Shown here: piece after piece, positions 1 to 56,191 of the stretch
Layout: the number at the start of each line of letters is the position of its first letter
Position numbering within the stretch: the stretch's first letter is position 1
From: Myrmaecium sp. VS I D KN 1
Taxonomy: Eukaryota; Ascomycota; Dothideomycetes; Valsariales; Valsariaceae
Reading direction: 5' to 3'
Assembly: GCA_019775845.1 (NCBI GenBank)
Contig: JADQAV010000057.1
Span: 1 to 56,191, forward strand
DNA length: 56,191 nt
Notes under the pieces: model-generated
What the model was told of the DNA's origin: nothing
The model's input: only the letters and a program-made list of their open reading frames with translations
Databases searched by the model: none
Translations under genes and position numbers: made by a program

Positions 1-374
1 GCTAACCACCGGCTGCGCCAATACACTGTACAGATGTGGTACGTGGTGGTTGTGGGGCACAACTTTGTACTCGCAACCCCCTCACCCCTCCATCGAAACA
101 GAGAACGGATGTCTGAAACGCTCCCCCTCCCCCCTGAACGTTTCGATCCCCTCGGGGCGCATACAAGAATAGGCATGTCGGTTTGCTTATGTAGTCACTA
201 CTTGTAGGGGAGTTTTCTATCTTGGGGGGGGGGGGGGGGGGGGGGGGGGGNNCCCCCCCCCCCCCCCCCCCCCCCTCCTACTCACCCCCGCGTGCGCGAT
301 ATTCCCGCTTTACACCGCCACACCTTGTTCCCCAGGAGAGAACCTGACCGAGGAAAGAAAAAGGCTCATGAGCC
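1..374. other. Upstream region with an assembly gap; no gene
   Basis: No coding signal is visible. The first 16 bases recur exactly at 16684-16699, so the left edge may carry a dispersed repeat. A G run (224-250), two Ns and a C run (253-275) mark an assembly gap. The remainder is the promoter and leader of the TMEM16 gene starting at 375. Confidence 0.6.
224..275. other. Assembly gap flanked by poly-G and poly-C
   Basis: Twenty-seven G, two N and twenty-three C in a row. The second gap in the window (44484-44555) has the same form. Both contig ends therefore run outward into G, as expected from no-signal G calls at read ends. The true sequence and length here are unknown. Confidence 0.85.
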
Positions 375-2912
375 ATGTTGCCGGACACGACGGACGATAC
401 ATGGGTCGTCCATTACGACTTTAGCAAAATGGGTGAGTACAGCATGATATTCTCTATCTATTCATTCCTTTCCCTCCCCTTAACCCCTTGTCGGTGGGAA
501 AACCCGTGAAAAGGAAAAAAAAAGGTTTTGTGGAACTGGCCATCGTTAATGCTTGTCTTGTTTTCTTCCGTTTCTAGATCGTGCAACTGCTCGGGAAGAA
601 TGCCAGCAACTCATCCACGACCTGAGCGTCGCCGGCTTAACCGTCGAAGTCCGACCAGCAGATGGAGGAACATCGGTGCTGCTTTTCGCGCGGGCGCGAC
701 CAGAGGCGCTGGAGAAGGAAGTTCACAAATCCCGGTGGGTGTGCTCTTCGGTTCATCGCCAAATACCGGCGTGGCTGATCCATGTTGCAGGATGAAAGAC
801 TGGCTGTACTCGATCACAAACAATTCGCCGTATGACTTCCAGGCCAACCCGTCCAAGGGCGAGACAGAGGCGGAGAACCTGCGCAGCGTGTATCATATGG
901 TGACGTGGACGAAGGCGCAGGGGGGCGCGGGAATCATCGCCGGCGAGGGCCAGTGGAAGAATGTCAAGTCGACGTTTCCGTTGCATAATCAGCATGCGAT
1001 TAAGAATTTGCTGCGGCGGTGGACGCATATTATGATTCCGGGCGAAGAGGATTTGGATGAGATTCGAGCGATTTTTGGGGAGAAGGTAAGTGAGATGGAC
1101 AGCGGGTGATCCCGAGCCGAGAGGATTCACATGCTGACTATGCCAGATCGCGCTTTACTTTGCGTTCCTTCGGACCTACGTCTTGTTTCTGATATTCCCG
1201 TCCGTCACCGGCATCTTCTGCTACATCTTCCTGTCCAACTACTCGCTCGCCTACGCCATCATGACGAGTCTGTGGTGCACGATCTTTCTGGAGTACTGGC
1301 GGCAGGAGGAGATCCAACTGAGCATCCGCTGGGGCGTGCGCGGCGTGGGGTCGCTGAAGCTGAACCGGCCGCAGTACGTTTGGGAACAGGAGGTCTACGA
1401 TCCGATCACCGGCCAGCACGACAAGTATTTCCCGACGTGGAAGCGGATCGTCCGACAGCTGCTGCAGATCCCTTTCGCCCTGGTCGCCAGCATCAGCCTC
1501 GGCGCGCTCATCACGCTCATCTTCGCCGTGGAGATCTTCATCTCGGAGGTGTACAACGGGCCCCTCAAGGCTTACCTGGTAGCGTCTGGAAAGTTCTGCG
1601 TGACCGGATCGGATACTGACGTGGCACTTTCCAGGAATACGTCCCCTCCATCTTCCTCGCGATCGCGATCCCGTTCATCACGGAGCAGTTCGACGGGATC
1701 GCGTCCTGGCTGTCGAACTACGAGAACCACCGGACGCAGGACAGCTACGAGAACGCGAAGACGCAGAAGCTGTTCGTGCTGAACTTCACGACCTCCTTCC
1801 TGCCCCTCTTCCTGACCGCGTTCGTCTACATCCCCTTCGGCGAGCACATCCTGCCCTACCTGAACATCTTCGGCACCGTGATGCGGCCCTTCCTCAAGGG
1901 CGAGACCGAGACCGAGCTCCGCACCACTTTCCAGGTCGACCCGTCCCGGCTGCGGAACGAGATGATCGCGCTCACGCTGACGGGCCAGGTGCTGCACCTC
2001 TGCGAGGAGCTGATCTTCCCGCACATCAAGCGGGTCACCCGTGAAAAATACCGGTCGTACCGGCGGCATTACCAGGAGGCGCAGCAGACGCCGACGTCGA
2101 CGCCGACACCGACAATCGCGCTCCACAAGCGCATGTCCTGGCAGCCCAGCCCGCCGTCGGCGGAGGAGGTCATCCTGCAGAGCGCCCGCAACCAGGCCGA
2201 GCTGGACACGTACAACGTCCAGGACGACTACCTCGAGATGGTCCTGCAGTTCGGCTACCTGGCGCTCTTCTCGCCCGTCTGGCCCCTCGTCCCCATCGGC
2301 TTCCTGATCAACAACTGGGTGGAGCTCCGGTCGGACCTGTTCAAGCTGTGCCACGAGTGCAAGCGGCCGCCGCCCATCCGGCTCGACTCCATCGGCCCGT
2401 GGATCGAAGCGCTCGGCTTCCTGACCTGGCTCGGCAGCCTAACCACCGTCGCCATCGTCTACCTCTTCCGGGAGCAACCGAACGCCTCCGAAGGTGGCAA
2501 CCCGCGCTCCTGGTGGACCCTCCCCCTCCTCATCTTCTTCTCCGAGCACGTCTACCTGATCGTGCGCTACCTGACCGGGCTGGCGATGGGCCAGCTGGGC
2601 AGTAAGGCCAAGGAGCGCGAGCGCCGCGAGCGCTACGGCCTCCGGAAGAAGTACCTGGACGAGGTCCTCCTGGAGTCGAGCCAGGGCCCTGTCCGCACGG
2701 CGACGACCGATAGTGAGGTTTTTGGCATGGAGACGAATCTGCTTCGCGCTCGCATCAAGCGCAGGGAGAAGCTGTATCATATGGAGAGTGCGGGCCAGCA
2801 GGAGGAGGAGCTGGAGGCGGTGGAGTCGGCGCTTTCGCTGATCGATACGTTGAAGGGACGGGAGAAGACGAGGATTAAGTTTGGGCTGGAGAATGGGGGG
2901 AAGAAGGCGTGA
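375..2912 (+). CDS. ist2: Anoctamin/TMEM16 (Ist2-type) membrane protein, lipid scramblase/ER-PM tether family
   Basis: Five exons join in frame (375-432, 578-734, 791-1085, 1147-1578, 1635-2912) into 739 residues, close to the usual size of fungal TMEM16 proteins. The family comprises Ca2+-activated phospholipid scramblases and the yeast ER-plasma membrane tether Ist2. The sequence shows a soluble N-terminal domain (about 1-170), then multiple hydrophobic segments starting with IALYFAFLRTYVLFLIFPS. The hallmark anoctamin stretch NYENHRTQDSYENAKTQ lies near residue 343, followed by further membrane spans and a charged C-terminal tail rich in Arg, Lys and Glu. Exon 1 encodes MLPDTTDDTWVVHYDFSK. 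An out-of-frame ATG at 368 opens an 18-codon uORF that ends inside exon 1, so some translational damping is possible. Family assignment is firm; ion-channel, scramblase or tether activity cannot be told from sequence alone. Confidence 0.93.
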
Positions 2913-3598
2913 GGTTGCTGGGCAGGGGAGGGGTTGGAGGTGTAAAGAGCGGTGACGGTTAAGAAGAGTGGATTCACGGTCGGCATGTGGGGGAGGTGTG
3001 TGTGCAAGCGGACTGCGTGCTCGGGGTGAAGTTCTCCGTCCCGTGCCCGTTGGATGATGGACTTACCCGGCGGGATGCCGGCCGGCAGTTCCTCGGCTTT
3101 TCCCCCGCAAAACCCCGCCTTTCGTCTCCCGAGCGTGGGGAGTTGGACTCGACGATTCGAATCTTCAAGGCTCTATTGACTAACCTCATTCCAGCATCCC
3201 GCTCCGTGACCTCTGCCAACTTTTCCCGGTTCTTTCACCTTCCTCACGGCACCGTCGGCGGATATCGGCCTCGTTTTGCTCGGCGCTCTCTTAGGATCAT
3301 ACCTCTTCTCGCTGCCCGAAGGCATCGTTCACCACAATCACAACTGCCGATGCGGTGCCCTTGGCGAACAGATGCACGTTGACGCCTGAAGAGGACGTCC
3401 TCCCGTACTAACAGGTGATCGTCTCCCAACTCAGCTCTCCAGGCGTGACGGATTGCCTCGGGCCAGTCAAGGCACCGGAGGACGATGGGGCAGGATGTCG
3501 ACACGCTTCCCCACTCTGGCCTATATAATACCAGACATCGCGGCGCTCACGGAGATGGCTACTGGCGCCCTTGATATTTTCACCAGGGAGCGAGAACC
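2913..3598. promoter_or_regulatory. Terminator region of TMEM16 gene and promoter of GH3 gene
   Basis: No gene seen in this 686-base tandem intergenic stretch. A TATA-like TATATAAT lies at 3522-3529, about 70 bases before the GH3 start codon, in a region of otherwise mixed composition. Confidence 0.55.
3522..3529 (+). promoter_or_regulatory. TATA box of the GH3 beta-glucosidase gene
   Basis: TATATAAT in the context GGCCTATATAATACC, 70 bases upstream of the ATG at 3599. This is a typical spacing for inducible secreted-enzyme genes in moulds. Confidence 0.6.
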
Positions 3599-6009
3599 AT
3601 GACCAGAGCAGTTCACATCCTAGCCGCAGCTCTCCTGGCTGCGGCATCAAGCCACGCCCAAAACACCTCCCGGTGGGGGGAGGCGACCCAGAAGGCCAAC
3701 GCCTTGATCTCTCAGCTCAACCTGACGGCGAAGGCTTCCTTGGTGACGGGATGGTCGGACGGCCCGTGCGTGGGCAACATCGCACCTCTCACCGCGGTCA
3801 ACTTCTCCGGCCTCTGCTTGCAAGATGGTCCGCTTGCCAGTAAGTCGCGCCGTCTGCTCTCCAAAGAAAAAAGCTCGATCCTTACGCTGTGATAGTCCGA
3901 ATGGCGGATCTGGCGAGCGTCTTTCCGGCTGGAGTGTCGGTTGCGGCGACGTGGGATCGGGATCTGATGTATGAACGGGGCTTGGCAATGGGCCAGGAAT
4001 TCCGCGGAAAAGGCGCGCATGTTATGCTTGGGTGAGTGAGACGGCGATTGGCATTCGTCCGTATGTTGTACTGGGGATGGCTTACTCAATGGATCTTCAG
4101 ACCCGTCGCAGGGCCGTTGGGACGGCATGCTCTTGGGGGCCGCAATTGGGAGGGCTTCTCTCCAGACCCGTACCTCACTGGTGTCGCCATGGAACATACC
4201 ATCACGGGCATCCAGGATGCGGGAGTGCAAGCCTCCGCGAAGCACTACATTGGCAACGAGCAGGAGACTCAACGGTCCAATACCGTCTCTGAAAACGAAG
4301 TCAAGGTGGACGCAATCTCATCCAACATCGATGACCGTACCCTGCACGAGGTGTACCTATGGCCTTTCGCGAACGCAGTGAAGGCGGGCGTGGCCTCGGT
4401 GATGTGCAGTTACAACCGACTGAACGAGACGTACGCCTGCGAGAACCCCACCACCCTGAACAAGATCTTGAAAGGAGAGCTGGGCTTCCAGGGCTACGTC
4501 GTCTCGGACTGGGGCGCCACGCACTCCGGCGTTAAGGCCATCGAGGCCGGCCTCGACATGTCGATGCCGGGATCATCGACGTACTTTGGCTCTAACCTGA
4601 CGCTCGCTGTGTCCAACGGCACCTTGCCGGAGAGTCGCCTGGATGACATGGTGCGTCGCGTGCTCACGCCGTACTTTTACCTGAACCAAGATAGCGGGTT
4701 TCCCACCGTCGATCCATCGACGTCGTATGTTAGCGCGGCATCCAATGGGCAAGCCGTATTAGATTCGAACCTCCCGGCTGCGCGAGATGTTCGCGCCGAC
4801 CACGCCAGCCTGATCCGCAAGATTGGCGCCGAGGCGGTGGTTCTTTTGAAGAATGTCAACGGCACTTTGCCACTGCAAGACCCACGTAACATTGGAGTCT
4901 TCGGCAATGACGCGGGAGACCCGTCGGCGGGTTACTACCTAGGTTTCGACACCGGAACTTATGGCTTCGAGATGGGCACCTTGAACGTCGGTGGGGGCTC
5001 TGGCACTGGCCGTAACTCGTACGTGGTCTCGCCACTCGAAGCCATCCGTAAGCGCACCCTGGCGACAGGGGCGAGATTGCAGTATCTGCTCGACAACACG
5101 TTGATCGCGAACGACAACTTCGCGGCCATCTACCCGACCCCAGATGTCTGCCTAGTCTTCCTAAAGACGTACGCCCGCGAAGGCTACGACCGCATCTCCC
5201 TCGAAAACGACTGGAACTCCACCGCCGTCGTCGAAGCCGTCGCGAAACACTGCCCCAACACCATCGTCATCACGCACTCCGCCGGCATCAACACGATGCC
5301 CTGGGCCCACAACCCCAACATCAGCGGCATCCTCGCCGCCCACTACCCGGGCCAAGAAAGCGGGCACGCCATCGCCGACATCCTCTTCGGCGCCGTCAAC
5401 CCCTCCGGCCACCTCCCCTACACCATCCCCCAAACCACCAGCGACACCATCCCCATCCTCAACCTCACCGGCGCCGCCGCAACCAACTCCTCCGCCTGGC
5501 AAGCCCCCTTCACCGAAGGCCCCCTCATCGACTACCGCCGCTTCACCGCCCACAACATCACCCCGCTCTACCCCTTCGGCTACGGCCTCAGCTACACCAC
5601 CTTCGCCCTCACCGCCCCGCTCACCATCACCAACCAAACCCCCAACCTTACCGCCTTCCCCCCGTCCGCCCCCTCCTCCCCCGGCGGCAACCCCAACCTC
5701 TACACCCCCATTCTCACCCTCTCCACCACCGTCTCCAACACCGGCACCCGCCCCGGCGCCGTGGTCGTCCAGCTTTACCTCGCCTCCCCCGCGCCCCCGC
5801 CGACTCCCCCCCTCGTGCTTCGTGGGTTTGAGAAGGTTACCCTGGACCCGGGTGAGGCGGCGCCCGTGACGTTCGCGTTGACCCGTCGCGATGTGAGTTT
5901 TTGGAATGTGACGGCGGGCGCGTGGCAGATTCCGGCGGGGGAATTCGTGCTTCGGGCGGGCTTTAGCGTGGAGGATTTGGGAGGTGGGGTTAGGGTGGCG
6001 TTGGTGTAG
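3599..6009 (+). CDS. Secreted GH3 beta-glucosidase
   Basis: Three exons (3599-3839, 3896-4031, 4101-6009) give 761 residues, within the range of fungal GH3 enzymes. A signal peptide is clear (MTRAVHILAAALLAAASSHA, cleavage before QN). Glycoside hydrolase family 3 enzymes remove terminal glucose from cellobiose and related beta-glucosides outside the cell. The N-terminal barrel carries GLCLQDGPLA, the KHYIGNEQE motif, and the nucleophile motif VVSDWGA with Asp262 as expected catalytic residue. The second domain has AEAVVLLKN, and the C-terminus is a fibronectin III-like domain (VQLYLASP, LRGFEKV). Many N-x-S/T sites fit a secreted glycoprotein. The coding strand is extremely C-rich around 5160-5800 and then turns G-rich to the stop. 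It converges on the Zn2Cys6 regulator downstream; a regulatory link is only a guess. Confidence 0.95.
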
Positions 6010-6461
6010 TAGTAGGGTGGTGCTAGGGAGGGAGGATGCGGGGGTTGTGGGAATGGTTTTGGGGAGGAAGGGGGAGGGGATTAGATTTCTGAATGCTATG
6101 TTTTGTCTTGTCTTGTTTTTTCTTAGCTGAATGCGGTCGTGCGATCGTGGTTGATTCTGTGTCTGTCTGTCTTTGTGGTGTGCGAATCTAGGGGACATGT
6201 GACATCCCCTTCATAAGCGAAGAAAAGAGAAAGAAAAGAACAAAAAGCCGGTCCCGAGGATATACTCCCGTCGCCCCCCTTACCCCAAATCCAACCCAAA
6301 TCCAAATCCCAATCCCAATCCCATTCCAGCCCCTCCCATCCCATCACCCAATGCCTACCCTTCGCCACCCAAAACACACCCTTCACCACCCTATCCTTTC
6401 CCATCCATCCCCTAAAGCACCCCACCCCTAAATCCCCCATTTCCACCCCTGCCAGCTGAAA
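6010..6461. other. Convergent 3' region with CCCAAT-type short repeats
   Basis: Holds the 3' UTRs of two convergent genes. The second half, about 6284-6328, is an imperfect run of CCAAAT/CCCAAT units inside a long C-rich, G-poor tract on the + strand. No gene seen. Confidence 0.5.
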
Positions 6462-9200
6462 TCACATCTCAAACCCCAAATCCGGAATCCCGCAAAACTC
6501 ACCGAGTTCAAAGGGGAACGGAAAGCTCCAGAACTCATCTTCGAAGGCGGCGCCGAAGCCGCTGTTGCCACTGCCACTACCACTACCACCAGCCGAAGTC
6601 TCCACCCCGGCACCTCCCACCGACCCCACCGCCGCAGGGATGGCCCACGGCTCGCTCATGCCGACATGCAAGCCTGGCATACCAGGCGTTCCACCCACAC
6701 CGCCCAACCCCGCCCCCACCGTCTCATGCGACGGCGGCACCGCCGACACGTTCCCCACCAAGCGCAACTCCGCCGGACTCGCACTAACCGTCCGTTCCTT
6801 CCACAGGACCTCCCACTCGCAACGCTGCTGCTGCTGCTCATCATCGCCACGGGACCCCATCTCCCGGGCGGCACCGGGGGCGGTTTCGGCGGTGTCGGTG
6901 TCAGCATCTCCGCAGCGCTCCGCGCGCTCCGCGCGCTCCGCGCGTTCCAGCCGCCCAATCGCGCGGCGGAAGCGTTCGACGACGCGAGCCTCCTCGGAGG
7001 CGCGGCGGTTGGGGTTTTCATGGGGTGCAGCCGCACCGCCGCCTACTCCCCCGGCGTTGTTGTTGTCAGCGCTGTCATTGTTGTCGTTGTCATCGTCACC
7101 GGCCCACTGCCGCAGGACATCCATGCCCCGACCCAGTGCGTCGAGGACGTCCGGGGAGCGGTTGCCGACGACGCGGGCGGCGATGAGGACGAGGGTGGCG
7201 GCGCGGCAGCAGGTGAATTCGACGGCGTAGGAGCTTTGGGCTAGGCCGATGGCGGTGGCGAGGAGGGTGCAGAGGCGGGTGATGTGGATGGCGGAGTGGA
7301 TGGCGTCGTGGGGGAGGGAGAGACGGGTGGTGGTGGGGGCGGGTGGGGGCATGGCGGAGGATGTGGATGTGGAGGCGGGGCTGGTGGAGCTGGTGGTGGT
7401 GGAGGGGGAGGTGGCGGAGAGGGAGTCTTTGCGGTTGGATGTGGTGGTGGAAGAGGTGGTGGATTTGCTGCTGTTGGAGGTAAGCAGGAAGGGGCGGCCG
7501 AGGAAGAGGCGGGAGTGGTAGTAGTGCAGGCAGAGGTGGATGTCGAGGCGAAGCTGGGTGGGTGGGGTGGCCGGGGAGGGTGTAGGCAGCTTTTCCTCCA
7601 GCGCGACGAGCTTCTGGTGCTTGACGAGGAGATGCACGAACGGCGTCTTCGAGGCGGTTCGGCGCAAGGCGGAGATGTCGGTCGCGATCCCGTCGAGTAG
7701 GATGGTGATGTCGATCAGGAGGCATTGGTTGTGGAAATTCGACGGGCCGGTCAGGGGGTCGAGGCTGGAAAGAAGGTGCGGTCGCTCGGTATCGACGTCG
7801 CTCGGGGCTAGGGTGCGCGGGTGACCGTGGTAGATCTGCGTGCGGAGAAGGAGGGTGTACAGGCTCCACCAGACGCGGACCTGCATCTCGCGTTCGAGAG
7901 GGGAGTGGGAGACCGCCCGAGACTTCTTGCGATGCATCCCGTTCTTGATGGCCATATGCAGCGCGAGCCCGAAATAGGTGTAGGCTAGGCCTGGAAGGTC
8001 GATGGGGAAGAGATAGACGGCGAACATCATGATCGCCTGGACTGACTCGAAGGAGGCCGCTTTGATGACTTCGGGAAGGAGGGTGGTTGCGTGTTCGTAC
8101 AGTTGGCTTCCCAGATCCGGATAGGGAAGTTCGGTGATCGGGACGGGCGTCTCCCCCTGCGAGCAGCGCGCGCGCATCGGGATGAACTGCGAGCCCATGG
8201 CGAGGGTAAGCATCATGGTGACCATGCCAGGGATGTCTTTCACGGAAAGGGTCGATGGTCTCTCGTAGCATTTTCGTATCTTGTCGTTGAGCCAGCCTTC
8301 CTCGACGAAGTAGTTGTTGGTCTGGACGTACAGCATGAACGTCTCGGCGAGAAAGTAGGCTGTTTCCGGCGAAGGCATGGCCTGCAGCGCAGCGTGTAAC
8401 GAGGCGGTTGGCGGAGCAGAGGAGCCCCTCCGACTCTGCTCTTTCGTCTGGAATGGGTCAGTGCCACGCGGTTGTAAGCTGTGATGCTTGGTATACCTCT
8501 ACCCGACGTTCACCATTCATCGGCTCGCCAATCTTCTGCCCCAGCTTACGGGAGAAATTCAGCAGCGAGTTTTCGCCAGAGTAATCTGTGGAAAGTCAGC
8601 ACGGTTTTCAAGTTCAGGCACCGCCCCAAGAGGATGACAGGGCATACATCGTCTATTATCCGGCAGCACATCCACCGTAAACGTCTCATCCTCCTCCGCA
8701 TCACTATTCGCCTCCGTCAACTCGGCATGGTCCGTGCCATGGTGATCCAAGGACTGGACCATGGACTCGAGATCGGCGTCGCGGATGGCCGACTCGCCCA
8801 AGCAATGCGCCAGCAGTTTCTCCAGGCATCGCATCCGCTCGGCCGTCGGCAGCTTGAACGTCTCGTACGGCTGAGCCGCTTCCGGCCCGCGGATCTCCGC
8901 GTTCACCCGGCAGGTGATCTTCTCCTTGACGCAGCGATGGCAGGGGAAGCCGCCGAAGCAGCGCTCTTTCTTTGTGCGGCAGACGTCGCAGCTATGTGAA
9001 GCGTATGGTAAGCATGCAGATCCATCATCATCGCCATCATCATCATCATCAGGGGCCAAGGAATCCTCTTACGCTCGTCGCGTCCGCTTCCGCAAATCAT
9101 CAGGGACCGGTTCGCGCTTCCTCTTCTGCTTGGCCTGCGCGTCGGCCGCCTGGTCCTTGGGGACGTACGGCTTGAAACGAAGGACACCAGCCTGGCTCAT
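6462..9200 (-). CDS. Zn(II)2Cys6 fungal transcription factor
   Basis: Reading the minus strand, four exons (9200-9073, 8991-8648, 8585-8497, 8447-6462) join in frame into 848 residues. The start MSQAGVLRFKPYV precedes basic stretches (KQKRKRE, RKRTRR) that could act as a nuclear signal. Splicing at 9072/8992 rebuilds the Zn2Cys6 binuclear cluster at residues 44-70: CDVCRTKKERC, then CHRC and a last Cys in KITC. A short linker leads to the fungal-specific middle homology region (about 190-450), with features such as YSGENSLLNFSRKLGQ and ETFMLYVQTNNYFVEEGW. After that come Ser/Thr-rich, Asn/Asp-rich and Gly-rich low-complexity segments typical of activation regions. The third intron donor is ambiguous (GTATAC chosen; a GTAGAG six bases earlier also keeps frame). 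The target genes are unknown. The neighbouring GH3 gene makes a role in carbon use conceivable but unproven. Confidence 0.9.
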
Positions 9201-9315
9201 GTTGTGCGACGGCGGGGCGGGGCGCATGCGGGTGGTGCATCGTGGAGTTTCTCCACCACGGATTGCAGAAGCAGACGCAGAAAGCAGAAAGCAGAAAGCA
9301 GAAGTGAAAGATGGA

Positions 9316-9356
<41 letters not shown>

Positions 9357-10008
9357 GGGTCAGGAGCAGGGGGGTCTCGAGGTTGTATGTACTAAAAGTA
9401 CCACCAGTCTAAGTAACCGTCTAAACTCACCACTCACCACCCGTGACGGGGGCGTTATCGGCTTACGTGATCCCCCACCCGCGACTCACGTTCCGGAGGA
9501 AGGAGATAAGGGGACGCCTAAGGCAGCGTACCATGCCGTTTATGGTGTAGTGAAATGAGGGGTAGCGCGCCCCTCTCCCAGGGCACCCTGCACGGACACG
9601 GAACGTCGGCTGCAGGTCCGGATCCTCTACGAGTTTTATGTCCGCCTATGATGGTTGTTGTGAGGGACGGGAGATGCCGTATGTACCTGATGTACTTATG
9701 GACTGCATGTACCTGAGAGAGGTCAAGGTCAGAATGTCATCACGACGTCTGTCGAGCATCATTGTACCGTCATTTCCTCCTTCCCTCGGTCTAGGTGAAC
9801 GCCGCTCCCGCCGGGAAGGGGCCACCGAACAGGATCCAGCTGGGAATGGCATACAAGAACTCATCGTCTTCTCTTCTACCACCGCCTATCTCCTCGGTCA
9901 TCTCCATATGACGCCACAGCCATCAACCAGCTCCAAGAAAACGCAATGCAGAAGCCCCCTCCCGCCCCTCAACCGGTCGCCAACAGGGTATCACCGCACA
10001 TCCTCCCC
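9201..10008. promoter_or_regulatory. Promoter of the Zn2Cys6 gene with GA microsatellite
   Basis: Upstream region of the regulator (reading left) and 3' flank of the D-amino-acid oxidase gene. It contains a short run of CAGAAAG units near 9278-9300 and an uninterrupted GA dinucleotide tract at 9320-9354. No credible gene. Confidence 0.5.
9320..9354. repeat. (GA)n microsatellite
   Basis: Perfect GA repeat of 35 bases located 120-155 bases upstream of the start codon of the minus-strand Zn2Cys6 gene. It could bind GAGA-like factors or simply be a slippage tract. Confidence 0.9.
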
Positions 10009-11368
10009 TCACAGCCTCGCCCTCGCCGCCTCCGCCTCCACCACCGGACTCTCATACACAAACTCCTCCACCAAATCCCTCGCCGCCCGGCCAACACCAA
10101 AGCTAAACACATACCCGCCACCCGCCACACCTGTAAAATATCCACATCGATCAGCCCTTTCTGTCTGCCATCCAGACGACCGGGGAGGAGGGAGGTGGGG
10201 AAAGGAGCAGCGGCACTTACCGTACGCATGCACGATCTTCTGCCCATCCTTGACCTCCTTCTCGACCCGCAATCCGGTCTCGCGCGCGGGCCGGATCCCC
10301 ACGTTGTGCCCGATGATCTCGTAGTCCTCGAGGTGGGCGGGGAAGTGGTCGGGCAGGTCTTGGTGCACGCGGCGGATGATCTGGAAACGAAAAGAAAAAA
10401 GAAGCTCGGGTTAGCTATGCTTCCACGGCGGAACGGTCACCGCCACGAAGGGGCTAGGGACGGTGTTCACTTACGTCCTTCTGGATATCCCAGTCGACTT
10501 CTTTGTCCGTAAGCCCAACCTGCTTAATTCCCCCCAGCACCGCCGTGCCATCCAGTCGCGGAATCACATACGTATAATCCCTCCCATGGCGCATATAAAT
10601 CTTGTCATACCCCGTCCTCACATGCACCGTCTGGCCGCGGACCAGCTGGACCTTGTCATCGCGGACGTCGGTCAAAAACTTGGGCCCGAAGCCCGTCGCG
10701 TTGACCAGGATGTCATGCGTGGGACTCTTGGCCTCGGCGAGCGAGCTGAAGCGGCCCCGGACGAAGCGCACGCCCCGCCGCTCGAGACGCGCGCGCAGCC
10801 AGGGCAGGAAGATGGCGGGCGTCAGCACGACGGTGGTGTAGGACATGCCGAGCTGGGAGCCGGCGGGGAGCTCGTGGGCGGCCATTTTCCTCCACTGCTC
10901 CGGAGTGGTCAGCGCTCCGTTTCAACGGCAGCGGTGCACAGCCAAGAACAAACTCACATCCGGCAACTTCCCCCAGTACCAAATCTGCTCCTCCGTCCGC
11001 TCATCCTGCACATCCTCGAGCGTGATGCGGCGCACGCTGGACTCCGGGTGCGTGGCCGCGAGCCGGAAGAGCACGGCGAAGGAGTCGAGCTGCATGCGCT
11101 GCTCGGCCGGCGAGGCGCCGTCCAAACCGAGGAAGACGGCGCCCGCCCAGGGCGACGCCCACTCCTGCGTCAGCGGGTCCCCCGGCAGGTTCTTGGCGAT
11201 GATGGTAATGTCGTGCTGGGCGGCGAGGCTGGCGGCGATGGCCATGCCGGTGATGCTGGTGCCCGCGGAAGCAGGGGTTCAGTTAGTATGAGGTTCTTCC
11301 GCCTTCATGAGTGGATGCAGACGGGGAGCTCAGGCTTACCCTGCGCCCAGGATTGTTATGCGTGCCAT
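10009..11368 (-). CDS. D-amino-acid oxidase (FAD-dependent), peroxisomal
   Basis: Five exons on the minus strand (11368-11340, 11255-10958, 10894-10475, 10380-10221, 10130-10009) give 342 residues, the normal DAAO length. The enzyme oxidises D-amino acids to 2-oxo acids with release of ammonia and H2O2. Splicing of the tiny first exon creates the FAD-binding start MARITILGAGITGMAIAASL. Other family blocks are QIWYWGKLPD, MSYTTVVLTPAIFLPWL, ILVNATGFGP, the YVIPRLDGTAVLGG block and the C-terminal HAYGVAGGGYVFSFGVG. The last three residues, ARL, match the PTS1 pattern [SAC][KRH][LM], agreeing with the known peroxisomal site of fungal DAAO. The MFS permease gene starts about 1.1 kb away in the opposite direction. 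D-aspartate oxidase is the nearest alternative; substrate choice is not resolved here. Confidence 0.93.
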
Positions 11369-12515
11369 TATCGATGGGGGGGATGTTCCTGAATGATCGA
11401 GGCTAGAAAGAGCGGACGCCGAACCCTGAATGCAAGAACCCGGAGAGATCAAAAGCAGATACGCTTGAGGTGAAAGACAACTGAAGAAAACGGAGCGAGT
11501 CGGGTACAGTACGGAGGAGGGGATGGGGAACAAGCCCTCTCTTATCAAACCGCGCTGAAGCTTTCAACTGATGTTAGCATCCAAGCACGCATTCCGAGAT
11601 GCCCGCTCCCGCTCCGCGGACCGGCGAACAACCTCTGGATGTTGAGTAACTAACAAAACTGCGAAACATCCCCCGCAGTTACAGACCGCGATAACGCATC
11701 GCAACCCCAAACAGGCAATTCTGCAGCTACCCGGGAGGGGCATCTGTTTGCGCAAGGAGGGGGAAAGCGGAAGGAGCGGAGGTGAGCTAAACCCCGCTCG
11801 CTCTAGCTCCCCGCTTAACGACGGCTCTCGACGAGTCGCGACGCTATCGGTACGCTCGACTTACTTGGGGAATTTTGGAACGTTATCCGGTGACCGGATG
11901 ACTGTATTAGGTGTTGCATCTGATCCGGCGCTTTTCCCGGATTTGGTGCCGGCTTAGGAGTCGGCTGGCCCAGTCGGAAGGGGCGGGATTACGCCCGTTA
12001 GCGTGCCCGCGCTAAGGTACCGTCGCCACTCCCACCCTTCACTCTGCCCTGCATTTCCCCCCCGCGTGCCCCCGTCCGCTACCTAGTCATGCGCGGGAGA
12101 TAAGGTAAGAGGGGGATGGAATAGTGTGAACGGGCCTAGGACCTACTAGGCCGGCATCCTTCCTGCCAGATAGGAACGGATTCAAGACTCACACACATTT
12201 ACTCTCTCTCTGTCTCTTCCCTTCCCTCCCGACTCCCGTCCCAGTGACCATGTCCCCGGATACGCGCCTCTTCCTCATTCGGGGAATTCCCTACTCCTAC
12301 AACTCCTCTCCTCTCTCTTCCCCCCCTCCCCTCCTGCGATCGTGGAAGGTATAATAGGTATCCCCTCGGGGACAACGGCTACTTTCATCTTTGTACCTGT
12401 ACCGGAGCGGCGATCCATTCACCATCATCAGCATCATCCGTTCTTCACGCCATTCACACCCCTAACACCACCCGCCGGCTCAGGTACCGTGACATACAGT
12501 ACATAGGTACCTACC
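11369..12515. promoter_or_regulatory. Shared divergent promoter region of D-amino-acid oxidase and MFS permease genes
   Basis: Intergenic 1147 bases with no credible gene. It contains HGATAR-type sites at 11542-11547, 11689-11694, 11844-11849, 12098-12103 and 12168-12173. The count is little above random expectation, so AreA-type nitrogen control is possible but not shown. A CT-rich tract (about 12195-12340) precedes the permease gene. Confidence 0.45.
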
Positions 12516-14428
12516 ATGGCTGAGTTCGCGGAGAAGAAGACGCCCGGACCGCTGAACCCGGACCATCCGCGGAGCATGTCCATCCATGAGATCTCCGAGT
12601 ACGATGAGTATTTGGGTCTTTGCGAGACCTTCAGTGGGGACCGGTTGAAGACGTTGGTGCGGAAGATTGAGTATGTCTTTTGCGGGCCGTTCGGTTGGGC
12701 CCTCCTTTCCACCCCTTCCCCCCTCCATTCCCCACATTGTGGAACCATGTGAGCTGACAGGAAGGGCTAATGCAGTCTGCGTGTGCTTCCGCAACTGATT
12801 ATTTTGTATTTGATGAGCTATGTTGATCGCACGAATGTTGGTCAGTTGCTTTCCATTCTTCCATTCACCATCACCACCCCCTTTAGCAAGATCAACCATC
12901 TTGTCATCAACCACCTCCGCGGGCCTTTCAAGAAGAAAAAAGAAATGAACCAACCCACCTAACCCCCCCTCCCAGGAAACGCCAAACTCTTCGGCGCCCT
13001 GGACGACCTACACATGACCGGGCAACAATGGAACACCGCGCTGTCGCTCTTCTTCATCACCTACGCCCTGGGCGGGGTGCCCGCCAACATCGCCCTCAAG
13101 CGCCTCGGGCCCCGGCTCTGGCTGCCCACCATGATGCTCGGCGTCAGCATCATCCTGGTCTGCTCCTCACTGCAAAATAACTTCGGGGGCTGGGCCGCCA
13201 TGCGCGTCCTCCTCGGCCTCGTCGAGGCCGGCGTCTTCCCCGGCTGCTCCTTCGTCCTGACGACATGGTATAGCCCCCGGGAGGTCCACACGCGCATGAC
13301 GATCTTTTATTCGGGTGCGAGTGCGGCGGGGGGGTTTTCGGGCTTGTTGGCCTACGCCCTCGGCCAGGCGGATGGGGTGTGGGGGTATCGGGGTTGGCGG
13401 TGGATTTATTGTGTTGAAGGTACGTGATTGCTTTTTCTGATTCTTCCATGTTCACCAGAGAACTAAGGAGCGTGGGCTAACGTGACATCCCCTAGGCGTC
13501 TTCTCCGCGTGCCTCTCGCTCGCCGCCTTCTTCCTCATCTACGACACCCCCGCCAAGGTCGGCAACTGGCTCAGCCCGGAGGAGCGCCGCTTCCTCCTGC
13601 TCCGCCATAAGTACTCCGCCGGCGGCGAGACGGGCGTCGCCGAGGACGACCAGTTCCGATGGAGCGCGGTGAAGGAGGCCGCTAAGTCTCCGCACATTTA
13701 CGCGATGTAAGTCGACTATTCCTTCCCTCTCCCCGCCACCGACCCATAGCTAACCACCGCGGAATTCCAACAGCGCCGCCATGGAGTTCACCCTCTGCGT
13801 CGTCGTCTACGGCGTCTCCTTCGTGCTGCCCACCATCATCGAACACCTCGGCTACTCCGCCGCCAACGCCCAAGCCATGACCGTGCCCCCTTACATCTTC
13901 GCCTGCCTCATCACCGTCCTCAGCGGGTGGTGCGCGGACCGGTACCGCAAGCGCATGCTCGCCGTCGTCCTCCCCAACGCCATGGCCCTCCTCGGCTTCG
14001 TCATCATCATCGCCACCGTGCGCTACCCGCACCTGCCCGGCGCGACCTTGCTCGGCATCTTCCTCGCCATCGGCGGCCTGTACCCCATCTCCCCCGCCGT
14101 CACGGCCTGGACGGCGCTCAACGTCGCCGGCACCATGAAGCGCGCCGTCGGCATCGGCTTGATGATTTCGTTCTCCCAGCTGGGGGGTCTGGTGGGGAGC
14201 AATATTTATCTGACCGCCGAGGCCCCGACGTATCCGGTGGGCTTTGGCATTAGCATTGCGATGTTGGGCGTGTTTGGGGTGGTGTGGCCGGTGTGCTATG
14301 CGGGGATTTTGAGGAGGATCAATGCGGCGCGTGCGAGGCTGAGTGAGGGGGAGGTCAGGGAGATGTATACGGATGAGCAGCTCGCGGCGATGGGAGATGA
14401 GAGTCCGTTGTTTCGGTATGTGTATTAG
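12516..14428 (+). CDS. MFS permease, anion:cation symporter (DAL5/TNA1-like) family
   Basis: Five exons (12516-12670, 12776-12840, 12976-13419, 13496-13706, 13774-14428) give 509 residues, standard for the allantoate/nicotinate permease family, which imports small organic anions across the plasma membrane. About twelve hydrophobic segments are visible. Diagnostic blocks include YLMSYVDRTNVGNAKLFG in the first span, the RVLLGLVEAGVFPGCSFVLTTWY type block, GYRGWRWIYCVEG and GWCADRYRKR in the second half. The second exon is only 65 bases and carries the first transmembrane start. The acidic and charged N- and C-terminal tails are cytosolic as usual. Substrate is unknown: allantoate, nicotinate, pantothenate, biotin and short-peptide transporters share this fold. 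The divergent D-amino-acid oxidase and the downstream mu-crystallin-like enzyme suggest an amino-acid-derived acid, an inference from context only. Confidence 0.92.
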
Positions 14429-15205
14429 ACGGGTGTCTTGGTGGTTTCTTCATCCCGTTCTCTGAAGCTGTGATCTTCGGTAGGAGGGGAATGTGGGGTT
14501 TTTCTCTTCTGTTTTCTTCCTTCTTTGACAGTTTTGGGCTGTTCTCTCTGATTTTGTTCCTCGTCTACGTTTCACGGCATGATTTACAGAGAGAGAGAGA
14601 CCGGGAGATGGAGACACTGAATATCTTGATTTCCGCTGCACCTCTTCCTCCTTATCTTATCACTGCGAGGCTGAGAAATCTCGGTTCGTCGGGTTCGGTC
14701 CGTTATCTGATCGGATCGTTTGGTGGGGGTTGGTGGGGCCACGACAGCTCCCTTCTACCTATCTCCGGCCACTCGCCCGGCCCCTCGTGAAGATGGAAGC
14801 ACCGGCTTATTACTAGGTACCTATCAACCGATTACACAGAAAAGGTATCAGACTGTGACTCCGATACCAGCACCCTCTCTGCCGCCGATAGAGAGCCGAT
14901 TTATGGCGGCTATCGTCGGCTGAACCCGATATCGGCCTGTAACGACCTGCGATGCGGAGACCCCGATGTCGCTCTTGCGCCTCCGGTCACCCTCCGTTGT
15001 CGTCCGCGGGGGTGATAGCTAACCCCTCTCCGGTCCTATTTATCTCTTGATTCATCTCGAACTACCTACATACTACTGTACCAAACCACGGAGTAGGATA
15101 TAAACCTCGTCCAGATCCTGCTACCCTTCGTTCGACCAGTTCAAGACTTCAACTCTCGTCCATTTCCCTCCTTTACTTCCGCTCCCGCCGCCAAAAACCA
15201 CCACA
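14429..15205. promoter_or_regulatory. Intergenic region with promoter of the mu-crystallin-like gene
   Basis: Holds the 3' UTR of the permease and the promoter of the next gene. TATA-like ATATAAA lies at 15098-15104, about 105 bases before the start codon. A run of imperfect GAT/CGATA motifs spans 14860-14960. No gene seen. Confidence 0.5.
15098..15104 (+). promoter_or_regulatory. TATA box of the mu-crystallin-like gene
   Basis: ATATAAA in the context GTAGGATATAAACC, about 105 bases upstream of the ATG at 15206, followed by a pyrimidine-rich leader. Confidence 0.5.
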
Positions 15206-16339
15206 ATGCCCTTCACCGTCCTCACCGAGGCGGACATCAACGCCCTCCTCGACGACCTCAGCGCCACGGAGCTAGACTCCCTCCTCACCACCCTCTCCAC
15301 AACCCTACAAACCTACTCCACCTCCACCGCCCAAAAAGCGCTCCAACCCCACCGCTCCGTCCTGACGCACCCAAACGGGCACACCGCCCTCTTCATGCCC
15401 GCCACCACGCCCTCCCTCCTCGGCACCAAAATCGTCAGCATCGCGCCTTCCTCCCCCACTAACCCTCCCTCCCCCTCCCCCTCCCCCAACAACCCCTCCC
15501 CCAACCCCACCATCACCCCCACCCTCCAATCCACCCTCACCCTCTGCACGCCCACCGGCCGCGCCCGCGGGATCCTCAACGCCGCCGCCCTCACCGCCTT
15601 CCGCACCGCGCTGGGCAGCATGCTGCTCTACCGCGCCCGCCGGCGCACATCCCAGGTGCTGGTCTTCGGCGCGGGCGCGCAGGCGCGCTGGCACATCCGC
15701 TTAGCCGTGCTGCTCCGAGGGCAGGAGATCGAGCGGGTGACGATTGCGAACCGCTCGGTGGGGCGGGCGGAGGCGTTGAGGGAGGCGCTGTGCGCGATGG
15801 AGGGCTGGCCGAGGCGGGTGGAGGTCAGGGTTTGTGGGTTGGATGGGGATGGGGGACTGGAGGCCGAGGTGAGGGGGGCGGATGTGGTGTTTTGTACGAC
15901 CCCGAGTACGAGGGTGCTTTGGCCGGTGGAGTGGATGACGGGGGTGGATGCGCCGGCCGCCAAGTATGTGGCGGCGATTGGGAGTTATCGGCTTGATATG
16001 CGGGAACTGGATCCGGCGTTGTTGAGGGAGGTGGTGAGGGGGCGGGGGGGCGTGTTTGGGGGGTTGGGGAAGGTGGTGGTGGATTGTCGGGAGGGGTGTT
16101 TGGTGGAGGCTGGGGAGGTGGTGGAGGCGGGGTTGACGGGGGAGGAGATGGTGGAGGTGGGGGAGTTGGTGGGGAGGTTGGATGCTGGGGATGGGGAGGA
16201 GGGATTGAGGGAGTGGTTGGAGGAGGGGTTGGTGGTGTATAAGAGTGTGGGGGTGGGCGTGATGGATTTGGCGATTGGGGAGGGTTTGCTGGATTTGGCG
16301 GCGGAGAAGGGCGTGGGGTGGACGATGGAGAGTTTTTAG
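15206..16339 (+). CDS. Ornithine cyclodeaminase/mu-crystallin family NAD(P)-dependent enzyme
   Basis: Single exon, 377 residues. The family includes ornithine cyclodeaminase (ornithine to proline plus ammonia), alanine dehydrogenases and ketimine reductases. Visible features are the N-terminal half with an Arg in PHRSVLTHP and a Lys in LLGTKIVSIAP that match the substrate-carboxylate and lysine positions. The Rossmann motif VFGAGAQARWHIRL falls near residue 150 and IANRS ends the second beta strand. A Pro/Ser insert (SSPTNPPSPSPSP) interrupts the first half. The late motif reads GSYRLDMRELDP rather than the GADxPGKxEL of true cyclodeaminases, so ketimine reductase or amino-acid dehydrogenase activity is more likely (inference). 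The coding strand swings from very C-rich (15241-15300: 32 C, 9 G) to almost C-free (16141-16200: 38 G, 1 C). It may act with the two preceding nitrogen-related genes. Confidence 0.88.
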   Translation: MPFTVLTEADINALLDDLSATELDSLLTTLSTTLQTYSTSTAQKALQPHRSVLTHPNGHTALFMPATTPSLLGTKIVSIAPSSPTNPPSPSPSPNNPSPNPTITPTLQSTLTLCTPTGRARGILNAAALTAFRTALGSMLLYRARRRTSQVLVFGAGAQARWHIRLAVLLRGQEIERVTIANRSVGRAEALREALCAMEGWPRRVEVRVCGLDGDGGLEAEVRGADVVFCTTPSTRVLWPVEWMTGVDAPAAKYVAAIGSYRLDMRELDPALLREVVRGRGGVFGGLGKVVVDCREGCLVEAGEVVEAGLTGEEMVEVGELVGRLDAGDGEEGLREWLEEGLVVYKSVGVGVMDLAIGEGLLDLAAEKGVGWTMESF

Positions 16340-16570
16340 ATGGATAGTGGTCGGAGTGGATGGGAAGTTGAGAGTGACGGAGAAGGAGAACGTTGGGTTT
16401 CTATATGGGAAAAAATTCCCCTGTCCACCTACTGCGATCTATTATAAGAATGTAACTTACTGGTAGCTTTCTATCAGTAGTTATATCATCCTAATACATA
16501 CTACCCACCAAGTCCACCTGAGAATCTAAATATTCAACGCTTCTACTATAGTAACCACTACACGGTCTCC

Positions 16571-16701
16571 GTGCAGCTGGTGGGTAGCATACGCCTTGTA
16601 TAAGGTGTGAGATCCTGGTTTCTACCAATCAATCGCCGTAGTGAGGCTGTTTTGCCCTTGGAGAGAGAAGTGCATGAAGTAACGCTAACCACCGGCTGCA
16701 C
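16571..16701. repeat. Imperfect inverted repeat, possible small non-autonomous element
   Basis: GTGCAGCTGGTGGGTAGC at 16571-16588 and GCTAACCACCGGCTGCAC at 16684-16701 are inverse complements with 16 of 18 matches, and weaker similarity continues outward. The first 16 bases of the right arm occur exactly at window positions 1-16. This suggests a dispersed repeat family; no clear target duplication was found. Confidence 0.45.
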
Positions 16702-16856
16702 GAAGGTGGTGTATATATCGTAAGAAAGCATCGATAAAGTGGCCAATACGCCCATCGAACCGATCAGGCAGCCGCCAGGCTCCTGCTAGCTAGCCCCCTG
16801 CAGCTAGATAAACCCCTCCTGATATGGATGCCAGTAAAATCCTACCCGGAATTCTA

Positions 16857-17137
16857 TGTAACGTGTTTGGCGGCCACATGCGAAGCGGCCTGATTTTCTT
16901 GACGGTTTTGAAAAGATATGCGAGTTCTCAGTAGTAAACTTCAAGTTACTAGGAGTCAGTATTGTTTCAAACGCCTAGCAGGAATACTAGCAACACTAAC
17001 CTATTAACACTTCTCCATATATCGTATAGAGAGTAACGATACGGTGGCTAATGATACGACTGGCCCCTATAAGCTAGCCATCGTCGACTAGGGAAAACAC
17101 TCTGCACCGCATATTTAAGACCGCCAAACACGTTACC
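16857..17137. mobile_element. MITE of Tc1/mariner-pogo type, 281 bp, TA target site
   Basis: GTAACGTGTTTGGCGG at 16858-16873 is the exact inverse complement of CCGCCAAACACGTTAC at 17121-17136. With one further unmatched base at each end (T16857, C17137), the element is flanked on both sides by TA (16855-16856 and 17138-17139). TA duplication is the hallmark of Tc1/mariner/pogo (Fot1-like) insertion. The 281-bp body holds no reading frame of note and is AT-rich, so this is a non-autonomous copy that would need a transposase from elsewhere. The perfect 16-bp arms suggest a fairly young insertion. Confidence 0.75.
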
Positions 17138-19064
17138 TACTGCCGCGGCGTCCCCCGGCGTCCCAAAAATATATCCCCCTTCTCCTTATGCTCTTCCTCC
17201 CCTCTTGCTCTCTCTCCACCATTGCTCCGGAACCATTCCAAGCCTCTCTTCCTCCCCCGGGGGCCGCGGAAAAACAGCGTCCATGAACAACAACACCTGC
17301 TTCCAACTTTAACGTTGCTCCGTTCCGTGGACGCCTCTCCTTCATCTCACGAGCCTTTCATTCGTCCATCCCTTCCCTAATTAGTCAATCAATCAACCCC
17401 TAGCCGCCCAACTAACCACATGCTACATAAATCAAACTAAATAGCCGACCCAAACCAAACAAACCCCAAGGGCTCAGGGGGCAAAGTAACTGCACCTTAT
17501 TCTTGTCGTCGTTGCGGTTGGGGATACGGATGATGAGCAGAGGTGGACATCATCGTGATGATGATGAGCAATTAGATTGGTAGGCTCGTCTAGGCCAAGC
17601 TTCGCGCTAAGCTTTGAGATGGGGAGAAGCTTAACCGGATTGCTGGGTCAGGGTTGGGGATGTACCCCGCACGTTACCACTAGGTACCTACCTACCGCTA
17701 CCGTTTGCCGCTGTCTGCTGCGGGTTGCGGGATACCGGGCGGTTCACTGGTTTTTGACGTTTTGTTTGTTTGGACTGCATGTCTATATCGGCCATCGTCT
17801 TTCTTCCTAATCATGGCCGGACGCTTTTGTGAGGCTGTCATCGGTGACTTTCTAGAGGACTGGCCGTATCCATACCTTTCAGGAGCAACGAGGGTGTGAA
17901 CCACAAACGCCTGCCAGCTCTTCGTGGCTCGCTTCAGAAGCGAGAACCGGCGCTGGAGCTTCGACGTCGAGCTACCGATATGTGATGTGCGTCCCCTGCC
18001 TATCTAGTTCAGCCACAGACCCGAACCAACCGAAGGAAGAGAAGATATAATTGGGACATACGGCGTGGCCCGGTTGATGGCGGATGGACCGATAGCACCG
18101 AGAACCAGCTGACTGAGGAAGAAAGCTTCCCCTCCCCTCCCCTTGACCTGGCCGGCCATCGGTCCGCTTCCGTGCCGGTCCTGGGTCCCTCGCTTGTCTT
18201 TGAGGTGACCCTGTCTTCCTTGTGTGATGTCGAGAACGGGTCAGCAGGAAGTGAAGTGAAGGTGTCCTTTCCGCAAAAGTTGAACAATTCAGTCATGGGT
18301 GTCCTGCTTACCTTGATGGTTCATCCGATGGGGATATCAATTGCCTACTATTCACCACTGCATCTGATGACAGGTGTCCCTCGGATGTTTACCTAATCTA
18401 CCGAAGTCCCATCTCGACGGTGCTTCGCTTCGCGTAATGAAAGCCACGGCTGAACCATGACCTTCAGCAGCTTCCGCTGGTCGGAAGTCGACTTCTCCGT
18501 CGTCTCGCGGATACTACCTTCTACAATCTCCCCATGTCTCCCGATGGCATCAAGAAACGAAGCGGCACGACCGTTACCAGAGCAATTGCAGTCTAAGAAT
18601 ACGAGGTTGCATGGCTTCGACCCGTCATTTTGACTCGCATACCAACCATTGCCCCAGATGGACCAGCCTAGCGAGCCGCTTCCACGCCGCGGACCCGTCA
18701 GGTCTTGACAGGCCTTCCCGCATCTGACACCAGCACTCGAGCAACGGACCAATGCCAGCGGCTGGAATTACAGATGACATGCTCGTCTACAGCGGCGCTC
18801 GACCCTCCGAACCGGTCCAGGCATTCAACCCCCTCCCTTAGCTCCTCCACCGCCCCTATTTTAGGAGGTGATCCGGACGAAAGTGGAAAGCTGGTTGCTC
18901 TCGATCCGGTGTAGCGTTGGTCAGCCTTGCGTGAGTTCCACTCGCTGGCCTGGACCGCAGTCTGGGATCGATAGTTAGTATGCGCGGTTCATGCTGGCCG
19001 TGAATGCTGACTCCACTTCACCTTCAGAGCTCGTATCCTGAATCTCTGGCTGAGAACCATCCCA

Positions 19065-19073
19065 ATATATATA
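19065..19073 (+). promoter_or_regulatory. TATA box of the cysteine-rich repeat gene
   Basis: ATATATATA in the context CCCAATATATATACC, about 100 bases upstream of the ATG at 19172, followed by a CT-rich leader with many TTTCC/CATC motifs. Confidence 0.55.
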
Positions 19074-19171
19074 CCAACAGCTTTTCGTCTCGAGGGGCTT
19101 CATCTTTCCATTTCACCGCTCATCTCTCATCCTTTCCACAACCCCCTGACTTCAACGAATAACTGCCCACA

Positions 19172-21385
19172 ATGCTCATCCCCTTCATCACATTGCTATA
19201 TCTCCCCGGGCTCCTCCTCGCCAGTCCATCGCCACCTTCCTGCAACAGCTGGTGCATGTCCATCAGTCCTCACGACCACGGCCAGTCATGCATCTCCTCG
19301 TCCAACCACAACAGCGGTCCATGCTACTCGTGCGGACCACGCAAGAGCAATCACTGGCAGCAATGGTGCGGGTCCAGCTGCTGCAACACCCAGACGGACG
19401 AGATCAACTGCGGCGGGTGCGGGCATAAGGTGAGAATGACGTCTCGCTCTTTCTTGTTTTCTACTGCTCCGGATGCAGCCGGTGTGTTTGAGAAATGATT
19501 AACGGGATTTCTTCAGTGCGGCCGGAACCAACTCTGCGTCCAAGGCCTCTGCCAGAGACAGTCGGACCAAGGCACCACGCCCAACTGTGGAGGCGGCCAG
19601 ACGTGGTGCGGTCAGAACAACCGATGCTGCAGCCTTTCCAGCGATAATCAGAACTGCGGAAGATGCGGAAACAACGTGAGCCACTCCCGTTCCCCTCTAA
19701 TAAACACGCCAATCCCTCTGTATTTCATGAAAAGACGGACTAATCCCTTCCAGTGTCCTAATGGCCAAACCTGCCAACTCGGCCAATGCAAGCCACAATG
19801 CCAGAACGGCCAGACCTACTGCTCGCAAAGCAACAGCTGCTGCAATCTCCAGAACGACGGGCAGAACTGCGGGTCCTGCGGGAACAAGGTCAGCGACCGT
19901 CCCCCGGGCACTTTTACCAGCGTTTGACAACACCACTCACACACAGCCTCCCAGTGCCCACAAGGCCAAACCTGCTCGTCCGGCCAATGCAAACCAACCT
20001 GTTCCTCCGGCCAGATATTCTGCCAGCAAAGCAGCACCTGTTGCAATTTAAACCAGGATAACAACAACTGCGGTAAATGTGGGAACAAGGTCAGCGACCG
20101 CCCCCGGAGGGTTCCGCCAGCATTAGACATCACTACTGACAGTCTCCCAGTGCCCACAAGGCCAAACCTGTCAATCCGGGCAGTGCAAACCAACCTGTTC
20201 CTCCGGCCAGACGTTCTGCCAGCAAAGCAGCACATGCTGCAATTTAAACCAGGACAACAACAACTGCGGTGCCTGCGGCAACAAAGTACTGTAACACTCC
20301 TCTGCGTGGATCCCGGCGGTGCTGCTAACATCGATATTCTCTCTCCAGTGTCCACCGGGCCAATCCTGCGCCTCCGGCAAATGCCAGCCCGTCTGTCCCA
20401 GCGGGCAATCGCTGTGCAACAACAAATGCACCAACACCGGCTCCGACAACCAGAATTGTGGGAAGTGTGGGAACCAGGTATGCAGGCCTCCGAGGGGTGC
20501 TCGGGATGAGGAAGGAGAAGAAGGGGTTGTTGCTTACTCACATCACTCGTACAGTGTCCGCAAGGCCAGAACTGTCAGTCGGGCCAGTGCAAGCCGCAGT
20601 GCCCGAGCTGGCAGACGTTGTGCGGTAATAAGTGTACCTATACCGGATCTGATAATCAGAATTGTGGGAAGTGTGGGAATCAGGTGAGCAAACCTCAGCT
20701 TGACAACGTCTATTGAAGGAAGTGGCTTCTCCCGCTCACCATCTTCTTCTCCTTCAGTGTCCACAAGGACAAACCTGCCAATCCAGTCAATGCAAACCGC
20801 AATGCTCCAACGGGCAATCGTTGTGCAATAACCAGTGCACAAACACCGGATCGGACAGCAATAACTGTGGGAAATGCGGGAACAAAGTGAGCCGAGCGAA
20901 CCGGTATCTTGCCCATATACACATACTTACCCCCTCACCCCTCCTACCCAGTGCCCCCAAGGCCAAACCTGCCAGTCAGGGCAATGCAAACCTCAATGCT
21001 CCACCGGGCAGTCCCTATGCAACAACCAATGCACCACCACCTCCTCGGACAGCAATAACTGCGGGAGTTGCGGGAACAAGGTAAGGCCCCCTTTTCTCCC
21101 CTTCCCCCCTAAGGCGCCCCTCCCCTAACCCTCCTCCTCAGTGCCCCTCAGGACGCACATGCCAGTCCGGCCAATGCGTCCCAACTTGCCCCGCCGGAGG
21201 CACCTGGTGCGGTCAGAGTAGTTCGTGCTGCGATTTGCAAAGCGATCGGGCGAATTGTGGGGGGTGTGGGGTGAAGGTGAGTGATAACCCTTGGGAGAGA
21301 GCGAGCGAGGGGATGGATTTGCTGACGTAAGGGGGGGGTGTAGTGTGCCGGGGGTTGTGTGAAGGGGATGTGTGTGGGGAGGTGA
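19172..21385 (+). CDS. Secreted cysteine-rich protein built from exon-encoded tandem repeats
   Basis: Eleven exons: 19172-19429, 19517-19675, 19754-19888, 19955-20089, 20151-20285, 20349-20477, 20555-20683, 20758-20886, 20952-21080, 21142-21276, 21344-21385. All ten introns (61-87 nt) are phase 0. The product has 504 residues and 90 Cys. Exon 1 holds a signal peptide (MLIPFITLLYLPGLLLAS) and a divergent first half-repeat ending CGGCGHK. Exons 2-10 each encode one full repeat that begins at a Cys (usually CPxGQxC) and ends CGxCGNK/Q. Exon 11 encodes a last half-repeat (CAGGCVKGMCVGR). Exons 3-5 and 10 are 45-residue units with Cys at 1, 7, 12, 16, 23, 29, 30, 39, 42; exons 6-9 are 43-residue units with Cys at 1, 7, 12, 16, 23, 27, 37, 40. 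The spacing resembles Stig1-like and other extracellular knot-type repeats. It probably forms a disulfide-dense rod in the cell wall or medium; function unknown. Confidence 0.9.
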
Positions 21386-22743
21386 GTTGATTTTGGGAGG
21401 GCAGGGGAGGGGTCGAGGTTGGGGGTCGGGTTGCGGGAGGGAAAAGGTACTTACTTAATAGGTGAGTGGGGCGGTCAATGGATGGAGGAGGAGAGGTTTT
21501 ATGGTTGACGACACTCCTTCTTTTGCGGCTATTTTGGGTGGGGTGTATGTCGCCTTCCTTTCTTCTTCTCTACTTCTTTTCTTTTTTATTCTTCTCCCTC
21601 CCCTTTTTGTTACTTTCCCACTTCTCAAAGTTTAATAATTATTTCTCGACCAAGCTTGTGTTTCTCTCGCTCATACGCGCAGTGAACCTCCGATAGCAAG
21701 ATAGAAGAATGGTTCTCTTCCCTTTTGTACTCGACGGTGGGTAATAGTGGTGATGACACGAAGAGAAAGACGGATGGAGCTATAGCTTGTCTATCCGTCT
21801 GTCTATCCACCCTATCCAGCAGCGAAGGATAACGAAGAGACAAGCGTCCTACGAAAGTCGTCGTGAGATCAAACTATCTACTTAGTATCCGGCGGAGATA
21901 GGAAGGAAGGAGGGAGGGGGAAGAGTAAGATGCGGAGGACTGTAGAAACCAAAAACAAACAGAGTACGAAGGAAGATAGGTTGGAAAAAACCTGAAAGAG
22001 ACACGAGAAAGAGAAGAGAAGGTTCCGTGTGGATACCATGTCTTGGAGAAGGAGAAGAAGGGAGCGAGAAATGAAGAAATCTGGATACCGGTCCGCATTG
22101 GTTCGTCGAAGCATTCATTATATTGAAGAAGTGAAGACCAACTGACGGAACATAAGCATAACTCCCCCATCATGACCATGACCACGTTCTTACAATGGAC
22201 ACTACAAGTTGATATAGATATATATATATATCCCTACAACCAACAACGAATTGCAAAAAAAAAAAAAGGAAACGGAACCCGACCCGAAAGAGGAGAGATT
22301 TCTTATCCGAAAGCAAGGAAAGGAACCCTAACCAACCCCGACCACATCAGGGCTTGATATGAACATGTGCACTTCATACGCATGTATAAGTCACTACTAG
22401 AAAAAAGGCAAAAAAAAAAGAGGAATATGGGGAAGGGATGGCCATGTATGAGCCGGCAATAACATTAACTAGTCAGAACAAAAGAGACAGAAAGAAGAAA
22501 GAAATTAAAAGGGGAAAAAAAAGGGAAATTCAGCGCTGAGAACTCTAACGCCAGACCTCGCCGTCCTCCATTCCTGCCCCGCCCCAGGATGACGAGAAGA
22601 TGCTCGACACAACATAATGCAACAGATCCGTGGAACTAAAAGAAAACCGCATACCGACATCCGACCTCCTTTGGTCCTCTTCCCACCTCCTTTCTGATCG
22701 GTGTGAACAAAACCTGTCATCGAAAGAAAAAAAGCACAACCCC
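21386..22743. other. Convergent 3' region, low complexity; no gene
   Basis: Between the ends of two convergent genes. It contains T-rich and purine-rich stretches (21540-21640, 21880-22080), an AT dinucleotide patch near 22215-22232, an A run near 22254-22267 and an A-rich tract near 22500-22530. ORFs here are short and show no family features. Confidence 0.5.
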
Positions 22744-24267
22744 CTAAACCACATGACCCTCCCGACCAGGGGCATGCGGATGCGGATGTACATGCTCGCG
22801 CTCATGCTCAGCCAGCGCATGTCTCGTCGGCGCCTGCTCATGCAACGGCAACGACTTCTCGCCCTCCTCCTCAAACACCCAGCTCTCCAGCCACTGTGTC
22901 GCATTCGCACACGCCGTATCCACATAGCGCATCCAGGCCCAGGCACACGCGTAGACGAGGCAAAGCCAGATGGGGATGGCGGTGAGGATCCACCATCCGG
23001 GGCGACGGGGCAGCCAGACAGGTTCTTCGTCGTCTTCCGAGGCCGGCGGCGTAAAGGGCTGCCCGGAGATCCCGTACACCATCCAGCAGAAGACGGTGCG
23101 GAGGAGGGTGCCGTGGATGAGGTAGACAGCGAAGGAGTGCTTGCCCAGCCAGAGGAACCAGCGGTTGCTGAGCAGGTCGCGCAGGGTGGGCGAGATGAAG
23201 ATGCCGAAGGCGATGAACATGACGGCGAAGGCGGAGTAGCGGCGGCCCAGGTCGGTGCCCGTCGGGATGAAGTAGGGGGAGATGTCCGTGAGGAAGCGGC
23301 TCCAGCCGCTCCATTCGGCGTTTTCGCCGGGATAGCTGCCGATCAGCAGGCCGAAGATGATGAGGAAGGGAGCGAGGATGTTGAGGCGGCGTTTGTGGCG
23401 TTCGAGGAAGACTTGCCACGGCGGGTGCTGTGAGAGGTCACACAAGAACATGCCGTAGAAAAATTGGAGGCCAAAGGTCTCTGCACAGCCTGTGGTTAGA
23501 TGACGGCCGCGAGATAGGGATACCGGACATAGCTCACCTGTCTTGGGCTCCCTATCTTGGTGATAGTACAGCATCATGATAACATAGAAAATCATACGGT
23601 AGCGAAACCGGACGAACATGGTGGCGCAAAGGGAGACGTAGATGGTCATGGCGCCTTGGAGCAGCGGCAGCAGCGCCCACTGGTGGTCATCATAGGCCAT
23701 CCATCCGTTGGTCCAGACGGTGAGGAAGTTCCGGAAATAGGACATGATTTCGCCCGTCAGCGTCGGTGCGAGTTCCGGGGAAGAGTAACGCATCCACCAG
23801 CTGTCACACCGGCTGGAGACGGTGAACGCGCCCAGCTGGGCCGCGACCCAGGCGATCGTCATCGCGATTGTCGCCGGGAAGACCAGGCGTGGCGGGCGAC
23901 GGAAGGCGCTCTTGGCGATGGCGGAGAAGGCGGCATACTTCTGGCCTGAGTTGGACAGCCGCAGCGGTTTGAGGGCGCACACGAAGCCGGTCAGCAAGGC
24001 GAAGATGGTGACGCCGATCCGGCCTTGCCAGGGTATGCGGAGGATCGGGAGCTGTAAGATGCGCGGGGCGGCATCTTCGCTGTCTTGGGGGTAGAAGAGT
24101 TTGTAGTCCCACCCGCGAGCGAGATGTGTGAGGACGACGAGGAAGGAGGCAAGCCCGCGAAGGCCCTGCGGAGAGATGTCAGTTGAGCAGCTGCGTCAGG
24201 TTACGGCGGGAGGAATGCTAGTACACACCTCGATCCATTTGATATTTCGGGCGGACTCGTTGCCCAT
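22744..24267 (-). CDS. Membrane acyltransferase, acyltransferase-3 family
   Basis: Minus-strand exons 24267-24229, 24165-23538 and 23489-22744 give 470 residues. Acyltransferase-3 proteins are integral membrane enzymes that move acyl groups onto sugars, lipids or small molecules. The N-terminal family block follows the first splice: WIEGLRGLASFLVVLTHLAR with the conserved Arg16 and His27. About ten hydrophobic spans follow, including VTIFALLTGFVCALKPL and FLWLGKHSFAVYLIHGTLLR, the latter typical of the last third of the family. The C-terminal tail is His/Glu-rich (about EHEREHVHPHPHAPG) and probably cytosolic. The second intron (23490-23537) is 48 nt, a multiple of three without stop, so retention would add 16 residues in frame. 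Substrate unknown; no biosynthetic cluster is adjacent. Confidence 0.9.
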
Positions 24268-27200
24268 GATGTCTTTCCTGGCGATGTTCCGAGCGACTCT
24301 CGCCAGGTGACGTTGTTGCTATTCGTTTCTGGCAGGAGATGTCGGTGGTCGCGATGTGAGAGAGCAAGGGAGAAGCCGACGGGAAGCAAACAGTTCGGGA
24401 GAGCGAGGTTCGTAGACGGTTTTGAGGCGTTTGCCGGATGGTAGAAGCAACAGCGATTGTATGTTCCGGCGAAGGTGTGGAACGAGTGAAGGAGTGACGG
24501 ACGAGGCAATGAAGGTGTAAGTGGGGGGAAAAGGGAAGACGTTCAGAGAGAGGGTCAGTATGGGGCCGGACACGACATGACGACGAGTACGGCGGACGCG
24601 GACATCAGGCTTGGCTACCTCAGGTATCGAGAGCGGTCGCAGGTGGGCGGAAGGCACATGTTTAAACCACGGGGCATCGGCAGCGCCAAGGGCCAGCTCG
24701 GCGTGCAGAGTCGGTGGATTCCAGTTGGTAGTGAGGTAGAGTATCTGTGGAGTGGTGATCATCACGGTGGATGCTGCTGCTGCGTCGATGCGCCGATGTG
24801 TCGAGAGGGAGCTCGGACGGTGGGCTGGGCAGACGCCATGCGCAGGGATAGATGCTGTCTTCCTTTCAGATAAGTAGTAGTGCCATCTCCAGTGTACGGT
24901 AGCACTACATACGCAGTTACAATCAAAAAGCGAGCTCCGGAGGGGTGCAGGCCACTCTCTGCTCTGCTCTCTACTCTACTCCAAGTAGATAGCACTGCAA
25001 TTCACAGACAGTCTCAGATTAGTCAGATACACACATACAACGTGAATACAAATGACATTCCAGAAAAACACCTCAGGGTCAACCGAGTCACAAATCCGGG
25101 GAATTCCAAAACATCAAGGCGGGCAGGGCGGGTGAAAAGCCAATCAGGGCGGGCCGTTGGCGCAAGATTGCGATCGTTACGGTGGCTTTTTTTCGCCTTG
25201 GCGCATGTCAAATCCTCCCCGCCACACCGCCGCCGCCCGGTGCCCCTACCTAACCTGAACCCCTCCGCGCCCCTCGAGCTAACAAACGTTGGATTAAAAA
25301 CGCCGCTATGAAGTGCTTGATTCCCTGTCATTGCGTGCTTAAGCCGACGTTCGCATTCATCACGCTTGTGTCCTCAGGTCATCATCTTCCTATCAATCAT
25401 TTAGGATCTCGTTCTACCTGTAACTCAGTGCCAGTGTCCCTCAAATCTCGCTCCCCGAAGAACCAACTCCTTCCGTCCCTTCAAACGGAGAAAAAAGCCA
25501 CTGCAGAACGCCGTTGGACCCTGGCCCTCCACTGGCACACTGGGCTTCCGGGGTCCTACCTCAGGAGCATGAGGTGTGGTGGAAACCGCTCCGGGCCCAA
25601 AAATAAACCACCCAAACTACCTCTTCACTTTACCTTCCTGTCGGAACTTCCAATTCCTTCCAAGCCTACATACTGCTACATTAACCCAAGAAGGCCCTGC
25701 CTGCCCCTTTTCCAGACATGTCTCACTCTGTCCATATACATAACTGAAAGCTCTCACATTGCCTTCAAGCCTAAGAACCCCGAGGCTACCCCGTGGCTCG
25801 GTCACACTCCACGTGCATCCCCTTTCAAGGGGGCGAGTGGAGGAGTGGGGGAGGAGGGGGGGAATCCCTAGCCGGCGATCCCCTCTCTCCCAGCCTCCGC
25901 CCCTTGCTGACTCGTGCTTGTTCTCATGGTAGCACCTCTCATCCGCAGAGTATCCCGTTGAATTATTTCCCTTCTGCTGTCACTCCGTTCAAACACAGCA
26001 GCAAACAATCTCTCATCCTCCTCGCAGTACTCTCGCATGGTGTTAAGGGAAAGATGACAGATAGGGGTCACCAGAAAACCGACCAGGGAAAAAAACATGC
26101 TTAAAAATTGTCGACATTCCAAGGTTACCATGAGGCCATGTCGATCCTAATCACAACCTCGGCTACGAAGAATCAGCGAAAAGTGTGTCTCGTCCTCACG
26201 ATCTGAGGCGGCCAATCCAATTAATCCATTCACTCCCCAGCAATACAATCTTCTTCAATCCCCCTTTTTCCTTCCAGGCCAAGCAAAGCCGTAGACAGGC
26301 ACCAGGTACAACAACTAAGGTAACCCCGCAAACAAACCCCCTCCCCCAAAACTCCGTAGCTCCGACGCGTCGTCAAACAAAGCATACGTACACCTCCCCC
26401 TTCCCCTCCCCACTCAGAGCATATATAAAACCACCGCCCTCCGGCACCATTGAAGCTCGTCATCGCAGGAGGGAATCACGTACGAGCTGTTGGACTTCAA
26501 CGAAAGGGCCAGGCATAGGAAGCAAAGAAGGATTTAGAAGGGGGGAATCTCCGCCTGTTCGGCGTGACAGGGGGAGCTGACGCGGCCACACTGCCCCCTG
26601 TTCGGACCCCGGACGTGCCCAGAGTTGGGGTGAGGCTTGGCGAGGCTTGGCGAGACTTGGCTCCCGGTCCCCTTGGGCTGGTCGGGAAGGGAAAGGAGGT
26701 GGATGGATAGATGAGATCTGTTTTTCGTCCCCGGCTATGGAGGGGAATGAAAGAGGGTGTGAGGATTGGAGAGCGCTGGATTGGATGGGATTCGCTTCGG
26801 AGTTGGCATGGGGGGTGAATCAAGAGCTTCCGATTGCTTGCCTGCGGAAGGGGACGGAGCAGCAGAGAGTGAGAGGGGGGAAGGATTGCAACGTTGCGCT
26901 GCATGGAGGGGAAGGATGCAAGAGCAAGCGCTGCTATGAACGGCGGCAGCTTCTCCAGGGGGAAGGGAAAGAAGCTCTCCCTGTCTTATCATCTCCGGGT
27001 GCCTGAGGCACTGATGGAGTTGTACTGTCGAGATGCCAAGTCTTCCTCTCTGTCCATCTCCCAACGTCACCGACACCAACGAACTCCTGTCTCTGGCTTA
27101 TCCTGACCGGCACGGCAAGCCCTTTGCCTTCGCCAATTCTAGGACCTGAGCGACTACGAAGTACTGAGGTCGTTCCGCCCACGGGCCTGACCGTCCGCTG

Positions 27201-28685
27201 TATGCACATCTGACGAACGACGTCTGGACTAGCAAACATCACAAGCTGATGATGCTGTGGAAAGGAAAGGAGCGCGCTCTTGTGGCGTCGAAGCGCTGCT
27301 TAAATGCAGGCTTCTCCAGTCGATGTGAAGCTGGTGGTGGGCTTGAGAACTTCGAACGTCCTGAAATGACCGACGGCTGCTGGGTTTCTGGGAAAGAGCT
27401 GGCGGTAGATCGAAGGTAGGTCATAAATGTCTGCTGGTAAGCTTTGTGCTGCCGTCATTCCTTTCTTGATGACCGGAGAGCTCGCTCTGTGTCTTGCTCG
27501 TTTTCAGGTTTCTTCTCGATTCCGAACCCTTCTATAACTTTGGTTGTTACATTCGTTCCTTCCTCGTCATGTTTCTCTTCCATACCTATACAAGCACGGA
27601 GAACGAAGTTTTTTTTAGTGGATGCAGACTTTTCTTTGTGTGAGTGTGGTAACGCCAGGTATATGTGTTTGCGTTCTGTGTCAATACCCTATATTAGAAG
27701 TCAATTCTTTGCTTTACGATGAGTCCAAGGTTGTATATGAGTGGGCTTCTTTTCTCTACCTCTCCTCGGGCAGAATCGGCAAATCCCCCAGTCTTTCCCT
27801 CTAAGGTTCTCAGATTTTTCTCGTCAGTGGCCTGAAAGAAGGTCCTTTCATCGAGCATGCCCTCTCGATGTCCCACCTTGTGCATATGCATATATCCCAC
27901 TTACACATTTTAGGGTTCGTAGCTTTCGCTGAACGAGCCAAAGACAATACGGACTGCCGTGAGGATGTATCTCCGCGCGGCCAACGGTCCAAACCGACCT
28001 GGATACGGCCTATAGCGTTTGATGCGGGTATACCTTTCAGTATCAAAGTTGGTCAAGTGGCCTACCCGCGGGACGTGCCAACAAAGTTGTTTGTCGGAGG
28101 AAGTAGCATGTGGGCCTCAAGGTGGCTTAGGTTGAATCGTAAAGACGGTGGACAGGTATGTCGCCATCTTATCATGCGTTGTCTGTGATGGATAATGCGT
28201 GGAATACTCCGAAAGTGCTAGATCGAACAGTTTGACAACAGGTGTAACGCTTACGATGATGTCTACCCCCAAAGTCGGCTGGGTTGAGCAAGATAGTCTT
28301 CAGCAAGGCGTCATCTTCCTTTGGCCCCAATCCAGCTAGCCTTGCGGTCTCGAATCACTTGTGGGCATGATTCAGAGTGGTCATCGGTCCCATACCTTGA
28401 AGCTTTGAAAGCCTTGTCTGCCTGACAGGCAGAGCCGCAACCCCCGGGCCGTTACCTTCTGTTCAGCCAAGGAAAATGTTTGTTCCGGCATAGGTCAACA
28501 TCCTTTTGCGACTAGGATTATTGTTTGCAACTGTATAGCATCTCTTCCCGCCATACGTACCACACAGAACTTTGTTTGTCCCGGCACTGCAAGCGAAGGC
28601 TTTGGTGTTCATTCACCGCTGTCACAGCGTGATAAAGAAACCATTCTTCCTCCGTTAATCTCTCACAGCGATCATCAACCTCACT
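24268..28685. other. 4.4-kb region without a recognisable gene
   Basis: Includes the promoter of the acyltransferase gene (left) and the upstream region of the SDR-like gene (right). ORFs of up to 187 residues exist (25308-25871) but lack family motifs and look random. A TATA-like ATATATAAAA lies at 26421-26430, followed by no long ORF on either strand, so a non-coding transcript is possible. The length suggests either a long complex promoter and leader for the gene at 28686 or undetected fast-evolving exons. Confidence 0.45.
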
Positions 28686-30375
28686 ATGGATAAGACGTCT
28701 ACCGTACCCACTGAAGCTGCTTCCTTAGAAGAGCAAAGCCCTGAGGCTTCGGTACAGGACCTCTCCGTCATCGCAAACCGTCGCAAAACCATAAACCCGT
28801 ACACGTCCAGTATGGCCAGCCCTGCTGAGAGTATCCTGGCGCACAGCCCCGACGTTGATTCCTCAGAAGCAAGCTTCCCTACACTTACACTTGACACGTC
28901 TCCAGCCCCGGCGACGCATCATAAACCAGTCGCTTCCACGATCCCTTCAACGCCCGCAGATACTGACTCTTCCCTGGCTCGCCCTCAATTCGCGCTTGAA
29001 GTTTCTCCCCCAGAGTACGATCCTCCTCCTTCTCCCCAGCGAACGGTCTTCATCATCGGCGCCACCACGCGACTGGGCGTGATGTGCACCAACCATTTCC
29101 AGCAGAAACTGTGGAACGTGGCGGCCGGGGTGTCAAACCTGGAGGAGTGGCGCCGGCTGGAGTTCATCAACGGACCGGAGGCGGAGGTGCGCGCCTTCGA
29201 GCTGGACATGCTGGACCGGGACGCCCGCTCATACTCTGCGCAAGTCGCGCTAAGCCGGGCGGTTGGCGTGTTCGGCCACCTCGATGCTATTGTCAATTGC
29301 GCCGGAACGGCCTGCTACGGTCCGGCCGAGTGGATCAAGGAAGCGGACTTGAAGACGCAGTGGAACGAAAACGTTATTGGTAAGAGGAGCCTGTCTAAGC
29401 CCGCCGTTGGTCGATGCCACCGAACTAATAATTACAGGCCCGATGAACGTCATCGCAGAAGCGATCCAGTATCTCCGCGAAGCAGGCAAAGCAGGCAACC
29501 GCGGCCAGCCCGTGATCCTCGACATCGCCACCACCACCGACCACGCAGGCGTACCATACGCCTCCACCTTCTCCGCCACCATGGCAGCGCGGGAGGCCTT
29601 CTTCCGCGGGCTCGGCCAGGAGGTCCACGCCGACGGCATCCGCGTCCTGTCGCTCTACCCAGGCATCGTCAGCAACGGAGGCCAGCAGCAGCAGCAGCAG
29701 CACCCCCACCCGCCGAGCGGTCTCCGAAAGACCATGGTCTACACCGTCCACGCCGCCGTGTCCGCCGAACCCTGGCACGGCCTCCCCTCCGCTCCCTACA
29801 AAGACTACACCCCCCACGTATGGCAGTCGCTGCAGGTCGACCCGCGCGTCCTCGAGCGCGTGGCCGCGTGCGCCTTCCGCGCCGTCAGCGAGGCTCGTCA
29901 CCCGGACAAGGCGCACGTCATGTACGCGTACAACGTTCCGGCGCTGGCGGCGGCGGACGCCAGGGGAGCGGGAATTGGACAGCCGAAAGCGAAAGCGAGG
30001 GATGACGGTGTTACTGCTGCTGCTATTGCTGCTTCCGCGACCGCCAAGCGCGTCGTGGGCGTTGATCAGTATGGCGAGTTTGTGTATGGGGATGAGGATG
30101 AGGTGCTTGATGACTACCTCTACCAGCAGCAGCAGCAGCAGCAGCCGGGGAATATTGGCCTGGGAGTATTCTCGTCGACGCCGAGGCCCGGACTGTCCCA
30201 TGCGGCGAGCGAGCGCAGGCGCATGAGGCCGATGCGCTCGCTGATGGCGCTTGGATCGGAGGCAAGGGGCGTGGTCGATGCGGGACTGGGCCATGGTCGC
30301 TCGTTGGCGAGGCGCTTTAGCCAGATGAGTTTGGCGGCGAGGTTTCAGAGGAAGGAGGGAGAGGGGAAGGAGTAA
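28686..30375 (+). CDS. SDR-like Rossmann protein with degenerate active site and disordered tails
   Basis: Two exons (28686-29379, 29438-30375), 543 residues. Residues 1-118 are Ser/Thr/Pro-rich and apparently disordered. From about 120 the chain looks like a short-chain dehydrogenase: VFIIGATTRLGVM replaces the usual TGxxxGxG, GHLDAIVNCAGTACYGP holds the NAG-like motif near 203, and GQEVHADGIRVLSLYPG matches the segment after the active helix. The catalytic Y-x3-K is absent: the aligned stretch FSATMAAREAFFRGL has Phe276 and Met280 in place of Tyr and Lys. The C-terminal 200 residues are basic and low-complexity, with two Gln runs from CAG repeats (near 29682 and 30124) and an end RSLARRFSQMSLAARF that could form an amphipathic helix. 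It probably serves as a binding or regulatory pseudoenzyme (inference). The next gene is also SDR-like. Confidence 0.8.
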
Positions 30376-30908
30376 CTGAGTGAGAGGATGAGTGTGAGGG
30401 TTGGAATGGATGGCGGGTGATTCTCATTTTCTACATCGTGGTATACCGATGTTGGTACGTTGAACTCAGGGAGAGTACCACCGCCTTTCTTGTCTGCGAT
30501 TCTTTTCCTCACCCCTTACCCCCCTCTGTAAGTAGATAAACTCCCCCAAAAGATCCATGTCTGAATAGTCTCTTTCCTGTAGTGCGCACAAACCCTCTAG
30601 CAATGTCTCATCTCCCGTGAAACTCCCTCGTGGCAAAAACGCTGGATGCTTATCTTCACGTCAGCGCCAGCATCGGCATCAGAAAGATACGTCAATAGCA
30701 CGAGAAGCCGTTCACCGTGGTACGATATGCGCTGGACTGAATCATACCCGTTGGCTCCCAGCCACGGACAACGAACACATACACCAGCTCAATGAACACC
30801 ACGGAGTGAGGACAGCAAGACATGATGTGAGGGGCTGTTCATATAAGCAGCCGCCAGGAAGTGTCTTTGAGCGTGCATATCCCTCCCGACGCGGGCGCAG
30901 AAAACATC
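30376..30908. other. Short tandem intergenic region; no gene
   Basis: 3' flank of the first SDR-like gene and promoter of the second. The reading frame of the next gene is open back to 30861 without an ATG, so its start is placed at 30909. Confidence 0.45.
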
Positions 30909-32524
30909 ATGCCGAACGTCCCTCTTGCAGCTCCCGATCAGGACGCTGAGAAAGCAGGAGACCACAGCTCGCGCGAGGCAACATCTCAGTCGGCTGGAGA
31001 TCGTGACTATCCTCCTCCGCGTCCTCCGCGTCCTCCTCGTCTCCCTCCTCCGCGTCCTCCTCGTCTCCCTCCTCCACCTCCTCCTCGTCTCCCTCCTCCG
31101 CCTCCCCCTCCTCACGACAACAACAACCCAGCAGCGCAACCCTCCACCGCCCTCACCACCTCACCTGCAGCCGCCACCCCAGCACGAGGACCCCCCATCG
31201 TGCGCGTGCGCTGGACCGGCGTGCCCCGTCTCTCCACCAACTGGGGCGCAGAAGGGGACAGGAACAGCATCGCGGCGGCGCTGCAGCGCTACTGGCGCAC
31301 GCAGCGGGAGAGCTTTGTGGAGGAAGATGAGGAGGAAAGCGAGGAAGAGGAGGGGAATGGTTTCCTTCCATCGCCTGCGATGGGACTGGGCAAAGTTCGG
31401 GTGCGGGAGGCTGCTCGTCGATCGGTGGTGGCCGCGGCGGCGGCGTCATCGCCGGATTTACGGTTTAGTGGCCGGTTTAGTGGTCGGTTTGGGGAGGATG
31501 GTTTGGAGGTGGGGTGGCCGGTGAGACGACGGGCATCATTAAGTGCGTTTGAGAGACCTGCCGACCCTGAGCCTGGTCGGCGACTTCTTCCGTTTGCATG
31601 GGGAGGTTATGGGTCGTCTGACGGTGAGCTTTTATCACATACCTTTCCCGGCGGGGAAAGAAGCGCAAGGGCGGAAGCGCGAAGCTGACAGATTTAGACT
31701 CAGAGGAAGAGGATGAGAGGACGGTGTGTATCCTCGACGGATCAAGCGCGTTGGCTAAGCGTATTGCCCGCGTCTTCGTGCGGGAGGGGTGGACGGTGAG
31801 TACGCTGGTGCTCACCTCACCAGCGAGCGACACTTCACAGGGGAGTGGCGGAAGACGCCTAACTCTCGATGAGCGGACGAGGGGCCAGCTCCGCATCTTC
31901 CTTGCCACTGGCATGATGCGCGGAGACATGGCCGCCGTTATCGACAGGGTGGAGCGGCGGGCCGGTGGTCGGCTCGTAGACACGCTGATCAATGTTGTCT
32001 GCGAGCTGGGAGGGGACAAAGGAGGTCTGACGGAGCAGTGGCAGCAGGCGTACACGAGGCCGCTCGATTCCATGGCGGAGGTGTGCGGACGGTTCAAGCA
32101 CGCTTACCGCGGAGGGGCGACGGTGGAGGAGGGGGTTCAGGGAGATCTGATGATCGTGAATGTTGTGCCGCGCTACTGCACGGACATATTTCGCAAGGGG
32201 TTGGAAGCATTAGACCGATCTGTCGCGTTGGCAAGGAAGGATATGCTTGGGTTACCGGTCCGGATTGAAAAGGTGGAGTATGCGGTTTCGAAAGAGATGA
32301 CCGCTGCGGCAGTCGACGAGGCGCTTGACGAGGTTGCCTTGACTGTCTACAGAACGGCGACGGGAGGTCGTCCCGGACAAGCTTGGGGGATGGCGGGAGT
32401 ATTGCATCGGAGAAGAGCGTCCAGCGTGAGTAGCCTCTCGCGATGGCATCCGAGACGAGGCTTCCCGGCGCTCAGGAGATGGGTTAGCACTCTGAACTTG
32501 AGTGGTAGGGGGAAGGTGGATTGA
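30909..32524 (+). CDS. Proline-rich protein with degenerate SDR-like (possibly DUF1776-type) domain
   Basis: Two exons (30909-31623, 31692-32524) join in phase 1 to give 515 residues. Residues about 35-75 are a PPRPPRLPPP-type proline-rich tract encoded by a tandem DNA repeat, a likely SH3 or WW ligand. Then follow an acidic stretch (EEDEEESEEEE) and an Arg/Ser-rich stretch. From residue 250 a Rossmann-like start VCILDGSSALAKRIARVFV is visible, followed by DTLINVVCE near 337, where SDRs have NNAG, and by VNVVPRYCTDIFRKGLEALDR, where Phe405 and Leu409 sit at the Tyr/Lys positions. The C-terminus is basic (RRWVSTLNLSGRGK), similar in style to the end of the preceding gene. Fungal DUF1776 proteins are the nearest family I can think of, but this is a weak match. 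The start codon is the first in-frame ATG. Function unknown. Confidence 0.7.
31010..31115. repeat. Tandem repeat encoding the proline-rich tract
   Basis: Imperfect tandem array of CCTCCTCCGCGTCCTCCTCG-like and CTCCCTCCTC units within the coding region at 30909-32524. Slippage here would change the length of the PPRPPRLPPP tract by multiples of three. Confidence 0.75.
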
Positions 32525-33198
32525 GTTCAGGGGGGAACCTGGAGAGAGAACTATATAGAGGATAGCAGCCCCAAAAATAATGTTGGCACGGATAGGATCT
32601 GAGAAGGAGAAGCAAGAGTGACTGATGTGACTGTCCAGAAAAGAAGATACTTGATATTGTTTTATAGGAACGAAGACTGTGATGACGATAGTGACAAACG
32701 CTGAATACGCAGCCATCTTGAGTAGCTATAAGAAAACCTTTTACTTATTGCTAGTTGTTAACCAACACTGTAGAGATGAGATGAGGTGAAGTTGCTGCGT
32801 GCTCACACGGAAAGCTATTTATCTTAGTAAGCTTCAGATGTTCCCCGCATCCCCGAGCATCCGAGCGTTCCGGACCCTGAATGCCTGAGACTGGCCTGAC
32901 GTGCCCGATCTCCCGTTCCCCTCACTGACATCACGGTACTCCTCCTTAATTCCACCAGTTAACTCCGACACAGTCCCCTTGTGAGTGCCGTCACCACTCC
33001 TGCCGATGCCGTGCCTGCCGTACGCGGTATCCCCTCAACTCAATTCAGTCGCCCGCAGCGCATTGCAATCCATGACGCACTGTACTATGGCGCGACTCCG
33101 CTCATGTTCCCAATGCGACACTTGCCTTTTATCATTTCTGCAACCCGTGCTTTGCCGTCGCGCACTCTTCCCCCTCATCCATATTCACCGAGCGAAGC
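32525..33198. promoter_or_regulatory. Intergenic region upstream of the MRJP-like gene
   Basis: 3' flank of the SDR-like gene followed by the promoter of the next gene. AT-rich from about 32570 to 32830, then GC-richer. No TATA of canonical form and no gene seen. Confidence 0.4.
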
Positions 33199-34470
33199 AT
33201 GAGACTCATCCACATAATCCCCCAGCTGGTAGCCTTCGCAGCTGCGCAATCAACTAATCCAACTCTGCGCACCGACAATGGCACCTACGGTCCCGCGCTT
33301 GAAGAATACCACTACTACTATCAGCAATGGCCCATCGGCCTGGCCATCTCGAGCACTGGCCGCTTCTTTGCTTCCTACACTCGCGGCAACTATACCTTCA
33401 CGCTGGGTGAAGCTACAAACCTGACCCACGAAGTGCCATACCCTTCTCAGGATCTCCAGCTCCCCGTTAGCGACCTCAACACGACGCTGGGGGGCATCCC
33501 CTTCGGCAGCAGCAACAGCAGCGCCTTCATCTCCGTCCAGGCCCTCTACATCACCCCGCAGAGCAACACCACCGGCCGTCCGGAGACGCTGTGGGTGTTA
33601 GACACCGGACGCCCGACCGTGCATGCAGCCGATGGCACGTCGTCGATGCCGTACGCGCAGCCCGGCGGCCCGAAGCTCGTTGCCATCAGCCTGGCGAACA
33701 ACAGCATCTACCAAACCTACACCTTCCCACCTGACGTGCATTATCCGACGAGCTACCTGAACGATCTGCGTTTCGACCTGCGACCCCAATACACCAACAC
33801 CACCGCTGGCGTGGCGTATCTGGTCGACTCATCCGACAACGGGACGCCTGGCTTCATCGTCCTCGACCTCGGCACCGGGCAATCCTGGCGGCGGCTCAGC
33901 CTGGACTACTCCGTCCTGCGCGGGCAGCAGGACGTGCCCAGCTACCACGGGCAGCCCTTCTATCTCCGCCAGCCCGGGCATCCGATCGGCTGGCAACAAG
34001 AAGGCCTGGACGGCACCCAGCTCTCGCCGGACGGAAGCCGGATGTACTACAGCCCGCTCACATCGAAATACCTGTACTCGATTCCCACAGCCAACCTGCG
34101 GCAGACCGACGCCAACCCGCTCGCGGAGGTGTGGGCGCACGCCAACGTGACGAACCACGGGCAGCGCGGCGGCGACGCGAACGGCTTCGAGGGCGACAGC
34201 AACGGGCTCGTCTACCAGCTCATCCCGGAGCAGAACGCGGTGTACTACTTCGACCCCGCGGATGGGTTGACCAAGCCTCTCCTTCGGGACCCGCGCATCC
34301 TCTGGCCGGACGGGGCGTCGGTCGGGCAGGACGGGTATATCTACCTTAATATCAACCAGCTGTTTTACCAGCCGGACTGGAATGATGGCGTGGATGGGAG
34401 GGTGTTTCCGGGCGCGGTGCTGCGGGCGAAGCTGCCGAATAATGGGACGAAGATTACGACGCTGTACTAG
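33199..34470 (+). CDS. Secreted major royal jelly protein/yellow family protein
   Basis: Single exon, 423 residues, the usual size for the family. A signal peptide is present (MRLIHIIPQLVAFAAA, then QSTNPT). MRJP/yellow proteins form six-bladed propellers and are best known from insects, with scattered fungal and bacterial members. Family blocks visible: PIGLAISSTGRFFASYTRG, ETLWVLDTGRP, SYLNDLRFDLR, GFIVLDLGTGQSWRRLS, GLDGTQLSPDGSRMYYSPL, DANGFEGDSNGLVYQL and the closing LWPDGASVGQDGYIYLNINQL. Many Asn glycosylation sites (for example NNS, NTT, NGT) agree with secretion. Enzymatic role is unsettled in the family; dopachrome conversion is reported for some insect members. No neighbouring gene explains its role. 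Confidence 0.92.
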   Translation: MRLIHIIPQLVAFAAAQSTNPTLRTDNGTYGPALEEYHYYYQQWPIGLAISSTGRFFASYTRGNYTFTLGEATNLTHEVPYPSQDLQLPVSDLNTTLGGIPFGSSNSSAFISVQALYITPQSNTTGRPETLWVLDTGRPTVHAADGTSSMPYAQPGGPKLVAISLANNSIYQTYTFPPDVHYPTSYLNDLRFDLRPQYTNTTAGVAYLVDSSDNGTPGFIVLDLGTGQSWRRLSLDYSVLRGQQDVPSYHGQPFYLRQPGHPIGWQQEGLDGTQLSPDGSRMYYSPLTSKYLYSIPTANLRQTDANPLAEVWAHANVTNHGQRGGDANGFEGDSNGLVYQLIPEQNAVYYFDPADGLTKPLLRDPRILWPDGASVGQDGYIYLNINQLFYQPDWNDGVDGRVFPGAVLRAKLPNNGTKITTLY

Positions 34471-36053
34471 CTCGGTCAGGCTTGGGCAGGTTTAGGTATG
34501 TGTCGCGAGGGGTGGTGGTGTAGTACAGTACTTCGTAGACCGATGAGCGGGTTTCTTTTCTAGATGTGCTTAGTTGGCTGGGACAAGTGTATCTTGCGCT
34601 GCAGGAAAAGAGATTGAATAGGAAATAATAGAGCCTGCAATAGTATTTTGTAAGTGAAAGAAACAGCACCATGAAAATAATAAGGATGAAAAAGAATTGC
34701 GAAATGAGTGTAGGCAGAGAGGTCGAGTGAAAATCATGGAGTAAGTAGGACGGTAGTGTGGACGGAGGGGTGCAAAAGGGTGCCCGTTGGCAGGGAGGAA
34801 CTTTCGCAAAGGCGGGAGGAACTTTCGCAGGGGCGTATGAGGAACTTTCGCGAGGAACTTTCGCGAGGAACTTTCATCACCAAAGTTCCACATGTTCGAC
34901 GGTGAAGAAGGGAAATTTCCCCATCGGGCGATCGCGCGCCCCTCTGATTAGTTGGCGCCGGAGGTTGGTCCGGCGCCCATCGAATTTTCTATTTTTTTGC
35001 TACTTGCGTGATGAGGGGACGTTTCTGAGTCGACCTGCTTGGTTTGAGCGCGTGGTCTTTTGGTGGGGTTGTGTTGTGTCGGTTTTTTTCTGTCTTTTGG
35101 ATGTGGTTTGGGGATGCTCTGTAGGTTGGAGGGAGAGGGGTGGAAGGGTGGAAGGGGTGCACCGAGGAAGTTGTGGTTCTGCGAATGTCTTGGTGGTCTT
35201 CCGCCCGCATAAAGCACCTCGAAATGTATATTTAATGGCTGTTTTGAGGACTGTAGAGAGGCTAAGTATGCCGGAGTATCGTCTATTTATGTAGAGCCTT
35301 AAAATGGTAATGAAGCCTGGTGTACAGGCCTGGTATTGATTGATTGATTTCTGCTGGGCCACGACTTTTCGTGGTCCCCTGTGGGGCCGCGCTCCCCTTT
35401 TCCTTCTTCCCATCTCGCTCGAACCGAAACCCGTCGAACAAAAAGAAAAAGGAGAGAAAACTTGAAGGCGTTGTAGAAGATTCCATCTGGGATTTCTGTC
35501 TCTCTCCATGAAGACGCCAAAAACCCACTCCAACTCCACGTTTCGCATCCTCTTCCCTCTCCCTCGTTTATCGGAGCGGGTCGAATGGTTGGCGGTGGTG
35601 ATAGTGATAAAGGTGATGATGATGTCATCCACTGTGAGGGACCTCCTCAACTCATTCACAGCGAGGCCAGCAAGGCACAGTTGTCAAGCCATTCTTCCTT
35701 TTCGTTTCCACGGTGCAAGGTAGGAGGATGTGAGGTGAGGTGGGACGCGGCAGCAACCGCCGCCGCCGCTGCCGCCACCACCAATGGGATCATCAGCAGC
35801 AGCAGCAGGAGATAAATACCTCCCCACGCCCTTATCCCCCCCACCCCTTCTATTCTTTCTCCCCCCTGCTACCTCATTATCATCATCTCCATCGTTTGAA
35901 GAAACACGACCGTTTCGTTTACAATCGCGAAGAGGGAACGCATTCCCGGGCTTGATATAGAACATTATCTTAGTTTTTGCCAACGCATATAATCCTCCTT
36001 CATAACCTTGCTTTTCTTTCTCTTCCTTCATCTTCTTAAATGACCGCTTGTTC
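34471..36053. other. Intergenic region with GGAACTTTCGC repeat cluster
   Basis: No convincing gene in 1.6 kb. Direct copies of GGAACTTTCGC sit at 34797, 34818, 34841 and 34854, with a variant at 34867 and an inverted AAAGTTCC at 34882-34889. A perfect 12-bp palindrome GGGAAATTTCCC follows at 34910-34921. The right half contains CAG/GCC trinucleotide patches (35750-35815) and a CT-rich leader before the GH13 gene. Confidence 0.5.
34797..34889. repeat. Cluster of GGAACTTTCGC direct repeats with an inverted copy
   Basis: Four exact 11-bp copies, one variant (GGAACTTTCAT) and one inverted core, at start spacings 21, 23, 13 and 13 bases. Located 330 bases after the MRJP-like stop and 1.2 kb before the GH13 gene. 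It may be a multi-site protein-binding array or a local slippage product. Confidence 0.7.

Positions 36054-36057
<4 letters not shown>
36040..36057 (+). promoter_or_regulatory. Five-codon uORF whose stop overlaps the GH13 start (ATGA)
   Basis: ATG ACC GCT TGT TCA TGA at 36040-36057. Its TGA (36055-36057) overlaps the presumed main ATG at 36054-36056. Ribosomes using the uORF could re-initiate at the overlapping ATG or skip to a later in-frame Met (96, 118 or 126), which would drop the N-terminal extension. Confidence 0.6.
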
Positions 36058-38759
<2,702 letters not shown>

Positions 38760-41700
38760 GGTCTTTTTGTGAATGCCTGATTTCGGTTGTTATGTCCTGA
38801 TGCGTTTTGTTTCTTGTTTCTTGCGTGGACAAGAGTTTTGGTTATATACGTGTGCGTATGTCCGTGTGTAGGGGTGGGAGTGTTTTGGAAAGGTGTGCAT
38901 GTTTTCGGGTCGTGAGGTTCTTGAGGGGGTGTTTTTCGGGTTGTTTCGAGCTCTCTTTCGGTTCTGGGGAGATTGGATCGACTTGTTGGAGATTTCGGAT
39001 TGTAGGCTGGGTAGAGGAGGGGGGAGAAGGAGAGGAACATCTCCTCTCTCTCTCACCCTCCGCTCCGGCCTGGTATGTGTTGCTGCATTGCTGCACTTGA
39101 AGCTAGACGTCACGATTAATACTGGTTCGGTACTATATTTTCAAGGCACTCAGTCATTCTAGAGAATGAATCTCTTTATCGTTGCAGTATGGTTCTGTTT
39201 TCCTGGCTTGATGGACCGAATCAAGTCCAGTGCAACAGCCAAATCATCCGTTCATAACCCCTTTACCAGTACGAAGAGGAGAAAAAAAAGGAGACAGAGA
39301 AAAATTGTTGGCTCAGAACGATCGAGATCCATCCATGCGCTCCGTCCGCCCGTCCTATACATATCGAAAATCTAATCCATAGCACCTACAGTACTACTCC
39401 TCCTTCTATCCGAAAAGTAAACATTCTTCGGGCTCTTTTCAACGACGTGGACGTCAAGTCTAGATCCAGTCACTTATGAAATAACGGGGAGACAACGGGG
39501 AGACAAGAAACGGGAAGGGGAAGGGGACGGGATAAAGGGGTGTACATTATTTGAGTTAGGTAGGCGTTAGGCGTGATGGTGAAGAGAAAAACCCTCCTCC
39601 CCCCTTCCCGCTGCCGCACCACGTGGGGAATCTAGAGAACCCTGATGAAGTCCCCCTCCCCCTCCCGCGTGGCTTCCATCGGAGAAATCTCCGATTATAG
39701 TTTAACAAAAATGAAATAGCACTCTACGTGCATATCGGTATGAGTATATGCGTGTTTGCGGGCGGATGGGTGGAGAAATCTATACAATGGGATTCACAAC
39801 ATCCGCAAACTGGCCGTGTGATCCACGATACCAACGGACCAGTCTGTGAACTTCACGAGCAAGCCTCGACCTATTTACTTTTGTTTTGGGAGAAGAGGAA
39901 AATCTGTTTTTTCTAGCTTCCTACCTCCCTCAATTCGCGAGCCGCTTTCCTCGGAGAAGGGGAGTTATGGATGTGTCAAAGGTCCATATGTTTTTGGTGC
40001 ATATCGGCGTGGAGAGGAAGAGAGGTGCCACGTGGGACTCAATGTACCCACAGTTAGCCGTTTCCCATGGACGCGAGTCTCGCCGCGTGGGAAAGGTAGA
40101 GAGAGAGCATGCTATTTGTGTCCTACCGTGGTATGTACCACTGCTCTCGCGTCGCGGGAGACCAGGCGGAGTTATCCCCCCGTGGAGATCGACATGTCAG
40201 ACTGGAACGCTTCGACCCTGCCCTTTCCCCATTCTCCCGTATCCCTTCCCTTTCCCCGTGGGCCGGGCCATGGATGAGCAATCCCGTAGTCCGACCATAG
40301 GGAAGGCTGTCTTCAGCCACGCGTTTCAGGATGGGATGGAGAGCGTCTCATATTCGTCCAGTCGGTCCGTTCCAGCGGTCTCGAACGGCCCTGTCGCTGA
40401 GAGGGTCCGGGTATGGTTTGATTGTAGACATCCGTGATGGGACCCTCGATCTGTACGTCTCCTTTCAGGGGTTACGGATCGAGAGGCTAACAGAAGCCTG
40501 ATGGCTCTTGGTCGCCGATCGTGAACCTGATAGACTGACGATGCAGGAGGATGTTGAGACATCCGTTGAACCGACCACACTTTGTAGGTTACTCCAGCGT
40601 GACCTTGGTCGAGATTGAAGCGCAGGAACGACTTATGTGAGTCGTTTGTCGAAGCCGCAGTGAACCCGTCATCGCAGCAGTCATCTGTCTCGCTTGTAAG
40701 TATCCACAAGGCCCGTACCGTTTATCCGTGTTGCCAGATCTCGAAACGAGTGGCTGGACTCTCCGTAGCTCGCGCTTATCTGCGCACTTGCAAGTAATCC
40801 TCTGCGACAAATCCCTCATTAGCGATCTGGTGCGTTTGGTTTATCATATGGACCTGTTCACCTGCTCGCAAGGCCTTCCCTAAGCAGGTACGAGCGGTTG
40901 CGCATCGTGCAGTAACACGTGAAACGGACGAGACTCTCCATAGCAGGGCCTCTTGAAGGAGCGCACAACCAAGTTTTTCATTTACTCGAGTCAATCATTC
41001 TCGCTTCGCCGGCTCGAGCAGTAGTCGCGTAGATCGCTACCGAAGGCCCAGCTGATGACCATCTTCGGCTAAAGATGTCTGCCAACGGAGAACGCGCCGC
41101 GCGCCCCCGACTCCCCCGGCTGGGATTGGACCCCGCGGAAGTCGAGATCGTTCTCGGTTAATAACTAGCGGCGTTCTAGGAACATTGATCGGAGCTAGGT
41201 GTGGATGGACGGTTGCTGCACGACCCTGGTCGACCGGGGATGGGTCCGTAGTCCATCGGGAGCGTGACTAGGGTCCCTAGGCTCGAGAGCGTGAATGAAA
41301 CGCAGGGAGTCCTGCAGGGGCCGTACAGAACAGATGTAAGAGGTAACTCATCACGACTGGGGAAAAGGGATTTATATGATGGTAGAAAGATTGTGCTGAG
41401 GTTCAGAGGAGGTCAAGGAGATATATGTCCGTCAGAACCTCTGGAGCTTTTGCCGGTCGACGGTGTGCCTCTGTTCTTGGATGGCATTGCGAGTAATCAT
41501 ATGTTACTGGTTATGACCTTGATGTGACGGCTGTCGCAAGTCCGTCAGCGTGCTCGCCGAACGTGGTCGGCAATCGCCTGTAGCCGTCGGCGACTGGCAG
41601 ACCTGTCGACGAGCCGGGTGGGCCCGGAGAGAGTCCCCATCCAACCTTTCCCCGTAAACCGGCTACGCGGAGAGCGGCGATTCACGAGACTGTATGCTGG

Positions 41701-42938
41701 GGAGGGGGCATATCCGGGGAGGAGAGACGAAGAGGCGCGGGAGCCAATTACGGAGGAGGGAATTTCACCCCTAAAGTCTATTTGTGAGTCTTTCTCCGAA
41801 CCTCCGCGGGGACGGGATAAACCTCCCCCCTCGTCACATGCGTCGTTTTCCGCTCTTCTCTTCGGAGGCGTGGTTACGGCGTATGCTGGCTGTGATTAGG
41901 CCATCTTTCTCGGCCAAAACTGCAATGGTCTTGTTGGGAGATGCAGAGCGACGGCAGGTCACGACGGTCTGTAATCTGGCGTTCAATCATGTCTTTGCCT
42001 GCTCGGTGAGTAAACATTACCTAGTCCACGGAGGTTCCTGAGTGCACCATTGGCTTCGCCAATGGCTTGTCCTCTCCGTTGTTTGTTGGCCTTGCTGAAC
42101 CTGATTGTATAGAGCGGTGGACCGACAGATTCGGACGACACAAGCTTCTGCGATCCCAGTCGCGAAGTGGGCAGAGAATGCCCGCGCGTTGGGTGGAACT
42201 AGCTGTTTACTCCATACAAAGGGCTCTTGCTCGGTTCGAAGATTTGTCAAGACTCATCCAGACGCCAGTCGTCCCAAGAGGACTTTCGACAGCACCAGGA
42301 GGCGGTAGGGAAATCAGTAGCGACGACGAGTGACCTGAAGATTGAATTGCCCCTCGTCATGCAGCGGCGCACGCCCTCGACAGGGGCGCCGTGAGGCGAT
42401 GTTCCGGGTGGTCGACCAGTCAATCTTGCCTGGAAGTGGAGGAAGCTAGGTAATGTTGAAGGTGTGAGTTAGCAGGGAGACCCCGCAGCCGTTGTTGGTC
42501 TCGCTCGGTCCGTACCTAATGTAATCTACGAATAGGCAGGTACTGCATCCACCTACTCCTACGAATAGAGTAGTAAGGTGGGTTAGGCCGACCCTTCCCC
42601 GAAAGCTTCCGCAAGCTGGTGAGCTACAGATCTGCCACCGGTCTACGCAACGCCAACTCGTACGACTCTCGCAGTAGTTCCCGCCAGCGGCCCCGGGCTG
42701 TGAGTGTACGACTAGGAAGAGGCGGCTAGAAGGGGGGCGGCTAGGAGGGTTTCCCTGGCCTGCGGAGGCGCCGCTCGGGTAGCTCTTCTCCTAGTCAGAG
42801 TATACCTATAGCTAGGACGGCCATTAATAAACGACGTGGGCCTCCCGGCAAGCTCGCATCGTGATCGGCCCGCAGCCTGCAACGCACACCATCTCCACAA
42901 CCCCAGGCAGTATCACAAACTCCACTTCTTAGCCGGCA
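38760..42938. other. 4.2-kb region without a recognisable gene
   Basis: Only short ORFs without motifs (the longest, 39886-40437, looks random). Segments of differing composition follow each other: T/G-rich 3' flank to about 39150, purine-rich tracts at 39270-39310 and 39480-39550, then mixed sequence. I see no transposase, no terminal repeats and no RNA gene. It may hold the promoter of the bZIP gene and decayed sequence. Confidence 0.4.
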
Positions 42939-44359
42939 ATGGCGTATCCGTGGGCCATACCCCCCGACGATCTGAATAACCCCGATGGAAGCTTTCCAGG
43001 CCAATCATACTTCTACCATCACGGCTACGGCTCTCTACCTTCTCAACTGGAAGACGAAAGGGTGGCATTCACTGTACGCCCTACAGCATTCACACATCCC
43101 GCACAGCGTTGCGGCTACGAAAGTCCTCGAAGTTCCTAACTCACCTCTAGAATCCCACGTTCCAGCCCTACGGAGAGTCAAGCAAAGGGACGCTGACTGA
43201 CGCCGATGAGATCAGCCCAGCCGATAGCTGTTGGAATACGCTACATCACTTCGACGCCGTCGAGCAGCCGAGGAGTTTGACGATACCCCCGGCAGCGATG
43301 GGTTTGTCGTACGAATACGATGCCATCTCGCCGGGAGGCAACCGTTCACACCTCGAGCAGATCACCCTCCCGGTGATACCGCAGCCCATAGCGAAACCGT
43401 TCGTCCTCCCGCGAATGCCTGTCAGTCACAAGGACAGCTACTACCGCTCCGATTCCGCCATCACATTCGAGCCCCCTCTCGGCCAGATACCGTCCGACTC
43501 CATCACACCAACCATGCTTCAAGTTGCGGAGGCGGCCAGCATGTCCGACAGCGAAGGCGACGTCGATGACGGAAACGACGATCCGACCGCGACCACGGCC
43601 ACCACATCGCACCTATTCGAGCCGTTCCCTCACTTCGCCGACAGCGACATCGTCCTGTCCGCCGCCACTTCCGCTGCACTCACCCCCGCCGCCGCCGCAG
43701 GCAGGACCAAACGCGGCCACGAGAGCGTCGCCACCATCAGCCTGGACGAGGACGAGGACGCGGATCCCGAAGAGGGAACCCGACGCCTCAAACGTCGCAA
43801 GACCACCGGCAGCACTCACACCTTCCTTCCCTCCGCCACGAACACCTACCACTCCGCCCCTCCCACCCGGCTACGTGCCAACACCTCCGCCGACCTCTCC
43901 CAATCCCGCAGCCCGTCCTCCTCACCACATCCCCTCGAGGCTCACACCACCAGCACCAGCGCCAGCACCTCCAAACCCCCCACCAACCCCCACCGCCGGA
44001 CTCAAAGCCAAACAGCCGCCGAGCAGCCATCCGCCCACCTCCTCGCCAACCGTCGCGCGGCGACGAAATGCCGGGCCAAAAAGCGCGCCTGGGTCGCGCA
44101 CCTGCAGTCGCAGGCGGAGGAGGTGACGGCGCGGCGGGACCGGCTTCGTCGCGAGGTCGCTGGCTTTCGCGAGGAGGTCTTCGCCCTGAAAGGCCTGCTG
44201 CTGCGGCATACGCATTGTGGGTGTGAGCGGATTCGGGGGTATTTGGGGGCGTCTGGGCCTGCGGTGGGGTCGGGGAATGGTGGGGGTGGTGGTGGGGGTG
44301 TTGATGGAGGGGAAGGGGGAGGGGGAGGAGGAGGTCTGGTGGGGTTTGAGGATGGGTGA
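42939..44359 (+). CDS. bZIP transcription factor
   Basis: Two exons (42939-43073, 43151-44359) join in phase 0, giving 447 residues. The start MAYPWAIPPDDLNNPDGSF is well placed and the first exon has no competing family match. The DNA-binding region is clear at residues 340-395: basic motif LLANRRAATKCRAKKRAW with Asn345, then a heptad-spaced zipper through LRREVAGFREEVFALKGLLL. The zipper is followed by HTHCGCERIRGYL, the H-x2-C-x-C ending common in fungal ATF/CREB-type bZIPs. A likely nuclear signal is RRLKRRK near 219. N-terminal and middle parts are Ser/Thr/Pro-rich with an acidic run (DEDEDADPEEG); the tail is Gly-rich from a GGT/GGG repeat. Stress or developmental control is typical of the family. 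An assembly gap starts 125 bases after the stop. Confidence 0.9.
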
Positions 44360-44483
44360 GGTTGTGGAGGGTTGGGAGGTTCTCAGCAGAATGTGCGGGG
44401 CGGGGTAATATTTAGGTCGCAGCTTTCAGGCGCACCTGCGGCGGTGTATTTACTCACTTCAGTGGGCTTCAAGGCTTTCATTT

Positions 44484-44526
44484 GGGGGGGGGGGGGGGGG
44501 GGGGGGNNNNNNNNNNNNNNNNNNNN

Positions 44527-44555
<29 letters not shown>
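44484..44555. other. Assembly gap flanked by poly-G and poly-C
   Basis: G at 44484-44506, N at 44507-44526, C at 44527-44555. The architecture is identical to the gap at 224-275. Confidence 0.9.
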
Positions 44556-44558
<3 letters not shown>

Positions 44559-45718
44559 CCGTCTCCACATCCTGTTTTTTTTCGGACTCGAGGTGGAAGG
44601 GGAAACAGGAGGTAGCAGATGGTCTGCCGTTTTTTTCCGAAGTTTATATCGACGTATACATATACCAATTTACACCTTCTTTCCACCGTGAGCAACACAC
44701 GGTATATATATATATAGGTATTACCTATATGTCTCGGTCGCTCCTTGCGAGTGGTGTTGGTAAAGGATGAATATGGTCACGGTCGGTCACTCAGTCACCA
44801 AGGTAGGTACAGTACAGTACACACCGTGTACACCGTCGTACGGCACTATACGTGAGGAACGAGCTCGTCCGCACCGTGAGCGTGGTCTCACCCAGCATCA
44901 ACGCTCTGGGCCGCTTGGACATCGCACCGACCCTGGATGTACTAGTAGACGTAAGATCTGTAAGACAATGGAGAGAATCTGCCTTCGATACTGTCGAGCG
45001 GGGTGGCCGCAATGGAACGCTGGTATGGCATGGTACCTGCAGCGTTCAGGTTGTTCCCTCCTCGGCTCTGACCGAGCGAGGATTGGGGAAGGCAAGTCAG
45101 CCGTCAGCCCTGTAGGCCGGCGTGATGTAACCATCGCAATCATCATCCGTCTCTCGGGCTTCTGACCTTGCCATCACGCTTTGCACCGTCAGTGAGAAAA
45201 AGTTGTACATTTTCGTTCCTCGGGATCAGGATCATCATAGGAATGAGGTGAGGTCGTAAAGGACTCCAATCCATCGGTCGGCGCGCCAAAAATAGCAGCA
45301 GCGGGACCCACATCGCGATCCCCAACGATCTCGGCTGTCAACAGGATGAACACTGGGGTGTCGCTAGTGACCGAGCAGGTGTGGGGAAAATCCTGAACGT
45401 TACCTCTTGCAAGTGGACTCTCTCTCCTTCTCTCTCAGCACTCGGCGGCGTTTTCTGTCTTCCGCTGGGCTTCAAGACATTTCTTGGCAGAGGACGACCT
45501 TCACCGCTTCGGGCGCGAAGATCCGGAATACGAGAAGCCCTCGCCGTTTTACCGTGACGATCACGACCGTCATCATCCGTCGGTTTCCCGCTTCTCGCTT
45601 CGGATACGGAGTGGGACGAGATGATCTGCATGGCCATGTGGACGATTGGAATGGTGGGATGATGGGCGCATGGGAAGAGGGAGAGAAATCGATCGTGTTC
45701 GGCCGATACGATGGGTAC

Positions 45719-45726
45719 TATATAAG
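45719..45726 (+). promoter_or_regulatory. TATA box of the AA1-like gene
   Basis: TATATAAG in the context GTACTATATAAGAGTGC, 90-97 bases before the ATG at 45816. Confidence 0.6.
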
Positions 45727-45815
45727 AGTGCATGCGCAGGTGGATGGACTCTCCTCTCGCTTTCTCTGAGCTCCCCTCAGCATCATCGCACCTTTCAACA
45801 AACCTCACCACAGCC

Positions 45816-46707
45816 ATGCTCTCCCTCCTCACCGCCGCCGTCCTTCTCCCCGCCCTCGCCCTGGCGGCTCCCGCCCCCGGCGCCGCGGCCACCACCACCA
45901 CCACCATCTCCGCCGCCGCCAGCAGCAGCTCCGCATCCGCCACAGCGACCGCCACCTACCAACCCCCCGCCTGCCAGCAACCCTTCAGCACCCCGCTCTT
46001 CACCCTCACCGACCTCTACTTCCACTCCTCGCGCATCTTCACCACGCCCGCGCACCAGAACGACGCGGGCGAGGTCTCCTTCGAGCTGGCCAACTCTGCC
46101 GTGCCCTACCTCACCTCCTGCCACGCCTACAGCTCCCAGCTGTCCGACTTCTTCTACGGCAACCAGTGGTACGCTTGCGACGACGTGCCCGGCATCGCCG
46201 CCAGCACCGCTTGGGCGCGCTTCCGCTATGATCGTCCGACGGGCCGCGTGGATCTGGAGGTTGGGTGGCAGTGCTGGCAGGCGGATCCGGAGTGGGTGAA
46301 TGGGGGATATCCGTAAGTTCCCTTTTTACTTCTCTTCCTTTTGGTCTTGATCACATTCCACTGTCTCCTTCTCTCCCGCCTCCCCCAAAGTCCTCTCATG
46401 CAGCACGAGGCTGTGGAGGAAGGTAGGAAGGAGAGGTCTGAAGCATCTCCGGCCGGACTCCATCCCTTTCTCCCCTCACCAGTTGGGCCATCCCCCAAAA
46501 AAAAAATAAAACAACTCAGCTCACAGAGACCTTCACAGGATCATCTTCACCGCCGAAGCGAACGGCACCAAGACGCTCGACTGTACGTACAGCGACTGGA
46601 AGAACCCCAACTGGACCACCCCGGGGGATATCTACGAGATCTTCTCGACCGAGTGCGAGAAGACCTCCTTGACCATGTCGCCCTGGCAGATCAGCGCGGT
46701 TGCTTAG
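45816..46707 (+). CDS. Small secreted protein, probably Alt a 1-like (AA1-like) fold
   Basis: Two exons (45816-46312, 46539-46707) join in phase 2 to give 221 residues. A signal peptide MLSLLTAAVLLPALALAAPAP is followed by a Thr/Ser/Ala-rich linker (about 25-48). The globular part has six Cys (in PPACQQP, LTSCHAY, WYACDD, GWQCWQA, TLDCTYS, STECEKT) and repeated aromatic beta-type stretches, compatible with the small beta-barrel of Alternaria allergen 1 relatives. Such proteins are secreted and often linked to host interaction or the spore wall. The intron is 226 nt, long for this genome, so a missed small exon or alternative splicing is possible, but the direct join keeps frame and ends at a natural TAG. 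Family call is moderate, secretion strong. Confidence 0.75.
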
Positions 46708-47231
46708 GATGTAACCCGGCCAACTTAAAGGATGGAAGGGGTGGGTAGGAGTTTCTCACTCGTGAGGGGGAATGAGATATGCTCATGCCGATGATGATGT
46801 TACGAAGCGTCCTGATCTTCTTTCCTTTCCGTCTTTTATAGAGATATATTCGTTATGATTTTTTGGCTTGTAGCGTATGTGTCTAATATTGCAACTATTA
46901 TCTTCCCTCTCCTCGGTCTCAAAAGCAAAGAAAAGTTCAGAGGAAAAACTGAGTGAAGGTGAGACTAATCACTCACGCTCATCTTCCCAATGGCGCGAGG
47001 ACGACACCACATTTCCTGCGGTTTTCGTAGTGAGATTTGCCTTACTCTACACCTTGTAGTATCGAAACCCTCCGACAAGAGCTCTGATGACGTCAGGCGC
47101 AGGAACCCGGACATACAAACGGAGTTAAGCACATACTACCTGCGGAGTAGTACATCGATTGCTCGCTCCTCGCCATTGCAATCCACCAACGAAGACATTC
47201 CCTCTTCATTCATTCGCGGAAAGACACTACA
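46708..47231. promoter_or_regulatory. Tandem intergenic region upstream of the SDR gene; no gene
   Basis: 3' flank of the AA1-like gene, then the promoter of the SDR gene. A CRE-like TGACGTCA lies at about 47088-47095 (context GATGACGTCAGG), a classical bZIP/CREB site, some 140 bases before the start codon. Confidence 0.5.
47088..47095. promoter_or_regulatory. CRE-like palindrome TGACGTCA
   Basis: Perfect 8-bp CRE in the promoter of the SDR gene at 47232. ATF/CREB-type bZIP factors bind this site; a bZIP gene of that style lies 3-4 kb upstream (42939-44359). A direct link is inference. Confidence 0.5.
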
Positions 47232-48364
47232 ATGGAGTCCTCACCGCTCGACGTCGGAAATCTGTTTCGGGTGGACGGCCTGGTGGCCGTCGTGACGGGT
47301 GGGGGAACGGGTAGGTTCAAGAAGATCTAACCCCAAAGAACCAGACTGACTGATACAAATCACTTACTAACCTCCACCAGGTATCGGCTTGATGATGGCG
47401 AAAGCCCTCGAGCACAACGGGGCCAAGGTCTACATCGTCGGCCGCCGGGAAGACGTCCTGGAGGAAGCGGCGAAGCAAGCTGTATGAGTCGATCCAGATC
47501 AGACCGCATGCCTACATAGTCCTCACTAAATGCAACACGCCTAACCAAGCGCCTGTCGTGCACAATATCCAGAAGCACAACAACCTACACCCATTTCCTT
47601 GCGACATCACCTCCAAACCATCCATCGACGCCCTCATCTCCCACATCGGCCAGGCAGACGGGCACATTGACCTCCTAATCGCGAACGCCGGCACCTCCGG
47701 GCCGGTGCCGCAGCCGCCCCTGACGACGGACGCCTCGCTGGCTGACCTCCGCGCCGCGCTGTGGGACCGCGCCGACCCGGCCGCCTTCACCGCTACCTTC
47801 GCAACCAACGTGACCGGCGTCCTGCTCGCCGTCGGCGCCTTCCTCGAGCTGCTCGATGCCGGCAACCGTCGGATGGATGCCGCTCCGAGGCGCGGCCGCA
47901 GCCAGGTCCTCGTCACCGGTGCCATCGGCGCGTTCAACCGCGTTTCCCTTGGCGGCTTTGCATATGGCCCGAGCAAGGCGGCGGTCACGCATATGGCTAA
48001 ACAGCTTGCTACCGCGCTTGGCCCGCATGGGATCCGCGTCAATGTGCTGGCGCCGGGGTGTAGGTGATCCCCTATTCTTTCTTTTTTTCTCCGTTTTGCC
48101 GGATCCTGCGCATGAGCTCAGAATGGGTCGGGCTGATAGGTTCCCTTGCCAACAGTGTACCCCTCCGACATGGCCACCGAGGCAATGCGGAAGTACGCGG
48201 AAAAGGGCTGGCCGCGGACGCAGATCCCGGCCGAGCGGGCGGGCGACGGGGAGGATATGGCCGGTGCCGTGCTGTTTCTGGCCTCTCGCGCGGGCGCGTA
48301 CGTCGACGGGAACGTGCTGGTGACGGACGGAGGCGTGTTGGGGGTTCGGCCGTCGAGTTACTAA
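47232..48364 (+). CDS. Classical short-chain dehydrogenase/reductase
   Basis: Four exons (47232-47310, 47381-47481, 47573-48059, 48156-48364) give 291 residues, the normal SDR length. The cofactor motif TGGGTGIG is assembled across the first intron and followed by GAKVYIVGRRED. DITS (Asp for the adenine ring), LIANAGTSG (NAG motif) and the catalytic FAYGPSK with Tyr191 and Lys195 are all present, as is the late LAPGLYPSDM block created by the third splice (donor GTAGGT at 48060). It should therefore be an active NAD(P)H-dependent oxidoreductase, unlike the two SDR-like proteins at 28.7-32.5 kb. The substrate is unknown. Fungal relatives with the same LYPSxM ending are often annotated only as SDR or gluconate/rhamnolipid-type reductases. 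Confidence 0.92.
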
Positions 48365-48694
48365 GGTAGGCTAGGTGCCTGTTCCCTCGATCAGGCGGGC
48401 AGGGAGGGACGGGAGTTCGAGGTGGAGGAAAGCGCGTTGCTTTGTACATATCCAGAGTCCGTCGGGACTTCCGGTTCGAACTTGCGAGAGAAAGGACGTC
48501 TATGGTGAGTTGGATGTTTACTCGCCATAACAGTATGGAACCTCAATCTCTCGACTCTCCACCTCTCAGGTTCCTTCTACCATCCCATCTACTTCGATTA
48601 ACAGACCGCAATACCACGCACCGGATATCGCTTCCATCACAGCATCACTACCCAGCACACTACACACAACCCCCCAAACAGCATCAGCCATCGT
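48365..48694. other. Short intergenic region; no gene
   Basis: 3' flank of the SDR gene and CA/CCT-rich leader of the next small ORF. Nothing further seen. Confidence 0.4.
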
Positions 48695-49027
48695 ATGTCC
48701 TTCACTCGCTCCCTCAAACGGCTCCCCCGCCACGCCGCCGCCGCCGGCGCCCGATCCGGCTCCCGCCACCGGACGACCCCGGAGACCTTGCCCCCCGTCA
48801 GCCTAGACTACACCCAAGGGACGGCGTACACGTGGAAGTGCCTCGCGCACGTCCTCAAGCGAGTCGAGCAAAACGTCCCAAGCGACGAGCCGGAGCTCTG
48901 GGCCAACGTGGTCGCCCAGTCCCGTGATGACCACGAGCTCCCCGCCGGCTTCGCGACCATGTGGCGCGCTCGGCTCCGCGGCGGGCAGTGCTACCACGTG
49001 CACCCGTCTCGCCCGGAGTATGCGTGA
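48695..49027 (+). CDS. Small protein of unknown function, structure uncertain
   Basis: Uninterrupted 110-codon ORF starting MSFTRSLKRLPRHAAAAG and ending HVHPSRPEYA. The first 30 residues are basic and Ala/Arg/Ser-rich, like a mitochondrial presequence. The rest (YTWKCLAHVLKRVEQ, ELWANVVAQSRDD, ATMWRARLRG) has the look of a folded helical domain. I do not recognise the family. Directly downstream another frame (48924-49495) ends with a strong hydrophobic segment, PLALILLAVFLFHVWFIVW, so the real gene could be spliced, for example from a GTGATG donor near 48923 to an acceptor at 49161, giving a tail-anchored product. I could not decide between the two. Confidence 0.4.
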   Translation: MSFTRSLKRLPRHAAAAGARSGSRHRTTPETLPPVSLDYTQGTAYTWKCLAHVLKRVEQNVPSDEPELWANVVAQSRDDHELPAGFATMWRARLRGGQCYHVHPSRPEYA

Positions 49028-49161
49028 GGACGGGGGTGCTGAGGCCGGCGGTGACGCGCTGCGGATTGAGGACGCCGCTGCGCCCCGCGGTTCGGAACCA
49101 ACCCTGCTGCGACCTCGTGCTGTACACACGCTTCACCGACCTTCTTTTCATCTGGAAACAG

Positions 49162-49495
49162 CTGCAACACAAGATTGCATCACTACCACGGGAATCACCA
49201 CGGGAATCGCGCCGACCCCCACCACGTGCCCAGACCCATCAACAGCAACATCATCCACCACCTTCCTTGAACCAGGGACCGCCGATGTCAACATCCACAA
49301 CGGACGACTTCCGCTCGCTCCAGGGCCCGTCCTTCCTCCATCAGTACCGACTCCATCCATTCCCGAACGGCCGCAGCGGCCGCGGCGAGGGCCGTTGGCT
49401 TTGATCCTTCTCGCTGTGTTTCTCTTTCATGTGTGGTTCATCGTCTGGCGGGTGGTGCTTGCGACGGGGTTGCGGTTTCGACGGTTTCTTTAGGG
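49162..49495 (+). CDS. Possible C-terminal exon with membrane anchor (uncertain)
   Basis: Open frame ending at 49493 with a Thr/Pro-rich stretch (GIAPTPTTCPDPSTATSSTT), then LALILLAVFLFHVWFIVWRVVLATG and a basic end LRFRRFL. A single hydrophobic helix with flanking Arg is typical of a tail anchor, and a chance frame seldom shows this. It may be the last exon of the small gene starting at 48695 or spurious. No independent start codon with good context was found. Confidence 0.3.
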
Positions 49496-50128
49496 AGAGT
49501 TTGGGATCTGGTGTTTTCGGGGGAAGGTAATAGGGGGGCCAAGGTTGTCTTCTTTGTTTTTTTTTTTTTTTTTTTTTTTTTTTTCTTGTCTTGTAATTCT
49601 TTGGGACGGGTTTTAGTTGCATGCCCTTCGCTGGTATTAATCAGGGAATGAAAGAGATCATATAACTCCACTTTCTTCCGTCGTCTGCCTTCATCACGAA
49701 ACGGAATTGAAGGGAATGGATGCTCCTGTGGCCTCTCGTGATGGGCCTGAAAGCTCTTGATGGAAGACAGGCCAAGTAGACGAGTTGATAGTGGTGGAGA
49801 TTAGCGGGATCGGACCTAGGTGGAACGAAGGCTCGGGCTGACGGTGATGAAAATGACGGACAGATACTGCGTGTTTCCTGTTTTACGGACGATGATGTGG
49901 ACGGCCATGGGTTGGATGACAAGGAAAGGAAAAGGAGGAGATGGAGATGAACGAATTTCACTTGGAGCGGTGTTGAGCCTCGCTACGGATATCGCCAGGT
50001 GCAGTGTCGTCAGAACACCCCATCCCGAACCGCCAAGCCACAAACCAAGAGAAGAGAGAGATAGAGGAGAAGAGGAGAGATCGAAGAGCAAAGGATCAAA
50101 TAGCAAGAGAGTGAGAGAGAAAAGGTCA
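49496..50128. other. Intergenic region with T28 homopolymer; no gene
   Basis: A run of 28 T at 49557-49584, then mixed sequence and a purine-rich stretch (50040-50130) that forms the 3' flank of the minus-strand acidic protein gene. Confidence 0.5.
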
Positions 50129-50734
50129 TCACCAAAACGCATAATGGCGCCCACCACCCTGCCGCATAATCCTCCGGCGATAATCCCACTCCCGCCGATC
50201 AGCCTCGGCGTGAATCGCCGGCAGCAGCCGCCGGTTCTGCGCCAACCACTCCTCCAGCTTGACCCCATCCTCCCGACTAAGGTCGCCGCAATCATACGCC
50301 ACCAACGCCCTCGCCGCATTCAAAACGCGCTCGCGGTCATTCCGGCCACGGATGAAGGGCTGCTCCACCGCCGCGGGGGCCGGGGCAGGCGCCGGTTCTT
50401 CGGGCGCAGGCGCTGCCGCATCCTCCCCCTCTCCTTCCGCCGGCGCTGCGGCAGCCGCCGCCGCCGGTGGCTCCGCTGCTACTGCATTGGCCTCCGGCTG
50501 CGGAGGCTCTGGCTCCACGGCCTCGGCGTCGTCATCTTCATCGTCGATGTTGGCGAAGTAAAAGGTTGGGGGACGGGGTACGTGGGCGTTGACGAGGGGC
50601 ATGTGGCCCGGGCCCGGGCCCCATCTGGGGCGGAACAGGAATTCATCTGCGTCGTCGTCGTCGAAGGCGTCGAGCCAGATTGGAGGGCGGTGGAAGCCGT
50701 AAGGGGGACCGATGGGATCGGGGAAGGGGTACAT
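50129..50734 (-). CDS. Acidic Ala/Pro-rich protein of unknown function
   Basis: Minus-strand single exon, 201 residues starting MYPFPDPIGPPYGFHRPP. A TATA box (TATATAAG, 50868-50861) lies about 130 bases upstream in the right orientation, supporting this strand. The sequence has an aromatic/Pro N-terminus, an acidic patch (FDDDDADEF), a long Ala/Glu/Pro low-complexity middle (about 85-130) and a charged, apparently helical C-terminus: RGRNDRERVLNAARALVAY, then LEEWLAQNRRLLPAIHAE and REWDYRRRIM. The C-terminal part is the only segment likely to fold. No family recognised; no membrane segment or signal peptide. Confidence 0.65.
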   Translation of the reverse strand: MYPFPDPIGPPYGFHRPPIWLDAFDDDDADEFLFRPRWGPGPGHMPLVNAHVPRPPTFYFANIDDEDDDAEAVEPEPPQPEANAVAAEPPAAAAAAAPAEGEGEDAAAPAPEEPAPAPAPAAVEQPFIRGRNDRERVLNAARALVAYDCGDLSREDGVKLEEWLAQNRRLLPAIHAEADRREWDYRRRIMRQGGGRHYAFW

Positions 50735-51449
50735 TGTTGCTTTGTTGGGTTGGGTTGATGCGGTTGGGTTTTGGATTTGATATACGTGTGGTGGTGGATA
50801 AGGTGAGTGAGTGCAGCAGAGATGTGGATGGTGGGCGGTCGCTGTGAGGGGGGTGGTTGGCTTATATAATTTGTTTCTGGAGCCTTTTTCTGTTTTCCAA
50901 GACAATTTACTGCATGGACATTCGAGTTATCCAAGGGAAATGACAACATGCAAACGCGCGTTGAGCAGGCTTTTGAGGATGGACACTAAGTCAGTTAAGG
51001 ACCTTGCCCGAGTATGCGCTGCCTCGGAGTGGAGCCTCAGCAAACACTGTTGGAGCGGCAAAGATCCGCTGACTTATTGGGCATTGCAAAGCAGCGGTTG
51101 ATATCCTTTCCTCGGCCCTCACCGTTTGCGCTAGGCTCCAATGCGGATGCTTTGCAGTTTCACCCCACTTTCTTCCCTCATGACAGCATAGGAAGAGGCC
51201 CGCATACTGCTCTAGCTGAGCTCGTTCTTTGCATGATGTGTTCCGGCTCGTGGCTGGTCTGTGTACACCTTCTCACACCCATCGTAGAGATGGAGTAGCT
51301 TGCATGGACGAAAAGGCTGGCGCGGATAGCAAGTCATATGGATTCCGGTGGCTGTGGATCGAGATCCGGGTTGAAGCCTGCCCCGCCTTGAAGGTAGATG
51401 CCTTTTCCATTACCAGCTTTCTCTTCGTCTGTCGTTCTTGTCGTCGCGC
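50735..51449. promoter_or_regulatory. Promoter of the acidic protein gene and 3' flank of the phosphoesterase gene
   Basis: Holds the minus-strand TATA box at 50861-50868. No other gene or repeat seen. Confidence 0.45.
50861..50868 (-). promoter_or_regulatory. TATA box of the acidic protein gene
   Basis: TATATAAG on the minus strand (context AAATTATATAAGCCAACC), about 130 bases before the start codon at 50734. Confidence 0.55.
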
Positions 51450-52526
51450 TCATTCGTCGTCCTTTGCCCGCGGAAGGTCCAGGTCCACAAGCCATGCCGC
51501 ATTGTCCGCGATATACTCCGTGTCGACCACACAACTGTTGATGAACAGTGTCTCCAGCCCTTCCCTCAGTGGCTTTCCGCCATCGGCAGTCAGATCCACA
51601 TAGGCAGCCCTCCGCTCAACCACATCCGGGTCAGTGGGTCGGATCACAGACTTAGCATCTGCATCATCCTGGTTGGAGGAAGCCAAGATTTGCGTAGTCT
51701 CGCCCAGCTTGCCAGTTGGAAATCCCTCAGGCCGCGGTTCCTCGCCAGACCGCCAAGCCACACGTTCGGCGCCCCAGCCCTCGTGGATATGACCGCAGCA
51801 GAAGAGCCGCGGCCGCACTCGCTCCAGGGCCCTCAGCAGATGCGGACAGCCAGCCTGCACCCCGCTCGGCACGCAACGATCCAGATGGCCCTTCGCAGGG
51901 CCGTGCGTCATGACCACATCGACCTCCGCGCCTTCGGGCAGCGGATGCGGGTCCCGCTCCTGCGGCGCCGGAGTGGCTCCGGGAGCGACCAGATGAGGCG
52001 GGTTCCAGCGGTCCTCGTGGTGCGGGTAGTTGAAGGCCATCTTGCAGAACTGGGGCTGCCACGGGCTGGCGTAAAGCCGCAGTCTTGCGCCGTTCGGCAG
52101 CGTGAGCTCGTGGATGCCTTCGGTGAGGTACTGGACGCCTGCGGCCTTGGCTTTCTCGCCCGTCCAGAGAGCCAGTGCTTGGGTGGGCGCGTCTACATCG
52201 TATGCCGCGCCGGCCCAGTTCTGGGCGTACAGGGTGCCGGTGGCGGGGTTTCGGTGGGAGAGATAGTAACTCTCGTGCAGGGTGAGGTCGTGGTTGCCGG
52301 CGATGACCAATTTGAGTGGTGCTGGGAGGGAAGAGAGGAGGTCGAAAGCGGCGAGGTTTTCGGGCATGGTACCGACCATGGTCAGGTCCCCGGTGTGGAG
52401 AACTACGTCGGCAGGAGGAAGGGGAGGACGGAAGGCGCCGGTGGAGGAGAAGTCGGTGGTGGCATTGCGGCCGGAGTGGGTGTCGGAGAGAATGAGGATA
52501 CGTGTTCTGACGGTCGAAGGGGGCAT
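51450..52526 (-). CDS. Calcineurin-like metallophosphoesterase
   Basis: Minus-strand single exon, 358 residues from MPPSTVRTRILILSDTHSG. All metal-binding motifs of the superfamily are in order: DTH at residues 15-17, VVLHTGDLTM, VIAGNHDLTL, VVMTHGPAKGHLD and CCGHIHEGWG. The layout matches fungal relatives of the MPPED1/MPPED2 (239AB) group: a small phosphoesterase domain and a C-terminal extension with FINSCVVD near the end. It probably acts as a cytosolic phosphodiesterase or phosphatase of unknown substrate. The frame is open further upstream but the chosen ATG directly precedes the conserved first beta strand. It is divergent from the type II membrane protein gene, sharing an 0.8-kb promoter region. 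Confidence 0.92.
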   Translation of the reverse strand: MPPSTVRTRILILSDTHSGRNATTDFSSTGAFRPPLPPADVVLHTGDLTMVGTMPENLAAFDLLSSLPAPLKLVIAGNHDLTLHESYYLSHRNPATGTLYAQNWAGAAYDVDAPTQALALWTGEKAKAAGVQYLTEGIHELTLPNGARLRLYASPWQPQFCKMAFNYPHHEDRWNPPHLVAPGATPAPQERDPHPLPEGAEVDVVMTHGPAKGHLDRCVPSGVQAGCPHLLRALERVRPRLFCCGHIHEGWGAERVAWRSGEEPRPEGFPTGKLGETTQILASSNQDDADAKSVIRPTDPDVVERRAAYVDLTADGGKPLREGLETLFINSCVVDTEYIADNAAWLVDLDLPRAKDDE

Positions 52527-53345
52527 GATCAAGAGAGTCAAAGATAGGATAGGAAATTGAGATGATGACCGAGTGATTCCTTGCCAATAATTGACGCTAT
52601 TATCCCGAAGAGATAATGCTGTATAAGCAGATGGTTGAAGCAAGGAAGACTTGCAGAGACGGATGAGCAATGGAAAGCAGCAAGGAAGATGAGTTGGAGC
52701 GCCGCAAGCAGACGAGAATGGCAGTGAATGGACCAAAGAAGACAAGAAGCAGTCAGCAGGCAGAAGTGTGAATACGCGTCCAGCAAAGAGCGGGAGAGGA
52801 GTGATGCGGGAGGTGGGACATCGGAGCTGTCAGGTCAACCTTATTTGAGCGCCTCAGGCATCCCGGTCGCGCTGTCAGGCGGCGGAACGGTCGGGCGGCC
52901 CCAGTGCCCCTCGGCGATGACGGCACGTGGAGGAACTCGAAGCGCCGACGCATCCTCAGGCCTCCTTCCGCGCTCGATTTCTCTCCGTCCCATCCCATTC
53001 ACGCCGAAAAAAGATTCCCCAGGGGGAGACGCGGCCGCAACGTCAACGCCGACCAATCATCACCACCGCCCCTGTCGCGGGAGAGAAATTCCGTCGGTCA
53101 ATTGCGCTTGAGCAATTACTCCCCATCTTTACATCTTCGCGCTACTCTTTTCAACTCGTTCGCTCCTTTCTCTACGCCTTGCGCTCGGTCTCCTTCGTAT
53201 TGCCTTCGCCGACCGGCACCACCTCCGCGTAACCGTATACGCACAGCCCCTATCACGCCGTCGTAACGACCACCTCACACACCTCGACCGCTCACCGATG
53301 CGACGATATTGATGATCTAACCACGTTGATCCCCTCCACGCCGCC
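52527..53345. promoter_or_regulatory. Divergent promoter of phosphoesterase and membrane protein genes
   Basis: No gene seen in 819 bases. Short ORFs here overlap on both strands without motifs. The right half (53100-53345) is C/T-rich, fitting a plus-strand leader. Confidence 0.45.
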
Positions 53346-55295
53346 ATGCCCGTACAACGTACACTGTTCGGGAAGCCGGTTCGCCTGGTGATGCTTCCTC
53401 GCCGCTTCCAGATTCTCTTCGGCATCATTGGGCTCTTCATCCTCAGCTTCGTTCTCGTCAGCCATCCCGCCACGCACGATCGAGTTGAGAAGGTCTACGA
53501 GAAAGCGAAGGATCACCTGCCCGAGGTCCCCGACCGGGTCACTCACATATGGCAGCCAGCGCACAAGCCGCCGGTGCAGGCTAACAGCACGTCCGGTAGC
53601 TCGAGGTGGTACAACAGCTGGAAGTGGAAGAACCCGTTTTCCTCTTCGATCACGCTTGACGAGAACCGCGCCGTCCTTCCTCCTTTACGCGAGCGTCCGC
53701 CGATTTACACATACTACGAACCGAGCAACAAGAAGGATAGAGATGCCACGGCTGCAGAGGAGCAGCTCGTCCTCATCTGGCGCCGGGCGTGGTGGGCCCA
53801 AGGGTTCAAGCCGGTCGTACTGGGCCGGGCTGAAGCCATGAACAACCCACAGTACCAGACGCTGCAAATGGCGACCGCGATGGAAGAGCCGCTGAGAAAG
53901 GAGCTGTTCAGATGGCTAGCTTGGGGAAACATGGGTACTGGTATTCTGGCGGACTACCTGGCCCTGCCGATGGACATCTATGAAGATAATCTTCTCTCCT
54001 TCCTTCGCCGCGGTGATTACCCCCAGTTATCCGGCCTCCGCACGTTGGATAACGCCATTTTCTACGGCTCTACCAAAGCTATTGACGACGCGATCAAGGA
54101 AGTCATAACGGCTAGTAGCAAGGCTCAGTCGGATCAGAACAAACCCAACAGTATCTGGGATGCACTCAGTTCACATACCCTCTCGGATGACGATGCAACT
54201 ACTGGAGACGGTGAAACCCGCGCCCATAGCATCGGTCACTACACGATCAAAACCATCGCCGCCAACTACCCTCTCATCCACACGAAGATTTCCGAAAAGA
54301 AGAACGCCGAAGCTCTCCGCCTCCTTGCCCTTCTCATAAACGGTCACCTTCATTCTACATTTCTCTCGCAACACCCTTCTGGCATCACACTACTCCGTCC
54401 GCAACCCTCTCTCACTACCGCTCTCCTCACCCCGGCAATCGAACTTGCCCGTAACCTTACCCAATGTCCGCTTACTCCTCTGCCAAAAAGCTGCCCGCCC
54501 AACCGGCCTCAGTGCACTCCCTGCGACAGCAGCAACCCGTTGCCCATCAAGTTCTCGCCCGCCTACCTAAACAACACTCTTACGTACACGCTCTCCGTTG
54601 TCCCACACCCATACACGCTCACATCTCTCCTCCACCGCACCACCGCAATCACCGCCAAGTTCCTCCGCACCAACGAGTTCCCCCGCGACCCGTGGATCAC
54701 CGCCATCACCGCCAAGCTCGTGGCCGAGAAGTCTTCCAGCGCCAAACGGCTCGTGGTCCTCAAGCAGATCATCGCGGGTTATCTCGGGGACAAGAAGAGC
54801 AGCCAAGCCGCCGAGGCCCAACACAGTCTCTGGCTCACGGCCGAGAAAGAAAGCCACGAGGACCTCGACTGGATCTTTGGGTTCGAGATCCCGCGGAACG
54901 AGCATAAAGCCTCCGGCACAGAGGGCGAGGACGACGCGGAGGATACCCTGGCGGATCCCGAGTTGCCTACGCGACCGCTCCGCCCGGCGGCGCCGAAAGC
55001 GCTGGGTCCGAATGGGAAGGAGGAGAGTAAGGATGAGGTGGAGCGGGAGCGGGAGTTGATCCAGAAGGCGAGGCAGGTGGTGTACTCGGAGTCGAAGGAG
55101 CTGGTGCGGGTGCGGCAGGTGGTGGAGGGGTGGGATATGGGGGATACGGAGGCCTGGTTGTTCTCCCGTGCCTGGAGCGCGAGGAGAAGGGTGGAGCGCA
55201 GGAAGTGGGAGGAGGAGGAGGGCGCGTTTGCGGGGAGTGAGGAGAAGGTTAAGCCGAAGAAGGGGAGTAGTGGGGGGAGGTGGTGGGGGTTCTGA
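53346..55295 (+). CDS. Type II membrane protein of unknown function
   Basis: Single exon, 649 residues. A short basic cytosolic N-terminus (MPVQRTLFGKPVRLVMLPRR) is followed by one hydrophobic segment FQILFGIIGLFILSFVLVS (about 21-39) and a large lumenal or extracellular domain. This topology is typical of Golgi/ER proteins such as glycosyltransferases, but no glycosyltransferase motif (DxD block) was recognised. The core holds YTYYEPSNKKDRDA, LIWRRAWWAQGFKPVVLG and NMGTGILADYLALPM, which look conserved and suggest a sugar-processing or capsule-associated fold. Four Cys cluster in CPLTPLPKSCPPNRPQCTPC. The C-terminus (after about 540) is charged and low-complexity, rich in Glu/Lys/Arg, ending RWWGF. 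Coding potential is high; function unknown. Confidence 0.85.
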   Translation: MPVQRTLFGKPVRLVMLPRRFQILFGIIGLFILSFVLVSHPATHDRVEKVYEKAKDHLPEVPDRVTHIWQPAHKPPVQANSTSGSSRWYNSWKWKNPFSSSITLDENRAVLPPLRERPPIYTYYEPSNKKDRDATAAEEQLVLIWRRAWWAQGFKPVVLGRAEAMNNPQYQTLQMATAMEEPLRKELFRWLAWGNMGTGILADYLALPMDIYEDNLLSFLRRGDYPQLSGLRTLDNAIFYGSTKAIDDAIKEVITASSKAQSDQNKPNSIWDALSSHTLSDDDATTGDGETRAHSIGHYTIKTIAANYPLIHTKISEKKNAEALRLLALLINGHLHSTFLSQHPSGITLLRPQPSLTTALLTPAIELARNLTQCPLTPLPKSCPPNRPQCTPCDSSNPLPIKFSPAYLNNTLTYTLSVVPHPYTLTSLLHRTTAITAKFLRTNEFPRDPWITAITAKLVAEKSSSAKRLVVLKQIIAGYLGDKKSSQAAEAQHSLWLTAEKESHEDLDWIFGFEIPRNEHKASGTEGEDDAEDTLADPELPTRPLRPAAPKALGPNGKEESKDEVERERELIQKARQVVYSESKELVRVRQVVEGWDMGDTEAWLFSRAWSARRRVERRKWEEEEGAFAGSEEKVKPKKGSSGGRWWGF

Positions 55296-56161
55296 GGGAT
55301 TACCGTATCTAGAGTTTTTATTTCTTTGGTCTGGATGGGGGATATACTGTTGCTGTATCGTGTGGTACTTCTTGGGTTGTCTTTTTTTTTATATCGAAGT
55401 CATTCATATCATTGAGGCTTGGGTTCCTCTCATATTCGTGCTTCTTTTGACATCCTCCGTCATTCATTTCTCTGCTACATTGTCTATATCCCTCATACGT
55501 GGTCCAGACCTCCTCCTGACGTCCCGCCATTCTGGCTGGCCCCCGCGGTGTTTGAACGAAGGATGTGCGGGTGGAAGATGAGCCTCAGTATCAAGGGGGT
55601 TATATGCATACCGTGGAGTGGTGGAAGGGGGTTGTGAGGAAGAGAGGAGAAAAGGGGGAGAAGGGAATAATGATGGCAAAAAAAATAAAGAAAGAAAGAT
55701 GGAAAAAAAAAAAAAAAAAAAAAAAAAAACAATATGACGTTTTCTGAAGACTCATGTGAACGGCCACTTCCTCGCAGAGGCAAACACTTGCTAATGGACA
55801 TAAGAACGCCTTACCATCGTCAGGCTGATGGTTCGAGGAGAGGTACTTGTGATGGATGACTTCCTGTCGTAGAGCTGAACGGTTATACTGTTTATCTTCC
55901 CTCCGTTCCTCACGCCCATTCGCACGCCCGCTTTTCGTCTGAGGGGGAGCTGTCTCAACCACTGCTATCCGGTCACTGCCGCCTGCACCTCCTCTCAATG
56001 TTTCAGCCAGGGCTTCTGATTGTGAAGCGCGGAGACATCACACAGCCTTGCGGCTCGAAACCACCTTTGTTTCGAGAAAGCAATACTGAATATCAATTGT
56101 GCGCGAAGTTGAGCTTTCACCGCAGCAGTCGTCTGATTTGCTTCGAGATCATTCCTCCCAT
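55296..56161. other. Region between the membrane protein gene and tRNA-Gly; A27 homopolymer
   Basis: 3' flank with an A run at 55703-55729 inside a purine-rich stretch (55618-55729), then mixed sequence up to the tRNA. No gene seen. Confidence 0.5.
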
Positions 56162-56191
56162 GGGCTTGTGGTTTAGTGGTATAATGCTTCC
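56162..56191 (+). tRNA. tRNA-Gly (partial, cut by window end)
   Basis: GGGCTTG (acceptor strand), TG, then GTTTAGTGGTATAAT matches the D-arm and A box (TGGTTTAGTGG) of fungal glycine tRNAs, followed by GCTTCC as the start of the anticodon stem. The anticodon lies outside the window, so the isotype rests on the D-arm similarity to tRNA-Gly. Confidence 0.75.

Follow-up and report, generated by a model that had tools for sequence, protein, structure and literature searches.

Stig1 (PF04885) is named after the stigma-specific protein STIG1 of plants. Plant STIG1 proteins, which are active in the stigma and the pollen tube, are short, and their genes are usually intronless. Like the fungal protein described here they are Cys-rich and probably secreted, and they share with its repeat unit the pattern NCGxCGxxC-x5-C-x4-C with a preceding C or CC; the fungal protein differs from its namesake in forming a ten-joint array with introns at every joint. 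Long arrays of such units, with a period of mostly 43 residues (266 of 537 homologue units), are seen in the MXAN_6577-like proteins of Myxococcota and deltaproteobacterial MAGs. The fungal protein likewise forms a long array, which in its gene, by contrast, is split by introns at every joint.

Other fungal repeat genes, gigA or others, may also have one intron per repeat. The Kex2-processed repeat proteins of fungi (KEPs, gigA, Rep1) are, like the present protein, secreted tandem units, whereas the latter has no dibasic sites between its repeats; the available excerpts of the two papers concerned do not state an intron per repeat (PMC6374014, PMC9769878), and the excerpt of a third describes one or two introns near the signal peptide rather than one per repeat (PMC8786786). 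In animals, exon-shuffled modules are described as class 1-1, with introns at the domain boundaries, and the available part of a review raises the question of why exon shuffling is confined to Metazoa, all domain types used there being class 1-1 (PMC8001218). As far as the excerpts go, the mention of Stig1 in PMC12712428 is a match in an algal secretome, and those in PMC9839799 and PMC11756074 are irrelevant. Among the papers listed in searches of the open-licence literature, none was seen to describe a fungal gene that gives each Stig1 repeat an exon of its own, which is weak evidence of absence.

The window, i.e. the whole stretch of 56,191 nucleotides that was analysed, is a contig of the fungus Myrmaecium sp. 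VS I D KN 1. From its DNA we rebuilt a gene that starts with an ATG at 19172, has a stop codon ending at 21385 and comprises 11 exons. Its ten introns (61-87 nt) are all GT-AG, all in phase 0 and all at the same point of the repeat, and its product has 504 aa, 90 of them Cys:

19172..19429, + strand: exon 1, hydrophobic N-terminus (signal-peptide-like, by eye), Cys-rich head and first NCGxCG half-unit; 86 aa, 10 Cys
19430..19516, + strand: intron 1, 87 nt, phase 0, in-frame stop
19517..19675, + strand: exon 2, repeat period of the CC type with an 8-residue insert; 53 aa, 9 Cys
19676..19753, + strand: intron 2, 78 nt, phase 0; on retention the reading frame stays open
19754..19888, + strand: exon 3, repeat, CC type; 45 aa, 9 Cys
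19889..19954, + strand: intron 3, 66 nt; homologous to intron 4 (z 6.5, 0/300 shuffles)
19955..20089, + strand: exon 4, CC-type repeat forming a pair with exon 5 (dN 0.057, dS 0.656; tree support 98/74)
20090..20150, + strand: intron 4, 61 nt; homologous to intron 3
20151..20285, + strand: exon 5, repeat, CC type
20286..20348, + strand: intron 5, 63 nt
20349..20477, + strand: exon 6, repeat, single-C type; 43 aa, 8 Cys
20478..20554, + strand: intron 6, 77 nt
20555..20683, + strand: exon 7, repeat, single-C type
20684..20757, + strand: intron 7, 74 nt
20758..20886, + strand: exon 8, single-C-type repeat forming a pair with exon 9 (dN/dS 0.053; tree support 89/72)
20887..20951, + strand: intron 8, 65 nt
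20952..21080, + strand: exon 9, repeat, single-C type
21081..21141, + strand: intron 9, 61 nt
21142..21276, + strand: exon 10, repeat, CC type; 45 aa, 9 Cys
21277..21343, + strand: intron 10, 67 nt; weak pyrimidine tract; the alternative pair 21271-21364 also fits
21344..21385, + strand: exon 11, closing half-unit CAGGCVKGMCVGR followed by the stop codon; the C-terminus lacks a hydrophobic tail

The length of every exon is a multiple of three (159 nt for exon 2, then 135, 135, 135, 129, 129, 129, 129 and 135 nt for exons 3-10), and at all ten joints CGxx on the upstream side meets C on the downstream side. The periods are ordered by type: exons 2-5 are of the CC type with 9 Cys, exons 6-9 of the single-C type with 8 Cys, and exon 10 is again of the CC type with 9 Cys, while the array ends in half-units, exon 1 closing with the first and exon 11 supplying the final one. 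Rebuilding the gene thus reproduced what the initial annotation had reported of the layout, namely ten phase-0 introns at one point of the repeat and, among exons 2-10, eight of nine that measure exactly 129 or 135 bases; the modular length that it proposed is also supported, in that symmetric phase-0 exons of one period each would allow the array to change in length without loss of frame. Its secreted protein of 504 residues with 90 Cys is correct in size and Cys count, secretion being a prediction from an N-terminal hydrophobic stretch recognized by eye. Tandem Repeats Finder did not report the array.

Several features bear on the reality of these junctions. In the 120 homologues listed out of 1910 matches, exactly two residues separate NCGxCG from the next Cys in 675 of 680 cases, and splicing gives all ten motifs of the fungal gene this same spacing. 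Of the 138 GT..AG pairs close to the ten sites, a single one at each site leaves the frame open and restores NCGxCGxxC, except at intron 10, where two do. Chance is, on this evidence, a poor explanation of the predicted junctions. In-frame stops lie within introns 1, 3, 5, 7, 9 and 10, and introns 4, 6, 7, 8, 9 and 10 change the frame; a YTNAY-type branch site is present in 10/10 introns, a weak control for so short a motif. Intron 2 (19676-19753, 78 nt) is the only stop-free in-frame intron, and its retention would add 26 residues rather than end the protein. Genome-wide, the DNA pattern NCGxCGxx followed by GT gave 11 matches versus 1 for the reversed control, ten of them in this gene and one in a second, Stig1-like gene on another contig (C6). 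A looser DNA pattern was too unspecific (418/392 matches versus 427/369 in the control) and was set aside.

The coding sequence also behaves as if selected. Between the closest repeats, dN/dS is 0.087 (exons 4/5) and 0.053 (exons 8/9), and reaches 0.51 in other repeat pairs with a defined dS, dS being undefined in 13 of the 36 pairs and saturated in others. By this measure, purifying selection is acting on the closest repeats. The gene model is a prediction from DNA, and intron 10 combines a weak acceptor tract with one alternative, so that a prediction artefact or a pseudogene might be considered. This reading is nevertheless very improbable, given the rebuilt open gene model, the junction test and the low dN/dS, and the restored junctions together with dN/dS led us to reject it. 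The locus is best described as a real, selected fungal gene for a predicted secreted Stig1-type (MXAN_6577-like) repeat protein.

This family assignment comes from profile searches. Stig1 scored 142.6 bits against a cut-off of 24.1 (E 5.4e-42, nine stretches) and was the sole Pfam family up to E 10, while in NCBIfam the MXAN_6577-like model NF041328 reached 293.6 bits against a cut-off of 100, residues 289-416 being the best of five stretches; three collagen-like adhesin models of NCBIfam were also listed, far below their cut-offs. The kind of protein is already known, and the initial annotation, so far as it takes it for undescribed, is not supported here. Eleven of the 120 listed homologues bear an organism name, in each case that of a deltaproteobacterium or myxobacterium, and the set is called bacterial here with the reserve that the other 109 are without a name. 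In one genome per species for 84,980 bacterial and archaeal species, 4 loci were confirmed of 11 pattern matches, all in MAGs of Deltaproteobacteria or Myxococcales (38-43% identity) and each with its array in one open frame. Homologues with the same repeats in one uninterrupted exon had been named as evidence against the proposed layout. Bacterial homologues do have such repeats, four of them seen as DNA, yet they are uninformative on intron layout, because bacteria have no spliceosomal introns. In composition, 535 of the 537 homologue units carry 8 Cys and 6 show a CC pair, whereas the fungal gene has 9 Cys and CC in five of nine periods. The bacterial identity of the closest sampled relatives, where they are named, prompts the question whether the gene crossed between kingdoms.

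The exon 1 region, used to seek fungal relatives, led to 24 candidates, none of them a match up to E 10, and exon 1 alone as a query gave no candidate. Four pattern matches in viral contigs contained no relative, and solved structures gave no sequence match up to E 10. The Stig1 profile had no match in 14 control genomes; in the fungus's own genome 5 places matched it up to E 10, C6 holding one of them, and none exceeded the cut-off exon by exon; a protein search of the same genome returned ten matches up to E 0.001, all within this gene. By eye only, the head of homologue P0096 (residues about 53-75, CSKFCHDVLPHQRGQCESACKTC) recalls that of exon 1. Regular-expression surveys of the homologues for such a head were uninformative, one matching ordinary repeats in 88 of the 120 proteins and the other finding 9 proteins but missing P0096, and the accompanying phmmer E-values, inflated by the repeats, were disregarded.

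The homologues further allow the exon to be compared with the probable folding unit. Across 410 8-Cys homologue periods, the joint that bears the intron in the fungal gene has one length in 99.3% (0.06 bits), and only NCGxC itself is more constant; the most variable spacings of the same periods are C3-C4 (1.44 bits) and C5-C6 (1.63 bits). Moreover, the array runs on past the joint to CxxGxC in 109 of the 118 homologues with the motif, as it does here in exon 11. Because the joint is nearly invariant and the array continues beyond it, the folding unit probably spans roughly C4 to the C3 of the following period and would be cut by the intron. The exons match the period but, it appears, not the domain, the introns lying half a domain out of register, and the claim that exons 2-10 encode single whole repeats has to be narrowed: each encodes one period, which is whole only in a circular sense.

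This register also separates the gene from animal modules, with which it shares symmetric exons, an extracellular product (predicted here) and frame-safe copying. Animal modules are class 1-1 with introns at domain edges, whereas the fungal exons are class 0-0 with introns that, judged from sequence, fall inside the domain, and the close parallel drawn in the initial annotation is not borne out. What appears to be new is a class 0-0 exon array in a fungus, in a predicted extracellular protein that would have grown exon by exon within its gene. Period and register, which are usually confounded, come apart in this gene: the exon equals the period exactly but probably does not follow the fold, so that frame-safe copying rather than domain boundaries would be decisive.

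Further information on the intron comes from the second gene:

G000:C6:183407-183427, locus L024, - strand: second Stig1-like gene, with a Ser/Thr-rich mucin-like exon, a C-terminal Cys-rich tail and one split unit

The Ser/Thr-rich open exon of this gene (557 aa upstream of the site in that frame) ends in NCGSCGNE and is followed by a predicted intron of 62 nt (GT-AG, CTAAC site, phase 0) at the same point of the unit, and then by CASGAACTNGIC. The joined unit just misses the Stig1 cut-off (23.8 versus 24.1 bits), hence 'Stig1-like' only, and scores 14.9 against a cut-off of 100 with the MXAN_6577-like model. The intron is predicted from the restored Cys spacing, the GT-AG ends and the CTAAC site alone; it contains no stop, and the unspliced frame is open (688 aa in all) but loses the Cys pattern. 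Since two unlike genes share the intron point, the intron probably predates the array; a separate gain at the same base is possible, though less likely. Beyond the array gene, this is the one other gene in the genome with such a unit, and one intron only is shared. The bare DNA pattern NCGxCG has 16 matches in the 25.66 Mb genome versus 11 for the reversed control, little above chance, and none of the five outside the two genes has the Cys spacing of the unit, although one of them (on contig C15) lies in a frame with a Cys cluster.

Concerning the origin of the array, 537 distinct units were cut from the 120 listed homologues (38-56 residues, 7-10 Cys; others were dropped), and all nine fungal periods proved nearer to another fungal period than to any of them. 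In a tree of the nine periods and 65 homologue units (45 nearest and 20 random; LG+G4 without mixture), the fungal periods form one side of a branch (support 97/91), exons 6-9 are grouped inside the CC-type periods (100/88), and exons 4/5 (98/74) and 8/9 (89/72) form pairs, values to be read with 43 columns, an unsettled bootstrap and closest-match sampling in mind. Adjacent exons resemble each other, only 830 of 362880 orders doing as well. Introns 3 and 4 align over their full length (interior identity 0.68; none of 300 shuffles as good), while the 44 other pairs of the 45 contain nothing convincing, the next best being introns 6/7 (z 2.3, 3/300), given 45 tests. The exons that directly follow introns 3 and 4, namely 4 and 5, have as a pair the lowest dS (0.656); hence it would be in the youngest copy that the homology of the introns can still be recognized. 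The array most likely grew, as far as the sequence can tell, by tandem copying of exon plus intron.

As a whole, the explanation that we consider probable is that the intron came first and that the combination of intron and exon was then copied by unequal exchange within a selected Stig1-type gene. A phase-0 intron would have been acquired in one Stig1 unit, between NCGxCGxx and the next Cys. Because this intron recurs once per repeat period, each intron plus exon would have become a frame-safe unit, and unequal exchange between such units would have copied them into nine repeat exons. The 8-Cys form would have arisen later from the 9-Cys (CC) form and would itself have been copied into exons 6-9. 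The account draws on supported parts, namely the gene model, the family, purifying selection, the single clade of repeats, the homology of introns 3 and 4 and the intron at the same point of a second gene. We infer from these the order of events and a contribution of the intron through frame-safe exchange and in-frame exon skipping. Against the account stands the clear homology in only one of 45 intron pairs. In such a compact genome with short introns, the age of the intron relative to the array is datable by comparison between species.

The reverse order, in which a multi-repeat array was there first (e.g. by transfer from bacteria) and each joint received its intron later, through an introner-like element or by insertion at a preferred proto-splice site, would suit the nearest sampled relatives, which are multi-repeat proteins and bacterial where named, as well as the many intron pairs that cannot be aligned, and the repeated joint would have offered the same target sequence ten times. 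We find it hard to reconcile with introns 3 and 4, homologous along their length, with repeats that form one clade inside the homologue units instead of ten lineages, and with joints that are interrupted in all ten cases, none having been missed. Introners, moreover, occur in many copies. Here, in a search that skips simple repeats and common words and with introns that are short, no second genomic DNA match to 19172-21385, introns included, was found up to E 10, and an introner origin was rejected accordingly; array-first insertion is improbable. A single clade of repeats could also result from gene conversion. An old array that already had its introns, and whose repeats were kept alike by conversion and unequal exchange, would indeed be expected to show a single clade and low dN/dS, the clade then reflecting homogenization and not recent growth. 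Conversion must however be infrequent now, because dS between most repeats ranges from about 0.9 to saturation, and the AAAA-BBBB-A blocks look like local copying, so that we hold homogenization to be equally improbable.

Copying of intron plus exon within the gene, our preferred reading, has also to be set against movement between genes. The exon might be a mobile class 0-0 module that intronic recombination carried from one fungal gene to another, as happened to class 1-1 modules in animals; its symmetric 0-0 exons and the presence of a Stig1-type unit in two unlike genes whose intron positions match speak for this, and movement between genes is suggested by them. Yet the unit on C6 is bounded on one side only by the shared intron, the other side being the long open mucin-like exon, and the exon is half a domain out of register, which makes a mobile module unlikely. 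A broader proposal, that of a fungal class 0-0 extracellular exon module in which a pair of Stig1 half-domains, flanked by phase-0 introns and fixed early in a fungal lineage, was amplified within genes and moved between them, with in-frame exon skipping producing a ladder of protein lengths, is unlikely. If true, it would contradict the notion that exon shuffling is animal-only and always class 1-1, and would show that an exon need not match the folding unit.

As for function, the mature part, taken from residue 18 (cut by eye), is rich in Cys, Gln, Gly, Ser and Asn, with a pI of about 8.3. There is no N-x-S/T sequon after residue 17, despite 57 Asn and 91 Ser/Thr. Two candidate classes were rejected: a Kex2-processed peptide precursor, as KR, RR, RK and KK are absent between the repeats and the single dibasic pair lies at residue 57, in the head; and a GPI-anchored wall protein, as the C-terminus, which ends in CAGGCVKGMCVGR, has no hydrophobic tail by eye. 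The protein is probably neither N-glycosylated nor GPI-anchored, to judge from its predicted sequence. Because of the closing half-unit, the missing hydrophobic tail and the conserved repeats, we tentatively favour a disulfide-braced extracellular spacer or rod in the wall or matrix, a role that may well be the right one without being the probable one; the length of the protein would be set by the number of repeats. Alternatively, it could act on another organism as a secreted effector or an antimicrobial-type Cys-rich protein, in line with its high Cys content and with a section on the small secreted proteins of a nematode-trapping fungus that, in the available excerpt, includes Stig1 among the Pfam domains (PMC3828140). 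But its length of 504 aa with ten repeat joints, the scarcity of hydrophobic or charged residues, the lack of dibasic (Kex2-type) sites between repeats, and purifying selection rather than diversification in the closest repeats make an effector seem unlikely.

The surroundings of the gene are consistent with an ordinary fungal chromosome. Ten ORFs of the 64 listed were scanned between 1776 and 34470, of which six exceeded a Pfam cut-off (anoctamin, GH3 glycosidase, fungal transcription-factor domain, MFS, ornithine cyclodeaminase/mu-crystallin and major royal jelly protein), two fell under it and two were without match. The window contains 22 N, and A-rich and T-rich runs lie near its end, at 55672-55729 and 49553-49584.
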